Assembly: GCF_010977555.1 (NCBI RefSeq)
Contig: NZ_CP048815.1
Span: 2,658,501-2,722,500 of the forward strand
Direction of reading: 5' to 3'
DNA: 64,000 bases
Source: Caulobacter rhizosphaerae
Lineage (GTDB): Bacteria > Pseudomonadota > Alphaproteobacteria > Caulobacterales > Caulobacteraceae
This document shows positions 1 through 64,000 of the stretch, piece after piece. The position numbers and the translations under genes are program-made. The notes under the pieces are model-generated. The model was given only the letters and a program-made list of their open reading frames with translations. It made no database searches and was not told where the DNA came from. Position 1 is the first letter of the stretch. Each line of letters opens with the position of its first letter.

Positions 1-679
1 TGCGAAGGCCGGTGAAGATGTAGGGCGTGGTGGCCGGCAGCAGGATCTTGAAGAAATACTCGATCGGCGACAGCCGCAGCACCTTGGCGACATTGACATA
101 GTCGGTCGGGATGTTGCGCACGCCGACGGCGGTGTTGATGATGATCGGCCAGATCGAGGTGATGAAGATCACGAACAGGGCCGAGGGCTGCGCCTCGCGG
201 AAGGCGGCCAGGGAGATCGGCAGCCAGGCCAGGGGCGGCACGGTGCGCAGCACCTGGAAGATCGGGTCCAGACCCCGGTGCGCCCAGCGGTTGGAGCCGA
301 TCAGCACGCCCAGCATCACCCCGCAGATCGCGGAGATCGAGAAGCCGACCCCGACCCGCTTGAGGCTGGTCAGCACGTGCCAGAACAGGCCCTTGTCGAC
401 GCCGCCGTGATCGAAGAACGGGTTGAGGATCAGGTCTTTGGAGTCGGTCCACACCTGGACCGGCGACGGCAGCCCGCCATAGGAGTCGCCGATCGCCGCC
501 TGCCACAGGCCCAGGATCGCCAGAAGGGTCAGCAGTGGCGGCACCACAGCCGCCGCCGTCGCACCTGCCCGGCGGACGATCTCCGACCCGCGCGAGGCGC
601 GCGGCTCGGCGACCGGCGGGGCGATCACCGGCGCGGCGACCGGCTCGGCCGGTGTGAAGGAGGGCTTGGGAAAGGTCAT
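1..679 (-). CDS. ntrB: Nitrate-type ABC transporter permease, NtrB-like (3' end off window)
   Basis: Inner-membrane permease of an ABC importer of the nitrate/nitrite/cyanate (NrtB/NtrB) family. Translation from the ATG at 679 gives 226 residues before the left edge. A proline- and alanine-rich cytoplasmic N-terminus of about 45 residues precedes a hydrophobic helix (VVPPLLTLLAILGLW), then the start of the permease fold with the typical segment LRTVPPLAWLPISLAAF and the downstream NTAVGVRNIP region just before the expected EAA loop. It lies 13 bases after the binding-protein gene on the same strand, so it is the third gene of the nitrate operon. The ATPase gene would be expected off the left edge. 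Family call is secure; nitrate specificity is inferred from the neighbours. Confidence 0.9.
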   Translation of the reverse strand, partial: MTFPKPSFTPAEPVAAPVIAPPVAEPRASRGSEIVRRAGATAAAVVPPLLTLLAILGLWQAAIGDSYGGLPSPVQVWTDSKDLILNPFFDHGGVDKGLFWHVLTSLKRVGVGFSISAICGVMLGVLIGSNRWAHRGLDPIFQVLRTVPPLAWLPISLAAFREAQPSALFVIFITSIWPIIINTAVGVRNIPTDYVNVAKVLRLSPIEYFFKILLPATTPYIFTGLR

Positions 680-692
680 GCGCACGCCCTCC

Positions 693-1991
693 CTAGACCA
701 GCTTCTTGATCGGCTGGCTGGCCAGATAGGCGCCCGGATTGGCCGGGTCGAACACCTTGCCGTCGAAGAACCGCTCGACGCCCCGGCTGTCGCCGGCCGG
801 CCCGGCCTGGCCGATGCTCTTGGCCGCCGCGCGCCAGATATCCGAGCGGTTGACCTTGGTGACCAGCGCCTGGGTGTTGGTCTTCTGCGGCAGCACGCCC
901 CAGCGGATGTCCTCGGTCAGGAACCACAGGTCGTGCGACTTGAACGGGAAGCTGGCGTTGTCGGCCCAGAACTTCATGCGGTGCGGCGAATTCTTCAGCG
1001 TGCGGCCGTCGCCATAATCCACCGTGCCCTGCAGGCGGGGCAGGATGTCGCCCATCGGCACGTTGACGTACTGGCGGCCCGAGACGATCGAGCACATGGC
1101 CGGCAGGTTCGCGGCCTTGTCGCACCACAGCTGCGCTTCCTGCACGGCGGCCGTGATCGCCTGCGCGGCGCGGGGGTACTTGTCCACCCAGGCGGCGCGC
1201 ATGCCCAGAGCCTTCTCGGGGTGGTTCATCCACAGTTCCGAGGTCAGGCAGGCGGTATAGCCGACCCGCTGGTTGACCAGCTGGCCGTTCCACGGCTCGC
1301 CCACGCAGAACGCATCCTGGGTGCCGGCCTTCATGTTGGCCACCATCTGGGGCGGCGGGATGACGATGGTGGCGACGTCGGTCTCGGGATTGATGCCGCC
1401 GGCCGCCAGCCAATAGCGCACCCACAGGTCGTGGGTGCCGCCCCGGAAGGTCATCGCCACCTTGGCGATGTTGCCGGCGGCCTTCATCTGCAGGAACTTG
1501 GCCTTGGCGCCGCCGCTGTTGAGCCCGACCTTGACCGCCTTCAGGTCGTTGCCGACCGAGATGCCTTGGCCGTTGGTGTTGAGGCGAGCCAGGATGTACA
1601 TCGGCGTCGGCGCGCCGCCGGTGATCGCGCCCGTGGTCATCAGATAAGGCATGGGCGAGAGGATATGGGCGCCGTCGATGCCGCCGCGCTCGGAGCCCAG
1701 CACCAGGTTGTCGCGGGTGGCGGCCCAGGAGGCCTGCTTGACCACCTCGATGTCGGGCAGGCCGTACTTGGCGAACAGCCCGCGCTCCTTGGCGATGATC
1801 ACCGGCGCGGAGTCGGTCAGGGCGATGAAGCCCAGGCGGGCCTTGGCCACTTCGGGTCCGGCGCCGGCCGCATGGGCGCCGGCCGGGAACAGCGCCTTGG
1901 CGGCGGCGACGGTGGCGGCCGCGCCCACCAGGGCGTGGCGGCGGGTCAGGCCTGTGTCTGGCTTGGCGGCGGTCTTGTCGGTCTTGGTCAT
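693..1991 (-). CDS. nrtA: NrtA/CmpA-family nitrate ABC transporter substrate-binding protein
   Basis: Periplasmic binding protein of 432 residues that would deliver nitrate or nitrite to the NtrB permease encoded next. The N-terminus has a twin-arginine export signal (TRRHALVG, then an alanine-rich hydrophobic stretch ending near GAHAA), so Tat export is likely. The mature part opens with ARLGFIALTDSAPVIIAKE, typical of the NrtA/CmpA branch, and has the long two-lobed body expected at this length. The gene lies 21 bases after the porin gene and 13 before ntrB, giving a porin - binding protein - permease order. Bicarbonate (CmpA) is the alternative ligand. The nitrate call is supported by the leader with ANTAR-type hairpins and an NtrC-like site upstream of the operon. 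Confidence 0.92.
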   Translation of the reverse strand: MTKTDKTAAKPDTGLTRRHALVGAAATVAAAKALFPAGAHAAGAGPEVAKARLGFIALTDSAPVIIAKERGLFAKYGLPDIEVVKQASWAATRDNLVLGSERGGIDGAHILSPMPYLMTTGAITGGAPTPMYILARLNTNGQGISVGNDLKAVKVGLNSGGAKAKFLQMKAAGNIAKVAMTFRGGTHDLWVRYWLAAGGINPETDVATIVIPPPQMVANMKAGTQDAFCVGEPWNGQLVNQRVGYTACLTSELWMNHPEKALGMRAAWVDKYPRAAQAITAAVQEAQLWCDKAANLPAMCSIVSGRQYVNVPMGDILPRLQGTVDYGDGRTLKNSPHRMKFWADNASFPFKSHDLWFLTEDIRWGVLPQKTNTQALVTKVNRSDIWRAAAKSIGQAGPAGDSRGVERFFDGKVFDPANPGAYLASQPIKKLV

Positions 1992-2012
1992 GATCTCAAA
2001 TCCCGCTGGAGG

Positions 2013-3383
2013 TCAGAGTTTGTATTCGAGGGTGAACCAGGCCTTGGTCCGCGACGCCGGCGGCGTCGCCGTGCCCGCGGGCACGGTCGCTTCGCGCTGG
2101 AAGTCGGCGTACTTCAGCTGGATCGAGAGCTTGGGCGTGATGGCGGCGGCGAAGGCGACGTCCCACTCGTGACCGAGGTCGGCGCCGGTCCGCTGGTCGT
2201 TGAAGTCGTGGTAGCGGACCTGGATGTCGGTGTTGAAGAAGTAGGTCCGCTTGAACCGAGGCTTGGCGTTGAAGCTGAGGTTGGCGTCCTCGATGCCGTC
2301 GACGAAGCTCTTGTTGCCGCCCGGCGAAACGAAGGCGTCGGACCAGCCCTGGAAGGCGTGGACGGTGGCCAGGGGCGTTGTGAACCCGCGCGTCCCGTCG
2401 CCTTCCAGCGACTCGTAGCTGGCCTTGACGGTGTAGATGTCGAACGTGCCGGAGACATCGCCGCCGAAATAGGCGAGGTCGAAGTTCGGCGTATTGTGGT
2501 GGTAGTCCGACTGCTTGGCGTAGGTGGCGTTGTAGGCCAGCTGGTAGAGGCCGACCCAGGTCTTACCCGACGCCTTGACGCCCTTGGTCAGAGACGAGTT
2601 GACCGCCGAATTGCCGAAGTCCAGGGCATAGACGAAGCCTTGCAGACGCAGGGCCTCGGCCGGCGACCAGGTGGCGTTGAGCAGGTGGCTGTCGCTGTCC
2701 CAGTCGCGCAGTTCGCCCAGGATGCGGTTGACGTGCGAGATGTAGGCATAGGTCGCCTTGAATCGACCGTAGGCGACGTCGGTGCGGATGGCGTCGAAGG
2801 TCTGCTCGTCCTGGCGCCAGCCCACATTGCCGACGAAGCGCTGATCGTCGAGCAGGATGCGCTGGCGGCCGGCGACCACCTGCAGGGCGGCGCTGGGCGT
2901 CCAGGTCAGCTGGGCGCGGTTGAGTTCGGTCACGTCCGGGTCGTTGACGACGGGATAGCGCGCCTTGTCGGCGCCGTTCAGGGGGGCGGTGGTCGCACCC
3001 GGGACGTTGACGGCGTAGTGCTCGGGACCGGCCTGGCGGACGTCCTCGAACTCGATCAGGCCCTTCACGCCGTGGAACTCGGCGGTCTCCCAGCCCAGGC
3101 GGGTGCGGATGGTGAAGGCCGAGGCGTCATCCTTGAGGGTGGCGGTCTTGGTCTGGTCGACGCTTTCGTAGCGGGCGCGGACTTCCAGGATCAGTTTCCC
3201 GGCGGCGACCTGGTCGCTGAAGGTCGGCGGCGGCGGCGCGGGGGGCGGCGGTTCGGTGGCTTCGGCCGGCTGTTCGCCGGTGGTCGCCACCGGTTCCGGC
3301 GCCGATTGAGCATGGGCTGCGCCACCCAGAATCAAGGCGCAGAAAGTCGTGCTGCAAAGCAGCATTTTTCGTAGGCTTGGCAT
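2013..3383 (-). CDS. Outer-membrane porin, alginate-export-like beta-barrel
   Basis: Probable outer-membrane channel of 456 residues. There is a Sec signal peptide (LLCSTTFCALILGGAAHAQ), a proline/alanine linker of about 30 residues, then alternating polar/hydrophobic beta strands starting at ILEVRARYESVDQ and ending in FTLEYKL, with an aromatic close to the C-terminus as in barrel proteins. The pattern resembles the alginate-export/AlgE-type domain. As first gene of the nitrate operon it probably helps anions cross the outer membrane; this role is inferred from position only. Start chosen: ATG at 3383 with the G-run ribosome site at 3391-3395, directly after the leader terminator at 3404-3490. 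Confidence 0.82.
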   Translation of the reverse strand: MPSLRKMLLCSTTFCALILGGAAHAQSAPEPVATTGEQPAEATEPPPPAPPPPTFSDQVAAGKLILEVRARYESVDQTKTATLKDDASAFTIRTRLGWETAEFHGVKGLIEFEDVRQAGPEHYAVNVPGATTAPLNGADKARYPVVNDPDVTELNRAQLTWTPSAALQVVAGRQRILLDDQRFVGNVGWRQDEQTFDAIRTDVAYGRFKATYAYISHVNRILGELRDWDSDSHLLNATWSPAEALRLQGFVYALDFGNSAVNSSLTKGVKASGKTWVGLYQLAYNATYAKQSDYHHNTPNFDLAYFGGDVSGTFDIYTVKASYESLEGDGTRGFTTPLATVHAFQGWSDAFVSPGGNKSFVDGIEDANLSFNAKPRFKRTYFFNTDIQVRYHDFNDQRTGADLGHEWDVAFAAAITPKLSIQLKYADFQREATVPAGTATPPASRTKAWFTLEYKL

Positions 3384-3403
3384 GGTCTATCCCCCAGAAG
3401 GCC

Positions 3404-3490
3404 AAAAAAAACGCCCGGCGCGACCGCTTCAGCGATCACTCCGGACGTCGTTGTCCAAACGGTACCAAGCGGCTGCATCGCCGCCGGGCG
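3404..3490 (-). terminator. Leader (attenuator) terminator of the nitrate operon
   Basis: On the minus strand a perfect 9-bp stem CGCCCGGCG (3490-3482) / CGCCGGGCG (3420-3412) runs straight into eight U residues (3411-3404). It is reinforced by an inner CCGCTT/AAGCGG pairing. The U-run ends only 20 bases before the porin start codon, so this is a terminator inside the leader, in front of the first gene, not at the end of a gene. A second small hairpin lies in its loop. This arrangement implies regulated read-through. Confidence 0.85.
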
Positions 3491-3524
3491 GCCCTCTCAG
3501 GCCTTAGCGGAACGTCGTTGTCCC
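3404..3524 (-). promoter_or_regulatory. ANTAR-type (NasT/NasR) antitermination leader with two AACGAC hexaloop hairpins
   Basis: Read on the minus strand, the leader holds hairpin 1, GGGAC-AACGAC-GTTCC (3524-3509), and hairpin 2, GGAC-AACGAC-GTCC (3456-3443), with identical six-base loops. The 5' strand of the terminator lies between them and the U-run follows. ANTAR-domain proteins such as NasR, NasT and EutV bind paired hairpins whose hexaloops have A at position 1 and G at position 4; both loops fit exactly. I infer that a NasT-like protein binds the pair and blocks the terminator when nitrate or nitrite is present. No ANTAR gene is in this window. Confidence 0.75.
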
Positions 3525-3613
3525 GCGTGTTGAGACTAGGAGGGAGCCGACCGGCCGGCGCGGCAATCCGAAAACTGCACCATGTCGCATCGCAGCATGA
3601 AAACGGGGTGATT

Positions 3614-3630
3614 TGCACAGCAGCGGTGCA
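3614..3630. promoter_or_regulatory. NtrC-like dyad upstream of the nitrate operon
   Basis: The 17-bp sequence TGCACAGCAGCGGTGCA is a near-perfect dyad. It matches 11 of 12 fixed positions of the enterobacterial NtrC site (TGCACC-N5-GGTGCA). It lies about 230 bp upstream of the porin start and about 90 bp upstream of the first leader hairpin, within the gap after the sensor kinase gene. I found no convincing sigma-54 -24/-12 element next to it, so the call rests on the dyad and the nitrogen context. Confidence 0.45.
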
Positions 3631-3702
3631 CGGACGACAGAGGAGCTGCCCGGATTTCGCGCGTTTGGAAAGGGCGGCGGGCCGGGTCGGACGACCAGCT
3701 AC

Positions 3703-4815
3703 CTAGTCCTTGGGCTGAAACGGCGCCCAGGCTTCGACCAACACGCCGGGAAAGGCGCTGGTCAGGGAGATGTGACCGTTCACGAATTCCAGCCGCAAGC
3801 GCATGCCCGCCAGGCCGACGCCCGACGTCGCCGAAGCACCGTCCGGCAGACCCACCCCGTAGTCGCGGATCGACAACAGCACCATTTCGCCGGCCAGCCG
3901 CAGACCGATCGCGGCGCGCGGGCTGCCGGAGTGGCGATGCACATTGGCCAGGGCCTCCTGAGCGACGCGATACAGCGCCACCTCGGTCCGGCGGGCCATC
4001 TTCGGAAAGTCGTCGGCGATATCGATCTGCAGCGATAGTCCCGTGCGCCGCGCGAAGCCTTCCGCCATCTGCCGAATGGCGGGGCCCAGGCCCGTCTCCT
4101 CCAGAGCCGGAGGGTGCATGACGTAGGAAAGGCTGCGGATCTCTTCCAAGGCGTTGACCAGCAGGGCCTCGATCTCGACGCGAACCTTTTCCGCGCGGCC
4201 TTCGACCTTCATGGCGCCCAGCATCAGCTTGGCGCCGGTGAGGTACTGGGCGGTTCCGTCGTGAAGCTCGCGCGCGATGCGCCGGCGCTCGTCGTCCTCG
4301 GCATGGAGCAGCGCGGCGGTGGCGCGTCCAAGGGCCGCCTGGGCATGGCGCTGAACGGTGATGTCCTCCTGGGCCACGATCACCAGGGTTCGGCCGTTGC
4401 TGGAGATGCGCGTGGCGATCATCCTGGCCCACAGCGGACCGCTGGCTAGGTCCATCTGGTATTCATGGCGAAAAGGCCCGGCCTCGCCCGCCAGCAGGCC
4501 TCGGAGGCCGGCGGCCGCTTCGGACGTCTCGGACCCGCCCAGGCTGTCGCAGAAGGCGATGTAGTTCAGGCCCAGCCCATGGTTTTCCAGCGGCGGCGCG
4601 TTGAACGCGGCGAACTGCGCCCAGGCGTCGTTCACCGCGACGATCTCACCCTCGGCGTTCAGGATCGCCACGTTCGCCGTGACGGTGTCGAGAATGACTT
4701 CGTACAAACCGGAGGCGGACCCTTCGCTCATCTCGTGAGCCGTGTGCATTTCCGTAGTGAGCCTTATGTTCTGTAGGTCATGACGCGCGGTCAGCGGCGT
4801 GACGAGGCCGCGCAT
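3703..4815 (-). CDS. Cytosolic PAS-HisKA_3 sensor histidine kinase (NarX/DesK-type)
   Basis: Two-component sensor kinase of 370 residues without membrane segments. A PAS-like domain occupies about residues 35-155 (VTANVAILNAEGEIVAVNDAW ends in IVAQEDITVQRH). It is followed by a HisKA_3 dimerisation helix with the phospho-accepting His in RRRIARELHDGTAQ (about residue 184) and an HATPase_c domain with N-box (RVAQEALANVHRHS) and G-boxes (DYGVGLPDG; GVGLAGMRLR). Kinases of this type usually pair with NarL/FixJ regulators, but none is adjacent. The ATG at 4815 has a GAGGGTG ribosome site; ATG codons at 4749 and 4731 are alternatives. It lies just upstream of the nitrate operon on the same strand, so a nitrogen or redox signal is a reasonable guess, not shown. 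Confidence 0.85.
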   Translation of the reverse strand: MRGLVTPLTARHDLQNIRLTTEMHTAHEMSEGSASGLYEVILDTVTANVAILNAEGEIVAVNDAWAQFAAFNAPPLENHGLGLNYIAFCDSLGGSETSEAAAGLRGLLAGEAGPFRHEYQMDLASGPLWARMIATRISSNGRTLVIVAQEDITVQRHAQAALGRATAALLHAEDDERRRIARELHDGTAQYLTGAKLMLGAMKVEGRAEKVRVEIEALLVNALEEIRSLSYVMHPPALEETGLGPAIRQMAEGFARRTGLSLQIDIADDFPKMARRTEVALYRVAQEALANVHRHSGSPRAAIGLRLAGEMVLLSIRDYGVGLPDGASATSGVGLAGMRLRLEFVNGHISLTSAFPGVLVEAWAPFQPKD

Positions 4816-4943
4816 TGTTCACCCTCGCGGGCCAGGCTCCAAAACTTATATTTCAACGCTCCACGGCCGAATGGCGCCTGCGTTCGCCGCAAGGGTGGGA
4901 CCTCCGATTCCGGCTGATAGGGAAGTGCGGCGCGGAGGCGAAG

Positions 4944-5381
4944 CTAGGGCTCCAGGCCGTTATAGACCGCCGATCCCGGTCCGCCGGGTTGGCGCATCAC
5001 CTGGCGGCGCAGCCTGGGATCGAAGCTGATGTGCACGCAGCGGCTCTTTTCGTAGATCAGCTGATCGAACTTCAATCCGCTGTCGCGGACGCCTTTGGCG
5101 ACGTCCAGGTCGTTCAGGCCGTCGACGTGGAAATCGGCGGCGTGACCCAAGGCGTGGGCCGAGGTCGGCACGCCGCCGACCGCGGCGTTGACCTGCGGAT
5201 TTCGGTAGGCGCTGGTGATCTCGACCGGCCGGTTGAACAGCGCGCGAACGGCTTCCATGCGTTCGGCCAGGTGTTTGAGGTTTTCCAGATGCGCCGGGGT
5301 CGGGTCGTTCCTGACGCCCATCGATAGCGCCTTGCTGGAAATGGTGAATTCCTCCAGCGAGAAATGCGCGCTGAGCTTCAT
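4944..5381 (-). CDS. M15-family peptidase (D-Ala-D-Ala carboxypeptidase-like)
   Basis: Small zinc peptidase of 145 residues, of the Peptidase_M15_3 type found in murein endopeptidases and phage endolysins. The metal-binding signature is visible as TSAHALGHAADF (SxHxxGxAxD), with a third ligand in CVHISFD near residue 116. The N-terminal part (FSLEEF..SS..A) is the usual start of this family. No signal peptide is seen, so it is either cytosolic or released with help. The strong GGAGGGG ribosome site upstream of 5381 fixes the start. It stands alone, divergent from the RNA ligase-like gene; there are no phage genes nearby. Confidence 0.85.
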   Translation of the reverse strand: MKLSAHFSLEEFTISSKALSMGVRNDPTPAHLENLKHLAERMEAVRALFNRPVEITSAYRNPQVNAAVGGVPTSAHALGHAADFHVDGLNDLDVAKGVRDSGLKFDQLIYEKSRCVHISFDPRLRRQVMRQPGGPGSAVYNGLEP

Positions 5382-5502
5382 GGCCGCCCCTCCGGGTGTC
5401 GCGAAAGATTAGCGCTTAGATATCACAATCCAAACGGGAATTCCGAGACTTGGAAAACGGCGGGGCGGATCCGTGGCGCAGGCTCTGGAATCTGGACAGA
5501 AT

Positions 5503-6078
5503 ATGCCGGTGACCGACCAGTTCTCCCTCTTCGACGCGCCGCCCGTCACCGATCGGCTGTTTTTCGCGATCTTTCCCGATGTGGAAACCGCGGCCGGTAT
5601 CGCCCGCCATGCCGACGCCTTGCGCGCCTCGCACCAGCTAGGCGGCCGGCCGCTGGCGCCCGAACGGTTTCACATCACCCTGCATCACCTGGGCGACCAC
5701 GCCGGCGTGCGGCGCGATATCGTGGCGATGGCCCGTCAGGCGGCCGAGGCGATGACGGCCCCGCCGTTCGAGGTCCTCTTCGATCGCGCCGCCAGCTTCC
5801 ACAACGGCGGCAACAATCCGTTCGTCCTGCAGGGCGGCGAGGGGCTGGAAGCCCTCAAGGCCTTCCAGCGCGACCTGGGTCTGGAAATGGCGCGGGCCGG
5901 CCTTGGCAAGTGGGTGGACAGGACGTTCACGCCGCACGTGACGATGCTCTACGACAGACGACTGGTCGCCGAACAGCCGCTTCCGCCGATCCGATGGACT
6001 GTCGGCGGCTTCACCCTCGTCCATAGCCTGCTGGGGCGGACCGAGCATATCCCGCTGGCGCGATGGACGTTGCGCTGA
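5503..6078 (+). CDS. thpR: RNA 2',3'-cyclic phosphodiesterase / 2'-5' RNA ligase family (ThpR)
   Basis: Member of the 2H phosphoesterase superfamily, which hydrolyses 2',3'-cyclic phosphodiester ends of RNA and can join tRNA halves by 2'-5' links in vitro. Both catalytic HxT motifs are present: RFHITLHHLG early and FTPHVTMLY late. The body starts with RLFFAIFPD, the canonical opening of the family. The length from the ATG at 5503 is 191 residues. A GTG at 5473 would add ten residues that look non-conserved, so I prefer the ATG, with moderate certainty. The gene is monocistronic, convergent with the MocR regulator gene downstream. Confidence 0.85.
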   Translation: MPVTDQFSLFDAPPVTDRLFFAIFPDVETAAGIARHADALRASHQLGGRPLAPERFHITLHHLGDHAGVRRDIVAMARQAAEAMTAPPFEVLFDRAASFHNGGNNPFVLQGGEGLEALKAFQRDLGLEMARAGLGKWVDRTFTPHVTMLYDRRLVAEQPLPPIRWTVGGFTLVHSLLGRTEHIPLARWTLR

Positions 6079-6098
6079 AAGCGAGGGCCCTCGTCGCG

Positions 6099-7469
6099 TC
6101 AGATGATCAGCGGTGGCTTCAGCAGGGCCGAGACATGGTCCAACGCCTGGCGCAGCAGCGACGCCTTGGCGGGACCTCCCAGCGAGATGCGCAGTCCGAC
6201 GGGCGCGTCAGGCGTCGTGGCGAAGGCGTCCGACGCGACGAGGGCCAGGCCGCGCGCGGCCGCCAGCGTGCGAAAGCCGTTGGTGTCCAGGCCGGGCGGC
6301 AGGTCCAGCCAGACGTGAAGCCCCTCGGCGTCACCTTGGGCGGCGGGCAAGACCTCGGCGGCGAGGGCTCGCCGCATCCGGGCCTCGCGCCGCACGCCGG
6401 CCAGGATCCGTTCGGCGGTTCCGTCGCGGAGCCAGCGGATGGCGATGGCCGTGGTCAGGGGCGATCCCATCAGGGCGGTGGCGTGCAGCGCGTCGGCCAC
6501 CTGTCGGGCCATCGCGGCGGTCGGGGTCGATACGAAGGCGGTGCGCAGGCCCGGCGACAGGGTCTTGGACAGCGTGGCGATGTGGAAGGACCGCTCCGGC
6601 GCCAATGAGGCGATGGCGGGCAGGGGGCTGTCGAACAGCCGGCTGTAGGGATCGTCCTCGATCAGCCAGGCGTCGCTGGCGAGGACGGTAGCGGCGATCT
6701 CGCGACGCCGCGCCAAGCCCATGGTCGTGGCGACCGGATTGCGGGTGGTCGGGACCAGATAGACGGCGGCGGGCTTCTGTTCGGCGCAGAGTCGGGCCAG
6801 GACCTCGGGCAGGAAGCCTTCGGCGTCCACCGGGCAGGGAATCAAGCGCAGGCCCAGCCGCGCGGTCAGGGCGATGATTCCGGGATAGGTCAGGGGCTCG
6901 ACCACAAGACCGGCGCCGAGCGAGGCGATCATGGTGAGAACCGCCGTCAGGGCCGACTGCGCTCCAGGGCTGACCACGATCCGCTCGGATCCGATCGGGC
7001 CCAGGGCAGGCGCCAGCCACGCCGCGCCGGCCGCGCGCTGTCCTGGCGCGCCGGGACCGGCGTGATAGGCCATCAGGGTCGCCACGTCGGTGCGGTCGAG
7101 GATCGCGGCGGTCGTTTCCTTGAGCAGCGTCGCCAAGGACACGCCCTGCGGCGGCGGCGGCAGGTTCATGCTCAGATCGACCAGTCCAGCCTCGTCCTCC
7201 ATGGCGCGGCGACGTACGAAGGTGCCGCGTCCCACCGCGCCCTCGACAAGGCCCCGGCCTCGGGCGGCCCCATAGGCGCGGGTGATGGTGGTGAAGTCGA
7301 CGCCCAGCTGGTCGGCCACGACGCGCTGGGGCGGCAATTGATCGCCCGGCTGCAACTCGCCCTCGCGCATCGCCGTTTCAAGGGCGTCGACCAGCGCCAG
7401 ATAGATTGGGCGGCCATCGCCCGCGCGGACGTGCCGCAGCCAGGCGGTCGTCGGTCGATCCCGAGTCAT
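6099..7469 (-). CDS. MocR/GabR-type regulator: GntR winged helix fused to aminotransferase fold
   Basis: Transcription regulator of 456 residues. A winged-helix GntR domain (about residues 1-80: IYLALVDALETAMREGELQPG then LPPQRVVADQLGV) is joined to a class-I aminotransferase-like domain with the PLP lysine in TLSKTLSPGLR. MocR proteins sense amino compounds or PLP through the aminotransferase fold and bind direct or inverted repeats in their own promoter region. The start at 7469 is preferred over the ATG at 7529: it has a GGAAAAG ribosome site and leaves the operator at 7491-7518 outside the coding region. It is divergent from the DUF983 gene, the obvious candidate target. The effector is unknown. 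Confidence 0.88.
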   Translation of the reverse strand: MTRDRPTTAWLRHVRAGDGRPIYLALVDALETAMREGELQPGDQLPPQRVVADQLGVDFTTITRAYGAARGRGLVEGAVGRGTFVRRRAMEDEAGLVDLSMNLPPPPQGVSLATLLKETTAAILDRTDVATLMAYHAGPGAPGQRAAGAAWLAPALGPIGSERIVVSPGAQSALTAVLTMIASLGAGLVVEPLTYPGIIALTARLGLRLIPCPVDAEGFLPEVLARLCAEQKPAAVYLVPTTRNPVATTMGLARRREIAATVLASDAWLIEDDPYSRLFDSPLPAIASLAPERSFHIATLSKTLSPGLRTAFVSTPTAAMARQVADALHATALMGSPLTTAIAIRWLRDGTAERILAGVRREARMRRALAAEVLPAAQGDAEGLHVWLDLPPGLDTNGFRTLAAARGLALVASDAFATTPDAPVGLRISLGGPAKASLLRQALDHVSALLKPPLII

Positions 7470-7490
7470 GGTTGCTTTTCCATGGCGTGA

Positions 7491-7540
7491 TGCATACATT
7501 TTGTATAGAATGTATGCAACAAGGCTCACATTGTATGGAA
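7491..7540. promoter_or_regulatory. Operator between mocR-type gene and DUF983 gene
   Basis: A perfect 10-bp inverted repeat, TGCATACATT (7491-7500) and AATGTATGCA (7509-7518), surrounds TTGTATAG. In addition TTGTATAGAA (7501-7510) recurs as TTGTATGGAA at 7531-7540, exactly 30 bp away, with 9 of 10 bases matching; the second copy overlaps the DUF983 start codon. Direct repeats about three helical turns apart are the usual binding pattern of MocR dimers. The AT-rich block stands out in GC-rich DNA. Confidence 0.65.
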
Positions 7541-7930
7541 CGGCCCCTCATCACCCATTTCGACAGTCCGACGAGCTTGCAAGCCGGGCTGCTCTGCCGT
7601 TGCCCGCGCTGCGGCGAGGGCAAGCTGTTCGGCGGCTTCCTGCGCCTGGCCAAACGCTGTGACCGTTGCGGGCTCGACTATGGCTTCGCCGATCCGGCGG
7701 ACGGCCCGGCCTTCTTCGTCATGACGGGCGTGGGTATTTTGGTGATCGCGGTCTGGGCCTGGGCGGTGATCGCCTGGAGCCCGCCGCTTTGGGCGCAGTT
7801 CGCGACCGTCTTTCCGGCCTTGCTGATCGGCTGTCTGGGCACCCTGCGGCCCGTCAAAGCCTGGCTGGTCGCCGAACAGTACATCCACAACGCCAGCGAG
7901 GGCGGCGCTTCCAGCGTCCAGAAACGGTAA
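7535..7930 (+). CDS. DUF983 family membrane protein with zinc-ribbon-like cysteines
   Basis: Protein of 131 residues. The N-terminal part carries two CxxC pairs (CRCPRCGEG and RCDRCGLDYG) resembling a rubredoxin-like zinc knuckle, followed by FADPADGPAFFVM and two hydrophobic helices (GVGILVIAVWAWAVIAW and FATVFPALLIGCLGT), then ALRPVKAW-like and AEQYIHNA sequence. This is the standard DUF983 architecture; the molecular role of the family is not established. The ATG at 7535 overlaps the second copy of the MocR direct repeat, so expression is likely blocked or activated by the divergent regulator. Confidence 0.85.
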   Translation: MERPLITHFDSPTSLQAGLLCRCPRCGEGKLFGGFLRLAKRCDRCGLDYGFADPADGPAFFVMTGVGILVIAVWAWAVIAWSPPLWAQFATVFPALLIGCLGTLRPVKAWLVAEQYIHNASEGGASSVQKR

Positions 7931-8014
7931 GACGGCGCCGACTGGACAACTTGATCGTGGCTGCGAATGATCGGGTGCGAACGGGTCGGGTTGAAAGAGG
8001 TCCTTGGGGCGACG

Positions 8015-9190
8015 ATGAAGAGGGCGCTGGGCGTCATCTTGGGCGCCGTGGCGCTCGATGCGGTCGGCCTGGGTCTCGTATTGCCCATCATTCCGCGCCT
8101 GCTGCGCGAGGTGGGTCACACGAGCGACCTGAGCTGGCGGTTCGGCGCTTTCCTGGCGCTCTATGCCCTGATGCAGTTCGTCTGCGCGCCGATCCTGGGC
8201 GCGCTCAGCGACCGTTTCGGCCGTCGGCCGGTGCTGCTGGTCTCTCTGGCCGGGGCGGCGGTCGACTACCTGTTCCTGGCCTTGGCCCCGTCGTTGTGGT
8301 GGCTGTTCGTGGGCCGCGCCATCGCGGGGATGACCGGGGCGAGCAACGCAGTGGCCTCGGCCTACATCGCCGACATCACGCCGGCCGAGCACCTGATCCG
8401 GCGCTTCGGATACATGAGCGCGTGTTTTGGCCTGGGCTTCATCGCCGGCCCGGTGATCGGCGGCCTGCTCGGCGACGTCTGGCTGCGGGCGCCCTTCCTG
8501 GCCGCTGCGGCCCTGAACGGCCTGAACTTCCTGGTGGCGCTGCTGATCCTGCCCGAGTCGCACAAGGGGCGAGGCGGCAGGATCGAACTCTCCAGCTTCA
8601 ACCCGCTGGGGCCGTTGCGTTGGGCGTTCAGTTTTCGCGCCCTGCTGCCGCTGCTGGCCGCCTTCCTGGTCCTGGCCGTCGTCGGTGACGTCGGCGGGAC
8701 GGTCTGGGTATTGTACGGCGAAGACAAGTTCGCCTGGACCGGTCTGACGATTGGCGTTTCCCTGGCCGGGTTCGGCCTGTTCCACGCTCTGGCCCAGGCC
8801 TTCGTGGCGGGCCCGATCAGCGAGCGCTGGGGCGAGAAGCGGGCCTTGGCCGTCGGCATCGTCGCCGACGCCGCGGCCTATGTGGCCATCGCCCTGGTCA
8901 CGCGCGGTTGGATGGCGTTCCTGTTGTTGCCGGTGTTCTGCCTGGGCGGCGTCGGCGGGCCGGCGCTGCAGTCGCTGCTGTCGTCGCGCGTCGGCGAGGC
9001 GCATCAGGGGCGATTGCAGGGCGTGCTGGCCAGCCTGGGCGGGGTGTCCTCAGTGATCGCGCCGCTGCTGATCAGCCAGGTCTACTTCGCCTCGCGCGGC
9101 CTGTTCCCGGGCTTGGTCTGGCTGGCCGGCGCGGCGCTCTATCTGCTGTGCCTGCCGGTGTTCTTCAGCCGGGCGCTAAAGACCGGCTAG
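8015..9190 (+). CDS. MFS drug exporter of the TetA type
   Basis: Major facilitator superfamily antiporter of 391 residues with about 12 membrane helices. The first helix contains ALDAVGLGLVLPIIPRLLRE, the standard opening of TetA-class exporters; motif A is GALSDRFGRRPVL in loop 2-3 and the motif C-like GPVIGGLLGD is in helix 5. The upstream ATG at 7967 would add 16 residues not typical of the family, so the start at 8015 is preferred. It is probably a proton-driven efflux pump for a tetracycline-like or other small hydrophobic compound; substrate cannot be deduced. The last 26 bases overlap the convergent small membrane protein gene on the minus strand. Confidence 0.86.
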   Translation: MKRALGVILGAVALDAVGLGLVLPIIPRLLREVGHTSDLSWRFGAFLALYALMQFVCAPILGALSDRFGRRPVLLVSLAGAAVDYLFLALAPSLWWLFVGRAIAGMTGASNAVASAYIADITPAEHLIRRFGYMSACFGLGFIAGPVIGGLLGDVWLRAPFLAAAALNGLNFLVALLILPESHKGRGGRIELSSFNPLGPLRWAFSFRALLPLLAAFLVLAVVGDVGGTVWVLYGEDKFAWTGLTIGVSLAGFGLFHALAQAFVAGPISERWGEKRALAVGIVADAAAYVAIALVTRGWMAFLLLPVFCLGGVGGPALQSLLSSRVGEAHQGRLQGVLASLGGVSSVIAPLLISQVYFASRGLFPGLVWLAGAALYLLCLPVFFSRALKTG

Positions 9191-9416
9191 GCCGGCCCGA
9201 GCACAGCGGCGCGGCGACGATCTCGGCCAGCACCGTGCGGTCATGGGCCCGGGCGCGCTGGCGGTAGTGCTCCAGGTGGTGCGGAACCAGGACCGCTAGG
9301 ACCGTGACCGCGCCGCCGGCGAGGATCGCCACCGGCCAGGCCCCCAGCAGGGCCCGCAGGCCGCGCGCCGAGGCGCCGGTCACCAAGGCCAGCAGTCCCA
9401 GCGCGCAGCACAGCAT
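9165..9416 (-). CDS. Small two-helix membrane protein coupled to the DUF899 gene
   Basis: Predicted protein of 83 residues. Two hydrophobic stretches (MLCCALGLLALVTGA and AWPVAILAGGAVTVLAVLVP) are followed by a His/Arg-rich cytosolic tail (HHLEHYRQRARAHDR). The ATG at 9416 lies two bases after the TAG of the DUF899 gene, so it is probably translated by coupling from the same message. Its 3' end overlaps the MFS gene on the other strand by 26 bases. I do not recognise a family. Supported by the coupled start and sensible membrane topology, but a chance reading frame cannot be excluded. Confidence 0.5.
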   Translation of the reverse strand: MLCCALGLLALVTGASARGLRALLGAWPVAILAGGAVTVLAVLVPHHLEHYRQRARAHDRTVLAEIVAAPLCSGRPSRSLAPG

Positions 9417-9418
9417 GG

Positions 9419-10159
9419 CTAGGCCGGAACCGCTTCGCCATGGCAGGCCTTGGCCGGCGCGGCGTCCTCGTATTCGTCGTGGCGGCGCATCCAGTCGCCC
9501 ATGTTGCCGGACTCGTTGCGGCCCAAGGGCGCGCGGTCGAGAACCATGTAGGTCCCGATCAGTTCCTCGCCGCCGCGACCGTAGCTGGAATAGGTGTGGA
9601 ACACTTGGCCGGCCTCGTCCTTGTAGAACGCGCTCATGCCGGGCGACTCGCCGGCGTCCTCGCCGACGGGCTCGAAATTGTAGGTCGCTCCGGCGGCGAT
9701 GGTCTGCGGCGTGAACGACACGCCGAAATCGTAATTGAAGTCGCTTTCGAACGACGAAGCCCAGGGGAAATTCCAGCCCATCCGGGCCTTGTAGGCGGCG
9801 ATCTTGTCCAGCGGCGCGCGCGCCACGGCGATCAGGGTCACGTCGTGGTGGTTCAGGTGGGGCAGGGTTCCGTCCAGATGATCGGCCAGGAACGAACAGC
9901 CCGGGCAGCCGGCCTCCCATTCGGGCGGCAGCATGAAGTGGTAGACCACCAGTTGGCTGCGGCCGTCGAACAACTCGGCCAGGGTCTTGCGGCCGCTCGG
10001 GGTGTCGAAGGCGTAGGCCTTGTCAACCTTGACCCAGGGCAGGGCCAGGCGCTCGGCCGCGTTACGGTCGCGCAGCCGGGTCTCTTCCTTTTCATGGGCC
10101 AGCAGCGCCTTGCGGGCCTCAAGCCATTCCTCGCGCGACGCGACCTTGTGGTTGGGCAT
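9419..10159 (-). CDS. DUF899 family thioredoxin-like protein
   Basis: Protein of 246 residues of the DUF899 family (thioredoxin fold, function not established). The redox-like site is GCPGCSFLADHLDG with Cys85 and Cys88, preceded by LVVYHFMLPPEWEAG; downstream are the family segments LIAVARAPLDKIAAYKARMGW, FNYDFGV and GTYMVLDRAP. It is divergent from a MarR regulator gene, with a perfect palindrome between them, so it is most likely repressed by that protein and induced by its ligand. The small membrane protein gene at 9165-9416 follows directly. Confidence 0.88.
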   Translation of the reverse strand: MPNHKVASREEWLEARKALLAHEKEETRLRDRNAAERLALPWVKVDKAYAFDTPSGRKTLAELFDGRSQLVVYHFMLPPEWEAGCPGCSFLADHLDGTLPHLNHHDVTLIAVARAPLDKIAAYKARMGWNFPWASSFESDFNYDFGVSFTPQTIAAGATYNFEPVGEDAGESPGMSAFYKDEAGQVFHTYSSYGRGGEELIGTYMVLDRAPLGRNESGNMGDWMRRHDEYEDAAPAKACHGEAVPA

Positions 10160-10212
10160 TGTTATTCTCCCTGGTGCGTGAGCCCGGCGGCCGTTCGGCC
10201 TTGACAGAAAGA

Positions 10213-10224
10213 GTTGATATCAAC
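10213..10224. promoter_or_regulatory. Palindromic MarR-type operator
   Basis: GTTGATATCAAC is a perfect 12-bp palindrome in the 76-bp gap between the divergent DUF899 and MarR genes. It lies 12 bp before the MarR start codon. The TTGATATCAA core is typical of MarR-family operators. The position would let one dimer block both promoters. Confidence 0.7.
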
Positions 10225-10235
10225 ATAAATACGAA

Positions 10236-10682
10236 GTGTCAAAGCCGCTGGAAGTCCCGTTCGCCGCCACGCTTCATGTCAGGGACACCTGTCTGTGCCT
10301 CCACGCCCAGCGAGCGGCGCGGGCCCTGGCGCGGCGGTTCGACCAGGCCCTGGCGCCGTTTGAGATCACCAGCGGCCAGTTCTCGCTGCTGATGTCGCTG
10401 AACCGGCCCGAGCCGCCGACCATCGGCTCGGTGTCCGGCCTGCTGGCCATGGATCGCACGACCCTGACCGCCAATCTCAAGCCCTTGGAGCGGCGCGGCC
10501 TGCTGACGGTCGGCGTTGATCCACGGGACCGGCGCAGCCGTCGCCTGGCCCTGACGCAGGCCGGCATGGCCCTGCTGGCGCGGGCCCTGCCGGTCTGGAC
10601 GCAGACCCATGCCGAGGTCGAGGCGGGTCTGCCCCTCGGTGGCGGCGACGCCCTGCGCGCCGGGCTGCTCGCCCTGGCCTGA
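10236..10682 (+). CDS. MarR-family transcriptional regulator
   Basis: Winged-helix regulator of 148 residues. The recognition helix region reads TIGSVSGLLAMDRTTLTANLKPLERRGLL and the wing contains VDPRDRRSRRLALTQAG, with the DxRxR signature of MarR proteins. The N-terminal dimerisation part contains CLCLHAQRAARALARRFDQAL, with two cysteines two residues apart that could make it redox-responsive, though this is only a suggestion. The start is GTG at 10236. It is divergent from the DUF899 gene with the palindrome in between, so autorepression plus control of DUF899 is the simplest model. Confidence 0.9.
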   Translation: MSKPLEVPFAATLHVRDTCLCLHAQRAARALARRFDQALAPFEITSGQFSLLMSLNRPEPPTIGSVSGLLAMDRTTLTANLKPLERRGLLTVGVDPRDRRSRRLALTQAGMALLARALPVWTQTHAEVEAGLPLGGGDALRAGLLALA

Positions 10683-10793
10683 CCGACCATCGGCGGGTGA
10701 GGCGTCCGCCTGGCCTTTTTCCGTTTTGCCCGATGGCGCGCGAACTCTAGGTTGGTCAGACTCGGGAATCTGACGCGCACGGAGCAATCAGGC

Positions 10794-11150
10794 GTGACCA
10801 CCATGATCTACGGCATCAAGGCCTGCGACACGATGAAGAAGGCGCGGGACTGGCTGGAAGGTCACGGCGTCGCCTACGACTTTCACGACTACAAGACGGC
10901 GGGCATCGACCGTCCGCGCCTGGAGGCCTGGAGCCGGGCCGTGGGCTGGGAAACCTTGCTCAACAAGGCCGGGACGACCTTTCGCAAGCTGCCGGACGCC
11001 GACAAGCAGGGCGTAGACGAGGCCAAGGCCATCGCGCTGATGCTGGCCAATCCGTCGATGATCAAGCGGCCGGTTCTTGAGACGCGCGATCAACTGCTGG
11101 TCGGATTCAAGCCTGACGTGTATGGTCGCGCCTTGGGTTCAGGGGGCTGA
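10794..11150 (+). CDS. ArsC/Spx-like thioredoxin-fold protein (YffB type)
   Basis: Arsenate reductase-like protein of 118 residues. The opening IYGIKACDTMKKARDWLEGHGV contains the single N-terminal Cys (C11) with the TxKKA context of the YffB/Spx branch, not the CxxC of classical reductases; the C-terminal segment IMLANPSMIKRPVLE is the usual R-P motif of ArsC proteins. A glutathione-dependent thiol reductase role is proposed for YffB relatives; arsenate is not assured. The GTG at 10794 has an ACGGAG ribosome site, and ATG at 10803 is an alternative. It abuts the HAD hydrolase gene with no spacer. Confidence 0.85.
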   Translation: MTTMIYGIKACDTMKKARDWLEGHGVAYDFHDYKTAGIDRPRLEAWSRAVGWETLLNKAGTTFRKLPDADKQGVDEAKAIALMLANPSMIKRPVLETRDQLLVGFKPDVYGRALGSGG

Positions 11151-11810
11151 ATGGACGCCCAGATCGATCTGGTCATCTTCGACTTCGACGGGACGCTGGC
11201 CGACAGCACGGCCTGGGCCATCCGCGCCGTCAGGCCGCTGGCGGAACGCTTCAAGTTCAAGGCGGTCACCGAGGACGAGATCGCCATGCTGCGCGGCCGC
11301 ACCAGCCGCCAGATCATCGACTATCTCGGCTTGCCGCTGTGGAAGGTGCCGCTGGTCGCCGCCCACGGCAAGAAGATGATGGCGGCCGAGGCCCACGCCA
11401 TCCCGCTGTTTTCAGGCACCGGCGACCTCCTGCGGGCGCTCTCGGCGGCCGGTCTGCGCCTGGCCATCGTCAGCTCCAATTCCGAGGCCACCATCCGCTC
11501 GATCCTGGGGCCCGACCTGGCCGCCCTGGTCGACCACTATGGCTGCGGGGCGGCGATCTTCGGCAAGGCCGCCAAGTTCAGGGCCGTGGTCAAGGCCGCG
11601 CGCATCCCCAAGGACCGGGTGCTGTGCATCGGCGATGAGACCCGCGACATCGAGGCGGCGCGCGAGGCGGGCCTGGCCTGCGGGGCCGTCGAATGGGGTT
11701 ACGCCACCCGCCGCGCCCTGGCCGACCACAGCCCGACCATGATGTTCGCGGCCATGGACGAAATTATTTCACGGGTCGCCGCATCCAATCCGCGGGTCGG
11801 CGCCGACTAG
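11151..11810 (+). CDS. HAD-superfamily hydrolase (phosphoglycolate phosphatase-like)
   Basis: Phosphatase of 219 residues in HAD subfamily IA. Motif I is IFDFDGTLADS with nucleophile Asp11 and acid Asp13, motif II is IVSSNSEATI, the motif III Lys is in FGKAAKF, and motif IV is CIGDETRDIEAAREAGL. The cap between residues 15 and 80 is helical. It resembles Gph-type phosphatases, but the real substrate is unknown. The start codon follows immediately after the TGA of the ArsC-like gene, so the two are cotranscribed. Confidence 0.86.
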   Translation: MDAQIDLVIFDFDGTLADSTAWAIRAVRPLAERFKFKAVTEDEIAMLRGRTSRQIIDYLGLPLWKVPLVAAHGKKMMAAEAHAIPLFSGTGDLLRALSAAGLRLAIVSSNSEATIRSILGPDLAALVDHYGCGAAIFGKAAKFRAVVKAARIPKDRVLCIGDETRDIEAAREAGLACGAVEWGYATRRALADHSPTMMFAAMDEIISRVAASNPRVGAD

Positions 11811-11859
11811 TCTTCAGAAAACGGCGCGAAGGGTCGCGTCGACCTGGAGATTGAGACCG

Positions 11860-12042
11860 ATGGAAGAGCTGTTCCGCTCCTATTGGTGGTTGGCGTTCCC
11901 CCTGAGCTGGGGCGTGTTCGGCGTGTTTCAAAGCTGGCTGGCCTATCGCGCCCGCCACGACGCCCTGGACGTGCTGCGGTCCTACGCCGAGGCCGGTCGT
12001 GAGCCGCCGCCGGCGCTGGTGGCGCGGCTCAACGCCCGCTGA
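11860..12042 (+). CDS. Small membrane protein with G-R-E-P-P-P motif (short paralogue)
   Basis: Protein of 60 residues: one N-terminal membrane helix (YWWLAFPLSWGVFGVFQSWL) then an amphipathic helix and the motif GREPPPALVARL at the C-terminus. It is a shortened paralogue of the protein encoded at 12100-12537 (same EELF/EDMF, WW, FPLSW, FQSWL/YQSWL and GREPPP pattern). GGAG at 11846-11849 supports the ATG at 11860. The family is unnamed to me; the motif is shared with DUF6249-type proteins encoded next to ECF sigma factors. Confidence 0.75.
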   Translation: MEELFRSYWWLAFPLSWGVFGVFQSWLAYRARHDALDVLRSYAEAGREPPPALVARLNAR

Positions 12043-12099
12043 TCCCAAGGTTCGAGCCAACATTTCGAGGCGCGCGACGCGCCTCCGGAGACCAAGACC

Positions 12100-12537
12100 A
12101 TGGAAGACATGTTTCGACAGTTCTGGTGGCTGATCTTTCCGCTGAGCTGGTTCGTGTTCGGCGCCTATCAAAGCTGGCTGTCCTACAGGGCCAACCGCGA
12201 CACCCTGGACCTGATCAAGACCTACGCGCAGTCGGGACGCGAACCGCCGCCGGAGCTGATGGCCAAGCTCAGCAAGCGCTGGAACGATGGCGACGATCTG
12301 GGCGAGGTGGACGACGACGACGACCGCTACCGCCGTCGTCACCGTCGCCGCCATTGGCGCCAGCACACCTGGTCCCGCGTGGCGCTGTTCGGCTGCCTCT
12401 GCGCCGGCTTCACCTACGCGGCGGTCACCGATCTCTACCAAGCCGGGCCGGCCTTCGTGATCGTGTCCTTCGTCATGGCCGCCCTGGCCGTGGCGGCGGC
12501 GGTGTCGATCCTGGTGGATCGAGGACCGCGGATCTGA
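12100..12537 (+). CDS. Membrane protein with G-R-E-P-P-P motif and acidic/basic linker
   Basis: Protein of 145 residues. The N-terminal helix (FWWLIFPLSWFVFGAYQSWL), amphipathic segment and GREPPPELMAKLSKRW are as in the 60-residue neighbour. They are followed by an acidic run (DDLGEVDDDDD), a basic run (RYRRRHRRRHWR), and two more hydrophobic helices (VALFGCLCAGFTYAAV and FVIVSFVMAALAVAAAVSIL). The CGGAGA site precedes the start. Its stop overlaps the ATG of the first ECF sigma gene (TGATG), which suggests it acts with that sigma factor, for example as part of membrane control. Function unknown. Confidence 0.78.
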   Translation: MEDMFRQFWWLIFPLSWFVFGAYQSWLSYRANRDTLDLIKTYAQSGREPPPELMAKLSKRWNDGDDLGEVDDDDDRYRRRHRRRHWRQHTWSRVALFGCLCAGFTYAAVTDLYQAGPAFVIVSFVMAALAVAAAVSILVDRGPRI

Positions 12538-13052
12538 TGGACGGACCGCTCGTTCGGGCCGCGCGGGGCGGATCGCAGTCCGCCTTCGCGCGGCTCGTCA
12601 CGGCGCACGAGCGGAGTCTGCGCGGGTTCCTGCGCAAGAGCGGCTTCAGCGACGCCGACGACATCGCCCAGGAGGCCTTCCTGGCGGCTTGGTCGAGCCT
12701 GGGCCGGTTGCGCGACGACGACGGCTTTCGCGCCTGGCTGTTCGGTATCGCCTGGCGCAAGGCGCTGGATCAGGGGCGCGCCGCCCGCCGCGCGGCTCAT
12801 CGCGACGAGGTCTGGCGCGAAGAACAGGCGGCCGACGCGCCGCGCGAGGTCGATCCGGCCGACCGCCTGGCGCTGGAGGCGGCCCTGGCCGGCCTGCCGC
12901 CGGACCAGCGGGCCTGCGTCACCCTCTGCCTGGGCCAGGGTTGGTCGCACGGCGAGGCGGCGGAAACCCTGAACTTGCCGCTGGGCACCGTGAAGTCGCA
13001 TGTGAACCGCGGACGTGAGAGACTGTTGGCCGTATTGGGAGTCCCGTCATGA
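12537..13052 (+). CDS. ECF-type RNA polymerase sigma factor (first of two)
   Basis: Sigma-70 family protein of 171 residues with only regions 2 and 4, hence ECF class. Region 2 reads SAFARLVTAHERSLRGFLRK then DADDIAQEAFLAAW, with the core-binding DDIxQE motif; region 4 reads LPPDQRACVTLCLGQGWSHGEAAE then LPLGTVKSHVNRGRERL, the -35-binding helix-turn-helix. Its start overlaps the preceding membrane protein gene by one base and its stop overlaps the next gene (ATGA at 13049-13052), so the three are translationally coupled. Target promoters are unknown. Confidence 0.88.
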   Translation: MDGPLVRAARGGSQSAFARLVTAHERSLRGFLRKSGFSDADDIAQEAFLAAWSSLGRLRDDDGFRAWLFGIAWRKALDQGRAARRAAHRDEVWREEQAADAPREVDPADRLALEAALAGLPPDQRACVTLCLGQGWSHGEAAETLNLPLGTVKSHVNRGRERLLAVLGVPS

Positions 13053-13348
13053 GCCCCGAAGATCGTCTGGCCGCTTTCCTGTCCGCCGACGCCGCCCCGG
13101 CGCGGCCCGCGGTGGACGCCGCGTTCGTCGCCGAGGTGATGCAGCGGGTGGCGCGGCGGGAACTGCAGGTCAAGCTGGCCTCGGCCGCTGTCACCGCGCT
13201 GGCCGCCGGCGCGGTGCTGTGGGCCTGCGCGCCGGTGCTGAACCTGGCGGTCCAAACCCTGGCGCCCGTCCTGCTGCCGGCGGCCGGCATCCTGACCCTG
13301 GCGGCGGCCGCCGGCCTGCTGGGCGCGCAGGTCCTGACCCGCCGCTAG
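13049..13348 (+). CDS. Small membrane protein coupled to the sigma factor, candidate anti-sigma
   Basis: Protein of 99 residues. A cytosolic N-terminal helix-rich part (MSPEDRLAAFLSADAAPARPAVDAAF is cut here; it continues VAEVMQRVARRE) precedes two hydrophobic helices (ASAAVTALAAGAVLWACAPVL and LLPAAGILTLAAAAGLLGAQ). The start overlaps the sigma factor stop by four bases. The position, size and cytosolic-domain-plus-membrane layout are those of ECF anti-sigma factors, but no zinc (HxxxCxxC) signature is present, so the role is inferred from context. A parallel pair occurs at 13887-14844. Confidence 0.72.
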   Translation: MSPEDRLAAFLSADAAPARPAVDAAFVAEVMQRVARRELQVKLASAAVTALAAGAVLWACAPVLNLAVQTLAPVLLPAAGILTLAAAAGLLGAQVLTRR

Positions 13349-13459
13349 CCTTACGAAAGTTTCATCCGACCCGGCGCCTCCAATCGCCATGGCCCAGGTC
13401 TCTTACTTACAGAAGGCGAGGGTGACACGCTCCGCCAAGCATTCGAGGGGACTTAGGTC

Positions 13460-13855
13460 ATGGACGCTGAAGTTCTGGTTCCAATCGGCTTTTTTACGAT
13501 GATCGCCGCGATCGTCATTGTGCCGAACTATCTGCGGGTGCGTGAGCGCCAGGAAATGCAGGCGACGGTCCGTTCCGCCATCGAGAAGGGACAACCGCTG
13601 CCGCCCGAACTGATCGACGCCCTGTCCAAGGACGTCCGGTCGCGGACTGTGCCGTCGGCCCACCGCGACATGCGGATCGGCGTGATTCTCCTGGCGGTCG
13701 CCGCCGGCATCGCGCTGACGGGCGTTGCTTTAGGCGGGATCAACGACAACGCCATGTTCGGCACGGTCAGCGGCGCCGCCGTGCCCGGCATGATCGGCGT
13801 GGCCTTCGTCATCCTCAGCTTCTTCAACCCCAACAAGCGTCCGCCTGAGGCTTGA
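13460..13855 (+). CDS. DUF6249-like membrane protein with Q-P-L-P-P-E-L motif
   Basis: Protein of 131 residues with an N-terminal membrane helix (VPIGFFTMIAAIVIVPNYL), a cytosolic helix with RSAIEKGQPLPPELIDALSKD, and two C-terminal hydrophobic segments (IGVILLAVAAGIALTGVALGG and GAAVPGMIGVAFVILSFF). This is the DUF6249 pattern, and the central motif aligns with GREPPPELMAKLSK in the proteins at 11860 and 12100. An in-frame ATG at 13460 follows GGGGACTTAGGTC. It lies between the two sigma factor units; whether it belongs to either is unclear. Confidence 0.8.
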   Translation: MDAEVLVPIGFFTMIAAIVIVPNYLRVRERQEMQATVRSAIEKGQPLPPELIDALSKDVRSRTVPSAHRDMRIGVILLAVAAGIALTGVALGGINDNAMFGTVSGAAVPGMIGVAFVILSFFNPNKRPPEA

Positions 13856-13886
13856 GCGCGGACAAGGGGGAGAGGGGACCACGCTC

Positions 13887-14474
13887 ATGGGCATTGAACG
13901 CCCACCCACCGGCCACGACGTCGAGCTGGCCGCCCTGGCGGCGGCCGGCGACCGGCGGGCCTTCGGCGAGCTGGTGCGCCGCCACGGCTCGGCCGTGCGG
14001 GGCCTGCTGCGCCGGCTGGGGGCCGATCCGGCCACCGCCGACGACATCGCCCAGGACGCCTTCCTGGTCGGCTACGAGCAGATCGCGGACTATCGCGGGG
14101 AGGGGGCCTTCGCGGGCTGGATCAAGAAGATCGCCGCGCGGCTCTACCTGCGCAAGGTCAAGCGGGAGGCGCGGTTCGTGCTGACCGAGGCGCCGGAGGA
14201 CGAGGCTCCCGTGGGATCGGACGGTGCGGCCGCGAGCGCCGATCGTCTCGATCTGGACGAGGCGCTCAAGTCTCTGTCCAAGGCCGAGCGCCTGTGCGTG
14301 TCGCTTTGCTACGGGGCCGACTGGTCGCACACCGAAGCGGCCGAGGCCTTGAACATCCCCCTTGGGACGGTCAAATCCCATGTCAAACGTGGTCTGGATA
14401 AACTCAGAGTCCGGATGGCCGCGCCATCCGAAAACGGATCGAACGACTCCGCGAGGAGGGAAAGCCATGGCTGA
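13887..14474 (+). CDS. ECF-type RNA polymerase sigma factor (second of two)
   Basis: ECF sigma factor of 195 residues. Region 2: RRAFGELVRRHGSAVRGLLRR then TADDIAQDAFLVGYEQI; region 4: LSKAERLCVSLCYGADWSHTEAAE then IPLGTVKSHVKRGLDKLRVRM. Regions 2 and 4 closely parallel the first sigma factor (WSHxEAAE, PLGTVKSHV), so the two are likely paralogues. The start is ATG at 13887. The stop overlaps the downstream membrane protein gene by eight bases, repeating the sigma/membrane-protein arrangement seen at 12537-13348. Confidence 0.9.
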   Translation: MGIERPPTGHDVELAALAAAGDRRAFGELVRRHGSAVRGLLRRLGADPATADDIAQDAFLVGYEQIADYRGEGAFAGWIKKIAARLYLRKVKREARFVLTEAPEDEAPVGSDGAAASADRLDLDEALKSLSKAERLCVSLCYGADWSHTEAAEALNIPLGTVKSHVKRGLDKLRVRMAAPSENGSNDSARRESHG

Positions 14475-14844
14475 CCAGGATTTCGAAACCCAACTTGCGC
14501 GTCTCTACGGCCAGGCGCCGGTGTTTCGCGACGCCGAGCTGTTCGCCCAGCAGGTGACCCAGAAACTGGATCGCGGCTGGGCGCTGCGCCGCGTGCTGAT
14601 CGGCGCGACCGGCGTCGTGGCGGGGGTGGCCGCCGCCGTCCAGCTGGTCGGGGCGCGGTTCGCCGACGAGTTCGCGCAGATGTCGAAGGAGGGTGCGGAC
14701 CAACTGAACCTGGGCGTGGACAAGCTGACCCACCGTTACGATCAGCTGTTCAGCCTGGGCGGTTCCGAGACCCTCTGGGTGGGCGCGGCCCTGGCCATCC
14801 TGGCGCTGGCCTTCGCCGTGACCCGGCTGGTGGATGAGGTCTAG
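14467..14844 (+). CDS. Membrane protein coupled to the second sigma factor, candidate anti-sigma
   Basis: Protein of 125 residues. A cytosolic N-terminus (FETQLARLYGQAPVFRDAEL, then FAQQVTQKLDRGWALRR) is followed by a hydrophobic helix (IGATGVVAGVAAAVQLVG), an amphipathic stretch (MSKEGADQLNLGVDKLTHRY), and a second hydrophobic helix (LWVGAALAILALAFAVTRLV). The start is at 14467 after GGAGGGAAAGCC and overlaps the sigma gene by eight bases. The layout matches the 99-residue protein at 13049: soluble N-terminus with ...V(M/T)Q(R/K)... then two helices. An anti-sigma role is inferred, not shown. Confidence 0.75.
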   Translation: MADQDFETQLARLYGQAPVFRDAELFAQQVTQKLDRGWALRRVLIGATGVVAGVAAAVQLVGARFADEFAQMSKEGADQLNLGVDKLTHRYDQLFSLGGSETLWVGAALAILALAFAVTRLVDEV

Positions 14845-14876
14845 AACCTGTCGACAGCTGACGGCCTTGGATTGAA

Positions 14877-14958
14877 TTCCTCGTCCTTCGACAAGCTCAG
14901 GATGAGGAATTCCCGCCCTACCACTCGCCCTCATCCTCAGCCTGTCGAAGGACGAGGG
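14877..14958. repeat. REP-like inverted repeat, family A copy 1
   Basis: The left arm CCTCGTCCTTCGACAAGCTC continues with AGGATGAGG, and after about 20 bases the right arm reads CCCTCATCCTCAGCCTGTCG then AAGGACGAGG, the near-perfect reverse complement. GAATTCCTC/GAGGAATTC closes the left arm as its own hairpin. The same repeat lies at 43155-43243 and 50361-50463. These are probably REP/BIME-type elements between genes; here it fills most of the gap between the sigma cluster and panB. Confidence 0.85.
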
Positions 14959-15080
14959 CGGCGCCTCGACGCCAAACGCCTGACGGTCCACAGACCTGGG
15001 TCGCGGTCCGCCGGACTTTTCACTGATAATGTTGCGGCGCCGAACGATCTGGCGGAAAACGGCAGGCGTTTTTCGCTGGA

Positions 15081-15917
15081 GTGCTGATCCTGTCCGCCCA
15101 TCGTGAAGAGAAAGTCCGTCGCCTGGCGGCTCCCGACATCGCCGCGCGCAAGGGCGGCGAGCCCATCGTCTGCCTGACGGCCTACACCGCGCCGGTCGCC
15201 GCGGCCCTGGACGAGGCCTGCGACCTGCTGCTGGTCGGCGACTCGCTGGGGATGGTCGTCCACGGCCTGCCCAACACCGTCGGCGTGACGCTGGAGATGA
15301 TGATCCTGCATGGCCAGGCTGTGATGCGCGGCTCGCGCAAGGCCATGGTGGTGGTCGACATGCCGTTCGGCTCTTACGAGGGCGCGCCGGAGGAAGCCTA
15401 CGCCAATGCGGTGCGGATCATGAAGGAAACGGGCTGCCAGGCGGTCAAGGTCGAGAGCGGCCCCACCGTGCCCGCCACCATCGCCTACCTCGTACAGCGC
15501 GGCATTCCAGTCATGGGCCATGTCGGCCTGCGGCCCCAGGCGGTTCTGGTCGACGGCGGTTTCAAGGCCAAGGGCAAGGACGAAGCCGGACGGCTGAAGG
15601 TGCTGGAGGAGGCCCGCGCCACGGCGGAGGCCGGCGCCTTCGCCGTGGTCGTCGAAGGCGTGGCCGAGGGCCTGGCGCGCGACGTCACCGCCGCGATCTC
15701 GGTCCCGACCATCGGCATCGGCGCCTCGGCCGGCTGCGACGGCCAGATCCTGGTGGTCGACGACATGCTGGGGCTGTTCGACTGGGCGCCGAAGTTCGTG
15801 CGCCGCTACGCCGACCTGAAGGGCGAGATCGAGCGCGCCGCCGCCGACTACGCCCGCGACGTCAAGGCCCGCACCTTCCCCGGCGAGGCCGAGACCTACT
15901 ACGCCAAGAAGGGCTAG
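15081..15917 (+). CDS. panB: 3-methyl-2-oxobutanoate hydroxymethyltransferase
   Basis: First enzyme of pantothenate synthesis: transfers a hydroxymethyl group from 5,10-methylenetetrahydrofolate to 3-methyl-2-oxobutanoate, giving ketopantoate. It has 278 residues, the usual length. Visible family motifs are [28 protein letters not shown] (metal-binding Asp), VDMPFGSY (second metal Asp), [20 protein letters not shown] and [21 protein letters not shown]. The start appears to be GTG at 15081 with CTGGA just upstream. No other pan gene is adjacent. Confidence 0.95.
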
Positions 15918-16094
15918 GACCAAGAAGAAGGGCGAAGGCGCCGGTTCCGCCCCGTTGCGGCTGGCCCGGACACGCTATAGGTTCGCCGCCTCGGTGGGTC
16001 CGCTCACCATGGTTTTCATTTCGCGTGTCGATTCCGGAGCGATCCGGCGTCGACGCCTCAGGGCGCTGTTTCGCCCTCTATCGGAGCCTCGTTC

Positions 16095-16853
16095 GTGGTC
16101 GATGTGTTTGACGAGGTCGAAGAGCAGCTGCGCTCCGACCGCTACAAGTCCCTCGCGCTGAAGTCGCTGCCCTGGCTGGGCGCGCTGGCCGCGGCGGCGG
16201 TTCTTGGCGTTGGCGGCTGGATGGGCTGGACCAGCTATCAGGAGAACCTGACCAACAAGGCCACGGAAGCTTACCAGGCGGCCCTGACCACCGGCCAGAA
16301 GTCAGGCCCGGTCGCGGCGTTCCCGGCGTTCGAGGCGATCTCCAAGACGGGCACGCCCGTCTACAAGGCCCTGGCCCTGCTGCAGATGGGCGGCGTGCGC
16401 CTGGAGCAGAACAAGACCGCCGAGGCGGTGGCCTATTTCGACCAAGCGGCCAAGCTTTCGCCCGATCCGGTGCTGGCCGACCTCGCCGGCCTCAATTCCG
16501 CCTTGGCGCTCATCGACACGGCTCCTTACAAAGACGTCGAGGCGAGGCTGACCCCGTTGATGGGCGAGAAGAGTCCCTATCGCGTGCAGGCGAAGGAAGC
16601 GCTGGCCTTCGCCAAGCTGCGGGCCGGCGACCTGGCCGGCGCGCGCGGCGACTTCCTGGTGCTGTCCAGCTCGCTCGACAACTCGTCCGACGAAATCCGC
16701 GAGCGGGCCCGCGGCGCCATGGCCATGATGGATTCCGGCTCCGCCAAGGACCTGCCGGCCGTCGTCAAGGCCGCCATGGCCCTGCCGCCGTCCGCCGCGC
16801 TCTCGCTCCCGACCGGCCCGCAGGCCGACGTCGCCCCCAATACCGCCCAATGA
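16095..16853 (+). CDS. YfgM-like tetratricopeptide-repeat membrane protein
   Basis: Protein of 252 residues: a cytosolic N-terminal segment (VFDEVEEQLRSDRYKSLALK), one membrane helix (LPWLGALAAAAVLGVGGWMGW) and a periplasmic TPR domain (AYQAALTTGQ; YKALALLQMGGVRLEQNKTA; AVAYFDQAAK). In E. coli the YfgM homologue associates with SecYEG and periplasmic chaperones and lies in the order yfgM - bamB - der, exactly as here. The GTG at 16095 is the start; the stop overlaps the BamB gene by four bases. The C-terminal region beyond about residue 215 is Ala/Pro-rich. Confidence 0.85.
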   Translation: MVDVFDEVEEQLRSDRYKSLALKSLPWLGALAAAAVLGVGGWMGWTSYQENLTNKATEAYQAALTTGQKSGPVAAFPAFEAISKTGTPVYKALALLQMGGVRLEQNKTAEAVAYFDQAAKLSPDPVLADLAGLNSALALIDTAPYKDVEARLTPLMGEKSPYRVQAKEALAFAKLRAGDLAGARGDFLVLSSSLDNSSDEIRERARGAMAMMDSGSAKDLPAVVKAAMALPPSAALSLPTGPQADVAPNTAQ

Positions 16854-18280
16854 GCCGACGCCCCATGACGACCAAGCGCTATCTGCTTCTCACCGCGATG
16901 ATGACCGCCGCGGTGTCGGTGGCGGGCTGTTCGACGATTTCCAAGCTCAACCCCTTCGACAAAAAGGAAGCCAACAAGACCCTGGCCACCCAGGGGCAGC
17001 GGATCTCGGTCATCGCCTTCGACCAGAAGGTCGAGCCGGCCGAAGCCCTGAAGGGCGCCGACTTCTTCCTGCCCGAGCCGACCGTCCAGGCCGACTGGCC
17101 GCTGCCGGGCGGCAACGCCGAGCAGTCGGTCGAGCACGTGGCGGCCGCCGCCAATTTCGACATCGCCTGGCGCAAGGGTTTTGGCCAGAAGGCCAACCGC
17201 AAGTATCACGTGACCGCGCCGCCGGTGGCCGCCGACGGCAAGATCTTCGTGATGGACGGCGAGGCTACCGTCAGCGCCATCGACGCCAAGAGCGGCTCGA
17301 CGATCTGGCGCAAGGACCTGCGTCCCGCCAAGGCGCCCGGCAAGAAGCGGGGCTTCTTCGGCATCGGCGGCAGCGCGGCCGACCGTACCGGCTTTGGCGG
17401 CGGCGTCGCCTACGCCAACGGCAAGCTCTATGTCTCGTCCGGCTTCCGCTTCGTGGCCCAGCTTGACGCCGCCACCGGCGCGGAAGCCTGGCGCCAGCAG
17501 ACCAGCACGCCGGTCCACGCCGCGCCCACCGTGGCCGACGGCCGGGTGTTCGTGATCTCGACCGACAACGAACTCTTGAGCTTCAACGCCGCCGACGGCG
17601 CGCCGGGCTGGACCTACCAGGCCCTGATCGAGCCGGCCCGCATCCTGGGGGCCACCAGCCCCGCCGTGAGCGGCGACACCGTCGTGGCCGGCTTCGCCTC
17701 GGGCGAACTGGTCGCCCTGCGCGCCAGCAACGGCAACGACTTGTGGAGCGAGGCGCTCAGCCGCGCCAGCCGCACCAACGCCCTGTCGGAAATCCGCGAC
17801 ATCGCCGGCCGCCCGGTGATCTTCAAGGGTGACGTCTTCGCCGTCAGCCACTCGGGCGTGTTCGCCGCGACCGACCTGCGCACGGGTCAGGCCCGCTGGA
17901 GCCTGCCGGTCACCGCCATCACCAGCCCCTGGGCTGCGGGCGACGTGGTCTTCGTGGTCGACAAGGCCGGCCAGGTGATCTGCGTCTCGCGCGAGGCCGG
18001 TCAGGTCTACTGGATCCGCGACCTCAACAACACCGACAAGCTGAGCAAGAAGCAGAAGAAGAAGCGCGCCAAGCACCCCGTCATCTGGTCGACCCCGATC
18101 CTGGCCTCGAACCGCCTGATCACCGTGTCGAGCGAAGGCCAGGCCGTGGCGCTGAACCCCAAGACCGGCGAAACGCTGAAGACGCTGAAGATTGGCCAGT
18201 CGGTCCTGCTGGGTCCGATCGCCATGGGCGATACGGTCTATCTGGCCACTGACGAGGCGGACCTGATCGCCATCCGCTAG
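16850..18280 (+). CDS. bamB: BamB-like outer-membrane assembly lipoprotein (PQQ-repeat propeller)
   Basis: Lipoprotein of 476 residues. The lipobox is VAGC (signal MTAAVSVAGCSTI), so the mature protein is acylated at Cys. The body has repeated PQQ-type beta-propeller blades with the W-x-x-D/T signatures: GSTIWRKDLR, TGAEAWRQQT, DGAPGWTYQA, GNDLWSEAL, GQARWSLPV, GQVYWIRDL. BamB supports the BAM complex in folding outer-membrane proteins. It starts inside the YfgM-like gene (ATGA) and is followed by a strong intrinsic terminator before der. Length is slightly above the E. coli protein because of a linker after the lipobox. Confidence 0.92.
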   Translation: MSRRPMTTKRYLLLTAMMTAAVSVAGCSTISKLNPFDKKEANKTLATQGQRISVIAFDQKVEPAEALKGADFFLPEPTVQADWPLPGGNAEQSVEHVAAAANFDIAWRKGFGQKANRKYHVTAPPVAADGKIFVMDGEATVSAIDAKSGSTIWRKDLRPAKAPGKKRGFFGIGGSAADRTGFGGGVAYANGKLYVSSGFRFVAQLDAATGAEAWRQQTSTPVHAAPTVADGRVFVISTDNELLSFNAADGAPGWTYQALIEPARILGATSPAVSGDTVVAGFASGELVALRASNGNDLWSEALSRASRTNALSEIRDIAGRPVIFKGDVFAVSHSGVFAATDLRTGQARWSLPVTAITSPWAAGDVVFVVDKAGQVICVSREAGQVYWIRDLNNTDKLSKKQKKKRAKHPVIWSTPILASNRLITVSSEGQAVALNPKTGETLKTLKIGQSVLLGPIAMGDTVYLATDEADLIAIR

Positions 18281-18321
18281 ACGTTTCCGGGTTTGCCCGG
18301 ATCCACAATTCGAGCGCCGCG

Positions 18322-18363
18322 AACCCGGGCTGGTCCTCACCAGTCCGGGTTTGTCGCTTTTGT
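18322..18363 (+). terminator. Intrinsic terminator after bamB
   Basis: The hairpin ACCCGG-G-CTGGT-CCTC-ACCAG-T-CCGGGT (18323-18351) is nearly perfect, with two stacked stems, and is followed by a U-rich stretch (TTGTCGCTTTT). It lies between bamB and der, so der may have its own promoter or rely on read-through. Confidence 0.7.
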
Positions 18364-18388
18364 CCCCGAAATCGACTAATCACAGCCC

Positions 18389-20158
18389 ATGCCTTTGAAA
18401 CTCGCCATCGTCGGCCGCCCCAATGTGGGCAAGTCGACCCTGTTCAACCGTCTGGCCGGCCGCAAGCTGGCCCTGGTCGATGACCAGCCCGGCGTCACCC
18501 GCGACCGCCGGTTCGCCCACGGCCGCCTGGGCGACCTGGACCTCGAACTGATCGACACCGCCGGCTTCGAGGACGTCACCGACGAAAGCCTGGAGGCGCG
18601 GATGCGCGCCCAGACCGAGCTGGCGATCGACGAGGCCGACGTCAGCCTGCTGGTGTTCGACGCCCGCGAGGGCTTGACGCCGCTGGACCGGATCTTCGCC
18701 GAGATCCTGCGCAAGCGGAACAAGCCGGTGCTGGTGGCGGCCAACAAGTCCGAAGGCAAGGCCGGCGACCACGGCGCGGCCGAGGCCAATGTCCTGGGCC
18801 TGGGCGAGCCGATCCAGATCAGCGGCGAGCACGGCGAGGGCATGGCCGAGCTTTATGCGGCCTTGCTGTCCGTCGCGCCGGAAGAGCTGCAGACCGACCA
18901 CGACGAGTTGGACGACGACAAGCCGATCAAGATCGCCATCGTCGGCCGTCCCAACGCCGGCAAGTCGACCCTGATCAACCGCCTGATCGGCGAGCAGCGC
19001 CTGCTGACCGGCCCGGAAGCCGGCATCACCCGCGATTCCATCTCGGTCGACTGGGACTGGGGCGGGCGCAAGGTGCGGCTGGTCGACACCGCCGGCCTGC
19101 GCAAGAAGGCCAAGGTCAACGAGAAGCTCGAAAAGCTCTCGACCGGCGACACCATCCGCTCGATCACCTTCGCCGAGGTCGTCCTGCTGGTGATGGACGC
19201 CACCCATCCGTTCGAGACCCAGGACCTGCAGATCGCCGACCTGGCCGAGCGGGAAGGGCGCTGCGTGGTCTTCGTGCTGGCCAAGTGGGACCTGGTCGAG
19301 GATCCCGGCGCGACCCTCAAGGGTTTCATTGAGCACGCCGAGCGCATGCTGCCCCAGCTGCGGGGCACGCCCGTGATCGCGCTGTCGGGCGAGACCGGCA
19401 AGGGCGTGGAACGGCTGATGCCGGCCGTGCTCAAGAGCCACAAGGACTGGTCGACCAAGGTCAAGACCCGCGACCTGAACGACTGGCTGCAGATGGCCAT
19501 GCAGCGCCACCCGCCGCCCAGCGTCGGCGGCAAGCGCATCAAGCCCAAGTACATGGCCCAGACCAAGGCCCGCCCGCCGACCTTCGTGCTGTTCTCCAGC
19601 CGCGCCGACCAGATGCCCGAGCAGTATCGGCGCTACCTGATCAACAGCCTGCGCGAGAGCTTCGACCTGCCCGGCGTGCCGCTGCGCATCACCCTGAAGT
19701 CCGGCGCCAACCCCTATGCCGAGGGCGAGGCCAAGGGCCACTCCGGCAAGGGCAAGCGGGAGTTCGAGCGCAAGGAACGCGAGAAGGAGCGGATCCGCGC
19801 CTCGCGCAACACCGTCAAGAAGTCGGTGCGCGTCGCCGAAGCCGCGGCCGCCGCCGCCGCCCAGGCCGCGGGCCTGCCCGTCCCGGCCCCGAGCGCCGGC
19901 AAGCCCGCCTCGAAGGCGTCCAAGGCGCCCAAGCCCGCCGAGATCGCCGCGGCGCCAGCCGTCGAGCCGGGCAAGGCGGCGGTCAAGTCAGTCAAGAAGC
20001 AGGGGCCCCGGGCCCAGAAGAAGTCGACCACGCCCAGCTACAAGGTCGGTTTTAAGGCCGCGGGCGGCAAGGCGGCCGGCTCCAAGACCGCGGCGCGTCG
20101 CCCCGTGGCCGGCGCCCGCACCGTGCGCGGCAACAAGGCGCCGCCGAAGGGACGCTGA
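18389..20158 (+). CDS. der: Ribosome assembly GTPase Der (EngA) with a long basic tail
   Basis: Essential GTPase for 50S subunit maturation with two GTP-binding domains in tandem: G1 IVGRPNVGKST with G3 DTAGFED and G4 NKSE, and a second G1 IVGRPNAGKST with G3 DTAGLRK and G4 AKWD, then the KH-like domain (LNDWLQMAMQRHPPP; IKPKYMAQTKARPPTFVLF). The protein has 589 residues; the usual length is about 440-490. The excess is a C-terminal tail from about residue 455, rich in Lys, Ala and Pro with no evident fold, probably RNA-binding. It follows the yfgM-bamB pair as in E. coli. Confidence 0.96.
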   Translation: MPLKLAIVGRPNVGKSTLFNRLAGRKLALVDDQPGVTRDRRFAHGRLGDLDLELIDTAGFEDVTDESLEARMRAQTELAIDEADVSLLVFDAREGLTPLDRIFAEILRKRNKPVLVAANKSEGKAGDHGAAEANVLGLGEPIQISGEHGEGMAELYAALLSVAPEELQTDHDELDDDKPIKIAIVGRPNAGKSTLINRLIGEQRLLTGPEAGITRDSISVDWDWGGRKVRLVDTAGLRKKAKVNEKLEKLSTGDTIRSITFAEVVLLVMDATHPFETQDLQIADLAEREGRCVVFVLAKWDLVEDPGATLKGFIEHAERMLPQLRGTPVIALSGETGKGVERLMPAVLKSHKDWSTKVKTRDLNDWLQMAMQRHPPPSVGGKRIKPKYMAQTKARPPTFVLFSSRADQMPEQYRRYLINSLRESFDLPGVPLRITLKSGANPYAEGEAKGHSGKGKREFERKEREKERIRASRNTVKKSVRVAEAAAAAAAQAAGLPVPAPSAGKPASKASKAPKPAEIAAAPAVEPGKAAVKSVKKQGPRAQKKSTTPSYKVGFKAAGGKAAGSKTAARRPVAGARTVRGNKAPPKGR

Positions 20159-20201
20159 GTCGCTCTGGAACGGCGGCGTGGGCGGGGCCATTTCCGATGG
20201 C

Positions 20202-20771
20202 ATGGACCCGCGACAAGCCAGCCTGTTCGACGACCCCGCGCCGGGACCGCCCGGCTTCGCCTACCGGCCCGAGGTGATCGACCGGGACGAGGAAGCCGCG
20301 CTGGCCGAGGCCTTTGCCGGGCTCGACCTGCGGGCTTTCGAGATGCGGGGCTATGTGGCTCGACGCCGCGTGGCTTCGTTCGGCCGGCGCTATGAAGGGG
20401 CGGGGCCGGGGCTGGAGGATGGTCCGCCGATCCCGGACTTCCTGCTGGCCTTGCGCCGCAAGGCGGCGGCGTTCGCCGGTCTGACGCCGGACGAACTGGT
20501 TCACGCCCTGATCAATGAATATCCGCCCGGCGCGCCGATCGGCTGGCATCGCGACAGGCCAGCATTCGGACGGGTCGTCGGGTTCTCGCTGTTATCGCCG
20601 TGCGTCATGCGCTTTCGACGACCGCGCGAGGCGAGGTGGGAGCGGCGCTCCCTGACCTTGGAGCCACGCTCGGCCTATGGGCTGGCGGGGGAAGCCCGGT
20701 CGGTCTGGGAGCACAGCATCCCGCCGGTCGAGGCCCTGCGCTACTCGATCACCTTTCGCACCCTGGCCTAG
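20202..20771 (+). CDS. AlkB-like 2-oxoglutarate/Fe(II) dioxygenase
   Basis: Alpha-ketoglutarate-dependent dioxygenase of 189 residues in the AlkB family, which removes alkyl groups from nucleic acid bases. The key segments are present: the [16 protein letters not shown] iron motif (HxD), [12 protein letters not shown], and [17 protein letters not shown] with the distal His and the Arg residues that bind 2-oxoglutarate. It begins with a short N-terminal region ([19 protein letters not shown]). The start at the ATG 20202 is chosen; no clear ribosome site. The stop codon shares the palindrome CTAG (20768-20771) with the stop of the convergent chemoreceptor gene. Confidence 0.88.
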
Positions 20772-22258
20772 AATTCTTCCCATTCCGGCGCGACCGCGGC
20801 GTTGGATCCCGGACGCATCTGGGGAACGGCGCGGGTCGTGGGGCGGGGGGCTTCAACCGCGCGGGCCGTGGCGGTCGGACGCCCGGAGCGACGAGCGGCG
20901 TCGCCGGTCTGGAAGCGCGACACCAGCTCGGCCAGCGCGCCGGACTCGGAGCGCATGTTGGAGGCCGCGGCCGTGGCCTGCTCGACCATGGCGGCGTTCT
21001 GCTGCGTCACCTGGTCCATCTGGTTGACGGCGGAATTGACCTGGTTGAGGCCGGTGGCCTGTTCCTGCGAGGACTGGGCGATCCCGGAGATCAGGGTGTC
21101 GATCTCGGCCACCTTGCCGACGATGCCGCTCAGCGCCTGGCCCGTGTCGCCGACCAGCTGGACGCCGCGCGCCACCTGAGACGTGCTGTTGGCGATCAGG
21201 GTCTTGATCTCCTTGGCCGCTTCGGCCGAGCGTTGGGCCAGGGCCCGGACTTCCTGGGCCACGACGGCGAAGCCGCGGCCGGCGTCGCCGGCGCGGGCGG
21301 CCTCGACCCCCGCGTTCAGGGCCAGGAGGTTGGTCTGGAAGGCGATCTCGTCGATGACGCCGATGATCTGGGTGATCTGCCCCGAGCTTTGCTCGATCTC
21401 GCCCATGGCGGCGACCGCGTCCCGCACGACCTCGCCGGAGCGGGCGGCCTGCTGGCGGGCGCTGGACGCGGCGGTCGAGGCCTCTTTGGCTCCGGCGGCG
21501 CTGCGGCGGACGGTGGCGGTGATCTCGTCCAGGGCGGCGGCGGTTTCCTCCAGCGAGGCGGCTTGCTGCTCCGTGCGGCGCGACAGGTCGTCCGAGGCCG
21601 AGGCGATCTCGTCGGAACTGGCGCGCAGCCCCTCGGTGGAGTCGACGATCTGGCTCATCGCCGAGCGCAAGCTGTCGACGGCGGCGTTGAAGTCTTCCTT
21701 GATCGGCAGGAAGCGGCCTTCGAAGGTCTCGGTGATCCGGGCGGTCAGGTCGCCGGCCGCCAGGCGCTTGAGATAGGTGGCCAGCGAGCAGACGACGGCG
21801 CTCTGCTCGGCCTCGGCCTGCCGGCGTTTCTCGTTGTCGATGCGCTCCAGCTCGGCCTGGGTGATGTCGACAGCGAACTTGATGACCTTGCAGGGCTTGC
21901 CGGCGGCATCGAAGATCGGGTTGTAGTTGCCCTGGATCCAGACGTCCTTGCCGCCCTTGCCCACGCGCTGGAACTTGTCGGAAAAGAACTCGCCGCTCGC
22001 CAGGCTGGCCCAGAAGGCCTTGTACTCGGCGCTGCGCCCATAGGCCGGATTCACGAACATCTCGTGGTGGCGGCCGACGATTTCGTCCAACGAATAGCCG
22101 ACGGTGTCGAGGAAGTTCTTGTTGGCCGTGATGATCGTGCCATCCAGCTGGAACTCGATCATCGCCTGGGAGCGATCGATCGCCGCGACGGTGGCCTCAA
22201 GATCCGCGAGCCTCTGAGCCGCCTTAGGGTCAGGACGTTTGGTCGAAAACAGCGACAT
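20768..22258 (-). CDS. Soluble PAS-containing methyl-accepting chemotaxis protein
   Basis: Cytosolic chemoreceptor of 496 residues with no membrane helices. Order: a short N-terminal coil, one PAS domain (about 20-140; [45 protein letters not shown]), a HAMP-like link ([10 protein letters not shown]), then the long signalling coiled coil with the hairpin tip region ([19 protein letters not shown] continuing with GVEAARAG) that contacts CheA/CheW. The C-terminus is PEWEEF, a CheR/CheB-docking-type pentapeptide. The PAS may bind haem or flavin and sense redox or oxygen, which cannot be read from sequence alone. ATG 22258 follows GGGGGA; an upstream ATG at 22387 would cover the promoter palindrome and is not preferred. 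Confidence 0.9.
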
Positions 22259-22571
22259 GGATGCATTCCCCCGAGGGAGCGCCCAATCGAAGGTTTTCCC
22301 CGCACGTGAAACGTGCGTCGGCGGCGTTGAGGAGAGGTTAACCTTGGCGCTTGCGACTACACGTGATGCTGCGGCAGTTTGGCGCAAGTCAATCTATGGG
22401 CGCGGTTCTCCGGGGGGAGGCGCAGACCTGCTCGTACGCCACAAGGCGCGGACATCGTGTCGTTAATCGTCCAAAAGTCGACACGCGGCTTGCCGGCCAC
22501 CTGGAATGTGAAGGCCTCCGGGGAGAGCGTTCGCCAAGTTAAACATCAACGACAGAACGAGAGTGGCGCCG
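22259..22571. other. 313-bp gap upstream of the chemoreceptor gene
   Basis: Non-coding stretch between the chemoreceptor start and the 3' end of the SDR gene, both on the minus strand. It contains the palindrome CGCACGT-GAA-ACGTGCG at 22301-22317 and is a little less GC-rich near 22330-22560. Promoter elements for the chemoreceptor should be here, but I could not place -35/-10 boxes with confidence. Confidence 0.5.
22301..22317. promoter_or_regulatory. Palindrome in the chemoreceptor promoter/leader region
   Basis: CGCACGT (22301-22307) and ACGTGCG (22311-22317) form a perfect inverted repeat around GAA, 43 bp upstream of the chemoreceptor start codon. A second partial ACACGTGATG lies at about 22357-22366. 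It could be a repressor site or an mRNA hairpin in the 5' leader. Confidence 0.4.
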
Positions 22572-23324
22572 TCAGCCGACGCTGGCGGACTCCTGGCCAC
22601 GTTCCTTGAACCGCACCACGCCCTTGGGCGGCTCACGATCGGGACGCGACAGGTCGACGATCAACGGGACGATGGTCTCGGGCGCGGGCACGGTCTGGGG
22701 ATCCTCGCCGGGGAAGGCGCCGGCTCGCATGCGGGTGCGCATGGCGCCGGGATCGACGCAGACAGCGCGCACCGTGGTGTTCTCCATCTCGTCGTCATAG
22801 CAGCCCACAATGGCCTCCAGCCCAGCCTTCGAGGCCGCATAGCCGCCCCAAAAAGCCCGGTGGGTTTTGGCGAGGCTGCTGGTCAGGAAGATGGCCCGGC
22901 CGGCCTCGGCGCGGCGCAGCAGCGGGTCCATGGACCGGATCAGACGCCAGTTGGCCGTCAGGTTGGTGGCCATGATCATGTCCCAGCCCTTGGGGTCCAG
23001 GTGACCCACGGGCGTCAGGGCGCCCAGCACGCCGGCGGCCCCCACCAGGACGTCAAGCTTGCCGTAGCGCTCGTAGAGGGCCGCGCCCAGCTGGTCCAGG
23101 CCGTCGGGCTCGCGCAGGTCCAGGGGGACCAGGGTGGCGTGCTCCGCGGTGGCGGCGAAGATCGCATCGTCGAGCGCCTCCAGGGCGCCTTGAGTGCGCC
23201 CCACCGCCACCACGTGGGCGCCGGCCTGGGCCAGGCCCAGCGCGATAGCCTCGCCGATCCCGCGGGTGGCGCCGGTCACGAGGGCGATGCGGCCGGCCAG
23301 CGGCTTTTCGGAGTCGGAAGTCAT
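22572..23324 (-). CDS. Short-chain dehydrogenase/reductase
   Basis: Classical SDR of 250 residues with a Rossmann nucleotide site TGATRGIGEAIALGLAQAG, the NNAG-equivalent motif degenerated to GAAGVLGA, the catalytic Ser in LTSSLAKT and YxxxK in YAASKAG. The VDPGAMRTRMR segment closes the active site. Arg in the first glycine loop region and VVAVGRTQG suggest NADP(H) preference, inferred. The C-terminus (PDREPPKGVVRFKERGQ) is charged. Substrate unknown. It lies 43 bases upstream of the transport gene at 23367 in opposite order on the same strand, possibly an operon. Confidence 0.88.
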   Translation of the reverse strand: MTSDSEKPLAGRIALVTGATRGIGEAIALGLAQAGAHVVAVGRTQGALEALDDAIFAATAEHATLVPLDLREPDGLDQLGAALYERYGKLDVLVGAAGVLGALTPVGHLDPKGWDMIMATNLTANWRLIRSMDPLLRRAEAGRAIFLTSSLAKTHRAFWGGYAASKAGLEAIVGCYDDEMENTTVRAVCVDPGAMRTRMRAGAFPGEDPQTVPAPETIVPLIVDLSRPDREPPKGVVRFKERGQESASVG

Positions 23325-23366
23325 GGGCGGGTTCTAGGGGTTAAGCAGAGCGATGGAAACCGCCGA

Positions 23367-24350
23367 TCAGGCCTCGTCCGCCGGCCGCGCGCCATAGCGC
23401 TGGGCGATCACCGAGCAGGCCATCAGCTGGATCTGGTGGAACAGCATCAGCGGCAGGACCAGGATGCCGGCCGTGGCCCCGGGGAACAGGATGCCGGCCA
23501 TAGGCACGCCGGTGGCCAGGCTCTTCTTGGAGCCGCAGAACACGATGGCCACCTCGTCGGGCTTGGAGAAGCCCAGGGCCCGCGAGCCGAACACCGTGGC
23601 GGCCATGACAACGGCCAGCAGCGCGGCGCAAACCGCCAGCAGCAGGAACAGTTCGGGAATCGAGACGATCTTCCAGATGCCGCCGACCACGGCGGCGCTG
23701 AACGCCGAATAGACCACCAGCAGGATCGAACCGCGGTCCACCTGGCCCACCAGAGCCTTGTGCTTCTCGATCCAGGGGCCGACCCAGGGCCGCAACAGCT
23801 GGCCGGCTACGAACGGAACCAGAAGCTGGACGACGATCGACTGGACCGAGTCCCAGCCGCCCACGTCGCCATGAGCCTGCATCAGCACGCCCACCAGCAC
23901 CGGCGTCAGGAAGATGCCCAGCAGGTTCGAGGCCGAGGCCGCGCAGACGGCGGCGGCCACATTGCCCCGGCCGATCGAGGTGAAGGCGATCGACGACTGC
24001 ACGGTCGAGGGCAGGCAGCACAGGAACAGCATGCCGCTCGACAGGGTGGGCGACAGCACGCCGGATCGGCTGATCAGCAGGCCCAGAGCCGGGAACAGTA
24101 CGAAGGTGAAGGCCAGAATCGTCAGGTGCAGGCGCCAGTGGGTCAGGCCCGCGACCACGGCTTCGCGCGACAGCTTGGCGCCGTGCAGGAAGAACAGCAG
24201 GGCGATGGCGATCTTGACCACCCAGCCGACGATCATCGCCGCCTCGCCGCGCACCGGCAGCACCGAGGCCAGCACGACCATGCCGAACAAGGCCAGGATG
24301 TAGCCGTCGATCTTCAGCTTGGCGAGGAGGTCTTTGAGCAAACGCGGCAT
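23367..24350 (-). CDS. SBF-like (bile acid:sodium symporter family, YfeH type) transporter
   Basis: Membrane protein of 327 residues with about nine to ten hydrophobic helices, of the SBF-like/YfeH type. The helix 3 region ALLFFLHGAKLSREAVVAGL and the CCLPSTVQSSIAFTSIGRGN segment (helix-break motif of the SBF fold) are diagnostic; KSLATGVPMAG is the second crossing motif. Members move organic anions, often with Na+; the substrate is not known. The start is ATG at 24350. The 125-bp gap upstream of it (to purF) holds a repeat. Confidence 0.88.
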   Translation of the reverse strand: MPRLLKDLLAKLKIDGYILALFGMVVLASVLPVRGEAAMIVGWVVKIAIALLFFLHGAKLSREAVVAGLTHWRLHLTILAFTFVLFPALGLLISRSGVLSPTLSSGMLFLCCLPSTVQSSIAFTSIGRGNVAAAVCAASASNLLGIFLTPVLVGVLMQAHGDVGGWDSVQSIVVQLLVPFVAGQLLRPWVGPWIEKHKALVGQVDRGSILLVVYSAFSAAVVGGIWKIVSIPELFLLLAVCAALLAVVMAATVFGSRALGFSKPDEVAIVFCGSKKSLATGVPMAGILFPGATAGILVLPLMLFHQIQLMACSVIAQRYGARPADEA

Positions 24351-24366
24351 CCTTGCGGCGACGCCT

Positions 24367-24472
24367 GCGTCCTTCGAGGCCGCTGCGCGGCGCCTCAGGA
24401 CGAGGGCTTCAGAATTTGGCTAAACGCTCCTCATCCTGAGGCGCGAACCATCGCGAGCGTCGTAGGACGCGG
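24367..24472. repeat. REP-like inverted repeat, family B
   Basis: GCGTCCTTCGAGGCCGCTGC (24367 on) continues with GCGGCGCCTCAGGACGAGG, and the distal arm CCTCATCCTGAGGCGCGAAC ... GTCGTAGGACGC returns the complement. It shares the CTTCGA..CCTCAGGA core with family A but has a different interior. It occupies the gap between the transporter gene and purF. Single copy seen in the window. Confidence 0.65.
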
Positions 24473-24475
24473 GAA

Positions 24476-25978
24476 CTAGGCGCTGACCAGCAGCGACAGC
24501 TGCTTTTCGGCCTGGTCGTTGCGGCCCTCGGCGATCTCGCGATCGGTCAGGCGGGTGGGATAGTCCCCGGTGAAGTAGTGGTCGGTGAACTGCGGACGCG
24601 CCGGGTCGCGCGGACCGGCTTCCAGCGCCTGATACAGGCCGTCGACCGACAGGAAGCCGAGCGAGTCCACTTCCAGGAATTTGGCCATCTCCTCCAGCGA
24701 CTTGGTGGCCGCCAGCAGCTGTTCCCGCTCGGGCATGTCGATGCCGTAGAAGTCAGGCCACTTGATCGGCGGACTGGCCGAGCGGAGGTGTACCTCCCGG
24801 GCGCCGGCCTCGCGGACCATGCGGACGATCTTCAGCGAGGTGGTGCCGCGCACGATCGAGTCGTCGATCAGGATCACGCGCTTGCCTTCCAGCACGGCGC
24901 GGTTGGGGCTGTGCTTCATGCGCACGCCCAGTTCGCGCACGCCCTGGGTGGGCTGAATGAAGGTGCGGCCCACATAGTGGTTGCGGATGATGCCCAGGTC
25001 GAACGGCAGGCCGCTGGCCTGCGCGTAGCCGATGGCGGCGGGGACGCCGCTGTCTGGCACCGGCACCACGACGTCGGCCTCGACGCCGGTCTCCTCGGCC
25101 AGGCGCTGGCCCATGCGCTTGCGGACGTCATAGACCGAGCGGCCGTTCACGACGCTGTCGGGGCGGGCGAAGTAGACGTATTCGAACACGCAGGGGCGTG
25201 CGGCGACGTTCTGGAAGGGCCGAAGCGACTTCACGCCGGTCTCGGAGATCACCACCATCTCGCCGTGCTCGACGTCGCGCACGAAGCGGGCGCCGATCAT
25301 GTCCAGGGCGCAGGTTTCGGACGCCAGGACGGGCTTGCCGTCCAGGTCGCCCAATACCAGCGGGCGGATGCCCAGCGGGTCGCGCAGGCCGATCATCTTC
25401 TTGTTGGTGATGGCCACGATCGCGTAGCCGCCCTCGATCTGGCCGACGGCGTCGATGAAGCGGTCGACGATCCGGGCTTTCCGCGACCGGGCGATCAGAT
25501 GAAGGATCACTTCGCTGTCGCTGGTCGACTGGAAGATCGCGCCCTCCTGCACCAGGCGCTCGCGCAGGGTCAGGAAGTTGGTCAGGTTGCCGTTATGGGC
25601 GATGGCCACGCCGCCGGTCTCGAGATCGGCGAACATCGGCTGGACGTTTCGGATGCCGCTGCCGCCGGCCGTGGAATAGCGGGTGTGGCCGATGGCCATG
25701 CCGCCGGGCAGGCGCTGGACCAGGTCGTTGCCGGTGAAGGCGTCGCCCACGTGGCCCATGTGGCGCTCGGTGTGGAAACGCTGGCCGTCGAAGGCGGCGA
25801 TGCCGCAGGCCTCCTGGCCGCGATGCTGCAGGGCGTGCAGGCCCAGCGCCGTCACCGCGGCGGCGTCGCGCACGTCATAGACGCCGAAGACCCCGCATTC
25901 GAGCCGCAGGGTGTCGTCCTCCGGATCACGCCACGGCTTGGACGAGAAGCGGTCGGTCGACTGGCCGAAGGACGTCAT
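24476..25978 (-). CDS. purF: Amidophosphoribosyltransferase
   Basis: Committed enzyme of purine synthesis: converts PRPP and glutamine to 5-phosphoribosylamine. It has 500 residues. The N-terminal nucleophile domain is seen at RLECGVFGVYD; the Cys is internal (residue 28), so a short propeptide must be removed, as in the Bacillus-type enzymes. The PRPP-binding domain has VPVPDSGVPAAIGYAQASG and RVILIDDSIVRGTTSLKIV. Cysteine ligands of an iron-sulfur cluster are not obvious by eye. Its start overlaps the cvpA stop by four bases (cvpA-purF is a conserved pair). Confidence 0.96.
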   Translation of the reverse strand: MTSFGQSTDRFSSKPWRDPEDDTLRLECGVFGVYDVRDAAAVTALGLHALQHRGQEACGIAAFDGQRFHTERHMGHVGDAFTGNDLVQRLPGGMAIGHTRYSTAGGSGIRNVQPMFADLETGGVAIAHNGNLTNFLTLRERLVQEGAIFQSTSDSEVILHLIARSRKARIVDRFIDAVGQIEGGYAIVAITNKKMIGLRDPLGIRPLVLGDLDGKPVLASETCALDMIGARFVRDVEHGEMVVISETGVKSLRPFQNVAARPCVFEYVYFARPDSVVNGRSVYDVRKRMGQRLAEETGVEADVVVPVPDSGVPAAIGYAQASGLPFDLGIIRNHYVGRTFIQPTQGVRELGVRMKHSPNRAVLEGKRVILIDDSIVRGTTSLKIVRMVREAGAREVHLRSASPPIKWPDFYGIDMPEREQLLAATKSLEEMAKFLEVDSLGFLSVDGLYQALEAGPRDPARPQFTDHYFTGDYPTRLTDREIAEGRNDQAEKQLSLLVSA

Positions 25979-26598
25979 CGCGATTTCTCCACCAGGTCGT
26001 CGAGCGAGCGACGCTGGTCCTTATCATAACCCGGATCGCCCGACTTGCGGTCGGACGGTTTGTCGCTGGCGCCGTCGTGGACGGCGTCCTCAATGGCGGG
26101 CGCCAACTTTCCGGCCAGGCCCGCGCCCTTCGGAGCGAACACCTTCAGCACGCGGCCGGCGGCGTTGGACAGCGGATACAGCGCCGACTTCGACATCCAG
26201 CTGGGCACGCGGTCGGGCGGGGTGGCCATGTGGAACACCAGGCTGAACACCCCCAGCACCACCAGGCCGCGCAGCAGGCCGAACGCCAGGCCCATCAACC
26301 GGTCCAGCGTGCCCAGCGCGCCGTCGGCGTGCAGGGTCTTGGTGATCTGGGCGCCGATCAGGCGCAACAGCACGAAGGCGATCACGAAGGTGACCAGGAT
26401 CGCGGCCGCCGTGGCCGCCCAGTCGGGGTCCATCAGGCCGCGGAACAGCGGTCCGGTGACCCGCAGCGCCAGGAGCGAGAGCAGGGCGGCGACGATGAAC
26501 GACAGGGCCGAGGTCAGCTCGCGCGAGGCGCCCCGGGCGAAGCCGACCAGGGCCGAGACCAGCAGGATCAGGCCGAAGATGATGTCGAACGGCGTCAC
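25975..26598 (-). CDS. cvpA: CvpA family membrane protein
   Basis: Inner-membrane protein of 207 residues with four hydrophobic helices (FDIIFGLILLVSALVGFARG; LTSALSFIVAALLSLLAL; ATAAAILVTFVIAFVLLRLIG; LRGLVVLGVFSLVFHMA). The RG(A/S)SRELTS signature after helix 1 and the GALGTLDRLMG motif are typical. CvpA was named for colicin V production in E. coli and is linked to envelope homeostasis; its mechanism is unclear. GTG start at 26598 overlaps the radA stop (GTGA), and its stop overlaps the purF start. The C-terminal tail of about 50 residues is charged and specific to this protein. Confidence 0.92.
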   Translation of the reverse strand: MTPFDIIFGLILLVSALVGFARGASRELTSALSFIVAALLSLLALRVTGPLFRGLMDPDWAATAAAILVTFVIAFVLLRLIGAQITKTLHADGALGTLDRLMGLAFGLLRGLVVLGVFSLVFHMATPPDRVPSWMSKSALYPLSNAAGRVLKVFAPKGAGLAGKLAPAIEDAVHDGASDKPSDRKSGDPGYDKDQRRSLDDLVEKSR

Positions 26599-27977
26599 GT
26601 CAGCTGGCCCCAGATCTCGTCGCCGATGCGGCGCACGGCGTCGGCCAGGCGCGCGACGCCCGCCACGGGCAGGGCTCCGCCGCCTTCGGGCAGGCCCGAC
26701 AACGGTCCCAGAGCTCGACCAAAGCCGAGTTTCGCGGCCTCTTTCAAACGTGTCTCCATACGGCTCACCGGCCGCACTTCACCGGACAGGCTGACTTCGC
26801 CGAACACGACGCAGTCCTGCGGCAGGGCGATGTCGAGGGCCGAGGAGGCCAGGGCCGCCGCCGCCGCCAAGTCCGCCGCCGGCTCGGTGATCCGCAGGCC
26901 GCCAGCGACGTTCAGATAGACGTCCTTGTTGCCAAAACCAAGGCCGCAACGCGATTCCAGCACAGCCAAAACCATGGCCAGCCGGCCAGAATCCCATCCG
27001 ACCACCGCGCGCCGGGGCGTTCCGTACGCGGAGGGCGCGACCAGCGCCTGAAATTCGACCAGGACGGGTCGCGAGCCCTCGATGCCCGCGAACACCGCCG
27101 CGCCGGCCGCGCGCTCACCGCCCTCGTTCAGGAACAGGGCCGAGGGGTTCTTCACCTCGCGCAGCCCCGAGTCGCCCATCTCGAACACGCCGATCTCGTC
27201 GGTGGCCCCGAACCGGTTCTTGGCCCCGCGCAGCACCCGGAACGGATAGCCGCGCTCGCCCTCGAAGCTGAGCACCGCGTCGACCAGGTGCTCGACCACG
27301 CGCGGGCCGGCGATCTGGCCGTCCTTTGTGACGTGGCCGACCATCAGGATCGCCACGCCCTGCTTCTTGGCCAGGCGCACCAGCTCGCTGGCGCAGGCGC
27401 GGACCTGCGTGACCGTGCCCGGCCCGGCCTCGTGGGCGTCGCTCCACAGGGTCTGGATCGAGTCGATGACCACAAGATCGAACTTCTCGCGCTTCAGGCC
27501 GTCTAGGATGTCGCGCAGGCTGCTCTCGGCGGCCAGCTTCACGGGAGCCTGGGCGAAGCCCATGCGGTCGGCCCGGCCGCGGATCTGGGCCACGGCCTCC
27601 TCGCCGGAGATATAGGCGCAGTGGACGCCGCTCAGCGACGCCTTGGCCATCACCTCCAGCAGCAGGGTGGACTTGCCCACGCCGGGGTCGCCGCCGATCA
27701 GGATGGCCGAACCGGGCACGACGCCGCCGCCGCAGACCCGGTCGAACTCGTCGACGCCCGTGATGATCCGGGGCGGGGCGGGGGTGTCGCTCTCCAGGCC
27801 GGTGAACTGCAGGCCGCGCACCCGCGTGGCCTTGGTGCTCGACAGGGCTCCGGGCGCACGGGCCCCGACCTCCTCGACCAGGCTGTTCCAGCTCTGGCAA
27901 GCCGAGCACTGACCCGACCATTTGGTCGAGACCGCGCCGCAGGACTGGCAGGCGTAGACGGCGCCGTCGCGGGCCAT
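26595..27977 (-). CDS. radA: DNA repair protein RadA
   Basis: RecA-related ATPase of 460 residues that promotes branch migration in recombination. The N-terminal C4 zinc finger has Cys10, Cys13, Cys24 and Cys27 (ACQSCGAVSTKWSGQCSAC). The Walker A motif is IGGDPGVGKSTLL, Walker B is LVVIDSIQTLW, and the RadA-specific KNRFGATDE is present; a Lon-like C-terminal domain (about residue 270 on) ends in LSGLPEGGGALPVAGV. The start is ATG at 27977 and the 3' end overlaps cvpA by four bases, forming a radA-cvpA-purF operon. Confidence 0.97.
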   Translation of the reverse strand: MARDGAVYACQSCGAVSTKWSGQCSACQSWNSLVEEVGARAPGALSSTKATRVRGLQFTGLESDTPAPPRIITGVDEFDRVCGGGVVPGSAILIGGDPGVGKSTLLLEVMAKASLSGVHCAYISGEEAVAQIRGRADRMGFAQAPVKLAAESSLRDILDGLKREKFDLVVIDSIQTLWSDAHEAGPGTVTQVRACASELVRLAKKQGVAILMVGHVTKDGQIAGPRVVEHLVDAVLSFEGERGYPFRVLRGAKNRFGATDEIGVFEMGDSGLREVKNPSALFLNEGGERAAGAAVFAGIEGSRPVLVEFQALVAPSAYGTPRRAVVGWDSGRLAMVLAVLESRCGLGFGNKDVYLNVAGGLRITEPAADLAAAAALASSALDIALPQDCVVFGEVSLSGEVRPVSRMETRLKEAAKLGFGRALGPLSGLPEGGGALPVAGVARLADAVRRIGDEIWGQLT

Positions 27978-28045
27978 GGATGCTCCTGATTCGAAGATGA
28001 CGGGAGACTACAGCCTGGCGCTCCCCTGCGCCAAAGACGGACGCA

Positions 28046-28061
28046 TCGTCCGAGCGGACGA
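28046..28061. promoter_or_regulatory. Inverted repeat between radA and the Yip1-family gene
   Basis: TCGTCCG (28046-28052) and CGGACGA (28055-28061) form a perfect 7-bp inverted repeat with two unpaired bases, inside the 179-bp gap between the divergent radA and Yip1 genes. It may be an operator or the base of a short hairpin. No promoter could be placed with confidence. Confidence 0.3.
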
Positions 28062-28156
28062 ACCCTTGTCACGGAACGATGTTCTCAACCTCCCATGGTG
28101 ATGGTTATACAGGGACGACGTCGGGGGACGTTCAGGATTCGCGGAGGAGCGATCGT

Positions 28157-29350
28157 ATGACTGTCATTGAACCCCAGGCGGGCTCGTCCGATCTCGTCGG
28201 CCGCGTGAAACGCCTGCTGCTGTCGCCTTCGGCCGAGTGGGAGCGCATCGACGCCGAGCCGGCGACGATCAAGGGGCTGTATGTCGGCTATGTCTGCATC
28301 CTGGCCGCGATCCCGCCGGTCGCCGGCCTGATCGGCGGACAGGTGTTCGGCATCGGCGGCTTCGGCTTCCACATTAGGCCGCCGCTGGTCTCGTCCGTCG
28401 TCAGCGCCGTGATCGCCTATGGCCTGAGCCTGCTGTCGGTGTTCCTGGTGGCGCTGATCATCGACGCCCTGGCCCCCAGCTTCGATGGCCAGAAGGACCG
28501 GGTCCAGGCGTTCAAGGTCGCGGCCTACAGCTACACCGCCGCCTGGGTGTTCGGAATTTTGGGGATCTTCCCGCCGCTCGTCATGATCGGCGCCCTGGCC
28601 AGCCTCTATGGCTTCTACCTGCTCTATCTCGGCCTGCCCAAGCTGATGAAGGCGCCCAGCGAAAAGGCGCTGGGCTATACGGCCGTCACCATCCTCTGCG
28701 CGATCGTGCTGTCGATCGTCATCGCGGCGATCACCGGCGCCGTGGCCGGCGCGGCGATGTTCGGCTCCGGCCTGGCCAGCCACGCCGCCAACACCGGCAC
28801 CATGTCCGGCACGATGGAGGTCAACGGCGCCAAGGTCGACCTGGGCAAGCTGGACGCGGCCAGCAAGAAGATGGAGGCCGCCGCCGCCCGGATGGAAGCG
28901 GGCAAGAACGCCCCGTCCGTGCCGGCCGAGACCTTGAAGGGCTTGCTCCCCGGCGCGGTCGCCGGCTTCGAGCGCACGGGCCTGGAGACCAATTCGGGCG
29001 GGGCCGGCGGCATGTCGATGGCCGTCGCCACCGGCGACTACCAGAAGGACGGCGCCAGCTTCCGCCTGGCGGTGACCGACCTGGGCGCGATGGCCGGCAT
29101 GGCCGCCTTGGCCAGCGCGGTCAACGCCCAGTCCACCAAGGAAACCCAGACCGGCTACGAGAAGTCGGGCACGGTGGATGGCCGCCTGACCACCGAGGAG
29201 TGGGACCGGGAGGCCAAGTCCGGCCGCTACAGCATCCTGGTCGGCGAGCGCTTCTCGGTCGAGGCCAACGGCAACGCCGACAGCATCGACGTGCTGAAGC
29301 AGGCCGTGGCGTCCGTGGACGCCGGGCGACTGGAAGGGCTGGCGCGCTAG
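28157..29350 (+). CDS. Yip1-family membrane protein
   Basis: Protein of 397 residues: a soluble N-terminus (LVGRVKRLLLSPSAEWERID), then five hydrophobic helices of the Yip1 domain (about residues 30-215; e.g. GYVCILAAIPPVAGLIGG; IAYGLSLLSVFLVALIIDAL; AAWVFGILGIFPPLVMI), and a C-terminal soluble region of about 180 residues with an Ala-rich coil (KKMEAAAARMEAG). The ATG at 28157 has GGAGGAG just upstream, better than the codon at 28079. Bacterial Yip1-domain proteins have no defined function. It sits on the plus strand inside the minus-strand radA/alr block. Confidence 0.85.
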   Translation: MTVIEPQAGSSDLVGRVKRLLLSPSAEWERIDAEPATIKGLYVGYVCILAAIPPVAGLIGGQVFGIGGFGFHIRPPLVSSVVSAVIAYGLSLLSVFLVALIIDALAPSFDGQKDRVQAFKVAAYSYTAAWVFGILGIFPPLVMIGALASLYGFYLLYLGLPKLMKAPSEKALGYTAVTILCAIVLSIVIAAITGAVAGAAMFGSGLASHAANTGTMSGTMEVNGAKVDLGKLDAASKKMEAAAARMEAGKNAPSVPAETLKGLLPGAVAGFERTGLETNSGGAGGMSMAVATGDYQKDGASFRLAVTDLGAMAGMAALASAVNAQSTKETQTGYEKSGTVDGRLTTEEWDREAKSGRYSILVGERFSVEANGNADSIDVLKQAVASVDAGRLEGLAR

Positions 29351-29352
29351 CT

Positions 29353-30435
29353 CTAGCCGCCCTTGATCACGCGTCGCGCCCGGGGCGCGATGCGGGTCAG
29401 CAGTTCGTAGGCCGTGGTTCCGGCGGCGGCGGCGGCCTCGTCGACCGGCAAGTCGGGGCCGATGATCTGCATCATGGCGCCGGGGCGGGCGGCGTCGCAG
29501 TCGGTGATGTCGACGGCGATCAGGTCCATCGACACCCGGCCCAGCATCGGCCGCCGGGCGCCGTCGAACCACACCGATCCCCGCGGATGGGCGGCGCGCG
29601 GCACGCCGTCGGCGTAGCCGGCCGCCAGGATGGCCACGCGCGTGGTGTCCTGGGCGGTGAAGGCCGCGCCGTAGCCGATGCTTTCGCCGCGCGGCACGAC
29701 CCGGGCCTGGAGGATCGGCGCTTCCAGCGTCGCCACCGCCTTGATCCTCGTGTCGGGAACATCGCGCGGGCCGCCGCCATAGAGGCTGATCCCCGGACGA
29801 CATTGGTCGAAGCGGAAGGCCTCGCCCAGGAAGATCCCGCCCGAATTGGCCAGGCTGCGACGGGCGTCCGGGAACAGGGCCGCGGCCTCGACGAAGCGCG
29901 CCCGTTGGCGCGCGTTCAGCGGATGGTCGGGCTCGCCGGCGCAGGCCAGGTGGCTGATCACCAGGGTGATGTTCAGGAACTTCAGCCGGTCCATCGCTCC
30001 CACCAGAACCGCGGCCTCCTCGGGGCGCAGGCCCAGGCGGTTCATGCCGGTGTCGATGTGCAGGGCGGCGTCCAGCACGCGGCCGCGGGCATGGCTGTTC
30101 CAGGCTTCGATCTGCGGCAGGCTGTTGAGCACCGGCGTCAGGCCGGCCGCCTCGATGGCCGGGGCCGCGCCGGGCGTGACGCCGTCCAGCAGATAGATCG
30201 TCGCCGCGCGGTCGCCTAGCGACCGGCGTAGGGCGACGCCTTCCGACAGGCGGGCGACATAGAAGCTCCGCGCGCCCTCGTCCCACAGCCGCCCGGCCAC
30301 CAGGGCCGCGCCGAGGCCGTAGCCGTCGGCCTTGACGGCCGGCGCGATCTCGGCCCCGCCGGCGGCGGCCCGGAGCAGGGCGTGGTTGGACGCCAGGGCG
30401 TCCAGATCGAGGGTGAGGCGGCTGGCTTCGGTCAC
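29353..30435 (-). CDS. alr: Alanine racemase
   Basis: PLP enzyme of 360 residues that interconverts L- and D-alanine for peptidoglycan. Lys35 in [13 protein letters not shown] forms the PLP Schiff base, and the second catalytic Tyr is in ESIGYGAAF. The C-terminal beta domain contains [17 protein letters not shown] start at 30435. It is transcribed toward the Yip1 gene and 56 bases after the marC stop. Clusters with dnaB in E. coli, as here. Confidence 0.95.
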
Positions 30436-30490
30436 GGGGCAGGGCGTAGCCGAGCGCGCCGCGCAAGGCCAGTCCAGATCCTGAGGATCT

Positions 30491-31174
30491 TCAGCGGCGG
30501 GCCAGGAAGTCGGTCGCCAAGCTCTCGACGCCGCTGGCCAGGATCTGGACGCCGATGCACAGCAGCAGGAACGCGACCAGCCGCGACATGACCCGCGCGC
30601 CGGAGACGCCGAGCAAGGCCATCACTCGGTCCGAAGCCCGATAGAGGCCCCAGATCGACAGGGCCACCGCCAGCGCCGCCAGGCTGGCGCCGAGGAAGAA
30701 CGGGATCACGGTGTGTCCGCCCGCCGGCCGCTGGGACGACAGGGCGATGGCCACCGCGATCGAGCCCGGTCCGGTCGTGAACGGCATGGTCAGCGGGAAG
30801 AAGGCAATGTCGTCGGTCTTGCGCTCAGCGGGCGAGGCCGCGTCGCTCTTGCGGTCCTCGTGCGCCTCGGGCTCCATCAGCAGGCCCCAGGCGCGGATCG
30901 CCACCACCAGGCCGCCGGCCACGCGCAGCGCGCCCAGGCTGACCCCGAAGAAGTTGAGGATGTAGCCGCCCAGCAGCAGCGACCCCAGCAGGATCAGCAG
31001 CGCGTTGACGGCGATCCGCAGGGCCAGCCGCCGCCGCTCGTGCGGGGTGCGGTCGGCCAGCACCTGGTGGAAGATCAGCGAGGCGCCGACCGGATTGACG
31101 ATCGAGAACAGCGCCGGAAAGGCCAGCAGGAACGCGCCGACCACCGTGGAGGTCGGCAGGGGATTGAAGTCCAT
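30491..31174 (-). CDS. MarC-family integral membrane protein
   Basis: Membrane protein of 227 residues with six hydrophobic helices ([57 protein letters not shown], etc.). The [14 protein letters not shown] motif in helix 1 and [20 protein letters not shown] (NPxT-like family signature) are characteristic. Despite the name, MarC is not proven to give antibiotic resistance; function unknown. It lies between dnaB and alr on the same strand, with 68 bases to dnaB. Confidence 0.92.
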
Positions 31175-31242
31175 TCGCGGCCTCGTTCAGCGGGTCCTGG
31201 CACCGTGGCGCAGTCCCGTCGCCCACGTCAAACCCACTGTCG

Positions 31243-32769
31243 CTATTCGTCCGAGCCGCTGCGCATCTGGTGGAAGTAGTGGTCGCGGGCCAGGTTGCCG
31301 AAGCGGGTGGTGTCGCTGTTGAACGACAGGCGCACGGTGCCGATGGGGCCGTGACGCTGCTTGGCGATGATCACCTCGGCCAGGCCCTGCAGGCGGTCCA
31401 TGTCCTCCTGCCACTGCAGGTGCTCGGGCGTGCCCTCGCGCGGCTCGGAGCGGCCGACATAGTAGCTCTCGCGATAGACGAACCAGACCATGTCGGCGTC
31501 CTGCTCGATCGAACCGGATTCGCGAAGGTCGGACAGCTGCGGGCGCTTGTCCTCGCGCTGCTCGACCTGGCGCGACAGCTGCGACAGGGCGATGACCGGG
31601 CAGGCCAGCTCCTTGGCCAGGGCCTTCAAGCCCATGGTAATCTGCGAGACCTCCTGCACGCGGTTGGCGTTCGAGCCCAGGTCCGAGCCGGTGACCAGCT
31701 GCAGGTAGTCGACGACGATCAGGTCCAGGCCGACCTGGCGCTTCAGGCGACGGGCCCGGGCGGTCAGCTTGGCGATCGAGATGCCGCCGGTGGCGTCGAT
31801 ATAGAGCGGGGCTTCCTGCAGCTCGATGGCCGCGTCGCGCACCCGGCCGAACTCCGACGCGTCGATCTCGCCCTTGCGGAGCTTGTCGCCCGAGACGCCC
31901 GAGGCGTCGGCCAGCATACGCAGGGCCAGCTGTTCGGCGCTCATTTCCAGCGAGTAGAAGGCCACGACGCCGCCGCTGACCGTCTTTTTGGTGCCGTCCG
32001 GCTGGGGCTCCCAGGCGTACTTCTTGGCGACGTTGAAGGCGATGTTGGTCGCCAGCGCCGTCTTGCCCATCGACGGTCGGCCGGCCAGGACGATCAGGTC
32101 GGAGGGGTGCAGGCCGCCGATCTTGGTGTCCAGGTCGATCAGGTCGGTGGCCAGGCCCGACATGCCGCCGTCGCGGCTGTAGGCCTCGGCGGTCATCTCG
32201 ACGGCGCCGCGCAGGGCGTCCCCGAAGCTGACGAAGCCCGAACTGGCCGTGCCGCTTTCGGCCAGGGTGTAGAGCTGCTGTTCGGCCGCCTCGATCTGGT
32301 CGCGGGCCGGCAGCTTGACGTCGTCCTTGCCGACGCCGCCGTGGGCGGTGGAGGCGATCTCGCCGCCAATGCGGATCAGGTCGCGGCGCAGGGCCAGGTC
32401 GAACACCGCACGCGCATAGTCGCCGACATTGGCGGCCGGCGGGGCGCGGTCGACCAGGTCGGCCAGGTAGCGCAGGCCGCCCAGCTCCTCGAACGCCGGG
32501 TCGTGCTTGAACTCATCGGCCAGCAGGATCGGCTCGGCCAGCTGGCCCTTGCGGATGTGGGTCTCGATCGAGCCGAACAGCCGTTGGTGGAAGGGCTCGT
32601 AGAAGTGGCGGCCCTGCAGGCTGTCGGTCAGGCGTTCGTAGGCGGCGTTATCGTACAGCAGCACGCCCAGCAGGGCCTGTTCGGCTTCCAGGTTGTGCGG
32701 CGCGACGGCGACGACGATGTCGCCCATCGGCTGAGGTGGGCGAAGGTCTAGAGCAGGGACGAGGGACAT
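31243..32769 (-). CDS. dnaB: Replicative DNA helicase DnaB
   Basis: Hexameric helicase of 508 residues at the replication fork. The N-terminal domain begins PHNLEAEQALLGVLLYDN; the RecA-like domain starts after the linker with Walker A LAGRPSMGKTALATNIA, then FYSLEMSAEQLALRM, Walker B LIVVDYLQLV, and QLSRQVEQREDKRPQLSDLR (H4 and R-finger region) with RESGSIEQDADMV. The start is ATG at 32769; a GTG two codons upstream (32775) is an alternative. No intein or insertion is visible. Confidence 0.97.
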   Translation of the reverse strand: MSLVPALDLRPPQPMGDIVVAVAPHNLEAEQALLGVLLYDNAAYERLTDSLQGRHFYEPFHQRLFGSIETHIRKGQLAEPILLADEFKHDPAFEELGGLRYLADLVDRAPPAANVGDYARAVFDLALRRDLIRIGGEIASTAHGGVGKDDVKLPARDQIEAAEQQLYTLAESGTASSGFVSFGDALRGAVEMTAEAYSRDGGMSGLATDLIDLDTKIGGLHPSDLIVLAGRPSMGKTALATNIAFNVAKKYAWEPQPDGTKKTVSGGVVAFYSLEMSAEQLALRMLADASGVSGDKLRKGEIDASEFGRVRDAAIELQEAPLYIDATGGISIAKLTARARRLKRQVGLDLIVVDYLQLVTGSDLGSNANRVQEVSQITMGLKALAKELACPVIALSQLSRQVEQREDKRPQLSDLRESGSIEQDADMVWFVYRESYYVGRSEPREGTPEHLQWQEDMDRLQGLAEVIIAKQRHGPIGTVRLSFNSDTTRFGNLARDHYFHQMRSGSDE

Positions 32770-32884
32770 TGCCACAGGTTAACGCGGAGCCGGATTTTTC
32801 GCGCGGACGCAGCGGGGCGTCGGCGAAGATGAACGGGGATATTCTGTGTATGTTCTGACGGCCCGCTCCGTCAGATCCGGACGC

Positions 32885-32916
32885 ATGAAAACGGCGCGGG
32901 AATCGCTTCCCGCGCC
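32885..32916 (-). terminator. Intrinsic terminator after the TonB receptor gene
   Basis: GGCGCGGGAA-TCGC-TTCCCGCGCC (32893-32916) is a perfect 10-bp stem with a four-base loop. On the minus strand it runs into GTTTTC (32890-32885). It lies 26 bases after the receptor stop codon and upstream of dnaB. Confidence 0.85.
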
Positions 32917-32941
32917 GCTTCGATTCGGTTTCGAAGACGCT

Positions 32942-35377
32942 CTACCAGTTGTAGCTGACCCGGGCGTACAGGAACCGGCCGTTGAAGCCGAACGGCGAGT
33001 AGCTGGGGAAGCCGATCGAGCCGCTGGGGCTGTTGATCAGGGCCGGGGTTTCGCGCGGGTACTGGTCGAACAGGTTGTTGACGCCCAGGGCCAGGCCCGC
33101 CGGGCCCAGCTTGTAGCGGCCTTCCAGGTCGACGATCGTGCGATGGCCCGTCTCGTAGTCCAGCGTCGGGTTGTTGTTGGGGACCAGGACGCTGTCATAA
33201 TAGGTCGCCTTGGCCGTGACGCCGAAATCGCCCAGGCTCCAGTCGGTGTTGAACACGAACTTCTGGTTCGGAGTGCCTTCCTCGTAGGTCAGGACGTTGC
33301 CGCGGTCGAACAGGAAGGGCGGCTGGCTGACATTGGTGATGGTCGGCAGGCTGGGCGTCTTTCGCACGTCGGTGCCGTTGAAGTTGGCGGCCACGGTGAA
33401 ATCGTAGCGGCCGGCCGTCTCGGTCTCCAGCTTGTAGCGACCGACGATGTCGACGCCCCGGGTCCGGGTCTCCACCCCGTTGAGGAAGAACCGTGCGGCG
33501 CTGACGCCATAGCTGGATAGCAAGTCGGTGATCACCGTCGCGGTCGCCGCCGGGGTCGACGGGTTGGGCAGGTTCTCCGACAGCACGATCCGATCGTCGA
33601 TGTCGATCTGGTAGGCGTCGATGGTCAGTTCGAACGGACCGGTGTGGAAGACGATGCCGGCCGAATAGTTCATCGACTCCTCGGCCTTCAGCGGTTTGGC
33701 GCCCAGCGCCACGGCGATCGGGCTGTCGACCGTGAAGGTGCCCGACTCGACCAGGATCGAGCCCGTCGGGGTCGCGACGTTGTTGGTGGCGGTATAGCTG
33801 AAGTACTGCTGCTGCAGGGCAGGGGCCTTGACGCCGCTGGAGATCGCCGCTCGCACGGCCAGCGCGTCGTCGACGTCGAAGCGGGCCGCCAGCTTGCCGG
33901 TGACCTTCGAGCCGAAGTCCGAATAGTCCTCGTAACGCGCGGCGGCGTCGAACGACAGGCGCTGCGTCAGCTTGCCTTCCAGATCGACATAGGCGCTGAC
34001 GTTGTGCCGGGTCTTGTCGACCTCGTTGGAGGGGCGGAAGCCGCCGAAGCCCTGTGAGACGGGCGCGCCGGGCAGCGGCCCCTTGCTGTAGGAGGCCGGC
34101 TCGCCCTGGTGGACCGAGAAACCTTCCTCGCGATATTCCAGGCCGAAGCCCAGGTTGGTCGGCTCGATCAGGCCCAGGTCGAAGCCCTTGCTCATGTTCA
34201 GATTGACCAGGAACTGGTCGTAGTCGAGCCCGCCCGCCTTGAAGGTGCGAGGCGAGGTCGCGCCATAGGTCGAGTTGATGGTGTTCTTGATCGTGTATTC
34301 CAGCTTGTTCTTGCCGTAGCTGACGCCCAGGTCGGTGGCGAAGCCGCCCAGCTCGCCCTTGATCCCGCCAGCGATGTTGTAGTCGTCGATCTCGGTGGCG
34401 ATGATCGGTAGGAAGCCGCCCGGATAGACGGCCGGAACGTTGTTGGAATTGTTGTAGGTCCGCGCCGTGGCGGCGGATTCGGTGTCGCGATGCTGGTAGC
34501 CGCCGTAGCCGTACAGCGACCAGGTCTCGTTCACCGGCAGGCCGGCGTTAAGGTAGACGGCGCTGCTCTCCAGCTTGGGATCGCCGTAGCGGCCCAGCAC
34601 GACCGGGCGGGCGTAGTCGGGGGCCGAGGCTAGGTTGACATAGTCCGATCGGTTGGTGGGGTGGCGGGTCACATATTCGCCCATCACCGTCAGGAAGCCG
34701 TCCTTGCCCAGGGGCAGGCCCTGCCACAGGGAGAGCGACTGGGTCAGGCCGTCGTGAGCCTTGCGGCTGCCGCGAGCGGTGTCGACGTCGGTGTCGTAGA
34801 TCCCGTAGTTGTAGGTCGCGCCGCCGCCGGTGCGAGCCTCGCGCAGGCGCAGGTTGATGACCCCGGCGATGGCGTCGGCGCCGTACTGGGCCGAGGCGCC
34901 GTCGCGCAGCACTTCCACCCGTTCCACGGCGACCGTCGGGATCGAGTTGAGGTCGAAGGCGGTCGAGCCCCGGCCGATCGAGCCGTTGATGTTCACCAGG
35001 GCGCCGATGTGGCCGCGCATGCCGTTGATCAGCACCAGGGTCTGGTCGGGAGCCAGACCCCGCAGGGTGGCCGGACGCACGTGGTCGGTGCCGTCGGTGA
35101 TGGCCGGCCGCGGGAAGTCGATGGCCGGGGTCAGGTTGGACAGCGCCTGGGCCAGTTCGGCGCCGCTGCCCTGGCGGGCCAGGGCCTGGCCGCCGATCAC
35201 GTCGACCGGCGCGATGGTGTCCAGCCGCGTGCGGCCGGGCGTGCGGGTCCCGGTGACGACCAGTTCCTCGACCTCGGTGGCCGCGGCGGGCTCCTGGGTT
35301 TGGGCGGCGGCGAAGGTCGGAAGCTGCAGGAGCGCTCCGGCCGAGACGGCGGCCAGCAGAAGGTTACGACTGCGCAT
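32942..35377 (-). CDS. TonB-dependent outer-membrane receptor
   Basis: Outer-membrane receptor of 811 residues. Signal peptide LLLAAVSAGALLQLPTFAAAQ; TonB box-like EVEELVVTGTRTP; plug domain (about 50-165) with LRGLAPDQTLVLINGMR, ERVEVLRDGASAQYGADAIA and GVINLR; then a 22-strand barrel ending in FLYARVSYNW with the terminal aromatic residue. The substrate is unknown; relatives include receptors for siderophores, sugars and peptides. The gene is unit-length, with its own terminator, inserted between the rplI operon and dnaB. It has an AGGGGAAT ribosome site. Confidence 0.9.
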   Translation of the reverse strand: MRSRNLLLAAVSAGALLQLPTFAAAQTQEPAAATEVEELVVTGTRTPGRTRLDTIAPVDVIGGQALARQGSGAELAQALSNLTPAIDFPRPAITDGTDHVRPATLRGLAPDQTLVLINGMRGHIGALVNINGSIGRGSTAFDLNSIPTVAVERVEVLRDGASAQYGADAIAGVINLRLREARTGGGATYNYGIYDTDVDTARGSRKAHDGLTQSLSLWQGLPLGKDGFLTVMGEYVTRHPTNRSDYVNLASAPDYARPVVLGRYGDPKLESSAVYLNAGLPVNETWSLYGYGGYQHRDTESAATARTYNNSNNVPAVYPGGFLPIIATEIDDYNIAGGIKGELGGFATDLGVSYGKNKLEYTIKNTINSTYGATSPRTFKAGGLDYDQFLVNLNMSKGFDLGLIEPTNLGFGLEYREEGFSVHQGEPASYSKGPLPGAPVSQGFGGFRPSNEVDKTRHNVSAYVDLEGKLTQRLSFDAAARYEDYSDFGSKVTGKLAARFDVDDALAVRAAISSGVKAPALQQQYFSYTATNNVATPTGSILVESGTFTVDSPIAVALGAKPLKAEESMNYSAGIVFHTGPFELTIDAYQIDIDDRIVLSENLPNPSTPAATATVITDLLSSYGVSAARFFLNGVETRTRGVDIVGRYKLETETAGRYDFTVAANFNGTDVRKTPSLPTITNVSQPPFLFDRGNVLTYEEGTPNQKFVFNTDWSLGDFGVTAKATYYDSVLVPNNNPTLDYETGHRTIVDLEGRYKLGPAGLALGVNNLFDQYPRETPALINSPSGSIGFPSYSPFGFNGRFLYARVSYNW

Positions 35378-35490
35378 GTGGTTTATTCCCCTACGTTTTG
35401 CACGCAGCGTTTTCGCTTTGCGCGCGAGTTACTCCCGCAGGAAAGCCCCCATTCGCGCCCGCCGTAAACGAGTTATTTTCTGGGACGGGC

Positions 35491-35523
35491 CAAAGAAAAA
35501 CGGCGCGGATTGCTCCGCGCCGT
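35491..35523 (-). terminator. Terminator of the rpsF-rpsR-rplI operon
   Basis: ACGGCGCGGA-TTGC-TCCGCGCCGT (35500-35523) is a strong stem-loop. Its minus-strand exit is the U-rich TTTTTCTTTG (35500-35491). It lies 28 bases after the rplI stop codon. A short T-run on the other side makes weak bidirectional activity possible. Confidence 0.88.
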
Positions 35524-35550
35524 TTCCGATAGTTCAAGCTACTGAAGCGT

Positions 35551-36135
35551 TTAGGCCTCGTAGTGGTCGCCTTCGAACGAGCCGGCGCCGCCTTCCGCCA
35601 TGTCTTGGGCGGCTTCGGCGTCAGCGGCGCGGTCTTCCTCGAACTGAGCGGCGATGACGTTTTCGCCGCGCGCTTGGCGGTCGGCTTCGTCCTGGCTGCG
35701 CGCGATGTTGAGCGTGACCGTGACGGTCACTTCCGCGTGCAGCTTCACCTTCACTTCGTGGACGCCCAGCGTCTTGATCGGCTTGTCGAGCACGATCATC
35801 GAGCGATCGACCTTGCCGCCTTCGGCCTTGATGGCGTCGGCGACGTCGCGACCCGCGACCGAACCGTACAGCTGGCCGCTTTCGCCGGCTTGACGGATCA
35901 TCACGTACTGCTTGCCGTCGAGGCCTTCACCGGCCTTGCCGGCGTTCTCGCGGTTCTTGACGTTGCGAGCTTCGATCTCAGCGCGCTGAGCTTCGAAGGT
36001 CTTCAGGTTGGCCGAGTTGGCGCGCAGGGCCTTGGAGCGCGGCAGCAGGAAGTTACGGGCGAAGCCGTCCTTCACGGTGACCACGTCGCCGAGGACGCCG
36101 GTGCCTTCGACGCGTTCGAGCAGAATGACTTTCAT
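35551..36135 (-). CDS. rplI: 50S ribosomal protein L9
   Basis: Ribosomal protein L9 of 194 residues. The N-terminal domain MKVILLERVEGTGVLGDVV continues with VKDGFARNFLLPRSKA, the L9 signature; a connecting helix follows, and the C-terminal domain contains GSVAGRDVADAIKAEGG and DRSMIVLDKPIKTLG. Compared with the roughly 150 residues of E. coli L9, there is an acidic, Ala/Glu-rich tail of about 45 residues (GENVIAAQFEEDRAADAEAA), common in alphaproteobacteria. It is the third gene of rpsF-rpsR-rplI, 13 bases after rpsR. Confidence 0.97.
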   Translation of the reverse strand: MKVILLERVEGTGVLGDVVTVKDGFARNFLLPRSKALRANSANLKTFEAQRAEIEARNVKNRENAGKAGEGLDGKQYVMIRQAGESGQLYGSVAGRDVADAIKAEGGKVDRSMIVLDKPIKTLGVHEVKVKLHAEVTVTVTLNIARSQDEADRQARGENVIAAQFEEDRAADAEAAQDMAEGGAGSFEGDHYEA

Positions 36136-36148
36136 CGTGGTGTCTCCC

Positions 36149-36427
36149 TTACTTCACGACGTAGGGGAGCAGAGCCAGGAAGCGGGCGCGCTTGATGGCC
36201 TTGGCCAGTTCGCGTTGCTTCTTGGCCGACACCGCGGTGATGCGCGACGGCACGATCTTGCCGCGTTCGGAGACGTAGCGCTGCAGCAGCTTCACGTCCT
36301 TGTAGTCGATCTTCGGCGCGTTGGCGCCCGAGAACGGGCAGACCTTGCGGCGACGGAAGAACGGGCGGCGGGCGCCGCCAGCGCCGGCGGCGGGAGCGCC
36401 GGCTTCGGGAGCAGTGGTATCGGTCAT
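36149..36427 (-). CDS. rpsR: 30S ribosomal protein S18
   Basis: S18 of 92 residues, with the core [20 protein letters not shown] then [19 protein letters not shown] and [21 protein letters not shown], all standard. The N-terminal 20 residues are Ala/Gly-rich. It binds 16S rRNA as a pair with S6, encoded 15 bases upstream. E. coli has priB between rpsF and rpsR; it is absent here. Confidence 0.97.
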
Positions 36428-36442
36428 GATCTCTCTTCTCCC

Positions 36443-36823
36443 TTACGCGGCCGGCGCGAAATCGTCGCGCGGGCGCTCGCTGCGCTCGCCACGTTCGCGG
36501 TCGCGACGGGCCAGAACCGGCGACAGTTCCAGGTCCAGCTCTTCGACGCGGATGGTCATGAAGCGCAGCACGTCTTCATTGATCAGCAGCTGACGTTCCA
36601 TCTCCTTCACGGCCGCGGCCGGAGCGTCGATGGCGAGCAGGGAGTAGTGGCCCTTGCGGTTCTTCTTGATGCGGTAGGTGAGATTGCGCAGGCCCCAGTA
36701 TTCGATCTTGGCGATATGACCGCCATTTTCTTCCAGGAGAGCCTTGAGTTGCTCGTTCAGAGCTTCGGCCTGTTGCGGCGAGATGTCCTGCCGCGCGATG
36801 ACCACGTGTTCGTAGAACGCCAT
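36443..36823 (-). CDS. rpsF: 30S ribosomal protein S6
   Basis: S6 of 126 residues: [20 protein letters not shown] start, [21 protein letters not shown] core and [16 protein letters not shown]-terminal helix, with a charged tail ([15 protein letters not shown]) typical of the alphaproteobacteria. ATG at 36823 has GAAGGA upstream; extension to 37006 lacks support. First gene of the operon, divergent from the DUF2059 gene. Confidence 0.97.
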
Positions 36824-36960
36824 GTTTTCCTTCTTCCGGCTTGGAAGGCGGCGCGGGCGACGGCGGAAGTCCGTCGACCACGATGGATCCTGCATGCCGA
36901 GCGGGAAATCCCGACCCATAGGGCTGCGTGCAAGACCGCCATCCGTGAGAGGGCGCGCTA
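36824..36960 (-). promoter_or_regulatory. rpsF leader, possible S6:S18 autoregulatory element
   Basis: The leader before rpsF on the minus strand can form GACGG-ACTTCCG-CCGTC (36869-36853 region) followed by CTTCC-AAGCC-GGAAG next to the ribosome site. In many bacteria an S6:S18 complex binds an rpsF leader hairpin with an exposed CCG. Both hairpins expose CC(G), but I cannot test the specific motif by eye. Structure is real as complementarity; the regulatory role is a suggestion. Confidence 0.3.
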
Positions 36961-37057
36961 ATACAGGAAAGGGCCCGCCAGCACAAGTCGCGGCGCGGGC
37001 TTGCATCCTCAGGTGGTTCCGGGCGAAGTTGAGGCTTGACTGTCAGGGGCCGCCATC

Positions 37058-37597
37058 ATGAAGCGTCTAACCATTCTCGCCGTCGCCGCGGCCTTGTGCC
37101 TGGCGGGCGGCGCGGCCCAGGCCCGGCAGGCCTCGCCGCCGCCGGCGGCGGTCGCTTCCAAGGCCACGCCCGAGACGCGGGCCCTGGCGGCGCGCTATTT
37201 CGAGGCGATCCACTACGACAAGCTGCTGAGCCAGATGATGGACCAGATGGTCCCGATGATGATGGAGTCGATGCGCAAGCAGGCGCCGTCGATGACCGAC
37301 GAGCAGAGCCGCGCGCTCAGCGAGACCGTTCTCGAGACCACGCGCGAGATGACCGGCAAGATGAAGGCGCCGATGGTCGACGCCATGGCCGAGGTCTTCA
37401 CCGAGCAGGAGCTGCGCGATCTCGTGGCCTTCTACGAAGGACCTTCGGGCCAGGCCCTGATCGCCAAGACGCCCGAGCTCACCCAGAGGATGATGGGCCA
37501 GATGCCGGGCATGATGGCCGAGATGCAGGTCAAGATGCGCGAGAGGCTGTGCGCCAAGATCGGCTGCGACAAGGCCGCCGCGCCATCCAAGCCCTGA
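37058..37597 (+). CDS. DUF2059 secreted protein
   Basis: Exported protein of 179 residues. Sec signal (LTILAVAAALCLAGGAAQARQ), a Pro/Ala linker, then the DUF2059 helical domain: YDKLLSQMMDQMVPMMMESM, and FTEQELRDLVAFYEGPSGQA, the family hallmark. It is strikingly methionine-rich (about 20 Met, in clusters such as MMGQMPGMMAEMQVKM). DUF2059 proteins have no assigned function; Met clusters may bind copper, but that is a guess. C-terminal Cys pair (LCAKIGC) could be oxidised. Divergent from rpsF. Confidence 0.88.
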   Translation: MKRLTILAVAAALCLAGGAAQARQASPPPAAVASKATPETRALAARYFEAIHYDKLLSQMMDQMVPMMMESMRKQAPSMTDEQSRALSETVLETTREMTGKMKAPMVDAMAEVFTEQELRDLVAFYEGPSGQALIAKTPELTQRMMGQMPGMMAEMQVKMRERLCAKIGCDKAAAPSKP

Positions 37598-37689
37598 CGC
37601 CGCCTGGAAAACGGGCGGACGAACAACTGTCATACAAATTTGACCGTGCAAGGCTTCAGCCTTTCGCCGCCCTGTGCTATCGGGCGGTC

Positions 37690-38337
37690 ATGGGGTGCAG
37701 GACGACCTTCCTGATCGCGGCCTTGCTGACGGTCGCCGCCGCGCCGGCGACGGCGGGCGACATCGTGCGCAAGCCGGACCTGGCGGTCTGGGGCGCCGAC
37801 GGTCATTTCCAGGGCTATTCGGCCGCCCAGACCCTGGACCTGTCGACCGACGCCGAGAAGGCGACCTTCACCGCCAAGGTGGCTGGCGGGCTCAATGACC
37901 CCACCTACAACTTCGACCTCAACCTGAACCAGAAGCCGGACGAGCACGCCGCTCCCAATCGTACGATGGGGGTCGGCGCATCCTGGAACGCCCGTGAGGC
38001 TGCGATTCGCTCGTCCCTGGCCCGCTCGTTCGGCTTCGGCCTGCTGCCCAAGGCCAACTACGTGCGGCTGTCGATGGACATGAACGCCAGCCAGCCGGTC
38101 TATCTGCGCGGCCGCACGCCGGTCACCCGCGCCAACGTACGGTCCGAGCTGACCCTGGACGGCCGCCCGGTCGCCTCGATCGCCGTGGGCGGCGGCACCC
38201 AGGGCGACGAGGGCGTCGATTTCAGCCTGACCCGGCCGTTCGACATCCCCGCCGAGTTCACCGTCAGCCTGCGGGCCGCCGACGAGCGGGTCCAGGACGG
38301 CCGGCTGATGGTCAAGCTGGTCCGCACCACCTGGTAG
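37690..38337 (+). CDS. Secreted protein of unknown function
   Basis: Protein of 215 residues with a Sec signal peptide (FLIAALLTVAAAPATAGD) and a beta-rich mature part (ADGHFQGYSAAQTLDLSTD; TFTAKVAGGLNDPTYNFDL; NYVRLSMDMNASQPVYL). Repeated short strands suggest a beta-sandwich, but I do not recognise the family. ATG 37690 chosen; the signal peptide fixes it. It stands alone between the DUF2059 gene and the fatty acid hydroxylase-like gene. Confidence 0.75.
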   Translation: MGCRTTFLIAALLTVAAAPATAGDIVRKPDLAVWGADGHFQGYSAAQTLDLSTDAEKATFTAKVAGGLNDPTYNFDLNLNQKPDEHAAPNRTMGVGASWNAREAAIRSSLARSFGFGLLPKANYVRLSMDMNASQPVYLRGRTPVTRANVRSELTLDGRPVASIAVGGGTQGDEGVDFSLTRPFDIPAEFTVSLRAADERVQDGRLMVKLVRTTW

Positions 38338-38341
38338 GTCT

Positions 38342-39148
38342 TCAGGCGGCGTCGGCCGCCGGCCCCGCGACCGCTCGCCCGGGACGCCGCACGGCCTGGG
38401 CGAACCGTTCCAGATAGCGGGGGTTCTCGGTGCCCATCATCCGGTCCCACCAGGTGAAATAGAGCCCGTAGTTCCATCCCGCCTGGGCGTGATGCAAGTC
38501 GTGGTGCGTGACGGTCGTCAGCCAGGGCAGCAGCGGGCGGCCGTCGCGCGTGGCCGGAAACAGCTCGTAGCCGCTGTGGCCCAGGGTGTTGCGGACGATC
38601 TGGTGCAGCATGAACAGGCCCGCGACCGGCCACTGGGTTGGCACGATCAGCATCCATAGCGGCACGAACAGCGCGTTGATCGCCGCCTCGCCCAGGTCGA
38701 AGCTGTAGGCGGTGAACGGCGAAGGGCTGTTGGACCGGTGATGGCGGCGGTGAAAGGTCCGGAACAGCCGCCGGTCGTGGATCAGCCGGTGCGTCCAGTA
38801 GAACCAGGCGTCGTGGGCGACGATCATCAGGACCAGGCTGGTCCAGAACCACACCGGCCCCAGTTCGCGGGCGATGTGGGGGCCGGGCATCAGGCCGGCG
38901 CGGAACAGGCCGAAATTCAACAGGCCGATGGTCGAGAAGATCATGATCGAGCGGATCGAGGTGGCGAACTCGATCAGCAGCTGGCGAGCGGGTGGGCGCC
39001 CCTCGCGGATTTTCCGGCCGGCCAGGGGCGCGGCCAGGACGATCCAGAGCGCCAGCCAGACGCCGACGGCGAAGATCACGTAGCGACTCACGTCCGTGAA
39101 GGCGGCGCTCAGCCAGCTTTCGGCGAAGGGGAGAAGAGAAGACAGCAT
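38342..39148 (-). CDS. Sterol desaturase / fatty acid hydroxylase superfamily protein
   Basis: Membrane di-iron oxygenase of 268 residues. The eight-His pattern is visible: HDAWFYWTHRLIHD, FHRRHHRS and HHDLHHAQ, with a further His in LGHSGYE; these ligate a di-iron centre between helices (VWLALWIVLAAPLAG; MIFSTIGLLNFGLF; VWFWTSLVLMIV). It probably hydroxylates or desaturates a membrane lipid; the substrate is unknown. It lies 72 bases before the AraC regulator on the same strand, which may control it. Confidence 0.9.
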   Translation of the reverse strand: MLSSLLPFAESWLSAAFTDVSRYVIFAVGVWLALWIVLAAPLAGRKIREGRPPARQLLIEFATSIRSIMIFSTIGLLNFGLFRAGLMPGPHIARELGPVWFWTSLVLMIVAHDAWFYWTHRLIHDRRLFRTFHRRHHRSNSPSPFTAYSFDLGEAAINALFVPLWMLIVPTQWPVAGLFMLHQIVRNTLGHSGYELFPATRDGRPLLPWLTTVTHHDLHHAQAGWNYGLYFTWWDRMMGTENPRYLERFAQAVRRPGRAVAGPAADAA

Positions 39149-39220
39149 GGCGTTTCCTCGGAAGGGGTGGCGTCCCGAGGAAGGCGCGGCGGCGGCCGTG
39201 TCGTCGCGCCGATCGCGAAA

Positions 39221-40348
39221 TCAGACCGACTTGTCGGCTTTCGACGCGGGATCGGCGGTTTCGACCAGTCGCAGGCGGGCCGACACGGAGGTCGGAGCAG
39301 GCGTCCTGGTCGCGCGCCATTCCGAGGGGGTGACCCCGGTCGCGGCGCGAAAGGCGCGGTTGAAGGGCCCGAGGGACGCGAAGCCCAGGTCGTAGGCGAT
39401 GGTCGAGATCGACTTCAGGGCCAGGTCGGGGGCGGCCAGGGCGCTCTTGGCCGCCTCGATCCGGCGGCTGTTGACGTAGTCGGCGAAGTTGCGATGGCCC
39501 AGCACGCCGTTGATCAGCCGACGCAGGCGGTGCTCGGGCGCGCCGACCAGAGCCGCCAGGGCGGTGATCGACAGGTCTTCGCCGCGCCAGACTTCCTCCA
39601 CATCCATCGCGGTCTCCAGCCGGGCCAGCACCAGACGGTCGGCCGGGCCGAGATCCAGGGCCTGGCCGCCGGCGAGCGGCGCGATCCGGCCGCTGGTCGA
39701 TCCGGCTTCGACCAGAAGGGGCTCAGGCCGCAGCAGGATGACCGCGCCGGCGACGGCCAGCGTCGCCAGCACCAGGGCCTGGGGCAATCCCCAGGCGTGA
39801 AACCAAGGCAGGCCGGTGACCCAGGCCACGTCCTGGGCGCTGAGCAGCAAGATATAGCCGGCCGCCGCGATCATCACCGGGCCGCGCAGCCGTCGGCGCT
39901 CATTGACCAGGTCGCCGCGCCAGCCCCGCCAGATGACCAGCAGCGCGTGCAGCACCAGACCCGCCGAGGCCAGGTTGAACAACAGCCAGAACGGCTTGCA
40001 GATCGCTTCGGGCAAGGCGCGGGCGAGGCCCCACAGGGCCACCAGCCCGACAGCCGGCCACAGCCGGTGCGGCGAGAAACGCTGCTCGTCGGCGAAGAGG
40101 GCGTAGGCCAGGGGCCAGAACAGGCCGATGGTCGCCACCGACGCGGCCCAGATCAGCGGGTCGGGATGGCCTGTCCGGCCGGGCTGGCAGCTGTCGATGA
40201 CGTGGGCGACGGCGCACAGGAAGAACAAGCCGCCGACCCAGCGCAGGGGCGTGGGCCGTCGGTCCAGCGCAAGCGCCAGGCCAGTGACGCCGAAGCCGCC
40301 GACGGCGACGCCACGGACCAAGGTTTGAAGAAAGACGAGGTCGGCCAT
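39221..40348 (-). CDS. AraC-family regulator with a membrane-embedded N-terminus
   Basis: Protein of 375 residues. About seven hydrophobic helices occupy residues 1-225 (LVFLQTLVRGVAVGGFGVTGL; WVGGLFFLCAVAHVID; ALVLATLAVAGAVILL), followed by a soluble AraC DNA-binding domain: GEDLSITALAALVGAPEHRLRR and the second helix-turn-helix SISTIAYDLGFASLGPFNRA continuing to FRAATGVTPSEWR. Such 7TM-plus-AraC proteins are expected to sense a ligand in the membrane. The divergent peroxiredoxin or the adjacent fatty acid hydroxylase gene is the likely target. ATG at 40348 preferred over 40396. Confidence 0.88.
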   Translation of the reverse strand: MADLVFLQTLVRGVAVGGFGVTGLALALDRRPTPLRWVGGLFFLCAVAHVIDSCQPGRTGHPDPLIWAASVATIGLFWPLAYALFADEQRFSPHRLWPAVGLVALWGLARALPEAICKPFWLLFNLASAGLVLHALLVIWRGWRGDLVNERRRLRGPVMIAAAGYILLLSAQDVAWVTGLPWFHAWGLPQALVLATLAVAGAVILLRPEPLLVEAGSTSGRIAPLAGGQALDLGPADRLVLARLETAMDVEEVWRGEDLSITALAALVGAPEHRLRRLINGVLGHRNFADYVNSRRIEAAKSALAAPDLALKSISTIAYDLGFASLGPFNRAFRAATGVTPSEWRATRTPAPTSVSARLRLVETADPASKADKSV

Positions 40349-40424
40349 GGCTCCGATCCTAGTCGAAACACGGGCGAACCGATCCGGTTCGCCCACGCCG
40401 TTTTCGAAGGAGGTTGGTCGAAAT

Positions 40425-40964
40425 CTACTTCTTCCGGCCCTTGTAGGCCTTCACCGCCTCCATCGTCTGGGTGACGTGGCCCTGGAAGTTCAGGTCGCTG
40501 TAGGCCAGCAGGATCTTGCCGCCCGGCGCGATCACATAGGAGGTGCGATTGGACAGGTTGTCCTTCATCGGCAGCACCACGTCGTAGGTCTTGATCAGGT
40601 CGGCGTTCGCGGCGGCCACCGCGAACTTGTCGCGGCAGTGCTCCTTGGAGAAGTCCTTGATGCGGTCGACATTGCCGCCCGTGACCCCGATCACCGTCGC
40701 GCCCAGTTTCTCGAACTGCGGGGTGGCCTCGGCGAACTCGTGGGCTTCGGCCGTACAGCCCGAGGTGTAGGCGGCCGGGAAGAAGTACAGCACCACCGGA
40801 CCTTTCTTCAGCGCCTTGGACAGGGTGAAGCTGAAGTCCTTGCCGGCCAGGGCGGCGGGGGCGGTGAAGTCGGGCGCCTTGTCACCGACCTTGAGGGCGG
40901 CCAGGGCGGGGGAGGAGGCCACGAGGGCGGCGCAGAGGGCGAGACCGGTGAGCAGGCGTTGCAT
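40425..40964 (-). CDS. Periplasmic peroxiredoxin (AhpC/TSA, Bcp-like)
   Basis: Thiol peroxidase of 179 residues. A Sec signal (LTGLALCAALVASSPALAA) puts it in the periplasm, unusual for the Bcp type. The peroxidatic Cys is in PAAYTSGCTAEAHEF (PxxxTxxC). A later Cys (SKEHCRDKF) may act in resolution. The thioredoxin fold is normal: LKVGDKAPDFTAPAALAGK. ATG start at 40964 before GGACTCC in the other direction. It would reduce peroxides; no thioredoxin partner is encoded here. Confidence 0.9.
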   Translation of the reverse strand: MQRLLTGLALCAALVASSPALAALKVGDKAPDFTAPAALAGKDFSFTLSKALKKGPVVLYFFPAAYTSGCTAEAHEFAEATPQFEKLGATVIGVTGGNVDRIKDFSKEHCRDKFAVAAANADLIKTYDVVLPMKDNLSNRTSYVIAPGGKILLAYSDLNFQGHVTQTMEAVKAYKGRKK

Positions 40965-41086
40965 GGGTGGACTCCAGGGGAAGGCGGCGGCGCAGCCAGC
41001 TGCGTCATGATTTCAATAACGCCATTCTTCCGGCTTCCAAACGTCAACCTGCGCCCTTAAGTCGGAAAGCAGAACGGGAGGCGACC

Positions 41087-41566
41087 ATGGCGCTCGGCGA
41101 GACGGAAATCCCAACCCTGGCGGCCTGGGCGGGTGGGCCAGAACGCTTCCGGGCGCTGTTCGACGCGTTCTACGCCGCCGTGCCCGACCATCCGGTTCTG
41201 GCGCCGGTGTTCGCCGGCATGAACCCGCGCCACGCCGAGCACGTGGCCGCCTTTGTCACCGAGGTGTTCGGCGGCCCCAAGGCCTATACCGAGGCCGGCG
41301 GCGGCCACGCCGCGATGATCGGCCATCACCTGGGGCGTCACCTGACCGAAGAGCAGCGCCGCGCCTGGGTGTCGCTGATGCTGGACATCGCCGACGCGGT
41401 CGGCCTGCCGGCGGATCCGGAGTTCCGCGCCGCCTTCGTCGGCTATCTGGAATGGGGCACGCGGCTGGCGGTGATCAACTCGGCGCCCGGGGTTGAAGCG
41501 CCCACGGACGACCCGCCGATGCCGGTCTGGGGCTGGGGACCGCCGGGCGGGCCCTGGCTGGGCTGA
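41087..41566 (+). CDS. Group II-type truncated haemoglobin
   Basis: Haem protein of 159 residues in the group II truncated globin family: FRALFDAFYAAVPDHPVLAP, the YTEAGGGHAAMIGHHLGRHL segment around the proximal His, and a Trp (YLEWGT) near the end. The tail (PPMPVWGWGPPGGPWLG) is Pro/Gly/Trp-rich as in many members. It may bind O2 or NO; role inferred. ATG at 41087 follows GGGAGGCGACC. Divergent from the peroxiredoxin gene, a sensible oxidative/nitrosative pairing. Confidence 0.85.
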   Translation: MALGETEIPTLAAWAGGPERFRALFDAFYAAVPDHPVLAPVFAGMNPRHAEHVAAFVTEVFGGPKAYTEAGGGHAAMIGHHLGRHLTEEQRRAWVSLMLDIADAVGLPADPEFRAAFVGYLEWGTRLAVINSAPGVEAPTDDPPMPVWGWGPPGGPWLG

Positions 41567-41636
41567 GAGGCGGTCGACCGTCGCGCGCGGTCTCCCGTCA
41601 TGGTAGAAGCGGAGGCAGGCAGACGGAGTCGCTCGA

Positions 41637-42125
41637 ATGCGCGGCGCGATCCTTTCCAAGACGGTTCTGGCCCTGACCCTGCTGACGGCGACTGGAGCTC
41701 AGGCGGGGACACCGACGGTCCGCGGCTTTCGGCCGCCGCCGTCCTCACGGGTCGCAATCCCTTTCACGCCGCGTCCGGTAACGCCGCGTCCGGTAACGCC
41801 GCGACCGGTTCCCGTCGCCGCCCGGACGCTGCACTGCCCCAAGCCGCCGCCCCAGCCGCCGGTTTCGGTCAGCCTTCCCAAGCCGGACCACAACAAACGG
41901 ACCATGAGGCTGGTCCAGCAGAACATCGCCATGATGGCGGCCATGCGCGCCGCCGAGACGCCGCGTCGCTGCGATCCGTCATGGAGCGCCAGGAAGCTGG
42001 CGCGCAAGGGCTGTGCGCCGGCCGCGCGCCCGTCCGAACCCGTGTTGGACCTGGGGCCGCCGGCCCCGCTCGCCCCCGCAACGGTCGTGGCGACGGCTTC
42101 GGAGCCCGCCGCCGGCCAAAACTGA
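41637..42125 (+). CDS. Secreted Pro-rich protein of unknown function
   Basis: Protein of 162 residues. A Sec signal (LSKTVLALTLLTATGAQAGT) precedes a Pro-rich region with tandem RPVTP repeats (TPRPVTPRPVTPRPVPV), encoded by a DNA direct repeat near 41773-41813. The rest has three Cys (LHCPKPP, RRCDPSW, KGCAPA) and a helical segment (RLVQQNIAMMAAMRAAE). I recognise no family. The number of repeats probably varies between strains by slippage. Confidence 0.65.
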   Translation: MRGAILSKTVLALTLLTATGAQAGTPTVRGFRPPPSSRVAIPFTPRPVTPRPVTPRPVPVAARTLHCPKPPPQPPVSVSLPKPDHNKRTMRLVQQNIAMMAAMRAAETPRRCDPSWSARKLARKGCAPAARPSEPVLDLGPPAPLAPATVVATASEPAAGQN

Positions 42126-42192
42126 TCCTTGCCCGTGGCGCGGCGATCCCATAACCCTCCCGCCCTTGGATTTATAACGACGGAGCGGGCCC

Positions 42193-43137
42193 ATGAGCAT
42201 CGCCTTCATCTTCCCGGGGCAGGGCAGCCAGACGGTCGGCATGGGCGCCGACCTCGCCCAGGCCTTCGCCGCCGCCCGTGAGGTCTTCCAGGAGGTCGAC
42301 GACGCCCTGGGTCAGAAGCTGTTCAAGCTGATGAGCGAGGGGCCGGAAGGCGACCTGACCCTGACCGAGAACGCGCAGCCGGCGCTGATGGCGGTCAGCC
42401 TGGCCGTGACCCGGGTGCTGGAGCGCGAGTTTGGCGTCGGGATCGACAAGGCCGCCTTCGTGGCCGGCCACAGCCTGGGCGAATACAGCGCCCTGGCCGC
42501 CGCCGGCGCGATCACCCTGGCCGACACCGCCCGCCTTCTGAAGTTGCGCGGCCAGGCCATGCAGCGCGCCGTGCCCGTGGGTGAGGGGGCCATGGCCTCG
42601 CTGATCGGCCCCAAGACCGACCTGGCCCTGGCCGAGGCCGCCGCCGCCGCCGGCTCGGAGGTCGGCGTCTGCGTCGTGGCCAACGACAACAATAACGGCA
42701 ACGTGGTGATCTCGGGCGCCAAGGCGGCCGTCGACAAGGCCATCGAGAAGGCCAAGGAGCTGGGCGCGCGGGCCATTCCGCTGAACGTCTCGGCCCCCTT
42801 CCACTGCCCGCTGATGCAACCGGCCGCCGACGAGATGGAAGAGGCCCTGGCCCGAACCACGATCGTCGCCCCGCGCGCCCCGCTGGTGGCCAATATCACC
42901 GCCGCCCCGGTCCATGATCCCGACGTCATCCGCAAGCTGCTGGTCGAGCAGGTCACTGGCCGCGTGCGCTGGCGTGAGAGCATGACTTGGCTGGCCGGCG
43001 AGGGCGGCGTCACCCGCTTCGCCGAGGCCGGCGCGGGCAAGGTGCTGTCGGGCATGGCCAAGCGGATCGCCCCGGACGCCGAAGCCGTTCCCCTGAACAG
43101 CCCGGCCGACCTCGAAGCGTTCGCCAAGTCGCTCTAG
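42193..43137 (+). CDS. fabD: Malonyl-CoA:acyl carrier protein transacylase
   Basis: Loads malonyl groups from CoA onto acyl carrier protein. It has 314 residues. The GQGSQ motif is at FIFPGQGSQTVGMG, the active-site Ser94 is in AGHSLGEYSA, the catalytic His is in NVSAPFHCPLM, and the arginine motif is GQAMQRA. First gene of fabD-fabG-acpP-fabF. A family A repeat separates it from fabG. Confidence 0.97.
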   Translation: MSIAFIFPGQGSQTVGMGADLAQAFAAAREVFQEVDDALGQKLFKLMSEGPEGDLTLTENAQPALMAVSLAVTRVLEREFGVGIDKAAFVAGHSLGEYSALAAAGAITLADTARLLKLRGQAMQRAVPVGEGAMASLIGPKTDLALAEAAAAAGSEVGVCVVANDNNNGNVVISGAKAAVDKAIEKAKELGARAIPLNVSAPFHCPLMQPAADEMEEALARTTIVAPRAPLVANITAAPVHDPDVIRKLLVEQVTGRVRWRESMTWLAGEGGVTRFAEAGAGKVLSGMAKRIAPDAEAVPLNSPADLEAFAKSL

Positions 43138-43154
43138 CATCAACGGCCTGCGTC

Positions 43155-43243
43155 GTCCTCGTCCTTCGACAAGCTCAGGATGAGGACGATGGCGCGGGCG
43201 GTTCGTTTGAAACCCTCGTCCTGAGCCTATCGAAGGACGAGGG
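43155..43243. repeat. REP-like inverted repeat, family A copy 2
   Basis: GTCCTCGTCCTTCGACAAGC continues with TCAGGATGAGGAC as a hairpin arm, and the distal arm ACCCTCGTCCTGAGCCTATC continues with GAAGGACGAGGG. Same family as at 14877 and 50361, here between fabD and fabG without breaking the gene order. Such elements can act as mRNA-stabilising hairpins. Confidence 0.85.
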
Positions 43244-43276
43244 TTTCATCCACCATCCTCCGGACGGAGAATTCAA

Positions 43277-44017
43277 ATGTTCGATCTCACCGGCAAGACC
43301 GCCCTCGTCACCGGCGCCACGGGCGGCATCGGCGGGGCCATCGCCAAGGCCCTGCACGGCCAGGGCGCCCACGTCGTGCTCTCGGGCACCCGCGAATCAG
43401 CGCTCTCGGATCTGGCCGCCCAGTTCGGCGAGCGGGTGTCGTTCGTCGCCGCGAACCTGTCGGACGCCGCCGCCGTCGACGGCCTTGTCGCCAAGGCCGA
43501 GGAGGCCGCCGGCGCGCCGCTCGACATCGTGATCGCCAACGCCGGCATCACCCGCGACGGCCTGATCGTCCGCATGAAGGACGAGGACTGGGACACCGTG
43601 ATCAAGGTGAACCTGGAAGGCTATTTCCGCCTGTCCCGCGCCGCCGCCAAGGGCATGATGAAGCGCCGGTCGGGCCGGATCATCGGCATCACCTCGATCG
43701 TCGGCGTCACCGGCAATCCGGGCCAGACCAACTACGCCGCCTCCAAGGCCGGCATGATCGGCTTTTCCAAGGCCCTGGCCCAGGAGCTGGCCAGCCGCAA
43801 CGTCACCGTCAATTGCGTGGCGCCCGGCTTCATCGCCAGCCCCATGACCGACGCCCTGAATGAGCAGCAGCGGGCCGGAATCCTCTCGACCATTCCCGCC
43901 GGCCGGCTGGGCGAGGGGAGCGATATCGCCGCCGCGTGCGTTTACCTGGCCAGTGACCAGGGCGGCTACGTCACGGGTCAGACCTTGCACGTCAACGGCG
44001 GCATGGCCATGATCTGA
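43277..44017 (+). CDS. fabG: 3-oxoacyl-ACP reductase
   Basis: NADPH-dependent reductase of the fatty acid elongation cycle, 246 residues, SDR fold. Nucleotide site VTGATGGIGGAIAKAL; NAGIT motif (IANAGITRDG); catalytic Ser, Tyr and Lys in ITSIVGVTGNPGQTNYAASK; ending in GQTLHVNGGMAMI, the standard end. The VNCVAPGFIASPMTDAL stretch is typical of FabG. Followed 190 bp later by acpP. Confidence 0.97.
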   Translation: MFDLTGKTALVTGATGGIGGAIAKALHGQGAHVVLSGTRESALSDLAAQFGERVSFVAANLSDAAAVDGLVAKAEEAAGAPLDIVIANAGITRDGLIVRMKDEDWDTVIKVNLEGYFRLSRAAAKGMMKRRSGRIIGITSIVGVTGNPGQTNYAASKAGMIGFSKALAQELASRNVTVNCVAPGFIASPMTDALNEQQRAGILSTIPAGRLGEGSDIAAACVYLASDQGGYVTGQTLHVNGGMAMI

Positions 44018-44207
44018 CGGGCCGTCTTTTCCTGGGCTCCGCGCCTTTCTGCTTGGAAAGACGAAAGCCCACATTTCTGACCGGACGTGCCGCTAGTCAC
44101 TCGAAAAAGAACGTGATAGGCGGTGGCCCGACAATTCCCGTGGGTGGTGAAGGGTTCGCCCCCGTCTCCTGCGGAACTGCAAAGATTCAAAACGAGGGAC
44201 TAACAGA

Positions 44208-44447
44208 ATGTCCGACATTCTCGAGCGCGTGCGTAAGATCGTCATCGAGCACCTGGACGCCGATCCGGAAAAGGTCACCGAAAAGGCCAGCTTCATCGAC
44301 GACCTGGGCGCCGACAGCCTCGACAACGTCGAGCTGGTCATGGCGTTCGAAGAAGAATTCGACATCGAAATTCCGGATGACGCCGCCGAGCACATCCAGA
44401 CCGTCGGTGACGCCGTGAAGTTCATCACGGAAAAGACCGGCGCCTAA
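44208..44447 (+). CDS. acpP: Acyl carrier protein
   Basis: Carrier of growing acyl chains, 79 residues, acidic. The phosphopantetheine attachment is Ser37 in [14 protein letters not shown] (DSL motif), to which holo-ACP synthase adds the arm. GAGGGACTAACAGA precedes the start. It has a strong intrinsic terminator after it (44489-44533), allowing much higher expression than fabF, as usual for ACP. Confidence 0.98.
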
Positions 44448-44488
44448 GGCGTCGGGTTCGCGCCATTTTTCGCGAACAGGACTATCAG

Positions 44489-44533
44489 CCGCCGCGTCGC
44501 ACGGGCTCTTGCCATCGTGCGCGCGGCGGTTTT
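44489..44533 (+). terminator. Intrinsic terminator between acpP and fabF
   Basis: CCGCCGCG-T-CGCACG (44489-44503) pairs with CGTGCG-CGCGGCGG (44516-44529) with a single bulged T and is followed by TTTT. A smaller stem GTTCGCG/CGCGAAC precedes it (44456-44477). The pair probably stops most transcripts after acpP. Confidence 0.75.
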
Positions 44534-44620
44534 CGTATGTGGCCGAGATTCGAGGTCGGGGGGCTGTCCGAGTCGTCAGCATCCCCCATATGACCGCGAT
44601 GCGAAGGTTGGGAGTGATCC

Positions 44621-45901
44621 ATGCGTAGAGTTGTCATTACCGGACTTGGCCTCCTGACCCCCCTGGGGCAGGGCGTCGACGTCACCTGGAAGAACATCCT
44701 GGCCGGCAAGTCCGGCGCGAACCGCATCTCGGCCTTCGACCCGACCGAATACGCCTGCCAGGTGGCCTGCGAAGTGCCGCGCGTCGATGGCCGCGGCGGC
44801 GGCGGTCCGGACGTCGAGGGATCGTTCAATCCCGACCTGACCATGAGCCCGCGCGACCAGAAGCGCGTCGATGACTTCATCCTGTACGGCATCGCCGCCG
44901 CAGATGAGGCCGTGAAGGATTCGGGCTGGGTCCCGGAAACCGAGGAAGACAAGTACCGGACCGGGGTGATCCTGGGCTCCGGCATCGGCGGCCTGTCGAC
45001 GATCGCCGACACCGCCCTGGAGCTGGAAGCCAAGGGCCCGCGGCGGGTCAGCCCGTTCTTCATCTCCTCGGCCCTGATCAACCTGATCTCGGGCCAGGTC
45101 TCGATCCGCTACGGCTTCAAGGGGCCCAACCACGCCGTGGTCACCGCCTGCGCCACTGGCGCCCACGCCATCGGCGACGCCACCCGGCTGATCAAGTACG
45201 GCGACGCCGACGTGATGATCGCCGGGGGGGCCGAGGCCGCGGTCTGCAAGGTCGGCATGGCCGGCTTCATCGCCTGCCGCGCCGTCTCCACCGACTGGAA
45301 CGAGACGCCGGAAAAGGCTTCGCGGCCCTATGACAAGGACCGTGACGGCTTCGTGATGGGCGAGGGCGCCGGCGTCGTCGTCCTGGAAGAGTACGAGCAC
45401 GCCAAGGCCCGCGGCGCCAAGATCTATGCCGAGGTGATCGGCTACGGCCTGTCGGGCGACGCCTATCACATCACCGCCCCGTCGGAGGACGGCGATGGCG
45501 GCTTCCGCGCACTCTCGGCGGCGGTCAAGGACGCGGGCATCTCCCCGTCGGAGATCAATTACGTCAACGCCCACGGCACCTCGACCATGGCCGACGGCAT
45601 CGAGGCCGGGGCCGTCGAGCGCTTCCTGGGCGATCACGCCAAGAACGTGGTGATGTCGTCGACCAAGTCGATGACCGGGCACCTGCTGGGCGCGGCCGGC
45701 GCGATCGAGGCGATCTTCTCGGTCCTGGCCATTCGCGACCAGATCGCTCCGCCGACCATCAACCTGGACAATCCGGACGTGAACGTCGCCATGAACCTGG
45801 CGCCGAACAAGGCCGTGCCGCACAAGATCGACGTGGCGGTCTCCAACAGCTTCGGCTTCGGCGGCACCAACGCCTCGGTCGTGTTCCGCAAAGTCTCGTG
45901 A
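44621..45901 (+). CDS. fabF: Beta-ketoacyl-ACP synthase II
   Basis: Condensing enzyme of 426 residues that extends acyl-ACP by two carbons. Active-site Cys177 is in VVTACATGAHAIG, His in YVNAHGTSTMADGIE, and the second His/Lys in SSTKSMTGHLLGAAGAIEA. A Gly-rich insertion of about 10 residues (DGRGGGGPDVEG) follows residue 55, on the surface. Stop overlaps the mltG start (GTGA). Confidence 0.97.
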   Translation: MRRVVITGLGLLTPLGQGVDVTWKNILAGKSGANRISAFDPTEYACQVACEVPRVDGRGGGGPDVEGSFNPDLTMSPRDQKRVDDFILYGIAAADEAVKDSGWVPETEEDKYRTGVILGSGIGGLSTIADTALELEAKGPRRVSPFFISSALINLISGQVSIRYGFKGPNHAVVTACATGAHAIGDATRLIKYGDADVMIAGGAEAAVCKVGMAGFIACRAVSTDWNETPEKASRPYDKDRDGFVMGEGAGVVVLEEYEHAKARGAKIYAEVIGYGLSGDAYHITAPSEDGDGGFRALSAAVKDAGISPSEINYVNAHGTSTMADGIEAGAVERFLGDHAKNVVMSSTKSMTGHLLGAAGAIEAIFSVLAIRDQIAPPTINLDNPDVNVAMNLAPNKAVPHKIDVAVSNSFGFGGTNASVVFRKVS

Positions 45902-47034
45902 GCCGCAAGCCCTCGCCAACAGGCCGCGCCCCACGCCCGGCGCCGAAGAAGACGGGGGCTCCCCGCAAGGCCAATCCGCGCCGGCGCGAGACCGCGCCGG
46001 TCGGACGCCGCATCGCGGCCATGGGCACTGGGCTGCTGACCATGCTGGGCTTGGCCGCCGTGTTGGTCGTACTGGGCGCGGTCTGGATCTATCAGGGCCC
46101 GGGCCCGGCCGCGCGGTCGGGCGACCAGACCACGGTGGTCCTGCGGCGCGGGGCCAGCCTGCCCGAGATCGCCTCCAGCCTGGAGCAGGCAGGGGTGATC
46201 CGCTCGTCCTCGCTGTTCCTGACCGCCGCCCAGACCACCGGCGCGGCGCGCAGGCTGAAGGCCGGCGAATACGAGTTCGCCTCGCGCGCCTCGTTGCGCC
46301 AGGTGCTAGCCAAGATCCGTGACGGCAAGATCGTCCGCCACCAGGTGACCATCGCCGAGGGCCTGACCTCCGACATGGTGGTCGACATCCTGATGCGGGC
46401 CCCCGAGCTGACCGGCACGGTGCCGACCCCGCCAGAGGGCTCGATCCTGCCCGAGACCTACCAGGTCCAGCGCGGCGAGGACCGGGCGGCGGTGCTGCAG
46501 CGGATGATGGACGCTCGCGACGAGGTGCTGGACCGCCTGTGGGCCCAGCGCCAGCCGGGCCTGCCGTTCGCGACGAAGGAGGAGGCCGTGACCATGGCCT
46601 CGATCGTCGAGAAGGAAACGGCCCTGGCCCGCGAGCGGCCGCACGTGGCGGCGGTGTTCATCAACCGCCTGCGCCAGGGCGTTCGCCTGGGCAGCGACCC
46701 GACGATCATCTACGGCCTGACCCGCGGGCGGCCGCTGGGCCGGGGCATCCTGCAGTCGGAACTGCAGCGACAGACGCCCTACAACACCTACCTGATCGAG
46801 GGCCTGCCGCCGACCCCGATCGCCAACCCGGGCAAGGCCGCCCTGGCGGCCGTGCTCAATCCGATGAAGAGCAACGACCTCTATTTCGTGGCCGACGGCA
46901 CCGGCGGCCACGTCTTCGCCTCGACCTACGAGGCGCACGAGCGCAATGTCGCCAAGTGGCGGCAGGTCGAGCGGTCGAAGGCGGCGGCCCAGGCCGGCGT
47001 TGCAGGGGCCGCGAAGAGCCCGTCGAATCTCTAG
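45898..47034 (+). CDS. mltG: Endolytic murein transglycosylase MltG
   Basis: Membrane enzyme of 378 residues that cuts nascent glycan strands. A basic Pro-rich N-terminal region of about 40 residues precedes the membrane helix (MGTGLLTMLGLAAVLVVLGA), then the YceG domain with the catalytic Glu in TMASIVEKETALARERPHVA, preceded by RRGASLPEIASSLEQAGVI, the LysM-like subdomain. GTG start at 45898 overlaps fabF. Closely precedes the yicC-type gene. Confidence 0.94.
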   Translation: MSRKPSPTGRAPRPAPKKTGAPRKANPRRRETAPVGRRIAAMGTGLLTMLGLAAVLVVLGAVWIYQGPGPAARSGDQTTVVLRRGASLPEIASSLEQAGVIRSSSLFLTAAQTTGAARRLKAGEYEFASRASLRQVLAKIRDGKIVRHQVTIAEGLTSDMVVDILMRAPELTGTVPTPPEGSILPETYQVQRGEDRAAVLQRMMDARDEVLDRLWAQRQPGLPFATKEEAVTMASIVEKETALARERPHVAAVFINRLRQGVRLGSDPTIIYGLTRGRPLGRGILQSELQRQTPYNTYLIEGLPPTPIANPGKAALAAVLNPMKSNDLYFVADGTGGHVFASTYEAHERNVAKWRQVERSKAAAQAGVAGAAKSPSNL

Positions 47035-47040
47035 GGAGCG

Positions 47041-47925
47041 ATGATGGCGCTGTCAGGCATGACCGGCTTCGCCCGCGTCGAAGGCTCGCATGGGGCCTGG
47101 TCGTGGGCGGTGGAGGCGCGCAGCGTCAACGGCCGCAACCTCGAGACCCGCTTTCGCGGCCCGCCGGGCTTCGACGCCCTGGACCGCGCCGCCCGCGACG
47201 GCGCCCAGGCTCGCTTCCAGCGCGGCCAGCTGACCGTCAACCTCCAGGCCAAGCGGGCGGAGGCCCAGGCCGCCGTGCAGGTCAATGTCGAGGTGCTGGA
47301 GCGCTATCTGAAGGCCGGCGCGCCCTATGTGGCCACCGGCATGGTCGGCAAGCCCACGCTCGACGGCCTGCTGGCCCTGCGCGGCGTGATCGACGCCCGC
47401 GAGGAGGACGAGGCCGCCGAGGACCGGGCCGAGGTGGAGGCCGCCATGGCCGCCACGATCGGCCAGGCCCTGGACGGCTTGAAGGCGGCGCGGCTGGAGG
47501 AGGGGGCCGCCGTGGCTCCGATCCTGACCGGCGCCGTCGACCGCATCGAGGCCCTGACCCTGCTGGCCTCGCACGAAGCAGCCGGCCAGCCGGCCGTGCT
47601 GCGGGAACGCTACGCCCGCAAGCTGACCGAACTGATCGGCGAGGCGGCGTCGGAAGAGCGCATCGTGCAGGAAGCCGCCGCCATGGCCGTGAAGGCCGAC
47701 GTTCGCGAGGAACTGGACCGGCTGTCCAGCCACGTGGCCGCCGCCCGCGCCCTGCTGGCCGCCGATGCGGCCGCCGGCCGGCGTCTGGACTTCCTGTCGC
47801 AGGAGTTCATGCGCGAGGCCAACACCCTTTGCAGCAAGTCGGCCCTGACGGCCCTGACCACGCACGGCCTGGATCTGAAGGCCACGATCGAGCAATTCCG
47901 GGAACAGGTTCAGAATGTCGAATAA
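47041..47925 (+). CDS. YicC-family endoribonuclease-like protein
   Basis: Protein of 294 residues with MALSGMTGFARVEG at its start (the invariant opening of YicC proteins), SVNGRNLETRFRGPPGF and the C-terminal DUF1732 part LDFLSQEFMREANTLCSKS. E. coli YicC is an endoribonuclease that acts with small RNA RyhB; whether this one does is unknown. Overlaps gmk by 11 bases, an arrangement conserved in many bacteria. Confidence 0.94.
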   Translation: MMALSGMTGFARVEGSHGAWSWAVEARSVNGRNLETRFRGPPGFDALDRAARDGAQARFQRGQLTVNLQAKRAEAQAAVQVNVEVLERYLKAGAPYVATGMVGKPTLDGLLALRGVIDAREEDEAAEDRAEVEAAMAATIGQALDGLKAARLEEGAAVAPILTGAVDRIEALTLLASHEAAGQPAVLRERYARKLTELIGEAASEERIVQEAAAMAVKADVREELDRLSSHVAAARALLAADAAAGRRLDFLSQEFMREANTLCSKSALTALTTHGLDLKATIEQFREQVQNVE

Positions 47926-48559
47926 TCCGCATGGACGCACCCGCGGCCTGCTGCTGATGGTCGTGGCCCCGTCGGGCGTGGGCAAGACCTCGCTGACCCG
48001 CCGCCTGGTGGCCGACCACAACGACCTGCACCTGTCGATCAGCGCCACCACCCGCGACCCGCGTCCGGGCGAGCACGACGGCCGCGACTACCACTTCGTC
48101 AGCCACGACAAGTTCCAGGCCATGATCCAGGACGACGCCTTCCTGGAATGGGCCGAGGTCTATGGCAACCACTACGGCAGCCCGCGCGCGCCGATCATGG
48201 AGGCGCTGGACCGCGGCGAGAGCGTGCTGTTCGACATCGACTTCCAGGGCGCGATGAAGGTCCACAAACAGGCCGGCGAGGACAGCGTTCTGGTCTATAT
48301 CCTGCCGCCGTCGCTGGCCGAGATGAGCCGCCGCCTGCACGCCCGCAGCCAGGACAGCGAAGAGGTCATCCACCGCCGCCTGGCCCGCGCCAAGGACGAG
48401 GTCGCGGCCTGGGAGCAGTTCGATTACGTCATCCTCAACGACGACTTCGACAAGGCCTATTCGGACCTGGCCCACATCTACCACGCCGAACGCCAGAAGC
48501 GGGTCCGCAACCCGTGGATCGGCAATCTGGTGGGGGATCTGCTGAGGGAAGAGATCTAG
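47915..48559 (+). CDS. gmk: Guanylate kinase
   Basis: Converts GMP to GDP with ATP. It has 214 residues: P-loop VVAPSGVGKTSLTRRLV, SISATTRDPRPGEHDGRDYH for GMP binding, and SVLFDIDFQGAMKV. A short N-terminal extension (SNNPHGRTRG). Start at 47915 is inside yicC, so coupled. The gap after it (48560-48747) holds no clear terminator. Confidence 0.96.
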   Translation: MSNNPHGRTRGLLLMVVAPSGVGKTSLTRRLVADHNDLHLSISATTRDPRPGEHDGRDYHFVSHDKFQAMIQDDAFLEWAEVYGNHYGSPRAPIMEALDRGESVLFDIDFQGAMKVHKQAGEDSVLVYILPPSLAEMSRRLHARSQDSEEVIHRRLARAKDEVAAWEQFDYVILNDDFDKAYSDLAHIYHAERQKRVRNPWIGNLVGDLLREEI

Positions 48560-48747
48560 CGGACGAGGGCGGCTTCCGATCCTCTCAGAGGTGCAAAGAC
48601 CAAGGGGCTCCCCACCAGGCGCCAGGCATCGCGCTCGGCCTCGGTGCATCTTGGTCTACTTTGGCGCGCAAATCTTGAGGTTAAGGCCCTATACCGGCTG
48701 GCTCCTTACCGCTTCTGTCGTAAGCTCGCTGCTCAAGGGGATGCCCG

Positions 48748-49452
48748 GTGAGAAACAAGGCGTCAGCATATGCCCTTGCATGCCTGGTGGGCGCGACGGC
48801 GGTCGCACCCATCAGCGCTCACGCTCAGTTCATTCCGCCGGCCGGATATAGTGGCGGCGCATCGGGACCGGGTGTTGCGCCGCCATCGGACTCCAGCGCG
48901 CCACTACTCGTGCAGATCCCCGATACAGCCGTGTCTGGTCTGATCCATGTTGATCCGGCCTATAAACGCGGCGTAGCTGCCGGCCACGCCAAGGTCGTGG
49001 GCGCGTTCGCCGTCGCTGAATCCACTAAAGCTCACGTCGTTGCTGCCTGGTCGCCTGGTTTTCTGCCCGTGACGCTCTCGTTCAGCGATGGCCGGTGCTA
49101 TTCGCTCCAAGCCGATTATTATGGAGGCGCGCTCTCCAATGGCCGGTTGAACAGGGTTGGCTGCGAGGGACAACAAAAGTCCGAAGACCCGGCCTCCACC
49201 CCACAGCTTTCCGGTCACTCACTGCGATTTATTGGGGCCGCTTGGGGGTACGCGGCCTGGGCCGATGAGGGGCCGAAGATAACCACCATCACGGCGCCCG
49301 GAGCGACGACCTTCAAGCCGCTTTTTACGGCTCAAATGGAGACGATCGCCATCATGGCGATGAATGGCCCCGATTGGCCTGGCGGCAACGTGACCCTGGT
49401 TGGCAAAATCAACGGTCGCCTCACCGTCGTGACGCTGGAAGTCGGCTACTGA
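48748..49452 (+). CDS. Secreted protein of unknown function
   Basis: Protein of 234 residues. Sec signal (AYALACLVGATAVAPISAHA), a Gly/Pro-rich stretch (QFIPPAGYSGGASGPGVAPP), and a beta-rich mature domain (KVVGAFAVAESTKAHVVAAW; SLQADYYGGALSNGRLNRVG) with one Cys in RVGCEG. GTG start at 48748 after AAGGGG. I recognise no domain. Its codon use is a little less GC-biased than that of its neighbours, hinting at recent acquisition. Confidence 0.72.
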   Translation: MRNKASAYALACLVGATAVAPISAHAQFIPPAGYSGGASGPGVAPPSDSSAPLLVQIPDTAVSGLIHVDPAYKRGVAAGHAKVVGAFAVAESTKAHVVAAWSPGFLPVTLSFSDGRCYSLQADYYGGALSNGRLNRVGCEGQQKSEDPASTPQLSGHSLRFIGAAWGYAAWADEGPKITTITAPGATTFKPLFTAQMETIAIMAMNGPDWPGGNVTLVGKINGRLTVVTLEVGY

Positions 49453-49498
49453 CGTCCAAACCCCGGACGTTCAATCGGCCATCATTTGCGGGAACCGG

Positions 49499-50326
49499 CT
49501 AGCCCATCACCGCCCGCGCCAGCGCCTGGAAGCCCGCCACGTCGATGGTCTCGGCCCGCGCGTCCGGATTGATCCCCGCCTTCTCGCACAGCGCGGCGCC
49601 GCCCAGGCCCTTGAGGCTGGAGCGCAGCATCTTGCGGCGCTGGCCGAAGGCGGCGGCGGTGACCTTCTCCAGGGCCGCGACCAGCGCCTTGTCGGGCGCG
49701 GGCTCCAGCGGGACCAGCCGCACCACGGCCGAGGCCACCTTGGGCGGCGGGGTGAAGGCGCGGGCCGGCAGGTCCATGACCACCTTGGCGCTGCAGACGG
49801 TCTGTGACACCACGGCCAGGCGGCCATAGGCGTCGTCGTCGACGTCGGCGGCGATCCGGTCGGCGACCTCCTTCTGGAACATCAGGGTCATCGACAGCGG
49901 CCGGAAAGGGCCGGTCAGCCAGTTGATCAGCAGCGGCGTGCCGACGTTGTAGGGCAGGTTGCTGACCATGTGGGCCGGGCCGCCGGCGAGGGCGGCCATG
50001 TCGACCTTCAGGGCGTCGCCTTGGATGATCGTCAGTCGGCTGTCGGCGGCGGCGGAGAGCTCTTCCAGCAGCGGGATGAACCGCTTGTCCATCTCGACCG
50101 CCACGACCCGCGCGCCGGTCTCCAGCAGGGCTCGGGTCAGACCGCCGGGACCGGGACCGACCTCGATCACCACGTCCCCTTCGCCCACGCCGGACAGGCG
50201 GGCGATCTTGCGGGTGATGTTCAGGTCCAGCAGGAAGTGCTGGCCGAAGCTCTTGTTGGCCAGCAGGTCGTGCTCGGCGAGAACCTCGCGAAGCGGCGGC
50301 AGATCGGCAAGTGTGGGCGACGTCAT
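49499..50326 (-). CDS. rsmA: 16S rRNA dimethyladenosine transferase
   Basis: KsgA/RsmA: dimethylates two adjacent adenines near the 3' end of 16S rRNA using SAM. 275 residues. SAM-binding motif I VIEVGPGPGGLTRALLE, and motif IV NLPYNVGTPLLI. The C-terminal helix region LRSSLKGLGGAALCEKAGIN is family typical. Last gene of the lptF-lptG-lptD-surA-pdxA-rsmA series; the same pdxA-rsmA order exists in E. coli. A family A repeat lies before it, on the pdxA side. Confidence 0.96.
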   Translation of the reverse strand: MTSPTLADLPPLREVLAEHDLLANKSFGQHFLLDLNITRKIARLSGVGEGDVVIEVGPGPGGLTRALLETGARVVAVEMDKRFIPLLEELSAAADSRLTIIQGDALKVDMAALAGGPAHMVSNLPYNVGTPLLINWLTGPFRPLSMTLMFQKEVADRIAADVDDDAYGRLAVVSQTVCSAKVVMDLPARAFTPPPKVASAVVRLVPLEPAPDKALVAALEKVTAAAFGQRRKMLRSSLKGLGGAALCEKAGINPDARAETIDVAGFQALARAVMG

Positions 50327-50360
50327 GGTGGGGTGCTCTGGTTTGCCGGTCTTGGACCGC

Positions 50361-50463
50361 GATCCTCGTCCCCCAAAACTATCTTGGCGACAAGCTCAGG
50401 ATGAGGATTTCTACTGAACGACCTTCGCCATAGCCCTCATCCTGAGCTTGTCGAAGGACGAGG
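50361..50463. repeat. REP-like inverted repeat, family A copy 3 (one arm disrupted)
   Basis: The right arm (50434-50463) is intact: CCCTCATCCTGAGCTTGTCG then AAGGACGAGG. The left arm is interrupted: GATCCTCGTC is followed by CCCCAAAACTATCTTGG before GACAAGCTCAGGATGAGG, so about 15 bases replace the normal TTC. Same family as at 14877 and 43155. It lies between rsmA and pdxA. Confidence 0.8.
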
Positions 50464-50499
50464 GCTGTTCACTGTCGTCAAAAGTTCGATCGGAATCGT

Positions 50500-51504
50500 T
50501 CAGGCGATCGAGCGCCGGTCGGCGATCTCGGCGGCCAGACGGATGGCGGCGATCAGGCTGTCGGCCCGGGCCAGGCCCCGGCCGGCGATGTCGAACCCCG
50601 TACCATGATCGGGCGAGGTGCGCACGATGGGCAGGCCGAGGGTGACGTTCACCCCGGCCCAGAAGTCCAGCATCTTGACCGGGATCAGCGCCTGATCGTG
50701 ATACATGCACAGCACCGCGTCGTAGGTGGCGCGGGCCTCGGCGTGGAACAGGCTGTCGGCGGGGGCAGGGCCGCGGACCTGAACGCCCAGGTCGCGCAGG
50801 ACCCGCACCGCCGGCTCGATGATCGCGTTTTCCTCGCCGCCCAGGGCGCCCGCTTCGCCGGCGTGCGGGTTGAGAGCCGCCACCGCCAGGCGCGGAACCG
50901 CGATGCCGAAGTCCTTGCGCAGGGCCTCCACCGTCACCAGGCCGGCATTGACGATCGCCTCGATCGACAGGGCGGCGGGCACGGCCGACAGCGGCGTGTG
51001 GATGGTCACCAGGGTGGCGCGCAGGTCGCGGGCCGCCAGCATCATGATCGGGCCATGCGGCGCCTGGCGCTGGCCGACATGGGTCAGCTCGGCCAGGAAT
51101 TCGGTGTGGCCTGGAAAAGCGAAGCCGGCGTCGTACAGCGGCGCCTTGGCTATGGGGGCTGTGACCAAGCCCGTCACCGCCCCCGACAGGGCCAGGCCCG
51201 CCCCGGTCTCGATCCAGCGGATCACCTGGGCGGCGTGGGCGCTGGAGGGCTTGCCGGCCACCACGGGCGCCTGCAGCGGGATGTCCAGGACGGGCAGGGC
51301 CTGGCCGAACACCTTGATCGCCTCGACCGGCCCGGTGACGGCGCGGACCTTCACGCCGCCGCCGGCCGAAGCCAGCAGCTGGGCGTCGCCCACCACCATG
51401 AAGCTCGGCCCTTCCGCGCGCAGGGCCGACCAGGCCTTGGCGATGATCTCCGGCCCGATGCCGGCCGGATCGCCTGCGCTCAGGGCGAGGGCCGTGGTCT
51501 TCAC
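50500..51504 (-). CDS. pdxA: 4-hydroxythreonine-4-phosphate dehydrogenase
   Basis: Vitamin B6 synthesis enzyme of 334 residues that oxidises and decarboxylates 4-phosphohydroxy-L-threonine. Motifs: SAGDPAGIGPEIIAKAW start, FPGHTEFLAE (His of metal site), LNPHAGEAGALGGEE and YDAVLCMYHDQALIPVKML (metal ligands), and TSPDHGTGFDIAG. GTG start at 51504 overlaps the surA stop (GTGA). Confidence 0.97.
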   Translation of the reverse strand: MKTTALALSAGDPAGIGPEIIAKAWSALRAEGPSFMVVGDAQLLASAGGGVKVRAVTGPVEAIKVFGQALPVLDIPLQAPVVAGKPSSAHAAQVIRWIETGAGLALSGAVTGLVTAPIAKAPLYDAGFAFPGHTEFLAELTHVGQRQAPHGPIMMLAARDLRATLVTIHTPLSAVPAALSIEAIVNAGLVTVEALRKDFGIAVPRLAVAALNPHAGEAGALGGEENAIIEPAVRVLRDLGVQVRGPAPADSLFHAEARATYDAVLCMYHDQALIPVKMLDFWAGVNVTLGLPIVRTSPDHGTGFDIAGRGLARADSLIAAIRLAAEIADRRSIA

Positions 51505-52862
51505 CGGGTCTCGATGGTCGCCGAGTTGCGCAGGTCTCGCAGATAACGTTTGGAGATCAGCGCAAGCTGTTGGCCGCGCAGGCGGTTTTCGATCTGGTCG
51601 TGCGTTGGAGCTTGAGCGCCGGACTGGCGCTTGCCGCAGACGGCGATCAGGTGCAGGCCGGCGTCGGTGCGGATCGGGTCGGAGACTTGGCCGACCTTGA
51701 GGGTGTTGGCGGCTTCCTGGAAGGCCGGCGCCAGGTCGGTGATCTCGGCCTCGCCCAGATCACCGGCCACCACGCCCTCGATCTTGCCGGCGGTGGCCTC
51801 GAGGGTTTCGCAGCTGGTGATCTTGGGCTTGAGGTCGACGAGCAGCTTCTGGGCGGCGTCGACCTGGGCCTGGGGGGCGTCCTTGGGCAGGGCCACGGCG
51901 ATCTGCTTGAGGTCGACCAGGGCCGTCTTCGCGCCCGAGCGCTTCTCGCGCAGATAGACGATGTAGACGCCGTCGCGCACCGGGATCGGGGCCGACAGCT
52001 GGCCGGGACGCAGCTGCTCGAGCGCGGCGTCGACCTCGGGCGGCATTTCGCCCGGGCTGACCCAGCCGGCGTCGCCGCCGTTGGCCGCCGTCGGCGAGGC
52101 CGAGAACTGGCGCGCCACGGCCGGGAAGGGCGCGCCCTGTTGCATCTGGGTGACCAGCTGCTTGGCGCCGTTGAGGGCCACGTCCATGCCGCCGACGCGC
52201 CCAGCGTCGATGAACACTTCGCTGACCTGGTACTGCGGCTTGCTGGCGGCTTCGGCCTGGCGGCGCTCGAAGGCCTTGATCTGGTCGTCGCCGATTCGCA
52301 GGCGCGAACCGTAGCGACCGCTGATCCAGGCCTGCCAGCTGCTGTCGGCGCGGATCTGGGCCTTCCAGGTGTCGATCCCGACGCCTTGGGACTGCAGCTG
52401 CTGGGTCAGCTGGGCCGCGGTCATGTTGTTGCCCTTGGCGATGTCCTCGATCTGCTCCTCGACTTCCTTGTCGGTCGAGATGATCGTGATCTTCTGGGCC
52501 TTCTCGACCCGACGCAGCTCCTGCATCTGGACGTGCTCGTCAATCAGCGAGCGCAGGGCCTCCTGCTCCAGTTGCGGCAGGTTCTCCTGGGTCGGCTGCA
52601 GGCCGGACGTCACCATCAGCAGGCGCATGCGCTGCATCAGGTCGTAGCTGGAGATGATGTCGTCGTTGACGACGGCGGCGACGCTTTCCGACAACGGATT
52701 GGCGCGCGCGGCGGCGGCCGGAGCCGCCGGCGCGTCCACGACGGGGGGCGCCGCGGGCGCCGCCTCTTGAGCCACGGCGGGCAGGCCGAGGCTCGCCACG
52801 GTCAAGGCGAGGATGGAAGCGGTGCAGGCCGCCAGTTTCGTCACGCTACGCGCAGACCGCAT
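51501..52862 (-). CDS. surA: SurA-like periplasmic chaperone/peptidylprolyl isomerase
   Basis: Chaperone for outer-membrane proteins, 453 residues. Signal peptide MRSARSVTKLAACTASILAL; N-terminal SurA domain SESVAAVVNDDIISSYDLMQ; two parvulin-like domains, the first about 200-300 (QVSEVFIDAG; NGGDAGWVSPGEMPPEVDAA), the second ending in DAGLHLIAVCGKRQSG. Start ATG 52862 with GAGGAACG, not the TTG at 52892. Lies between lptD and pdxA, as in E. coli. Confidence 0.92.
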   Translation of the reverse strand: MRSARSVTKLAACTASILALTVASLGLPAVAQEAAPAAPPVVDAPAAPAAAARANPLSESVAAVVNDDIISSYDLMQRMRLLMVTSGLQPTQENLPQLEQEALRSLIDEHVQMQELRRVEKAQKITIISTDKEVEEQIEDIAKGNNMTAAQLTQQLQSQGVGIDTWKAQIRADSSWQAWISGRYGSRLRIGDDQIKAFERRQAEAASKPQYQVSEVFIDAGRVGGMDVALNGAKQLVTQMQQGAPFPAVARQFSASPTAANGGDAGWVSPGEMPPEVDAALEQLRPGQLSAPIPVRDGVYIVYLREKRSGAKTALVDLKQIAVALPKDAPQAQVDAAQKLLVDLKPKITSCETLEATAGKIEGVVAGDLGEAEITDLAPAFQEAANTLKVGQVSDPIRTDAGLHLIAVCGKRQSGAQAPTHDQIENRLRGQQLALISKRYLRDLRNSATIETR

Positions 52863-52937
52863 CGGTATTGTCGTTCCTCTAGACGCGTCCAAAGGAAGGC
52901 GCGCGCTTGATCGCGCGTCCCCCGACGCGGTGACATT

Positions 52938-55373
52938 CTAATCGCTGTACAGTGTGTCGCCCAATGTGGCGAGCGTTAGGCGCAGGACCACCGACTCATT
53001 TGACTTCAACTTCAAGCCGTTGACGGTCTGGGTGTAGCGGTCCTCGTTTTGATAGATCAGGTCGAGGCGGACACAGTCATCCTTGTAGTAGACGCCCAGG
53101 TCGCGACGGGTCCAGGACCACTTGCTGTCGTTGGCCGGCAAGCCGAAGGTGCGGGCGTCCTGATAGGACAGGCGACCCAGGGCGGTCACGCCCCAGTTCT
53201 CGCGGATCATGTAATCGCCGACGAAGTCCAGGTTTTCCTGGCGGAAGCCGGTCGTGTCCTTGTTGTCCTTCAGGTAGCGCAGCGAGGCGAAGCCGCGGGC
53301 GAGGGAGGCGTCGAGGCCCGCTTCCAGGCGGTTGAGCTTGCTGGTGTCGTTGTCGAAGCGGGCGCGCGTGAAGGCGGTGACCCCGCGGATCGGCGTGACC
53401 GTGGCCGCCACGATCCAGTCAGAGGCCTTCTGGTCCAGCCCAGCCCGGGTCGGCATCAGCGGATCGACCTTGGTGCGCAGGCTACGGCCGAGCAGGACGC
53501 TGCCGCCCCGGCCGTCGGCGAACTTCACCGTCGCGCGGCCGCCGACGTTCATGCGCGTGCCGCCTTCGTAGAGGTCGAAGCCGGGCGACTTGTTGACGTC
53601 GAACAGGTTGGTCTCATCCAGTTCGAAGTTGGTGCTGTCTTCGTTGAAATAGATCGGATTGCCGGCGGGGTCGCGGGCCACGACGATCGGCACTCGCGAA
53701 CTGTCGGACCCCGCCGCCAGTTGGACGAGGGGCTCGAGCACCACGCTGCCGCCGTTCTTCAGCGGCTTGAAGAACGGCATGCTCAGATCGACGCCGGCGA
53801 CGCCCAGCCCGCGCGAATAGTCGATGTTGGTGGTCCGGTCGCCCGCGACCGTGGCGGCAGGCGGCAGGAAGACGTCGCTGACGCGATAGGTGTCGCCACG
53901 CGCCTGGGCGAACGGTTCGACGCGCAGGCCTGAACCCAGGGTCAGGCTGCCGCGCCAGTCGGCCTTGAGCGAACCGCGGACGGAATCCACGCCGTCCTCG
54001 CCCTTGTAGGCGGGGTAGGCGTAGGGCGGCTCGCCGAACTGCGATTCCGAGCGGGTCAGGACCACGCCCGAGCCCTGGACGCGAAGGCGGCCGCCCAGGA
54101 TGGGCGACTCCGGCTCCCAGCGTCCCTCGACCATCGGCCCGATCAGCGGGAAGGCGCCGCTGTTCTCGAACCGGTTCGCCAGGCCCGCGGAGCTGACCTG
54201 GACGACCCGCAGGCCCTGCACCGAGATCATTGAGGCCGACAGATAGGACCGATCCGATTGCCGGGTCGTATAGATCTGCGACATCAGGCGATGGTCGTCG
54301 GCCGTGAACTGGCCGCGCTGGGCGTAGACGTCGCTGATGTCGTAGTCGTCGAAGATCAACGCCTGCGAAGCCCGCTCGGCGGTGAAGCCCCATTTCCAAT
54401 GGTTGTCGATGTCGAACAGGCCCTTGGCCAGGATGTAGCTCTTGGCCGTCGCCTCGCCGAAGCGGTCGCCGTGGTTGTCGAAGTCCTTGTCGTAGGTGGC
54501 TCCGACGCGCGCCTCGACGTAGCCCGAATAGAACCGCTTGCGGTACTGGGCTTTCAGGAACGGATTAACTTTCGTGTTGAATTGAGGGGTTACGACGACA
54601 TCCTGAGACGGCGACAGCACGAACAGATAGGGCTGTTCATAGACCAGCCCCCGCTTCTTCGAGACGCCGATCTTGGGCACCAGGAAGCCCGAGCGGCGCT
54701 CGGTCTGGGGATCGGGGTGCCAGAACACCGGCAGGTACATGAGCGGCGCGCCGAACACCCGGATGGTCGCACCGTGGTAGTAGACCAGATGGTTGTTCTT
54801 GTCCTGGACCACCTTGTCGGCCTGGATGCTCCAGGTCGGCTTGGGCTTTTCGGCGCAGACTTCGCAAGGCGTGTAGATGGCCTTGTTCAGCTCGGTGATC
54901 TGCTCGTTGCGGCGCACGGCGCTGTCGGCCGCGATCTTGATGTTCTTGTCCAGGCGGGCCGAGAAGCCGCGGGCGAAGCCGGCCTTCAGGTCCTTGTCCA
55001 TGGTCATGTCGTTGGCGAATTCGGCGGTGCCGTCGGCGTTGATCAGCGTCACGTGACCGTGGGCGGTGACCACCTCGGTCTTGGTGTCGTAGACCACCTC
55101 GTCGGCGCGCAGGGTGCGGCCCTGGTAACGCGCCTCGACGTCGCCGCGGGCGATCATCTTCTGATTGGCGTCGTCGCGGATCAGGAGATCGGATTCCAGG
55201 TAGTAGCCGGTGTCGCCCAGGCCGTCGTCGACGGCCGGCGCGGGCGCGGGGGCGGCCGGAACCGTGGCGAGCGGCTGCTGCGCCTGCGCGGAAGCGGCGA
55301 GGGCGAGCCAAGCCGCTCCGGCCAGCAGGACCGCGCGGCCCTTTTCTTTCGCGCCCCAGCGAAGCTCCATCAT
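52938..55373 (-). CDS. lptD: LPS-assembly protein LptD
   Basis: Outer-membrane translocon for LPS, 811 residues. A signal peptide (AVLLAGAAWLALAASAQAQ), an OstA/LptA-like N-terminal domain (EADEVVYDTKTEVVTAHGHV-type repeats about 75-180), then a barrel from about residue 200. Two closely spaced Cys (YTPCEVCAEKP) and one near the end (KDDCVRLD) are the conserved cysteines of LptD. Start ATG 55373 has GAGG upstream; the gene begins 28 bases after lptG. Confidence 0.94.
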   Translation of the reverse strand: MMELRWGAKEKGRAVLLAGAAWLALAASAQAQQPLATVPAAPAPAPAVDDGLGDTGYYLESDLLIRDDANQKMIARGDVEARYQGRTLRADEVVYDTKTEVVTAHGHVTLINADGTAEFANDMTMDKDLKAGFARGFSARLDKNIKIAADSAVRRNEQITELNKAIYTPCEVCAEKPKPTWSIQADKVVQDKNNHLVYYHGATIRVFGAPLMYLPVFWHPDPQTERRSGFLVPKIGVSKKRGLVYEQPYLFVLSPSQDVVVTPQFNTKVNPFLKAQYRKRFYSGYVEARVGATYDKDFDNHGDRFGEATAKSYILAKGLFDIDNHWKWGFTAERASQALIFDDYDISDVYAQRGQFTADDHRLMSQIYTTRQSDRSYLSASMISVQGLRVVQVSSAGLANRFENSGAFPLIGPMVEGRWEPESPILGGRLRVQGSGVVLTRSESQFGEPPYAYPAYKGEDGVDSVRGSLKADWRGSLTLGSGLRVEPFAQARGDTYRVSDVFLPPAATVAGDRTTNIDYSRGLGVAGVDLSMPFFKPLKNGGSVVLEPLVQLAAGSDSSRVPIVVARDPAGNPIYFNEDSTNFELDETNLFDVNKSPGFDLYEGGTRMNVGGRATVKFADGRGGSVLLGRSLRTKVDPLMPTRAGLDQKASDWIVAATVTPIRGVTAFTRARFDNDTSKLNRLEAGLDASLARGFASLRYLKDNKDTTGFRQENLDFVGDYMIRENWGVTALGRLSYQDARTFGLPANDSKWSWTRRDLGVYYKDDCVRLDLIYQNEDRYTQTVNGLKLKSNESVVLRLTLATLGDTLYSD

Positions 55374-55401
55374 CAAAGTCCTCGATCCCGGCGACACAGA
55401 C

Positions 55402-56505
55402 TCAACCATCCTCGGTATAGCAAAGCAGCGTCAGACCCGCCAAAAGCGCCACGATCGGCGGGGTCCACGCCGCCATGGCCGGCGTCAGCACGTCGGCCTT
55501 GCCCAATGCGCCACACAGCTCGTTAAAGAAGAAGAAACCAAAGCCCAAGGTTACGCCCGCGCCAGCCAGGCCCGCCAGTCCGCCCAGCCGCATCAGGCGC
55601 AGCGAGAAGGCGGCGGCCAGCACCGACATGGCGGCGAACAGCAGCGGCGTGGCCAGCACCTGCTGCAGCCGCAGGCGGAACGGGATCGACGAAAATCCCG
55701 CCGCCTCGGTGCGCTTGATGGTCTCGGGCAGCAGCCAGACGGCGATGGCCTGAGGATTGTTGAATCGCTCCGACGCCGTGCGGTCGTCCAGATTGGACGG
55801 CATGGTGTAGGTTTCCGATCGGATCGCCCCGGCGCCCGGCATGGCCACGCGCACCCCCGACAACCGCCAGAAGCCGGGCTCCAGCCGAGCCTCGTCGGCC
55901 TCGATCCGCTGCGCGAACTGCAGGGAGCCGTCGGGCTGCACCGCATAGACGAACAGCGAAACCCCCCGCAGCCGGACCGCGCCTTCCACCTGGTCGCGCG
56001 CCCGGGCGCGAATGACCACCTGGGTCTTCTCGTCGCCCTGACGCAGCCACAGGCCTTTGGGGGCCGACTTCAGATAGCTTTCCATCAGCGCGTCGCGCGA
56101 GGTCTCGAACTGGGCGCTCATCGCCGAGGTCAGCGGATTGAGCAGGGTCAGGGTGAGCAGGCCCATGATGAAGGCGGCGATGGCGGCCGGCATGATGAAG
56201 CGCCAGGCCGAGACGCCGGCCGCCCGCATGGCGATCAGCTCGCTGCGCCGATTCAGCCCGACGAACGCGCCCAGGGTCCCGAACAGGAAGATGAAGGGCG
56301 TCAGCACCAGGATCGTGGCGGGCGCCTGCAGCACCGTCAGGAACAGCAACTGGGTGAAGCCGACGTCCGCTCGGGTGCCGACGTTCTTGGAGATGTCGAC
56401 GAAGGCGATCAGCATGACCAGCACGGCGACGACCGCCAGGGCGGCCGCCAGGCCGGCCAAGGTCTTCCTGAGCACATAGCGCTCGATCATGCCGACGCCG
56501 ATCAT
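55402..56505 (-). CDS. lptG: LPS export permease LptG
   Basis: Permease of the LptB2FG complex, 367 residues, with six helices in two blocks (AALAVVAVLVMLIAFVDISK; FLTVLQAPATILVLTPFIFL; TPLLFAAMSVLAAAFSLRLM; ITLGF-type end) around a large periplasmic jellyroll (FWRLSGVRVAMPGAG). Start ATG 56505 overlaps the lptF stop by four bases. Followed by lptD, so inner and outer parts of the LPS pathway are made together. Confidence 0.93.
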   Translation of the reverse strand: MIGVGMIERYVLRKTLAGLAAALAVVAVLVMLIAFVDISKNVGTRADVGFTQLLFLTVLQAPATILVLTPFIFLFGTLGAFVGLNRRSELIAMRAAGVSAWRFIMPAAIAAFIMGLLTLTLLNPLTSAMSAQFETSRDALMESYLKSAPKGLWLRQGDEKTQVVIRARARDQVEGAVRLRGVSLFVYAVQPDGSLQFAQRIEADEARLEPGFWRLSGVRVAMPGAGAIRSETYTMPSNLDDRTASERFNNPQAIAVWLLPETIKRTEAAGFSSIPFRLRLQQVLATPLLFAAMSVLAAAFSLRLMRLGGLAGLAGAGVTLGFGFFFFNELCGALGKADVLTPAMAAWTPPIVALLAGLTLLCYTEDG

Positions 56506-57638
56506 GGGGCCCCCAGCGGCTGGAGGGCGTCGTGCGCGCCGATGGCGATGTAGCGGGACACCTTCTGGCGGAAGATCTGTCGCAGGCCCCACCAGATCGC
56601 CGCCAGCGGCACGGCGTACTGCAGCGGATTGAGCCAGACGTCGTTGTCGCAGGCGGCCTTGACGCCGAAGCCCACGATCTGGACCAGGGCGGCGGCCGCG
56701 CCGACCATGGCGATCCGTCGGCCATAGCCCATGCGGCTGAACGATCCGCCGATCACGGCCGCCACGGCCATCGACATCATGGCCAGATTGTAGAGCGGGC
56801 TGGCCAGGCGCCAGTGGCCTTCGGACAGTAGCTTCTCGCGGTTCTGCTGCTCCCATTCCTGGGTCAGGTCAGGGAAGAACAGCTCGTGCGGGTAGCGATC
56901 GCCGATCTTGTAGTGCAGCAGCTCGTCGCTCTGGAACAGCGAACTGAGGTCGAAGGTGTATTCGTCCCACGACAGGTACTGCAGCACGCCGGAGCTGGAG
57001 AACTCCTGGTTGGAGCCCTTGCGCAGGACCAGCACCGGCAGGCCCTTGCGCTCGGCGATGACGCCTTCGCGGGCGGTGTAGGTGACGGCGCCGCCATTGG
57101 CCTTTTCCTGGTGGATGAAAAGGTTGTGGATGATCTGGTCGCGGTCGATCGTCTGGGCGTAGACCGTCAGGCCCGGACCCGGTTCGGTGAACTCGCCCGG
57201 GCGCACCAGGGTCGAGGCCAGGTCGGACTTGATGTCGAAGAAGGTCTCGCGAATCGCCCGCGAGCTCCACGGCGCCGCCCAGAGGCTCATGACCAGCGAC
57301 AGCAGGGTGGCGAACACGGCCAGGCGCATGGCCGGCGAGATCACGCGCCAGCGACTCATGCCGCCGGCGAAGCAGACCACGATCTCCTGTTCCGTATGCA
57401 ACCGGTTCAGGGCCACGAGCGTGGCCACGAACAGGGCGATCGGCAGAATCATGCTCAGCAGCTGGGGCAGGGCCAGGGCGATGATCTTCAGGAAGACCAT
57501 GCCGCTTTGGCGCTGCTCGATCAGGACGTCGAACTCCGACAGGCTGCGCGCCAGCAGGGCGAGCGCTACCAGGGCCAGCGTCGCCAACAGCGTCGGGCCC
57601 AGCAACTGGCGGAAAAGATAGCGTTCGATCAGGCGCAT
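56502..57638 (-). CDS. lptF: LPS export permease LptF
   Basis: Partner of LptG, 378 residues. MRLIERYLFRQLLGPTLLAT opening and helices LVALALLARSLSEFDVLI; KIIALALPQLLSMILPIALF; LYNLAMMSMAVAAVIGGSF; periplasmic domain in between with VIAERKGLPVLVLRKGSN. ATG at 57638 is the family-typical start; longer reading is not supported. First gene of the operon and divergent from pepA, as in E. coli. Confidence 0.94.
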   Translation of the reverse strand: MRLIERYLFRQLLGPTLLATLALVALALLARSLSEFDVLIEQRQSGMVFLKIIALALPQLLSMILPIALFVATLVALNRLHTEQEIVVCFAGGMSRWRVISPAMRLAVFATLLSLVMSLWAAPWSSRAIRETFFDIKSDLASTLVRPGEFTEPGPGLTVYAQTIDRDQIIHNLFIHQEKANGGAVTYTAREGVIAERKGLPVLVLRKGSNQEFSSSGVLQYLSWDEYTFDLSSLFQSDELLHYKIGDRYPHELFFPDLTQEWEQQNREKLLSEGHWRLASPLYNLAMMSMAVAAVIGGSFSRMGYGRRIAMVGAAAALVQIVGFGVKAACDNDVWLNPLQYAVPLAAIWWGLRQIFRQKVSRYIAIGAHDALQPLGAP

Positions 57639-57882
57639 CGACGTGGGGACGGGGACCGAGGGGGACGGGAAGCGGCGGAGTCGCGCGGCGCGCCCCCAGG
57701 GAAGGGTTCCTTCTACACGGCGTGTTCGCGTGCGCACAACCGCTCAAGTCAGGCGGAAAAGCGGCGCTGGTCCGGGCGGCGCCGAGGGCCCCGACGATTG
57801 GTGCTTTTCTTCGGTCCGGGTTTGGGTCAATCCAACAAGCTGAAGGTCCTGCTAGGGCTCCATCGGTCATCAGGAGCGCGTC

Positions 57883-59367
57883 ATGCGTATCGAGTTCGTC
57901 ACCGCCGACACCCAGGCCGGCGCCAACGCCGCCCTGGCGGTCCTGGCCTATGAAGCCGCCGCCCTTTCGCCCGAGGCCAAGGCCGTCAACGAGGCGACCG
58001 GCGGGGCCCTGGCCCGCGCCGTCGCGGGCGGCCGCTTCACCGGCGCCAAGGGCCAGACGCTGGACCTGGTCGCTCCCGCGGGCCTTGAGGCGGCGCGCGT
58101 GCTGCTTGTCGGGATCGACGGCGACGGCGCCTTCGAGCCGGAGGCGGTCGAACTGGCCGCCGCCCACGCCTTCCAGGCCCTGAAGGCCTCCGGCGTCACC
58201 GAACTGGTGCTGAAGCTGGGCGGCGGCGACGCCGAGACGGCCGCTCGCGCGGCCTTCGGCGTCAAGCTGGCGGCCTATCGTTTCGACCGCTACCGCACCA
58301 CCGAAAAGGCCGAGAAGAAGCCCTCGGTGAACGTGGTCAAGGTGGCCGCCGCCGATCCGGCCAAGGCCGGCAAGGCGTTCGCCTCGCTGGAAGCCGTCGC
58401 CGACGCGATCCTGTTCAGCCGCGACCTGGTTTCCGAGCCGGCCAACATTCTGCATCCGGAAGAATTCGCCGCCCGCGTGAAGGGTCTCGAGAGTCTGGGC
58501 CTGGAGGTCGAGGTCCTGGGCGAGGCCGAGATGGCCAAGCTGGGCATGGGCAGCCTGCTGGGCGTGGGTCAGGGCAGCCGGCGCGAAAGCCAACTGGTGG
58601 TGATCAAGTGGCTGGGGGCGTCCGACAAGTCGGCCCAGCCGGTGGCCTTCGTCGGCAAGGGCGTCACCTTCGACACCGGCGGCATTTCGATCAAGCCGGC
58701 CGACGGCATGGAGGACATGAAGTGGGACATGGGCGGCGCGGCCGCCGTGACCGGCGTCATGCACGCCCTGGCCGGCCGTAAGGCCAGGGTCAACGCCATC
58801 GGGATCCTGGGCCTGGTCGAGAACATGCCCGACGGCGCCGCCCAGCGCCCCGGCGACGTGGTCACCTCGATGTCGGGCCAGACCATCGAGGTCATCAACA
58901 CCGACGCCGAAGGCCGCCTCGTGCTGGCCGACGCCCTCTGGTACTGCCAGGACCGCTTCAAGCCCAAGTTCATGGTCGACCTGGCCACCCTGACGGGCGC
59001 GATCATCATCTCCCTGGGTCATGACCTGGGTGGTTTGTTCAGCAATAACGACGGCTTGTCGGAGAAACTTCTCGCCGCCGGCAAGGCCGAGCGCGAGCCG
59101 CTGTGGCGCATGCCGATGCCCGCGTCCTACGAGAAGCAGATCGAAAGCCCGATCGCCGACATGAAGAACATCGGCGGTCGCCCGGCCGGCTCGATCACCG
59201 CGGCCCTGTTCCTGCAGAAGTTCGTCAACGGCGTGCCGTGGGCCCACCTGGACATCGCCTCGGTGGCCTGGAAGAAGCCCTCGACCGATCCCACCGTCCC
59301 GGACGGCGCCGTCGGCTTCGGCGTGCGCCTGCTGAACCGCCTGGTGGCGGACGCCTACGAAGGTTGA
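57883..59367 (+). CDS. pepA: Leucyl aminopeptidase (cytosol aminopeptidase)
   Basis: M17 dinuclear zinc aminopeptidase of 494 residues. Motifs: GKGVTFDTGGISIKPADGME, KWDMGGAAAVTG (Lys/Asp ligands) and NTDAEGRLVLADAL (family signature), with the Arg in the loop. It cleaves N-terminal Leu and other residues; E. coli PepA also binds DNA. Start ATG 57883. The 244-bp gap to lptF must hold both divergent promoters. Followed by holC as in E. coli. Confidence 0.96.
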   Translation: MRIEFVTADTQAGANAALAVLAYEAAALSPEAKAVNEATGGALARAVAGGRFTGAKGQTLDLVAPAGLEAARVLLVGIDGDGAFEPEAVELAAAHAFQALKASGVTELVLKLGGGDAETAARAAFGVKLAAYRFDRYRTTEKAEKKPSVNVVKVAAADPAKAGKAFASLEAVADAILFSRDLVSEPANILHPEEFAARVKGLESLGLEVEVLGEAEMAKLGMGSLLGVGQGSRRESQLVVIKWLGASDKSAQPVAFVGKGVTFDTGGISIKPADGMEDMKWDMGGAAAVTGVMHALAGRKARVNAIGILGLVENMPDGAAQRPGDVVTSMSGQTIEVINTDAEGRLVLADALWYCQDRFKPKFMVDLATLTGAIIISLGHDLGGLFSNNDGLSEKLLAAGKAEREPLWRMPMPASYEKQIESPIADMKNIGGRPAGSITAALFLQKFVNGVPWAHLDIASVAWKKPSTDPTVPDGAVGFGVRLLNRLVADAYEG

Positions 59368-59369
59368 TC

Positions 59370-59831
59370 TTGACCGCCGCGCCCTGCGACATCTGGTTCT
59401 ACCATCTCGAGCGCAGCGCCTTGGAAGAGGTGCTGCCCGGGCTGCTGGAAAAGACCCTGGGCCGCGGCTGGCGGGCCCTGGTGCGCGGGGGCGATCCCGC
59501 TCGCCTGCGGGCGCTGGACGCACACCTGTGGACCTGGCGCGACGACAGCTTCCTGCCGCACGGCCTGGACGACGAGCCGATGGCCGACCGTCAGCCGGTG
59601 CTGCTGACCGACAGGCTGGACAACCCGAACGGCGGCCAGGCGTTGTTCCTGCTCGACGGAGCCGAGCCGGGCGACCTTTCGGCCTTCGAACGGTGCATCC
59701 TGCTGTTCGACGGTCGCGACGAGGAAGCCCTGCGCCTGGCGCGGGGCCGGTGGAAGGCCTTCAAGGGCGCGGGCCATCCCGTGTCCTACTGGCGCCAGGG
59801 CGCCGAACGCGGATGGGAGAAGCAGGCATGA
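59370..59831 (+). CDS. holC: DNA polymerase III chi subunit
   Basis: Clamp-loader accessory protein of 153 residues that links the holoenzyme to SSB. It starts with a TTG at 59370 just after pepA (LTAAPCDIWFYHLERSALEE) and has the family segments VLPGLLEKTLGRGWRALV, LDAHLWTWRDDSFLPHGL and QPVLLTDRLDNPNGGQAL. The stop overlaps the next gene (ATGA). pepA-holC order is widely conserved; valS, next in E. coli, is absent here. Confidence 0.92.
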   Translation: MTAAPCDIWFYHLERSALEEVLPGLLEKTLGRGWRALVRGGDPARLRALDAHLWTWRDDSFLPHGLDDEPMADRQPVLLTDRLDNPNGGQALFLLDGAEPGDLSAFERCILLFDGRDEEALRLARGRWKAFKGAGHPVSYWRQGAERGWEKQA

Positions 59832-60169
59832 AGCGGTTTGTGTGGATCGGCGCGGTGCTGTTGCTGGCTTCCTGCTCCAGCGGCGCGCCCGAGCCTGCGC
59901 CCATGCCGCCGCCGACCACCCCGACCGCGCCGCCGGCCGTCGCCTTGCCGGCCAAGCCGCCGGCGGCCGCGGAAAAGGACCAGTGCGGCCTGAAGGACGC
60001 CCAGGCCTTCGTCGGCAAGAACCGCACCGACCTGCCGGCCCCGGTCGATCCCTCGCGCTGGCGGGTGGCCTGCACCACCTGCCCGGTCACCATGGACTAT
60101 CGTCCCGACCGCCTGAACATCCTGTTCAATCCCGACACCGGCGTCGTCCAGCAGGTCAAGTGCGGGTAG
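59828..60169 (+). CDS. Putative lipoprotein with peptidase-inhibitor-like C-terminus
   Basis: Protein of 113 residues with a lipobox (LLLASC) and a Pro-rich spacer ([13 protein letters not shown]). The C-terminal part [53 protein letters not shown] matches the inhibitor I78 pattern: a small domain with DYRPDRLNI and a terminal Cys. The I78 family inhibits serine peptidases, here presumably in the periplasm. Four-base overlap with holC suggests cotranslation. Confidence 0.8.
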
Positions 60170-60278
60170 AGAAGAGAGGCCTTCTGACCTGACGGTGGCG
60201 GTGCGACGCGGCGGTCGAGGTGAAAGCCTTGTCGATCAGGCGTCCTGCGGCCCCGGTCGCAAGGCGGAAGGGTTCGTG

Positions 60279-60629
60279 ATGACCAAGCATCGACTCTACG
60301 GGACCAGCTTCGCGAGCGTCTATCCGCTCTATGTCGCCAAGGCAGAGAGGAAGGGACGCACCAGGGCCGAGGTCGACGAGATCATCCTCTGGCTGACCGG
60401 CTTCAGCCCGGAGGCGTTCGAGGCCGAACTGGCCAACAAGACCGATTTCGAGACCTTCTTCGCCACTGCGCCGGCCTTGAACCCGGCGCGGGCCAACATC
60501 AAGGGCTTGGTCTGCGGCGTTCGGGTGGAGGAGGTCGCCGATCCGCTGATGCGGGAGATCCGTTACCTGGACAAGCTGATCGACGAGCTCGCCAAGGGAA
60601 AGGCGATGAACAAGATCCTGCGGCGCTGA
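60279..60629 (+). CDS. DUF2200 family protein
   Basis: Small protein of 116 residues. The family pattern is clear: [23 protein letters not shown] is cut here; then [13 protein letters not shown], and C-terminal [19 protein letters not shown]. No membrane segments and no known reaction. Start ATG 60279; the reading from 60195 adds residues without support. Monocistronic. Confidence 0.88.
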
Positions 60630-60647
60630 CGGCGTCGCGCGAAAGGC

Positions 60648-61052
60648 CTATCGCGCGCCCACGCCGGGGAACAGCGCCGGCTCGCCGTCGAAGATTCCCA
60701 GATAGCCCAGCTCGCCGAGCAGCGGCGTCAGCGTATCGGCGTAGTCGTCGGCCTTGAGCGGAAGCGGGGCGGGGCGTCCCCTCTGGTCCTGCAGGCGATA
60801 GACAGTCCACATCTTGCCGCGCGGAGCCGGGGCGCCAGGCTGCAGGTAGCGGTGCTCCCAGCCGACCAGGGCGGGCGTGCGGCCGATCTCGACGTCGAAC
60901 GGCCGGTCGCGGAACGCCAGGTCCATGTCCAGCCGCATGGCCTCGGCCAGCCGCTGGTCCAGCCACTCGCCGAACGCGGCCAGCACCGCGGTCGCGGACA
61001 GGCCCTCCGGATTGGCGACGACGTGATTTCGGGATGTGGTTCCTGAACTCAT
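60648..61052 (-). CDS. Hypothetical protein
   Basis: Protein of 134 residues without signal peptide or membrane helix. Helical N-terminal part (LSATAVLAAFGEWLDQRLAE) then beta strands (PFDVEIGRTPALVGWEHRYL; MWTVYRLQDQRG) and a C-terminal helix pair (DTLTPLLGELGYLGIF). I recognise no family. Convergent with the DUF2200 gene, with 18 bases between stops. Confidence 0.65.
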   Translation of the reverse strand: MSSGTTSRNHVVANPEGLSATAVLAAFGEWLDQRLAEAMRLDMDLAFRDRPFDVEIGRTPALVGWEHRYLQPGAPAPRGKMWTVYRLQDQRGRPAPLPLKADDYADTLTPLLGELGYLGIFDGEPALFPGVGAR

Positions 61053-61200
61053 GCGAACAGGAATACCCGTCGCGGGTCACGTAAAGGATAAGAGACGTGG
61101 TTTAGGCGTGTTTACCATGCCGCTATATTGGTGCGGCGGAGCGAATGCTCGGACCACGCCGGCGGAGAAGCCGTGCTCTCGGGTATTCGCCGGTCCATAG

Positions 61201-61216
61201 CCAAGCTTAAGCTTGG
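61201..61216. promoter_or_regulatory. Perfect 16-bp palindrome upstream of the amidase-like gene
   Basis: CCAAGCTTAAGCTTGG is a perfect 16-bp palindrome 84 bp before the start codon at 61300. It is AT-richer than its surroundings. It may be an operator or part of a promoter for the amidase-like gene; no regulator gene is adjacent. Confidence 0.5.
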
Positions 61217-61299
61217 TCGGGAGGGCGGAAAAAACGACATCGACTGTTGCCAAGCTGAAGGCCGACCTTCAGCATCACGCCACCTCAGGGAGAGTGACG

Positions 61300-61740
61300 A
61301 TGAGTGATCAGGCGACAGCCTTGGCGTCCGTGGATTTCGACAAGGCGCGGTTCGCCGCCACGCTGAAGACACGGGCTCTGCCGCCCTATGGCAGCGGCCA
61401 GTGCGCCAAGTACGTGCGAATCGCCCTTGAGACGGCCGGCATGCCCACGGGGCCCAATCCGCGCCTGGCCAAGGACTATGGACCCTATCTGGAGGGGCGA
61501 GGCTTCACCGCCGTGGCGCGCTTCGTCTCCGGCGACGCCGTCAGCAAGGGCGTCGATTCGGCGGGGTTCAAGCTGGAGGTCGGCGACGTCGCGGTGATCC
61601 AGAATCCCAGCAGCAGCACCGCCGGGCACATCCAGGGTTATGACGGCGCCAACTGGATCTCCGACTTCGTCCAGGACGCGTTCTGGCCGGGGCCGGCCTA
61701 TCGCAGCGAGAAGCCGGCCTACGTCATCTACAGGCGCTGA
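61300..61740 (+). CDS. CHAP-like cysteine peptidase/amidase-like protein
   Basis: Protein of 146 residues. Catalytic Cys in GSGQCAKYVRIALETAG (about residue 33) and His in STAGHIQGYDGANWISDF (about residue 112), with Asp/Asn in the same block, give the CHAP/NlpC-P60 type Cys-His pair of peptidoglycan hydrolases. No signal peptide is visible. Such small signal-less amidases can be phage lysins or type VI effectors; no secretion genes are in the window. AGGGAGAG precedes the ATG at 61300. One base separates it from a secreted protein gene. Confidence 0.7.
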   Translation: MSDQATALASVDFDKARFAATLKTRALPPYGSGQCAKYVRIALETAGMPTGPNPRLAKDYGPYLEGRGFTAVARFVSGDAVSKGVDSAGFKLEVGDVAVIQNPSSSTAGHIQGYDGANWISDFVQDAFWPGPAYRSEKPAYVIYRR

Positions 61741-61741
61741 G

Positions 61742-62305
61742 GTGAGGATCGCGATCCTCGCCCTGCTGGCCGGCCTCGCCGCCGGTCCGGCCGCGGCCCG
61801 GCCACCGTCCCCGCCGCCCCGCCAGCCGTCCGTCGACCCGCTGCTGGGTCTGAACCTGCCGGCGGGGGCGCGGTTCACCGCCGCGCCCGCTGACCTGGTC
61901 CAGGCCTGTCCGGCCTTGGCCAACGCCCGCTGGGACCGGCGACTGTGGATCTTCGCCCAGACCGGCAACGCCAGCACTTCGGCGGGCGAGGTCCTGGTGG
62001 TGGGCGGCGAGCTGGTCGAGCGGACGGGCGACAAGCCCGCCGTCGAGGTCGACAAGGTCGGGGTGCTACTGTCGCGCGGCCCCGGCGCCTGCCGGCTGAT
62101 CGGCCCGCCGAGGGAGGTCTTCGACTATGGCGAGGACGGCGTGACGCCGGCCACGCTCGACGCCCTGGCCCAGGACGCCGCGCGCCGCTACGCCCAGGGC
62201 CTGGGCGGCCAGGTCGCACTGCGCAAGACGCTGAAGCGCCAGCGCATCGGGGCAGGACAGGTCAAGTCGACCGCCCTGCGCCAGGCCTTCTTCCCCGCCA
62301 AATAG
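61742..62305 (+). CDS. Secreted protein downstream of the amidase-like gene
   Basis: Protein of 187 residues with a Sec signal peptide (RIAILALLAGLAAGPAAARP), a Pro-rich segment and a soluble domain with two Cys (LVQACPAL; GACRLIGPP). GTG start at 61742, one base after the amidase stop, so translationally coupled. No known family. A periplasmic protein coupled to a peptidoglycan amidase would fit an immunity protein, but this is context only. Its stop lies three bases before the convergent ABC-F stop. Confidence 0.68.
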   Translation: MRIAILALLAGLAAGPAAARPPSPPPRQPSVDPLLGLNLPAGARFTAAPADLVQACPALANARWDRRLWIFAQTGNASTSAGEVLVVGGELVERTGDKPAVEVDKVGVLLSRGPGACRLIGPPREVFDYGEDGVTPATLDALAQDAARRYAQGLGGQVALRKTLKRQRIGAGQVKSTALRQAFFPAK

Positions 62306-62308
62306 GCC

Positions 62309-64000
62309 TCAGGCCTCGGCGGCGGCCAGTTCTTCGGCCAGGCCCATCCAGGCGGCCTCGGCTTCGTCCAGCTTGGCCTTGGCGTTGTCGCGGCGCTTGG
62401 TCAGCTCGGCGACCTTGGTCGGGTTCTTGTAGAGCTGCGGGTCGGCCAACTGGGTGTCCAGTTCGGCGATCTGGCGCGTCTGGCGGGTGACGACCTGCTC
62501 GGCGGCTTCGATCTTGCGCTTGAGCGGCTCGATGGCGACCGACTTCTTCGGCGCGGCGGCGGGTTCGGCCTTGGCCGGCTCGCGGGCTACCTGGGTGGGC
62601 TTGACCGCCTGCTTGGCGCGGTCGAGCACGAACCTGGCGTACTCGTCCATGTCGCCGTCGAACGGCTTGACCGTGCCGTCCGCGGCCAGCCACAGGCGGT
62701 CGGCGACCAGCTCCATCAGCGAGCGGTCGTGGGTGATCAGGATCACCGCGCCCTCGTAGTCGTTCAGGGCGTCCAGCAGGGCGCGGCGCGAGTCGATGTC
62801 CAGGTGGTTGGTCGGCTCGTCCAGGATCAGCATGTGCGGGGCGTCCATCGCCACCAGGTTCAGCAGGAGACGGGCCCGCTCACCGCCCGACAGGCTCTCG
62901 ACCTTGGTCTCCTGCTTCTCGAAGCCCAGGCCGAACTGCGCCAGTTTCGAACGGCGCGAGCTTTCCGAGGCGTCCGGCATGGCCCGGCGGATGATCTCCA
63001 GCGGGGTGTCCTCGGGATCCATCGCCTCGATCTGGTGCTGGTGGAACCAGCCGACCTTCATCTTGCGGTCGCGGTGGAACTCGCCTGACTGCACGCCCAG
63101 CGCCCCGGCGATCATCTTGGCGAAGGTCGACTTGCCCGCGCCATTGACGCCCAGCAGGCCGATGCGGTCGTCCAGGTCCATGCGCAGGTTGAGGTTCTTG
63201 AGGATCGAGCGGCCTTCCTCGTAGCCCACGTTCGCTCGTTCCAGGCGAATGAGCGGCGGCGGCAGCGGCCGCGGCGGCGAGGGCAGGGTGAAGGGCGCGA
63301 CGCGCTCCTCGATCGTGGTGGCCACCGGCTGCATCTTGGCCAGGCGCTTCATGCGGGACTGAGCTTGCGCCGCTTTGGAGGCCTTGGCCTTGAAGCGGTC
63401 GACGAAGGCCTGCAGGTGGGCGCGCTCGGCGTCCTGCTTGGCCTTGGCCGACAGCTGCAGGCGGGCCTTCTCGGCCCGGCGCTGCTCGAAGTCGTCGTAG
63501 CCGCCGGTGTAGAGCTCCAGCTTGCCCCCGGCCAGGTGCAGCATGTGGGTGCAGCTGTTGTTGAGCAGCTCACGGTCGTGGCTGACGATCAGGGCGGTGT
63601 GCGGGTACTTCTGGAGGCGGGCTTCCAGCCACAGGGCGCCTTCCAGGTCCAGATAGTTGGTCGGTTCGTCCAGCAGCAGCATGTCCGGCTCGGCGAACAG
63701 CGCCGCGGCCAGGGCCACGCGCATCCGCCAGCCGCCCGAGAACTCGGCCATCGGCCGGGCCAGGTCTTCCTGGGTGAAGCCCAGGCCGACCAGGATTTCC
63801 GACGCCTTGGCCGGCGCCGCATCGGCGTCGATCTCGATCAGCCGGGCCCAGATCTCGCCCATGTCCTCGGGGTCGGCGGTGTCCAAGCTGGTCAGCAGCC
63901 GGTGGCGCTCCTCGTCGGCCTCCAGCACGGTCTCCAGCAGGGTGAAGGGCGTGGCCGGGTGCTCCTGATCCACTGAACCGATGCGCGCGCTCTTGGGCAG
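62309..64000 (-). CDS. ABC-F family ATPase, 5' end off window
   Basis: Two ATP-binding domains in one chain, no membrane segments. Visible: signature of first domain FSGGWRMRVALAAALFAEPD, Walker B LLLDEPTNYLDLEGALWLE; linker helices; second domain Walker A GVNGAGKSTFAKMIAG, signature LSGGERARLLLNLVAMD, Walker B LILDEPTNHLDIDSRRALLD; then a C-terminal coiled coil (KRKIEAAEQVVTRQTRQIAE). The first Walker A lies beyond the right edge. The Uup/YheS type binds ribosomes or DNA junctions; which one is unclear. Confidence 0.92.
   Translation of the reverse strand: MPKSARIGSVDQEHPATPFTLLETVLEADEERHRLLTSLDTADPEDMGEIWARLIEIDADAAPAKASEILVGLGFTQEDLARPMAEFSGGWRMRVALAAALFAEPDMLLLDEPTNYLDLEGALWLEARLQKYPHTALIVSHDRELLNNSCTHMLHLAGGKLELYTGGYDDFEQRRAEKARLQLSAKAKQDAERAHLQAFVDRFKAKASKAAQAQSRMKRLAKMQPVATTIEERVAPFTLPSPPRPLPPPLIRLERANVGYEEGRSILKNLNLRMDLDDRIGLLGVNGAGKSTFAKMIAGALGVQSGEFHRDRKMKVGWFHQHQIEAMDPEDTPLEIIRRAMPDASESSRRSKLAQFGLGFEKQETKVESLSGGERARLLLNLVAMDAPHMLILDEPTNHLDIDSRRALLDALNDYEGAVILITHDRSLMELVADRLWLAADGTVKPFDGDMDEYARFVLDRAKQAVKPTQVAREPAKAEPAAAPKKSVAIEPLKRKIEAAEQVVTRQTRQIAELDTQLADPQLYKNPTKVAELTKRRDNAKAKLDEAEAAWMGLAEELAAAEA

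Follow-up and report, generated by a model that had tools for sequence, protein, structure and literature searches.

The closest described relatives of the leader analysed here are the dual-hexaloop antiterminators of eutP/G/S/A (EutV), nasF (NasR) and amiE (AmiR). According to the available text of PMC3369931, PMC3369936 and PMC8934654, these share with it 6-nt loops with A1 and G4 in both hairpins (P1 and P2), a 3' arm of P2 that lies in the 5' arm of the terminator, an ANTAR protein in the genome and nitrogen genes downstream. In the eut leaders the linker measures 5-12 nt, lengthening it to 14 nt is enough to reduce induction, and the loops of eutP are spaced by 24 nt, from A29 to A53 (PMC3369931). 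Lengthening the linker of an EutV leader by 20 nt abolished antitermination (PMC8934654, available text), and linkers of 2-25 nt are given for a curated actinobacterial ANTAR set in the accessible part of PMC8164766. Whether a dimeric ANTAR protein binds its two hexaloops simultaneously or successively is left unsettled in the accessible parts of PMC3369936 and PMC8934654; the latter puts forward a successive-binding model for EutV and describes, in those parts, a crystal structure with a contact to G4 and none to A1. In Paracoccus, nitrate releases NasT from NasS, as stated in the portion available of PMC3795266.

In the 64,000-nucleotide stretch of DNA analysed (the window), the minus-strand RNA 3526-3404 forms a leader in front of a porin gene. 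We consider it very probable that this leader is a NasT-responsive transcription attenuator and that it belongs with a three-hexaloop form of the ANTAR leader, composed of P1, a middle hairpin (Pm) and P2. Its elements and the first genes downstream are:

3507 to 3526, minus strand: P1 hairpin, 7 bp, hexaloop AACGAC (loop 3519-3514); closing-pair probability 0.997, covarying in 16 relatives
3490 to 3503, minus strand: Lk1, spacer hairpin GGCCU-GAGA-GGGCC in the gap between P1 and P2; pair probability 0.95-1.0
3482 to 3490, minus strand: 5' arm of a 9-bp stem proposed in an earlier note, partner 3420-3412; not conserved and probably incidental
3469 to 3484, minus strand: Pm, middle hairpin, hexaloop GAUGCA (3479-3474); pair probability 1.0
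3440 to 3459, minus strand: P2, antiterminator hairpin, 7 bp, hexaloop AACGAC (3452-3447); excludes the terminator
3410 to 3449, minus strand: intrinsic terminator hairpin, its 5' arm being the 3' half of P2; -28.9 kcal/mol, with covariation
3404 to 3411, minus strand: U8 tract of the terminator, eight T in the sequence
2013 to 3383, minus strand: first gene, outer-membrane porin of 456 aa (open reading frame, Pfam Alginate_exp)
693 to 1991, minus strand: nrtA-type substrate-binding protein (open reading frame, Pfam NMT1_2)

The earlier note, made from the letters of this DNA, had pointed to two hairpins with the identical hexaloop AACGAC and to eight U placed 20 bases before the first gene, and both observations stand (P1 at 3526-3507 and P2 at 3459-3440 of the minus strand; T 3411-3404, with the porin ATG at 3383). 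In line with the dual-hairpin definition of PMC3369931, which allows a variable linker and asks for stems of at least 3 bp, each hairpin has a hexaloop with A1 and G4 on a stem of 7 bp, and the 12-nt core common to the two is the sole direct repeat listed in 3384-3560. Throughout the 64 kb, pairs of A1/G4 hexaloop hairpins (stems of at least 6 bp, lying within 120 nt of each other) number two on the minus strand and none on the plus strand, P1/P2 being the only such pair with identical loops. A chance pairing of two hexaloops is ruled out by this uniqueness together with the shuffle counts in relatives given below. Folding of the minus-strand RNA, a check proposed with the original claim, favoured P1 combined with the terminator whose arm is drawn from P2; the 177-nt leader RNA gave a fold z of -2.85, with 2 of 200 shuffles folding equally well. 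P1 is probably the first structure of the leader transcript, whose start would lie just upstream of it; a scan for sigma-70 promoters returned no match for the leader.

About 90 nt upstream of P1, the minus strand carries TGCACC-GCTGC-TGTGCA (3630-3614), which by eye is weaker in other Caulobacter. It resembles TGCACC-N5-GGTGCA, which we take to be the NtrC site.

P2 and the terminator are mutually exclusive, as described for ANTAR leaders in the available text of PMC3369931 and PMC3369936. An RNA ending just after P2 folds into P1, Lk1, Pm and P2 (-44.3), the full leader into P1, Lk1, Pm and the terminator (-71.5), and forcing P1 and P2 together in the full leader costs ~10 kcal/mol. The closing pair of P2 thus has a probability of 8e-7 in the full leader, yet P2 forms in the nascent RNA. 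The overlap of P2 with an intrinsic terminator in the right orientation, as laid down in PMC3369931, was missed by a simple terminator scan, which admits loops of 3-8 bases; it did not list the leader terminator and its single site lies elsewhere.

The earlier note had drawn this part of the leader differently, with P2 inside the loop of a terminator, not in its 5' arm, and with a perfect 9-bp stem running into the eight U. The inverted repeat does exist (3490-3482/3420-3412) and ends at the U tract, and the fold uses it, before that same tract, when P2 is held closed. As a terminator it was rejected: its pair probability is 0.00, against 0.87-1.00 for the P2-arm terminator (3449-3410). In 16 Caulobacter/Phenylobacterium-type leaders, P1 and the P2-arm terminator together reach 95.4% paired cells with 9 doubly changed pairs, values attained by 0 of 500 shuffles (slid versions give 40-54%), whereas the 9-bp stem is 75.0% paired in these relatives, a level that 293 of 500 column shuffles reach. 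Because the P2-arm stem is both probable and covarying and the 9-bp stem is neither, P2 has to be placed in the 5' arm (3449-3410), and we regard the layout with P2 in the terminator loop as extremely improbable. The leaders of Asticcacaulis give independent covariation support. The 9-bp stem that the fold uses when P2 is closed could weaken read-through in this strain.

Downstream of the leader lies an operon of the porin-nrtABC type, whose content fits nitrate uptake: behind nrtA come a nitrate ABC permease (TIGR01183) and an ATPase (TIGR01184), which extend past the window start. The earlier note had made its ANTAR reading depend on the presence of an ANTAR gene in the genome. The search yielded one detected ANTAR match, at C1:2429850, which scores 74.5 bits at genome level and 72.3 bits when the protein itself is searched and lies ~232 kb from the leader; an ANTAR protein is thus encoded in the same genome as its candidate target, as in PMC3369931. 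This protein of 209 aa is followed by a 379-aa NMT1_2 protein (NasS-like), a NarK-type transporter and NirB. Pfam finds in it the ANTAR domain alone; NCBIfam adds a weak receiver-type match, to the KdpE model (26 bits, the cut-off being 325), such as a pseudo-receiver might give. It aligns to PDB entries 1s8n (putative antiterminator), 6wsh (Response regulator), 4akk (nitrate regulatory protein) and 1qo0 (AmiR). We take 6wsh to be EutV; the residue numbering fits with an offset of 2. In the 6wsh alignment, the EutV RNA-binding residues R142, K143, Y164 and M172 named in the available text of PMC8934654 are kept, and K147 is replaced by R. We read the ANTAR protein of this genome as a NasT encoded beside a NasS, and the features of a NasT regulon are found here: a NasS-like partner and a target in nitrate transport, its control by NasT being putative.

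The same genome contains a second, very conserved leader before narK (L003:9430-9553), ~231 kb from the window leader and aligned across 9 genomes of the genus (alignment A3). It has an invariant AACGGC hexaloop hairpin, a hairpin with the loop UCGGAU in 8 of the 9, and in 5 of the 9 (the own genome being without it) a third hairpin with the loop GAYGAC; there is no U tract. This leader may be a NasT target acting without an intrinsic terminator. The pattern TTGCTGNGCAA occurs before narK and has a similar counterpart before the porin; it was discarded, as it is not enriched (10 sites against 14 in the reversed control).

A quite different explanation would see here a constitutive terminator belonging to the kinase gene upstream, or else a riboswitch or leader-peptide attenuator in which the hexaloops arose by chance. 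A kinase gene does end upstream on the same strand, but no Rfam family scores above its gathering threshold anywhere in the window, the P1/P2 pair is unique in 64 kb, and in 41 genomes the same porin gene has hexaloops and a terminator in front of it; we therefore judge this explanation very unlikely. The gene concerned (3703-4815, minus strand) encodes a HisKA_3 histidine kinase, with family matches in its kinase half only, and lies directly upstream of the leader; the next gene further upstream encodes a peptidase M15 and not a receiver.

The recurrence was established by a search of 149 genomes of the family with the porin protein, which gave 80 matches in 58 genomes, the upstream DNA being read for 70 of the 80. 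A leader (P2 and terminator) precedes the porin in 41 genomes and the other 29 of the 70 loci are without one; the 41 were called by reading, and an automatic parse took 39 of them (L025 and L055 fall below its stem limits). In the P1 slot, 23 of 25 non-redundant Caulobacter/Phenylobacterium-type leaders have an A1/G4 hexaloop. ANTAR genes occur in 53 of the 149 genomes, namely 39 of the 41 that bear the leader and 14 of the 108 others (Fisher p 1.3e-21, a value that ignores kinship and leaves leaders before other genes uncounted). The two leader-bearing genomes with no ANTAR match (G018 with L021, G104 with L042) are drafts of about 100 and 370 contigs, and may reflect an assembly gap or a lost regulator. 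Together, the NasT/NasS pair and the co-occurrence of leader and ANTAR gene in the family support the claim of an ANTAR (NasT-type) leader before a nitrate operon.

Searched with a leader model of Caulobacter type, 51 of the 149 genomes give matches at E <=0.1, many of the weak ones being doubtful; in the own genome, model R1 finds the window leader and 6 further matches at E 0.57-8.7, which we take for chance. Six genomes of the genus (L034-L039) have a second porin copy just upstream of the leader-bearing one, without such a leader; these tandem copies belong to the 29 loci that lack it. Three genomes (G019, G050, G008) have two strong leader matches each and may have NasT regulons with more than one attenuated operon.

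The gap between P1 and P2 sets this leader apart. The spacing of roughly 50 bases that the earlier note had found unusual is real (about 47 nt), but it is no bare linker: the gap is structured, filled by Lk1 and Pm. It exceeds the linker ranges in the accessible parts of PMC8164766 and PMC3369931, the gap between Pm and P2 being 9 nt; by analogy with EutV, whose leaders should no longer work with 47 nt between P1 and P2, the gap to this extent counts against the ANTAR-switch model. The Pm loop lies 27 nt upstream of the P2 loop, with those 9 nt of single strand between the hairpins, and so occupies the slot of the partner hexaloop in two-hairpin leaders; in its loop, GAUGCA, G4 is kept and A1 is replaced by G. 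Lk1-like hairpins are present in many Caulobacter/Phenylobacterium leaders. The linker measures 34-54 nt in 34 of the 39 parsed leaders; L022 has 22 nt, and values of 8-12 nt were obtained for L029, L041, L049 and L054, where the script took an A1/G4 hairpin 26-29 nt from P2 as P1. A search restricted to hairpin pairs separated by a linker of 2-25 nt could overlook leaders of the window type.

MAFFT aligned the linker helices poorly across genera, and Pm was therefore judged by position and loop. From 59 non-redundant scan hits, 53 were grouped, those dropped as doubtful being L127 (twice), L137, L145 (twice) and L182. Within the 25 Caulobacter/Phenylobacterium-type leaders, a set with a few members from other genera of the family and with close relatives remaining (such as L013-L015), so that not all counts are independent, an A1/G4 loop occupies the Pm slot in 2, a number reached by 29 of 300 shuffles, and a purine-1/G4 loop in 14 (shuffle mean 1.5, maximum 5). 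One of the two A1/G4 cases, L113, is a P1 moved next to P2.

One reading of these counts, to which we lean slightly, is that Pm and Lk1 are mere spacer helices that bring P1 and P2, the sole NasT sites, closer together and let the long linker act as a short one. The position and pairing of Pm are kept while its loop varies: A1 and G4 appear in 2 of the 20 best Pm-slot hexaloop hairpins, chosen blind to the loop (one of the 2 being L113), 5 of the 25 leaders have no hexaloop hairpin in the slot, and in several relatives a loop of four, five or seven bases stands at this place. L113, moreover, is without the insert and has its P1-type hairpin at -26, next to P2. The variation is nevertheless not free, as G4 is found in 16 of the same 20 loops and GAYG in 10 despite changing stems (some of these leaders being close relatives). 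GAYG or G1 loops also occur in P2 (L018, L122, L257) and in P1 (L024), and the EutV contact to G4 and not to A1, as given in the accessible part of PMC8934654, likewise speaks against a purely spacing role.

In L113 (4390-4477, from a Phenylobacterium MAG) the P1-P2 interval is absent and -26 is the usual spacing; this locus is a natural deletion test of the spacer.

Leaders of Asticcacaulis present the fuller form. In 13 non-redundant leaders, A1 is found in P1 in 13 of 13, in Pm in 12 of 13 and in P2 in 12 of 13, and G4 in 39 of 39 loops, positions 3, 5 and 6 being the most variable. The stems covary, that of Pm included, where 3 of 4 pairs are doubly changed. Counting only stems of 4 bp or more, 10 of 13 leaders have an A1/G4 hexaloop in the Pm slot, against a mean of 0.18 and a maximum of 2 over 300 shuffles, and 12 of 13 have one in the P1 slot (shuffle mean 0.51, maximum 4). 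The corresponding figures for three Microvirga leaders are 2 of 3 in the Pm slot and 3 of 3 in the P1 slot, and for the Methylobacterium-type group 8 of 12 and 0 of 12. A model built from Asticcacaulis only finds the window leader at E 8.8e-10 in a direct search of the window, and the two leader forms therefore make up one family. Three tandem A1/G4 hexaloops, the proposed mark of a triple, are present in Asticcacaulis and not in the window, where Pm is G1/G4.

Two models, both built from the 13 non-redundant Asticcacaulis leaders only, were searched against 385 genomes of the class. R2 matched 25 of the 385 at E <=0.05; 15 of the 25 matches were inspected, and two of them (L239, L245) are not leaders. 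Among the R2 matches, the families f39, f42 and f106 have triples that are arguable by eye, in which a loop has G1 or is closed by a U-G pair, and in L237 two hexaloops lie 81 nt apart. Because the inclusion of P1 and Pm biases R2 towards triples, R3 was made without P1. It gave 11 matches, and 9 leaders, all also recovered by R2, were tested after L260 and L261 had been judged non-leaders and removed before the count. When stems must have 4 bp or more, 6 of the 9 show an extra upstream A1/G4 hexaloop, against a shuffle mean of 0.46 and no shuffle out of 500 attaining 6; with the limit lowered to 3 bp, 8 of the 9 do (mean 1.24, again none of 500). One of these 8, L252 (offset -84), is not called a third site. 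The own genome (G000) is among the 385 and has no R2 or R3 match under the strict filters, although R2 does recover the window leader in the direct search of the window. The three-hexaloop form thus occurs in the window leader's own family and in at least five others of the class: third-hexaloop leaders come from five families (f11, f41, f44, f67 and f94; f41 and f67 twice), while two leaders of f37 have two hexaloops only; in triples, neighbouring loops are 20-37 nt apart. Judged from predicted hairpins and loops, leaders in several families thus carry three tandem hexaloops.

A sigma-54-like promoter, a pattern of the TGGCACG-N4-TTGC type, lies upstream of the first hexaloop in L228-L231, L233, L235, L237, L238 and L242 (in L231 by eye), and likewise in the eight Methylobacterium/Methylorubrum nrtA leaders L126, L130, L135, L142, L146, L148, L150 and L181. 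In the former leaders, P1 would then be the first structure of the transcript. The pattern had no match in L227, L232, L234, L236 and three Microvirga loci.

These triples bear on the second reading of Pm, a working third NasT site in a three-step relay from P1 through Pm to P2, to which we give somewhat less than an even chance. Full A1/G4 triples in Asticcacaulis and several other families argue for it, as do a loop spacing close to the 24 nt of eutP in the available text of PMC3369931 and the successive-binding model for EutV in that of PMC8934654. On the other hand, the Caulobacter middle loop is without A1, and two hexaloops appear to be enough in the Methylobacterium-type loci and in the two f37 leaders. 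We also put forward, tentatively and as falling a little short of probable, the broader picture that a large share of alphaproteobacterial NasT leaders are triple, with an additional hexaloop that is transcribed first and stands ahead of the known pair, that NasT is handed from P1 to Pm to P2, and that the window leader is a derived triple with a GAYG middle. Roughly evenly spaced triples, leaders with a degenerate middle and one natural deletion to two hexaloops form a series on which to decide between the binding models.

For the NasT-responsive attenuator that we favour, sequence and computation establish the hairpins, the exclusion of P2 by the terminator and vice versa, the covariation, the NasT and NasS genes, their co-occurrence with the leader and the triple pattern in relatives, while NasT binding to the hairpins, the response to nitrate and the order of loading are what we infer. 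Mechanistically, termination would be the default. Without nitrate, NasS would hold NasT; P1, Lk1 and Pm would fold, and the 3' half of P2 would pair with the stretch preceding the U tract to form the terminator, stopping transcription before porin-nrtABC. Nitrate would free NasT, which would load on the upstream hexaloops as these emerge and hold P2 closed; the terminator would thereby be deprived of its 5' arm and the polymerase would read through. The successive-binding model of EutV, as set out in the accessible part of PMC8934654, suggests that an earlier hexaloop recruits the protein, and a third hexaloop would leave more time for this to happen.

The switch itself is thus of a known kind, while the three-hexaloop form and the structured gap are apparently new: neither was found in the open-access literature searched. 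The nearest precedent for multiplicity, Desulfotomaculum acetoxidans, has several complete ANTAR elements per transcription unit (13 in six units, PMC3369931); this is a repetition of entire elements and differs from the addition of a third hexaloop ahead of a single terminator. The nasA leader of Paracoccus denitrificans shares with ours the NasS-NasT pair, the nitrate genes and widely spaced leader hairpins (PMC3795266 and PMC5424462, available text); its hairpins HI and HII lie 137 and 91 bp upstream of nasA, and mutation of HII left expression relatively unaffected, as reported in the portion available of PMC5424462. There nasTS adjoins its target, whereas here it is 232 kb away, and in other Caulobacteraceae, among them G128, G141 and G121, the distance is ~1.6 kb. 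In the Bradyrhizobium nosR leader, NasT interferes with a leader terminator, as proposed here, although the target genes differ (PMC6759348, available text).

The eight nrtA leaders of Methylobacterium/Methylorubrum share with the window leader a P2 that overlaps the terminator, and their partner hexaloop lies 25-29 nt upstream of P2, a range that includes the 27 nt of Pm. Unlike the window leader, Methylobacterium-type nrtA leaders have no A1/G4 hexaloop in the P1 slot and have a sigma-54-like promoter upstream. Compared with the dual-hexaloop antiterminators as a whole, the present leader differs by its gap of about 47 nt with two helices, by a Pm that sits in the usual slot of the partner hairpin, and by relatives that have a full third A1/G4 hexaloop in that slot.
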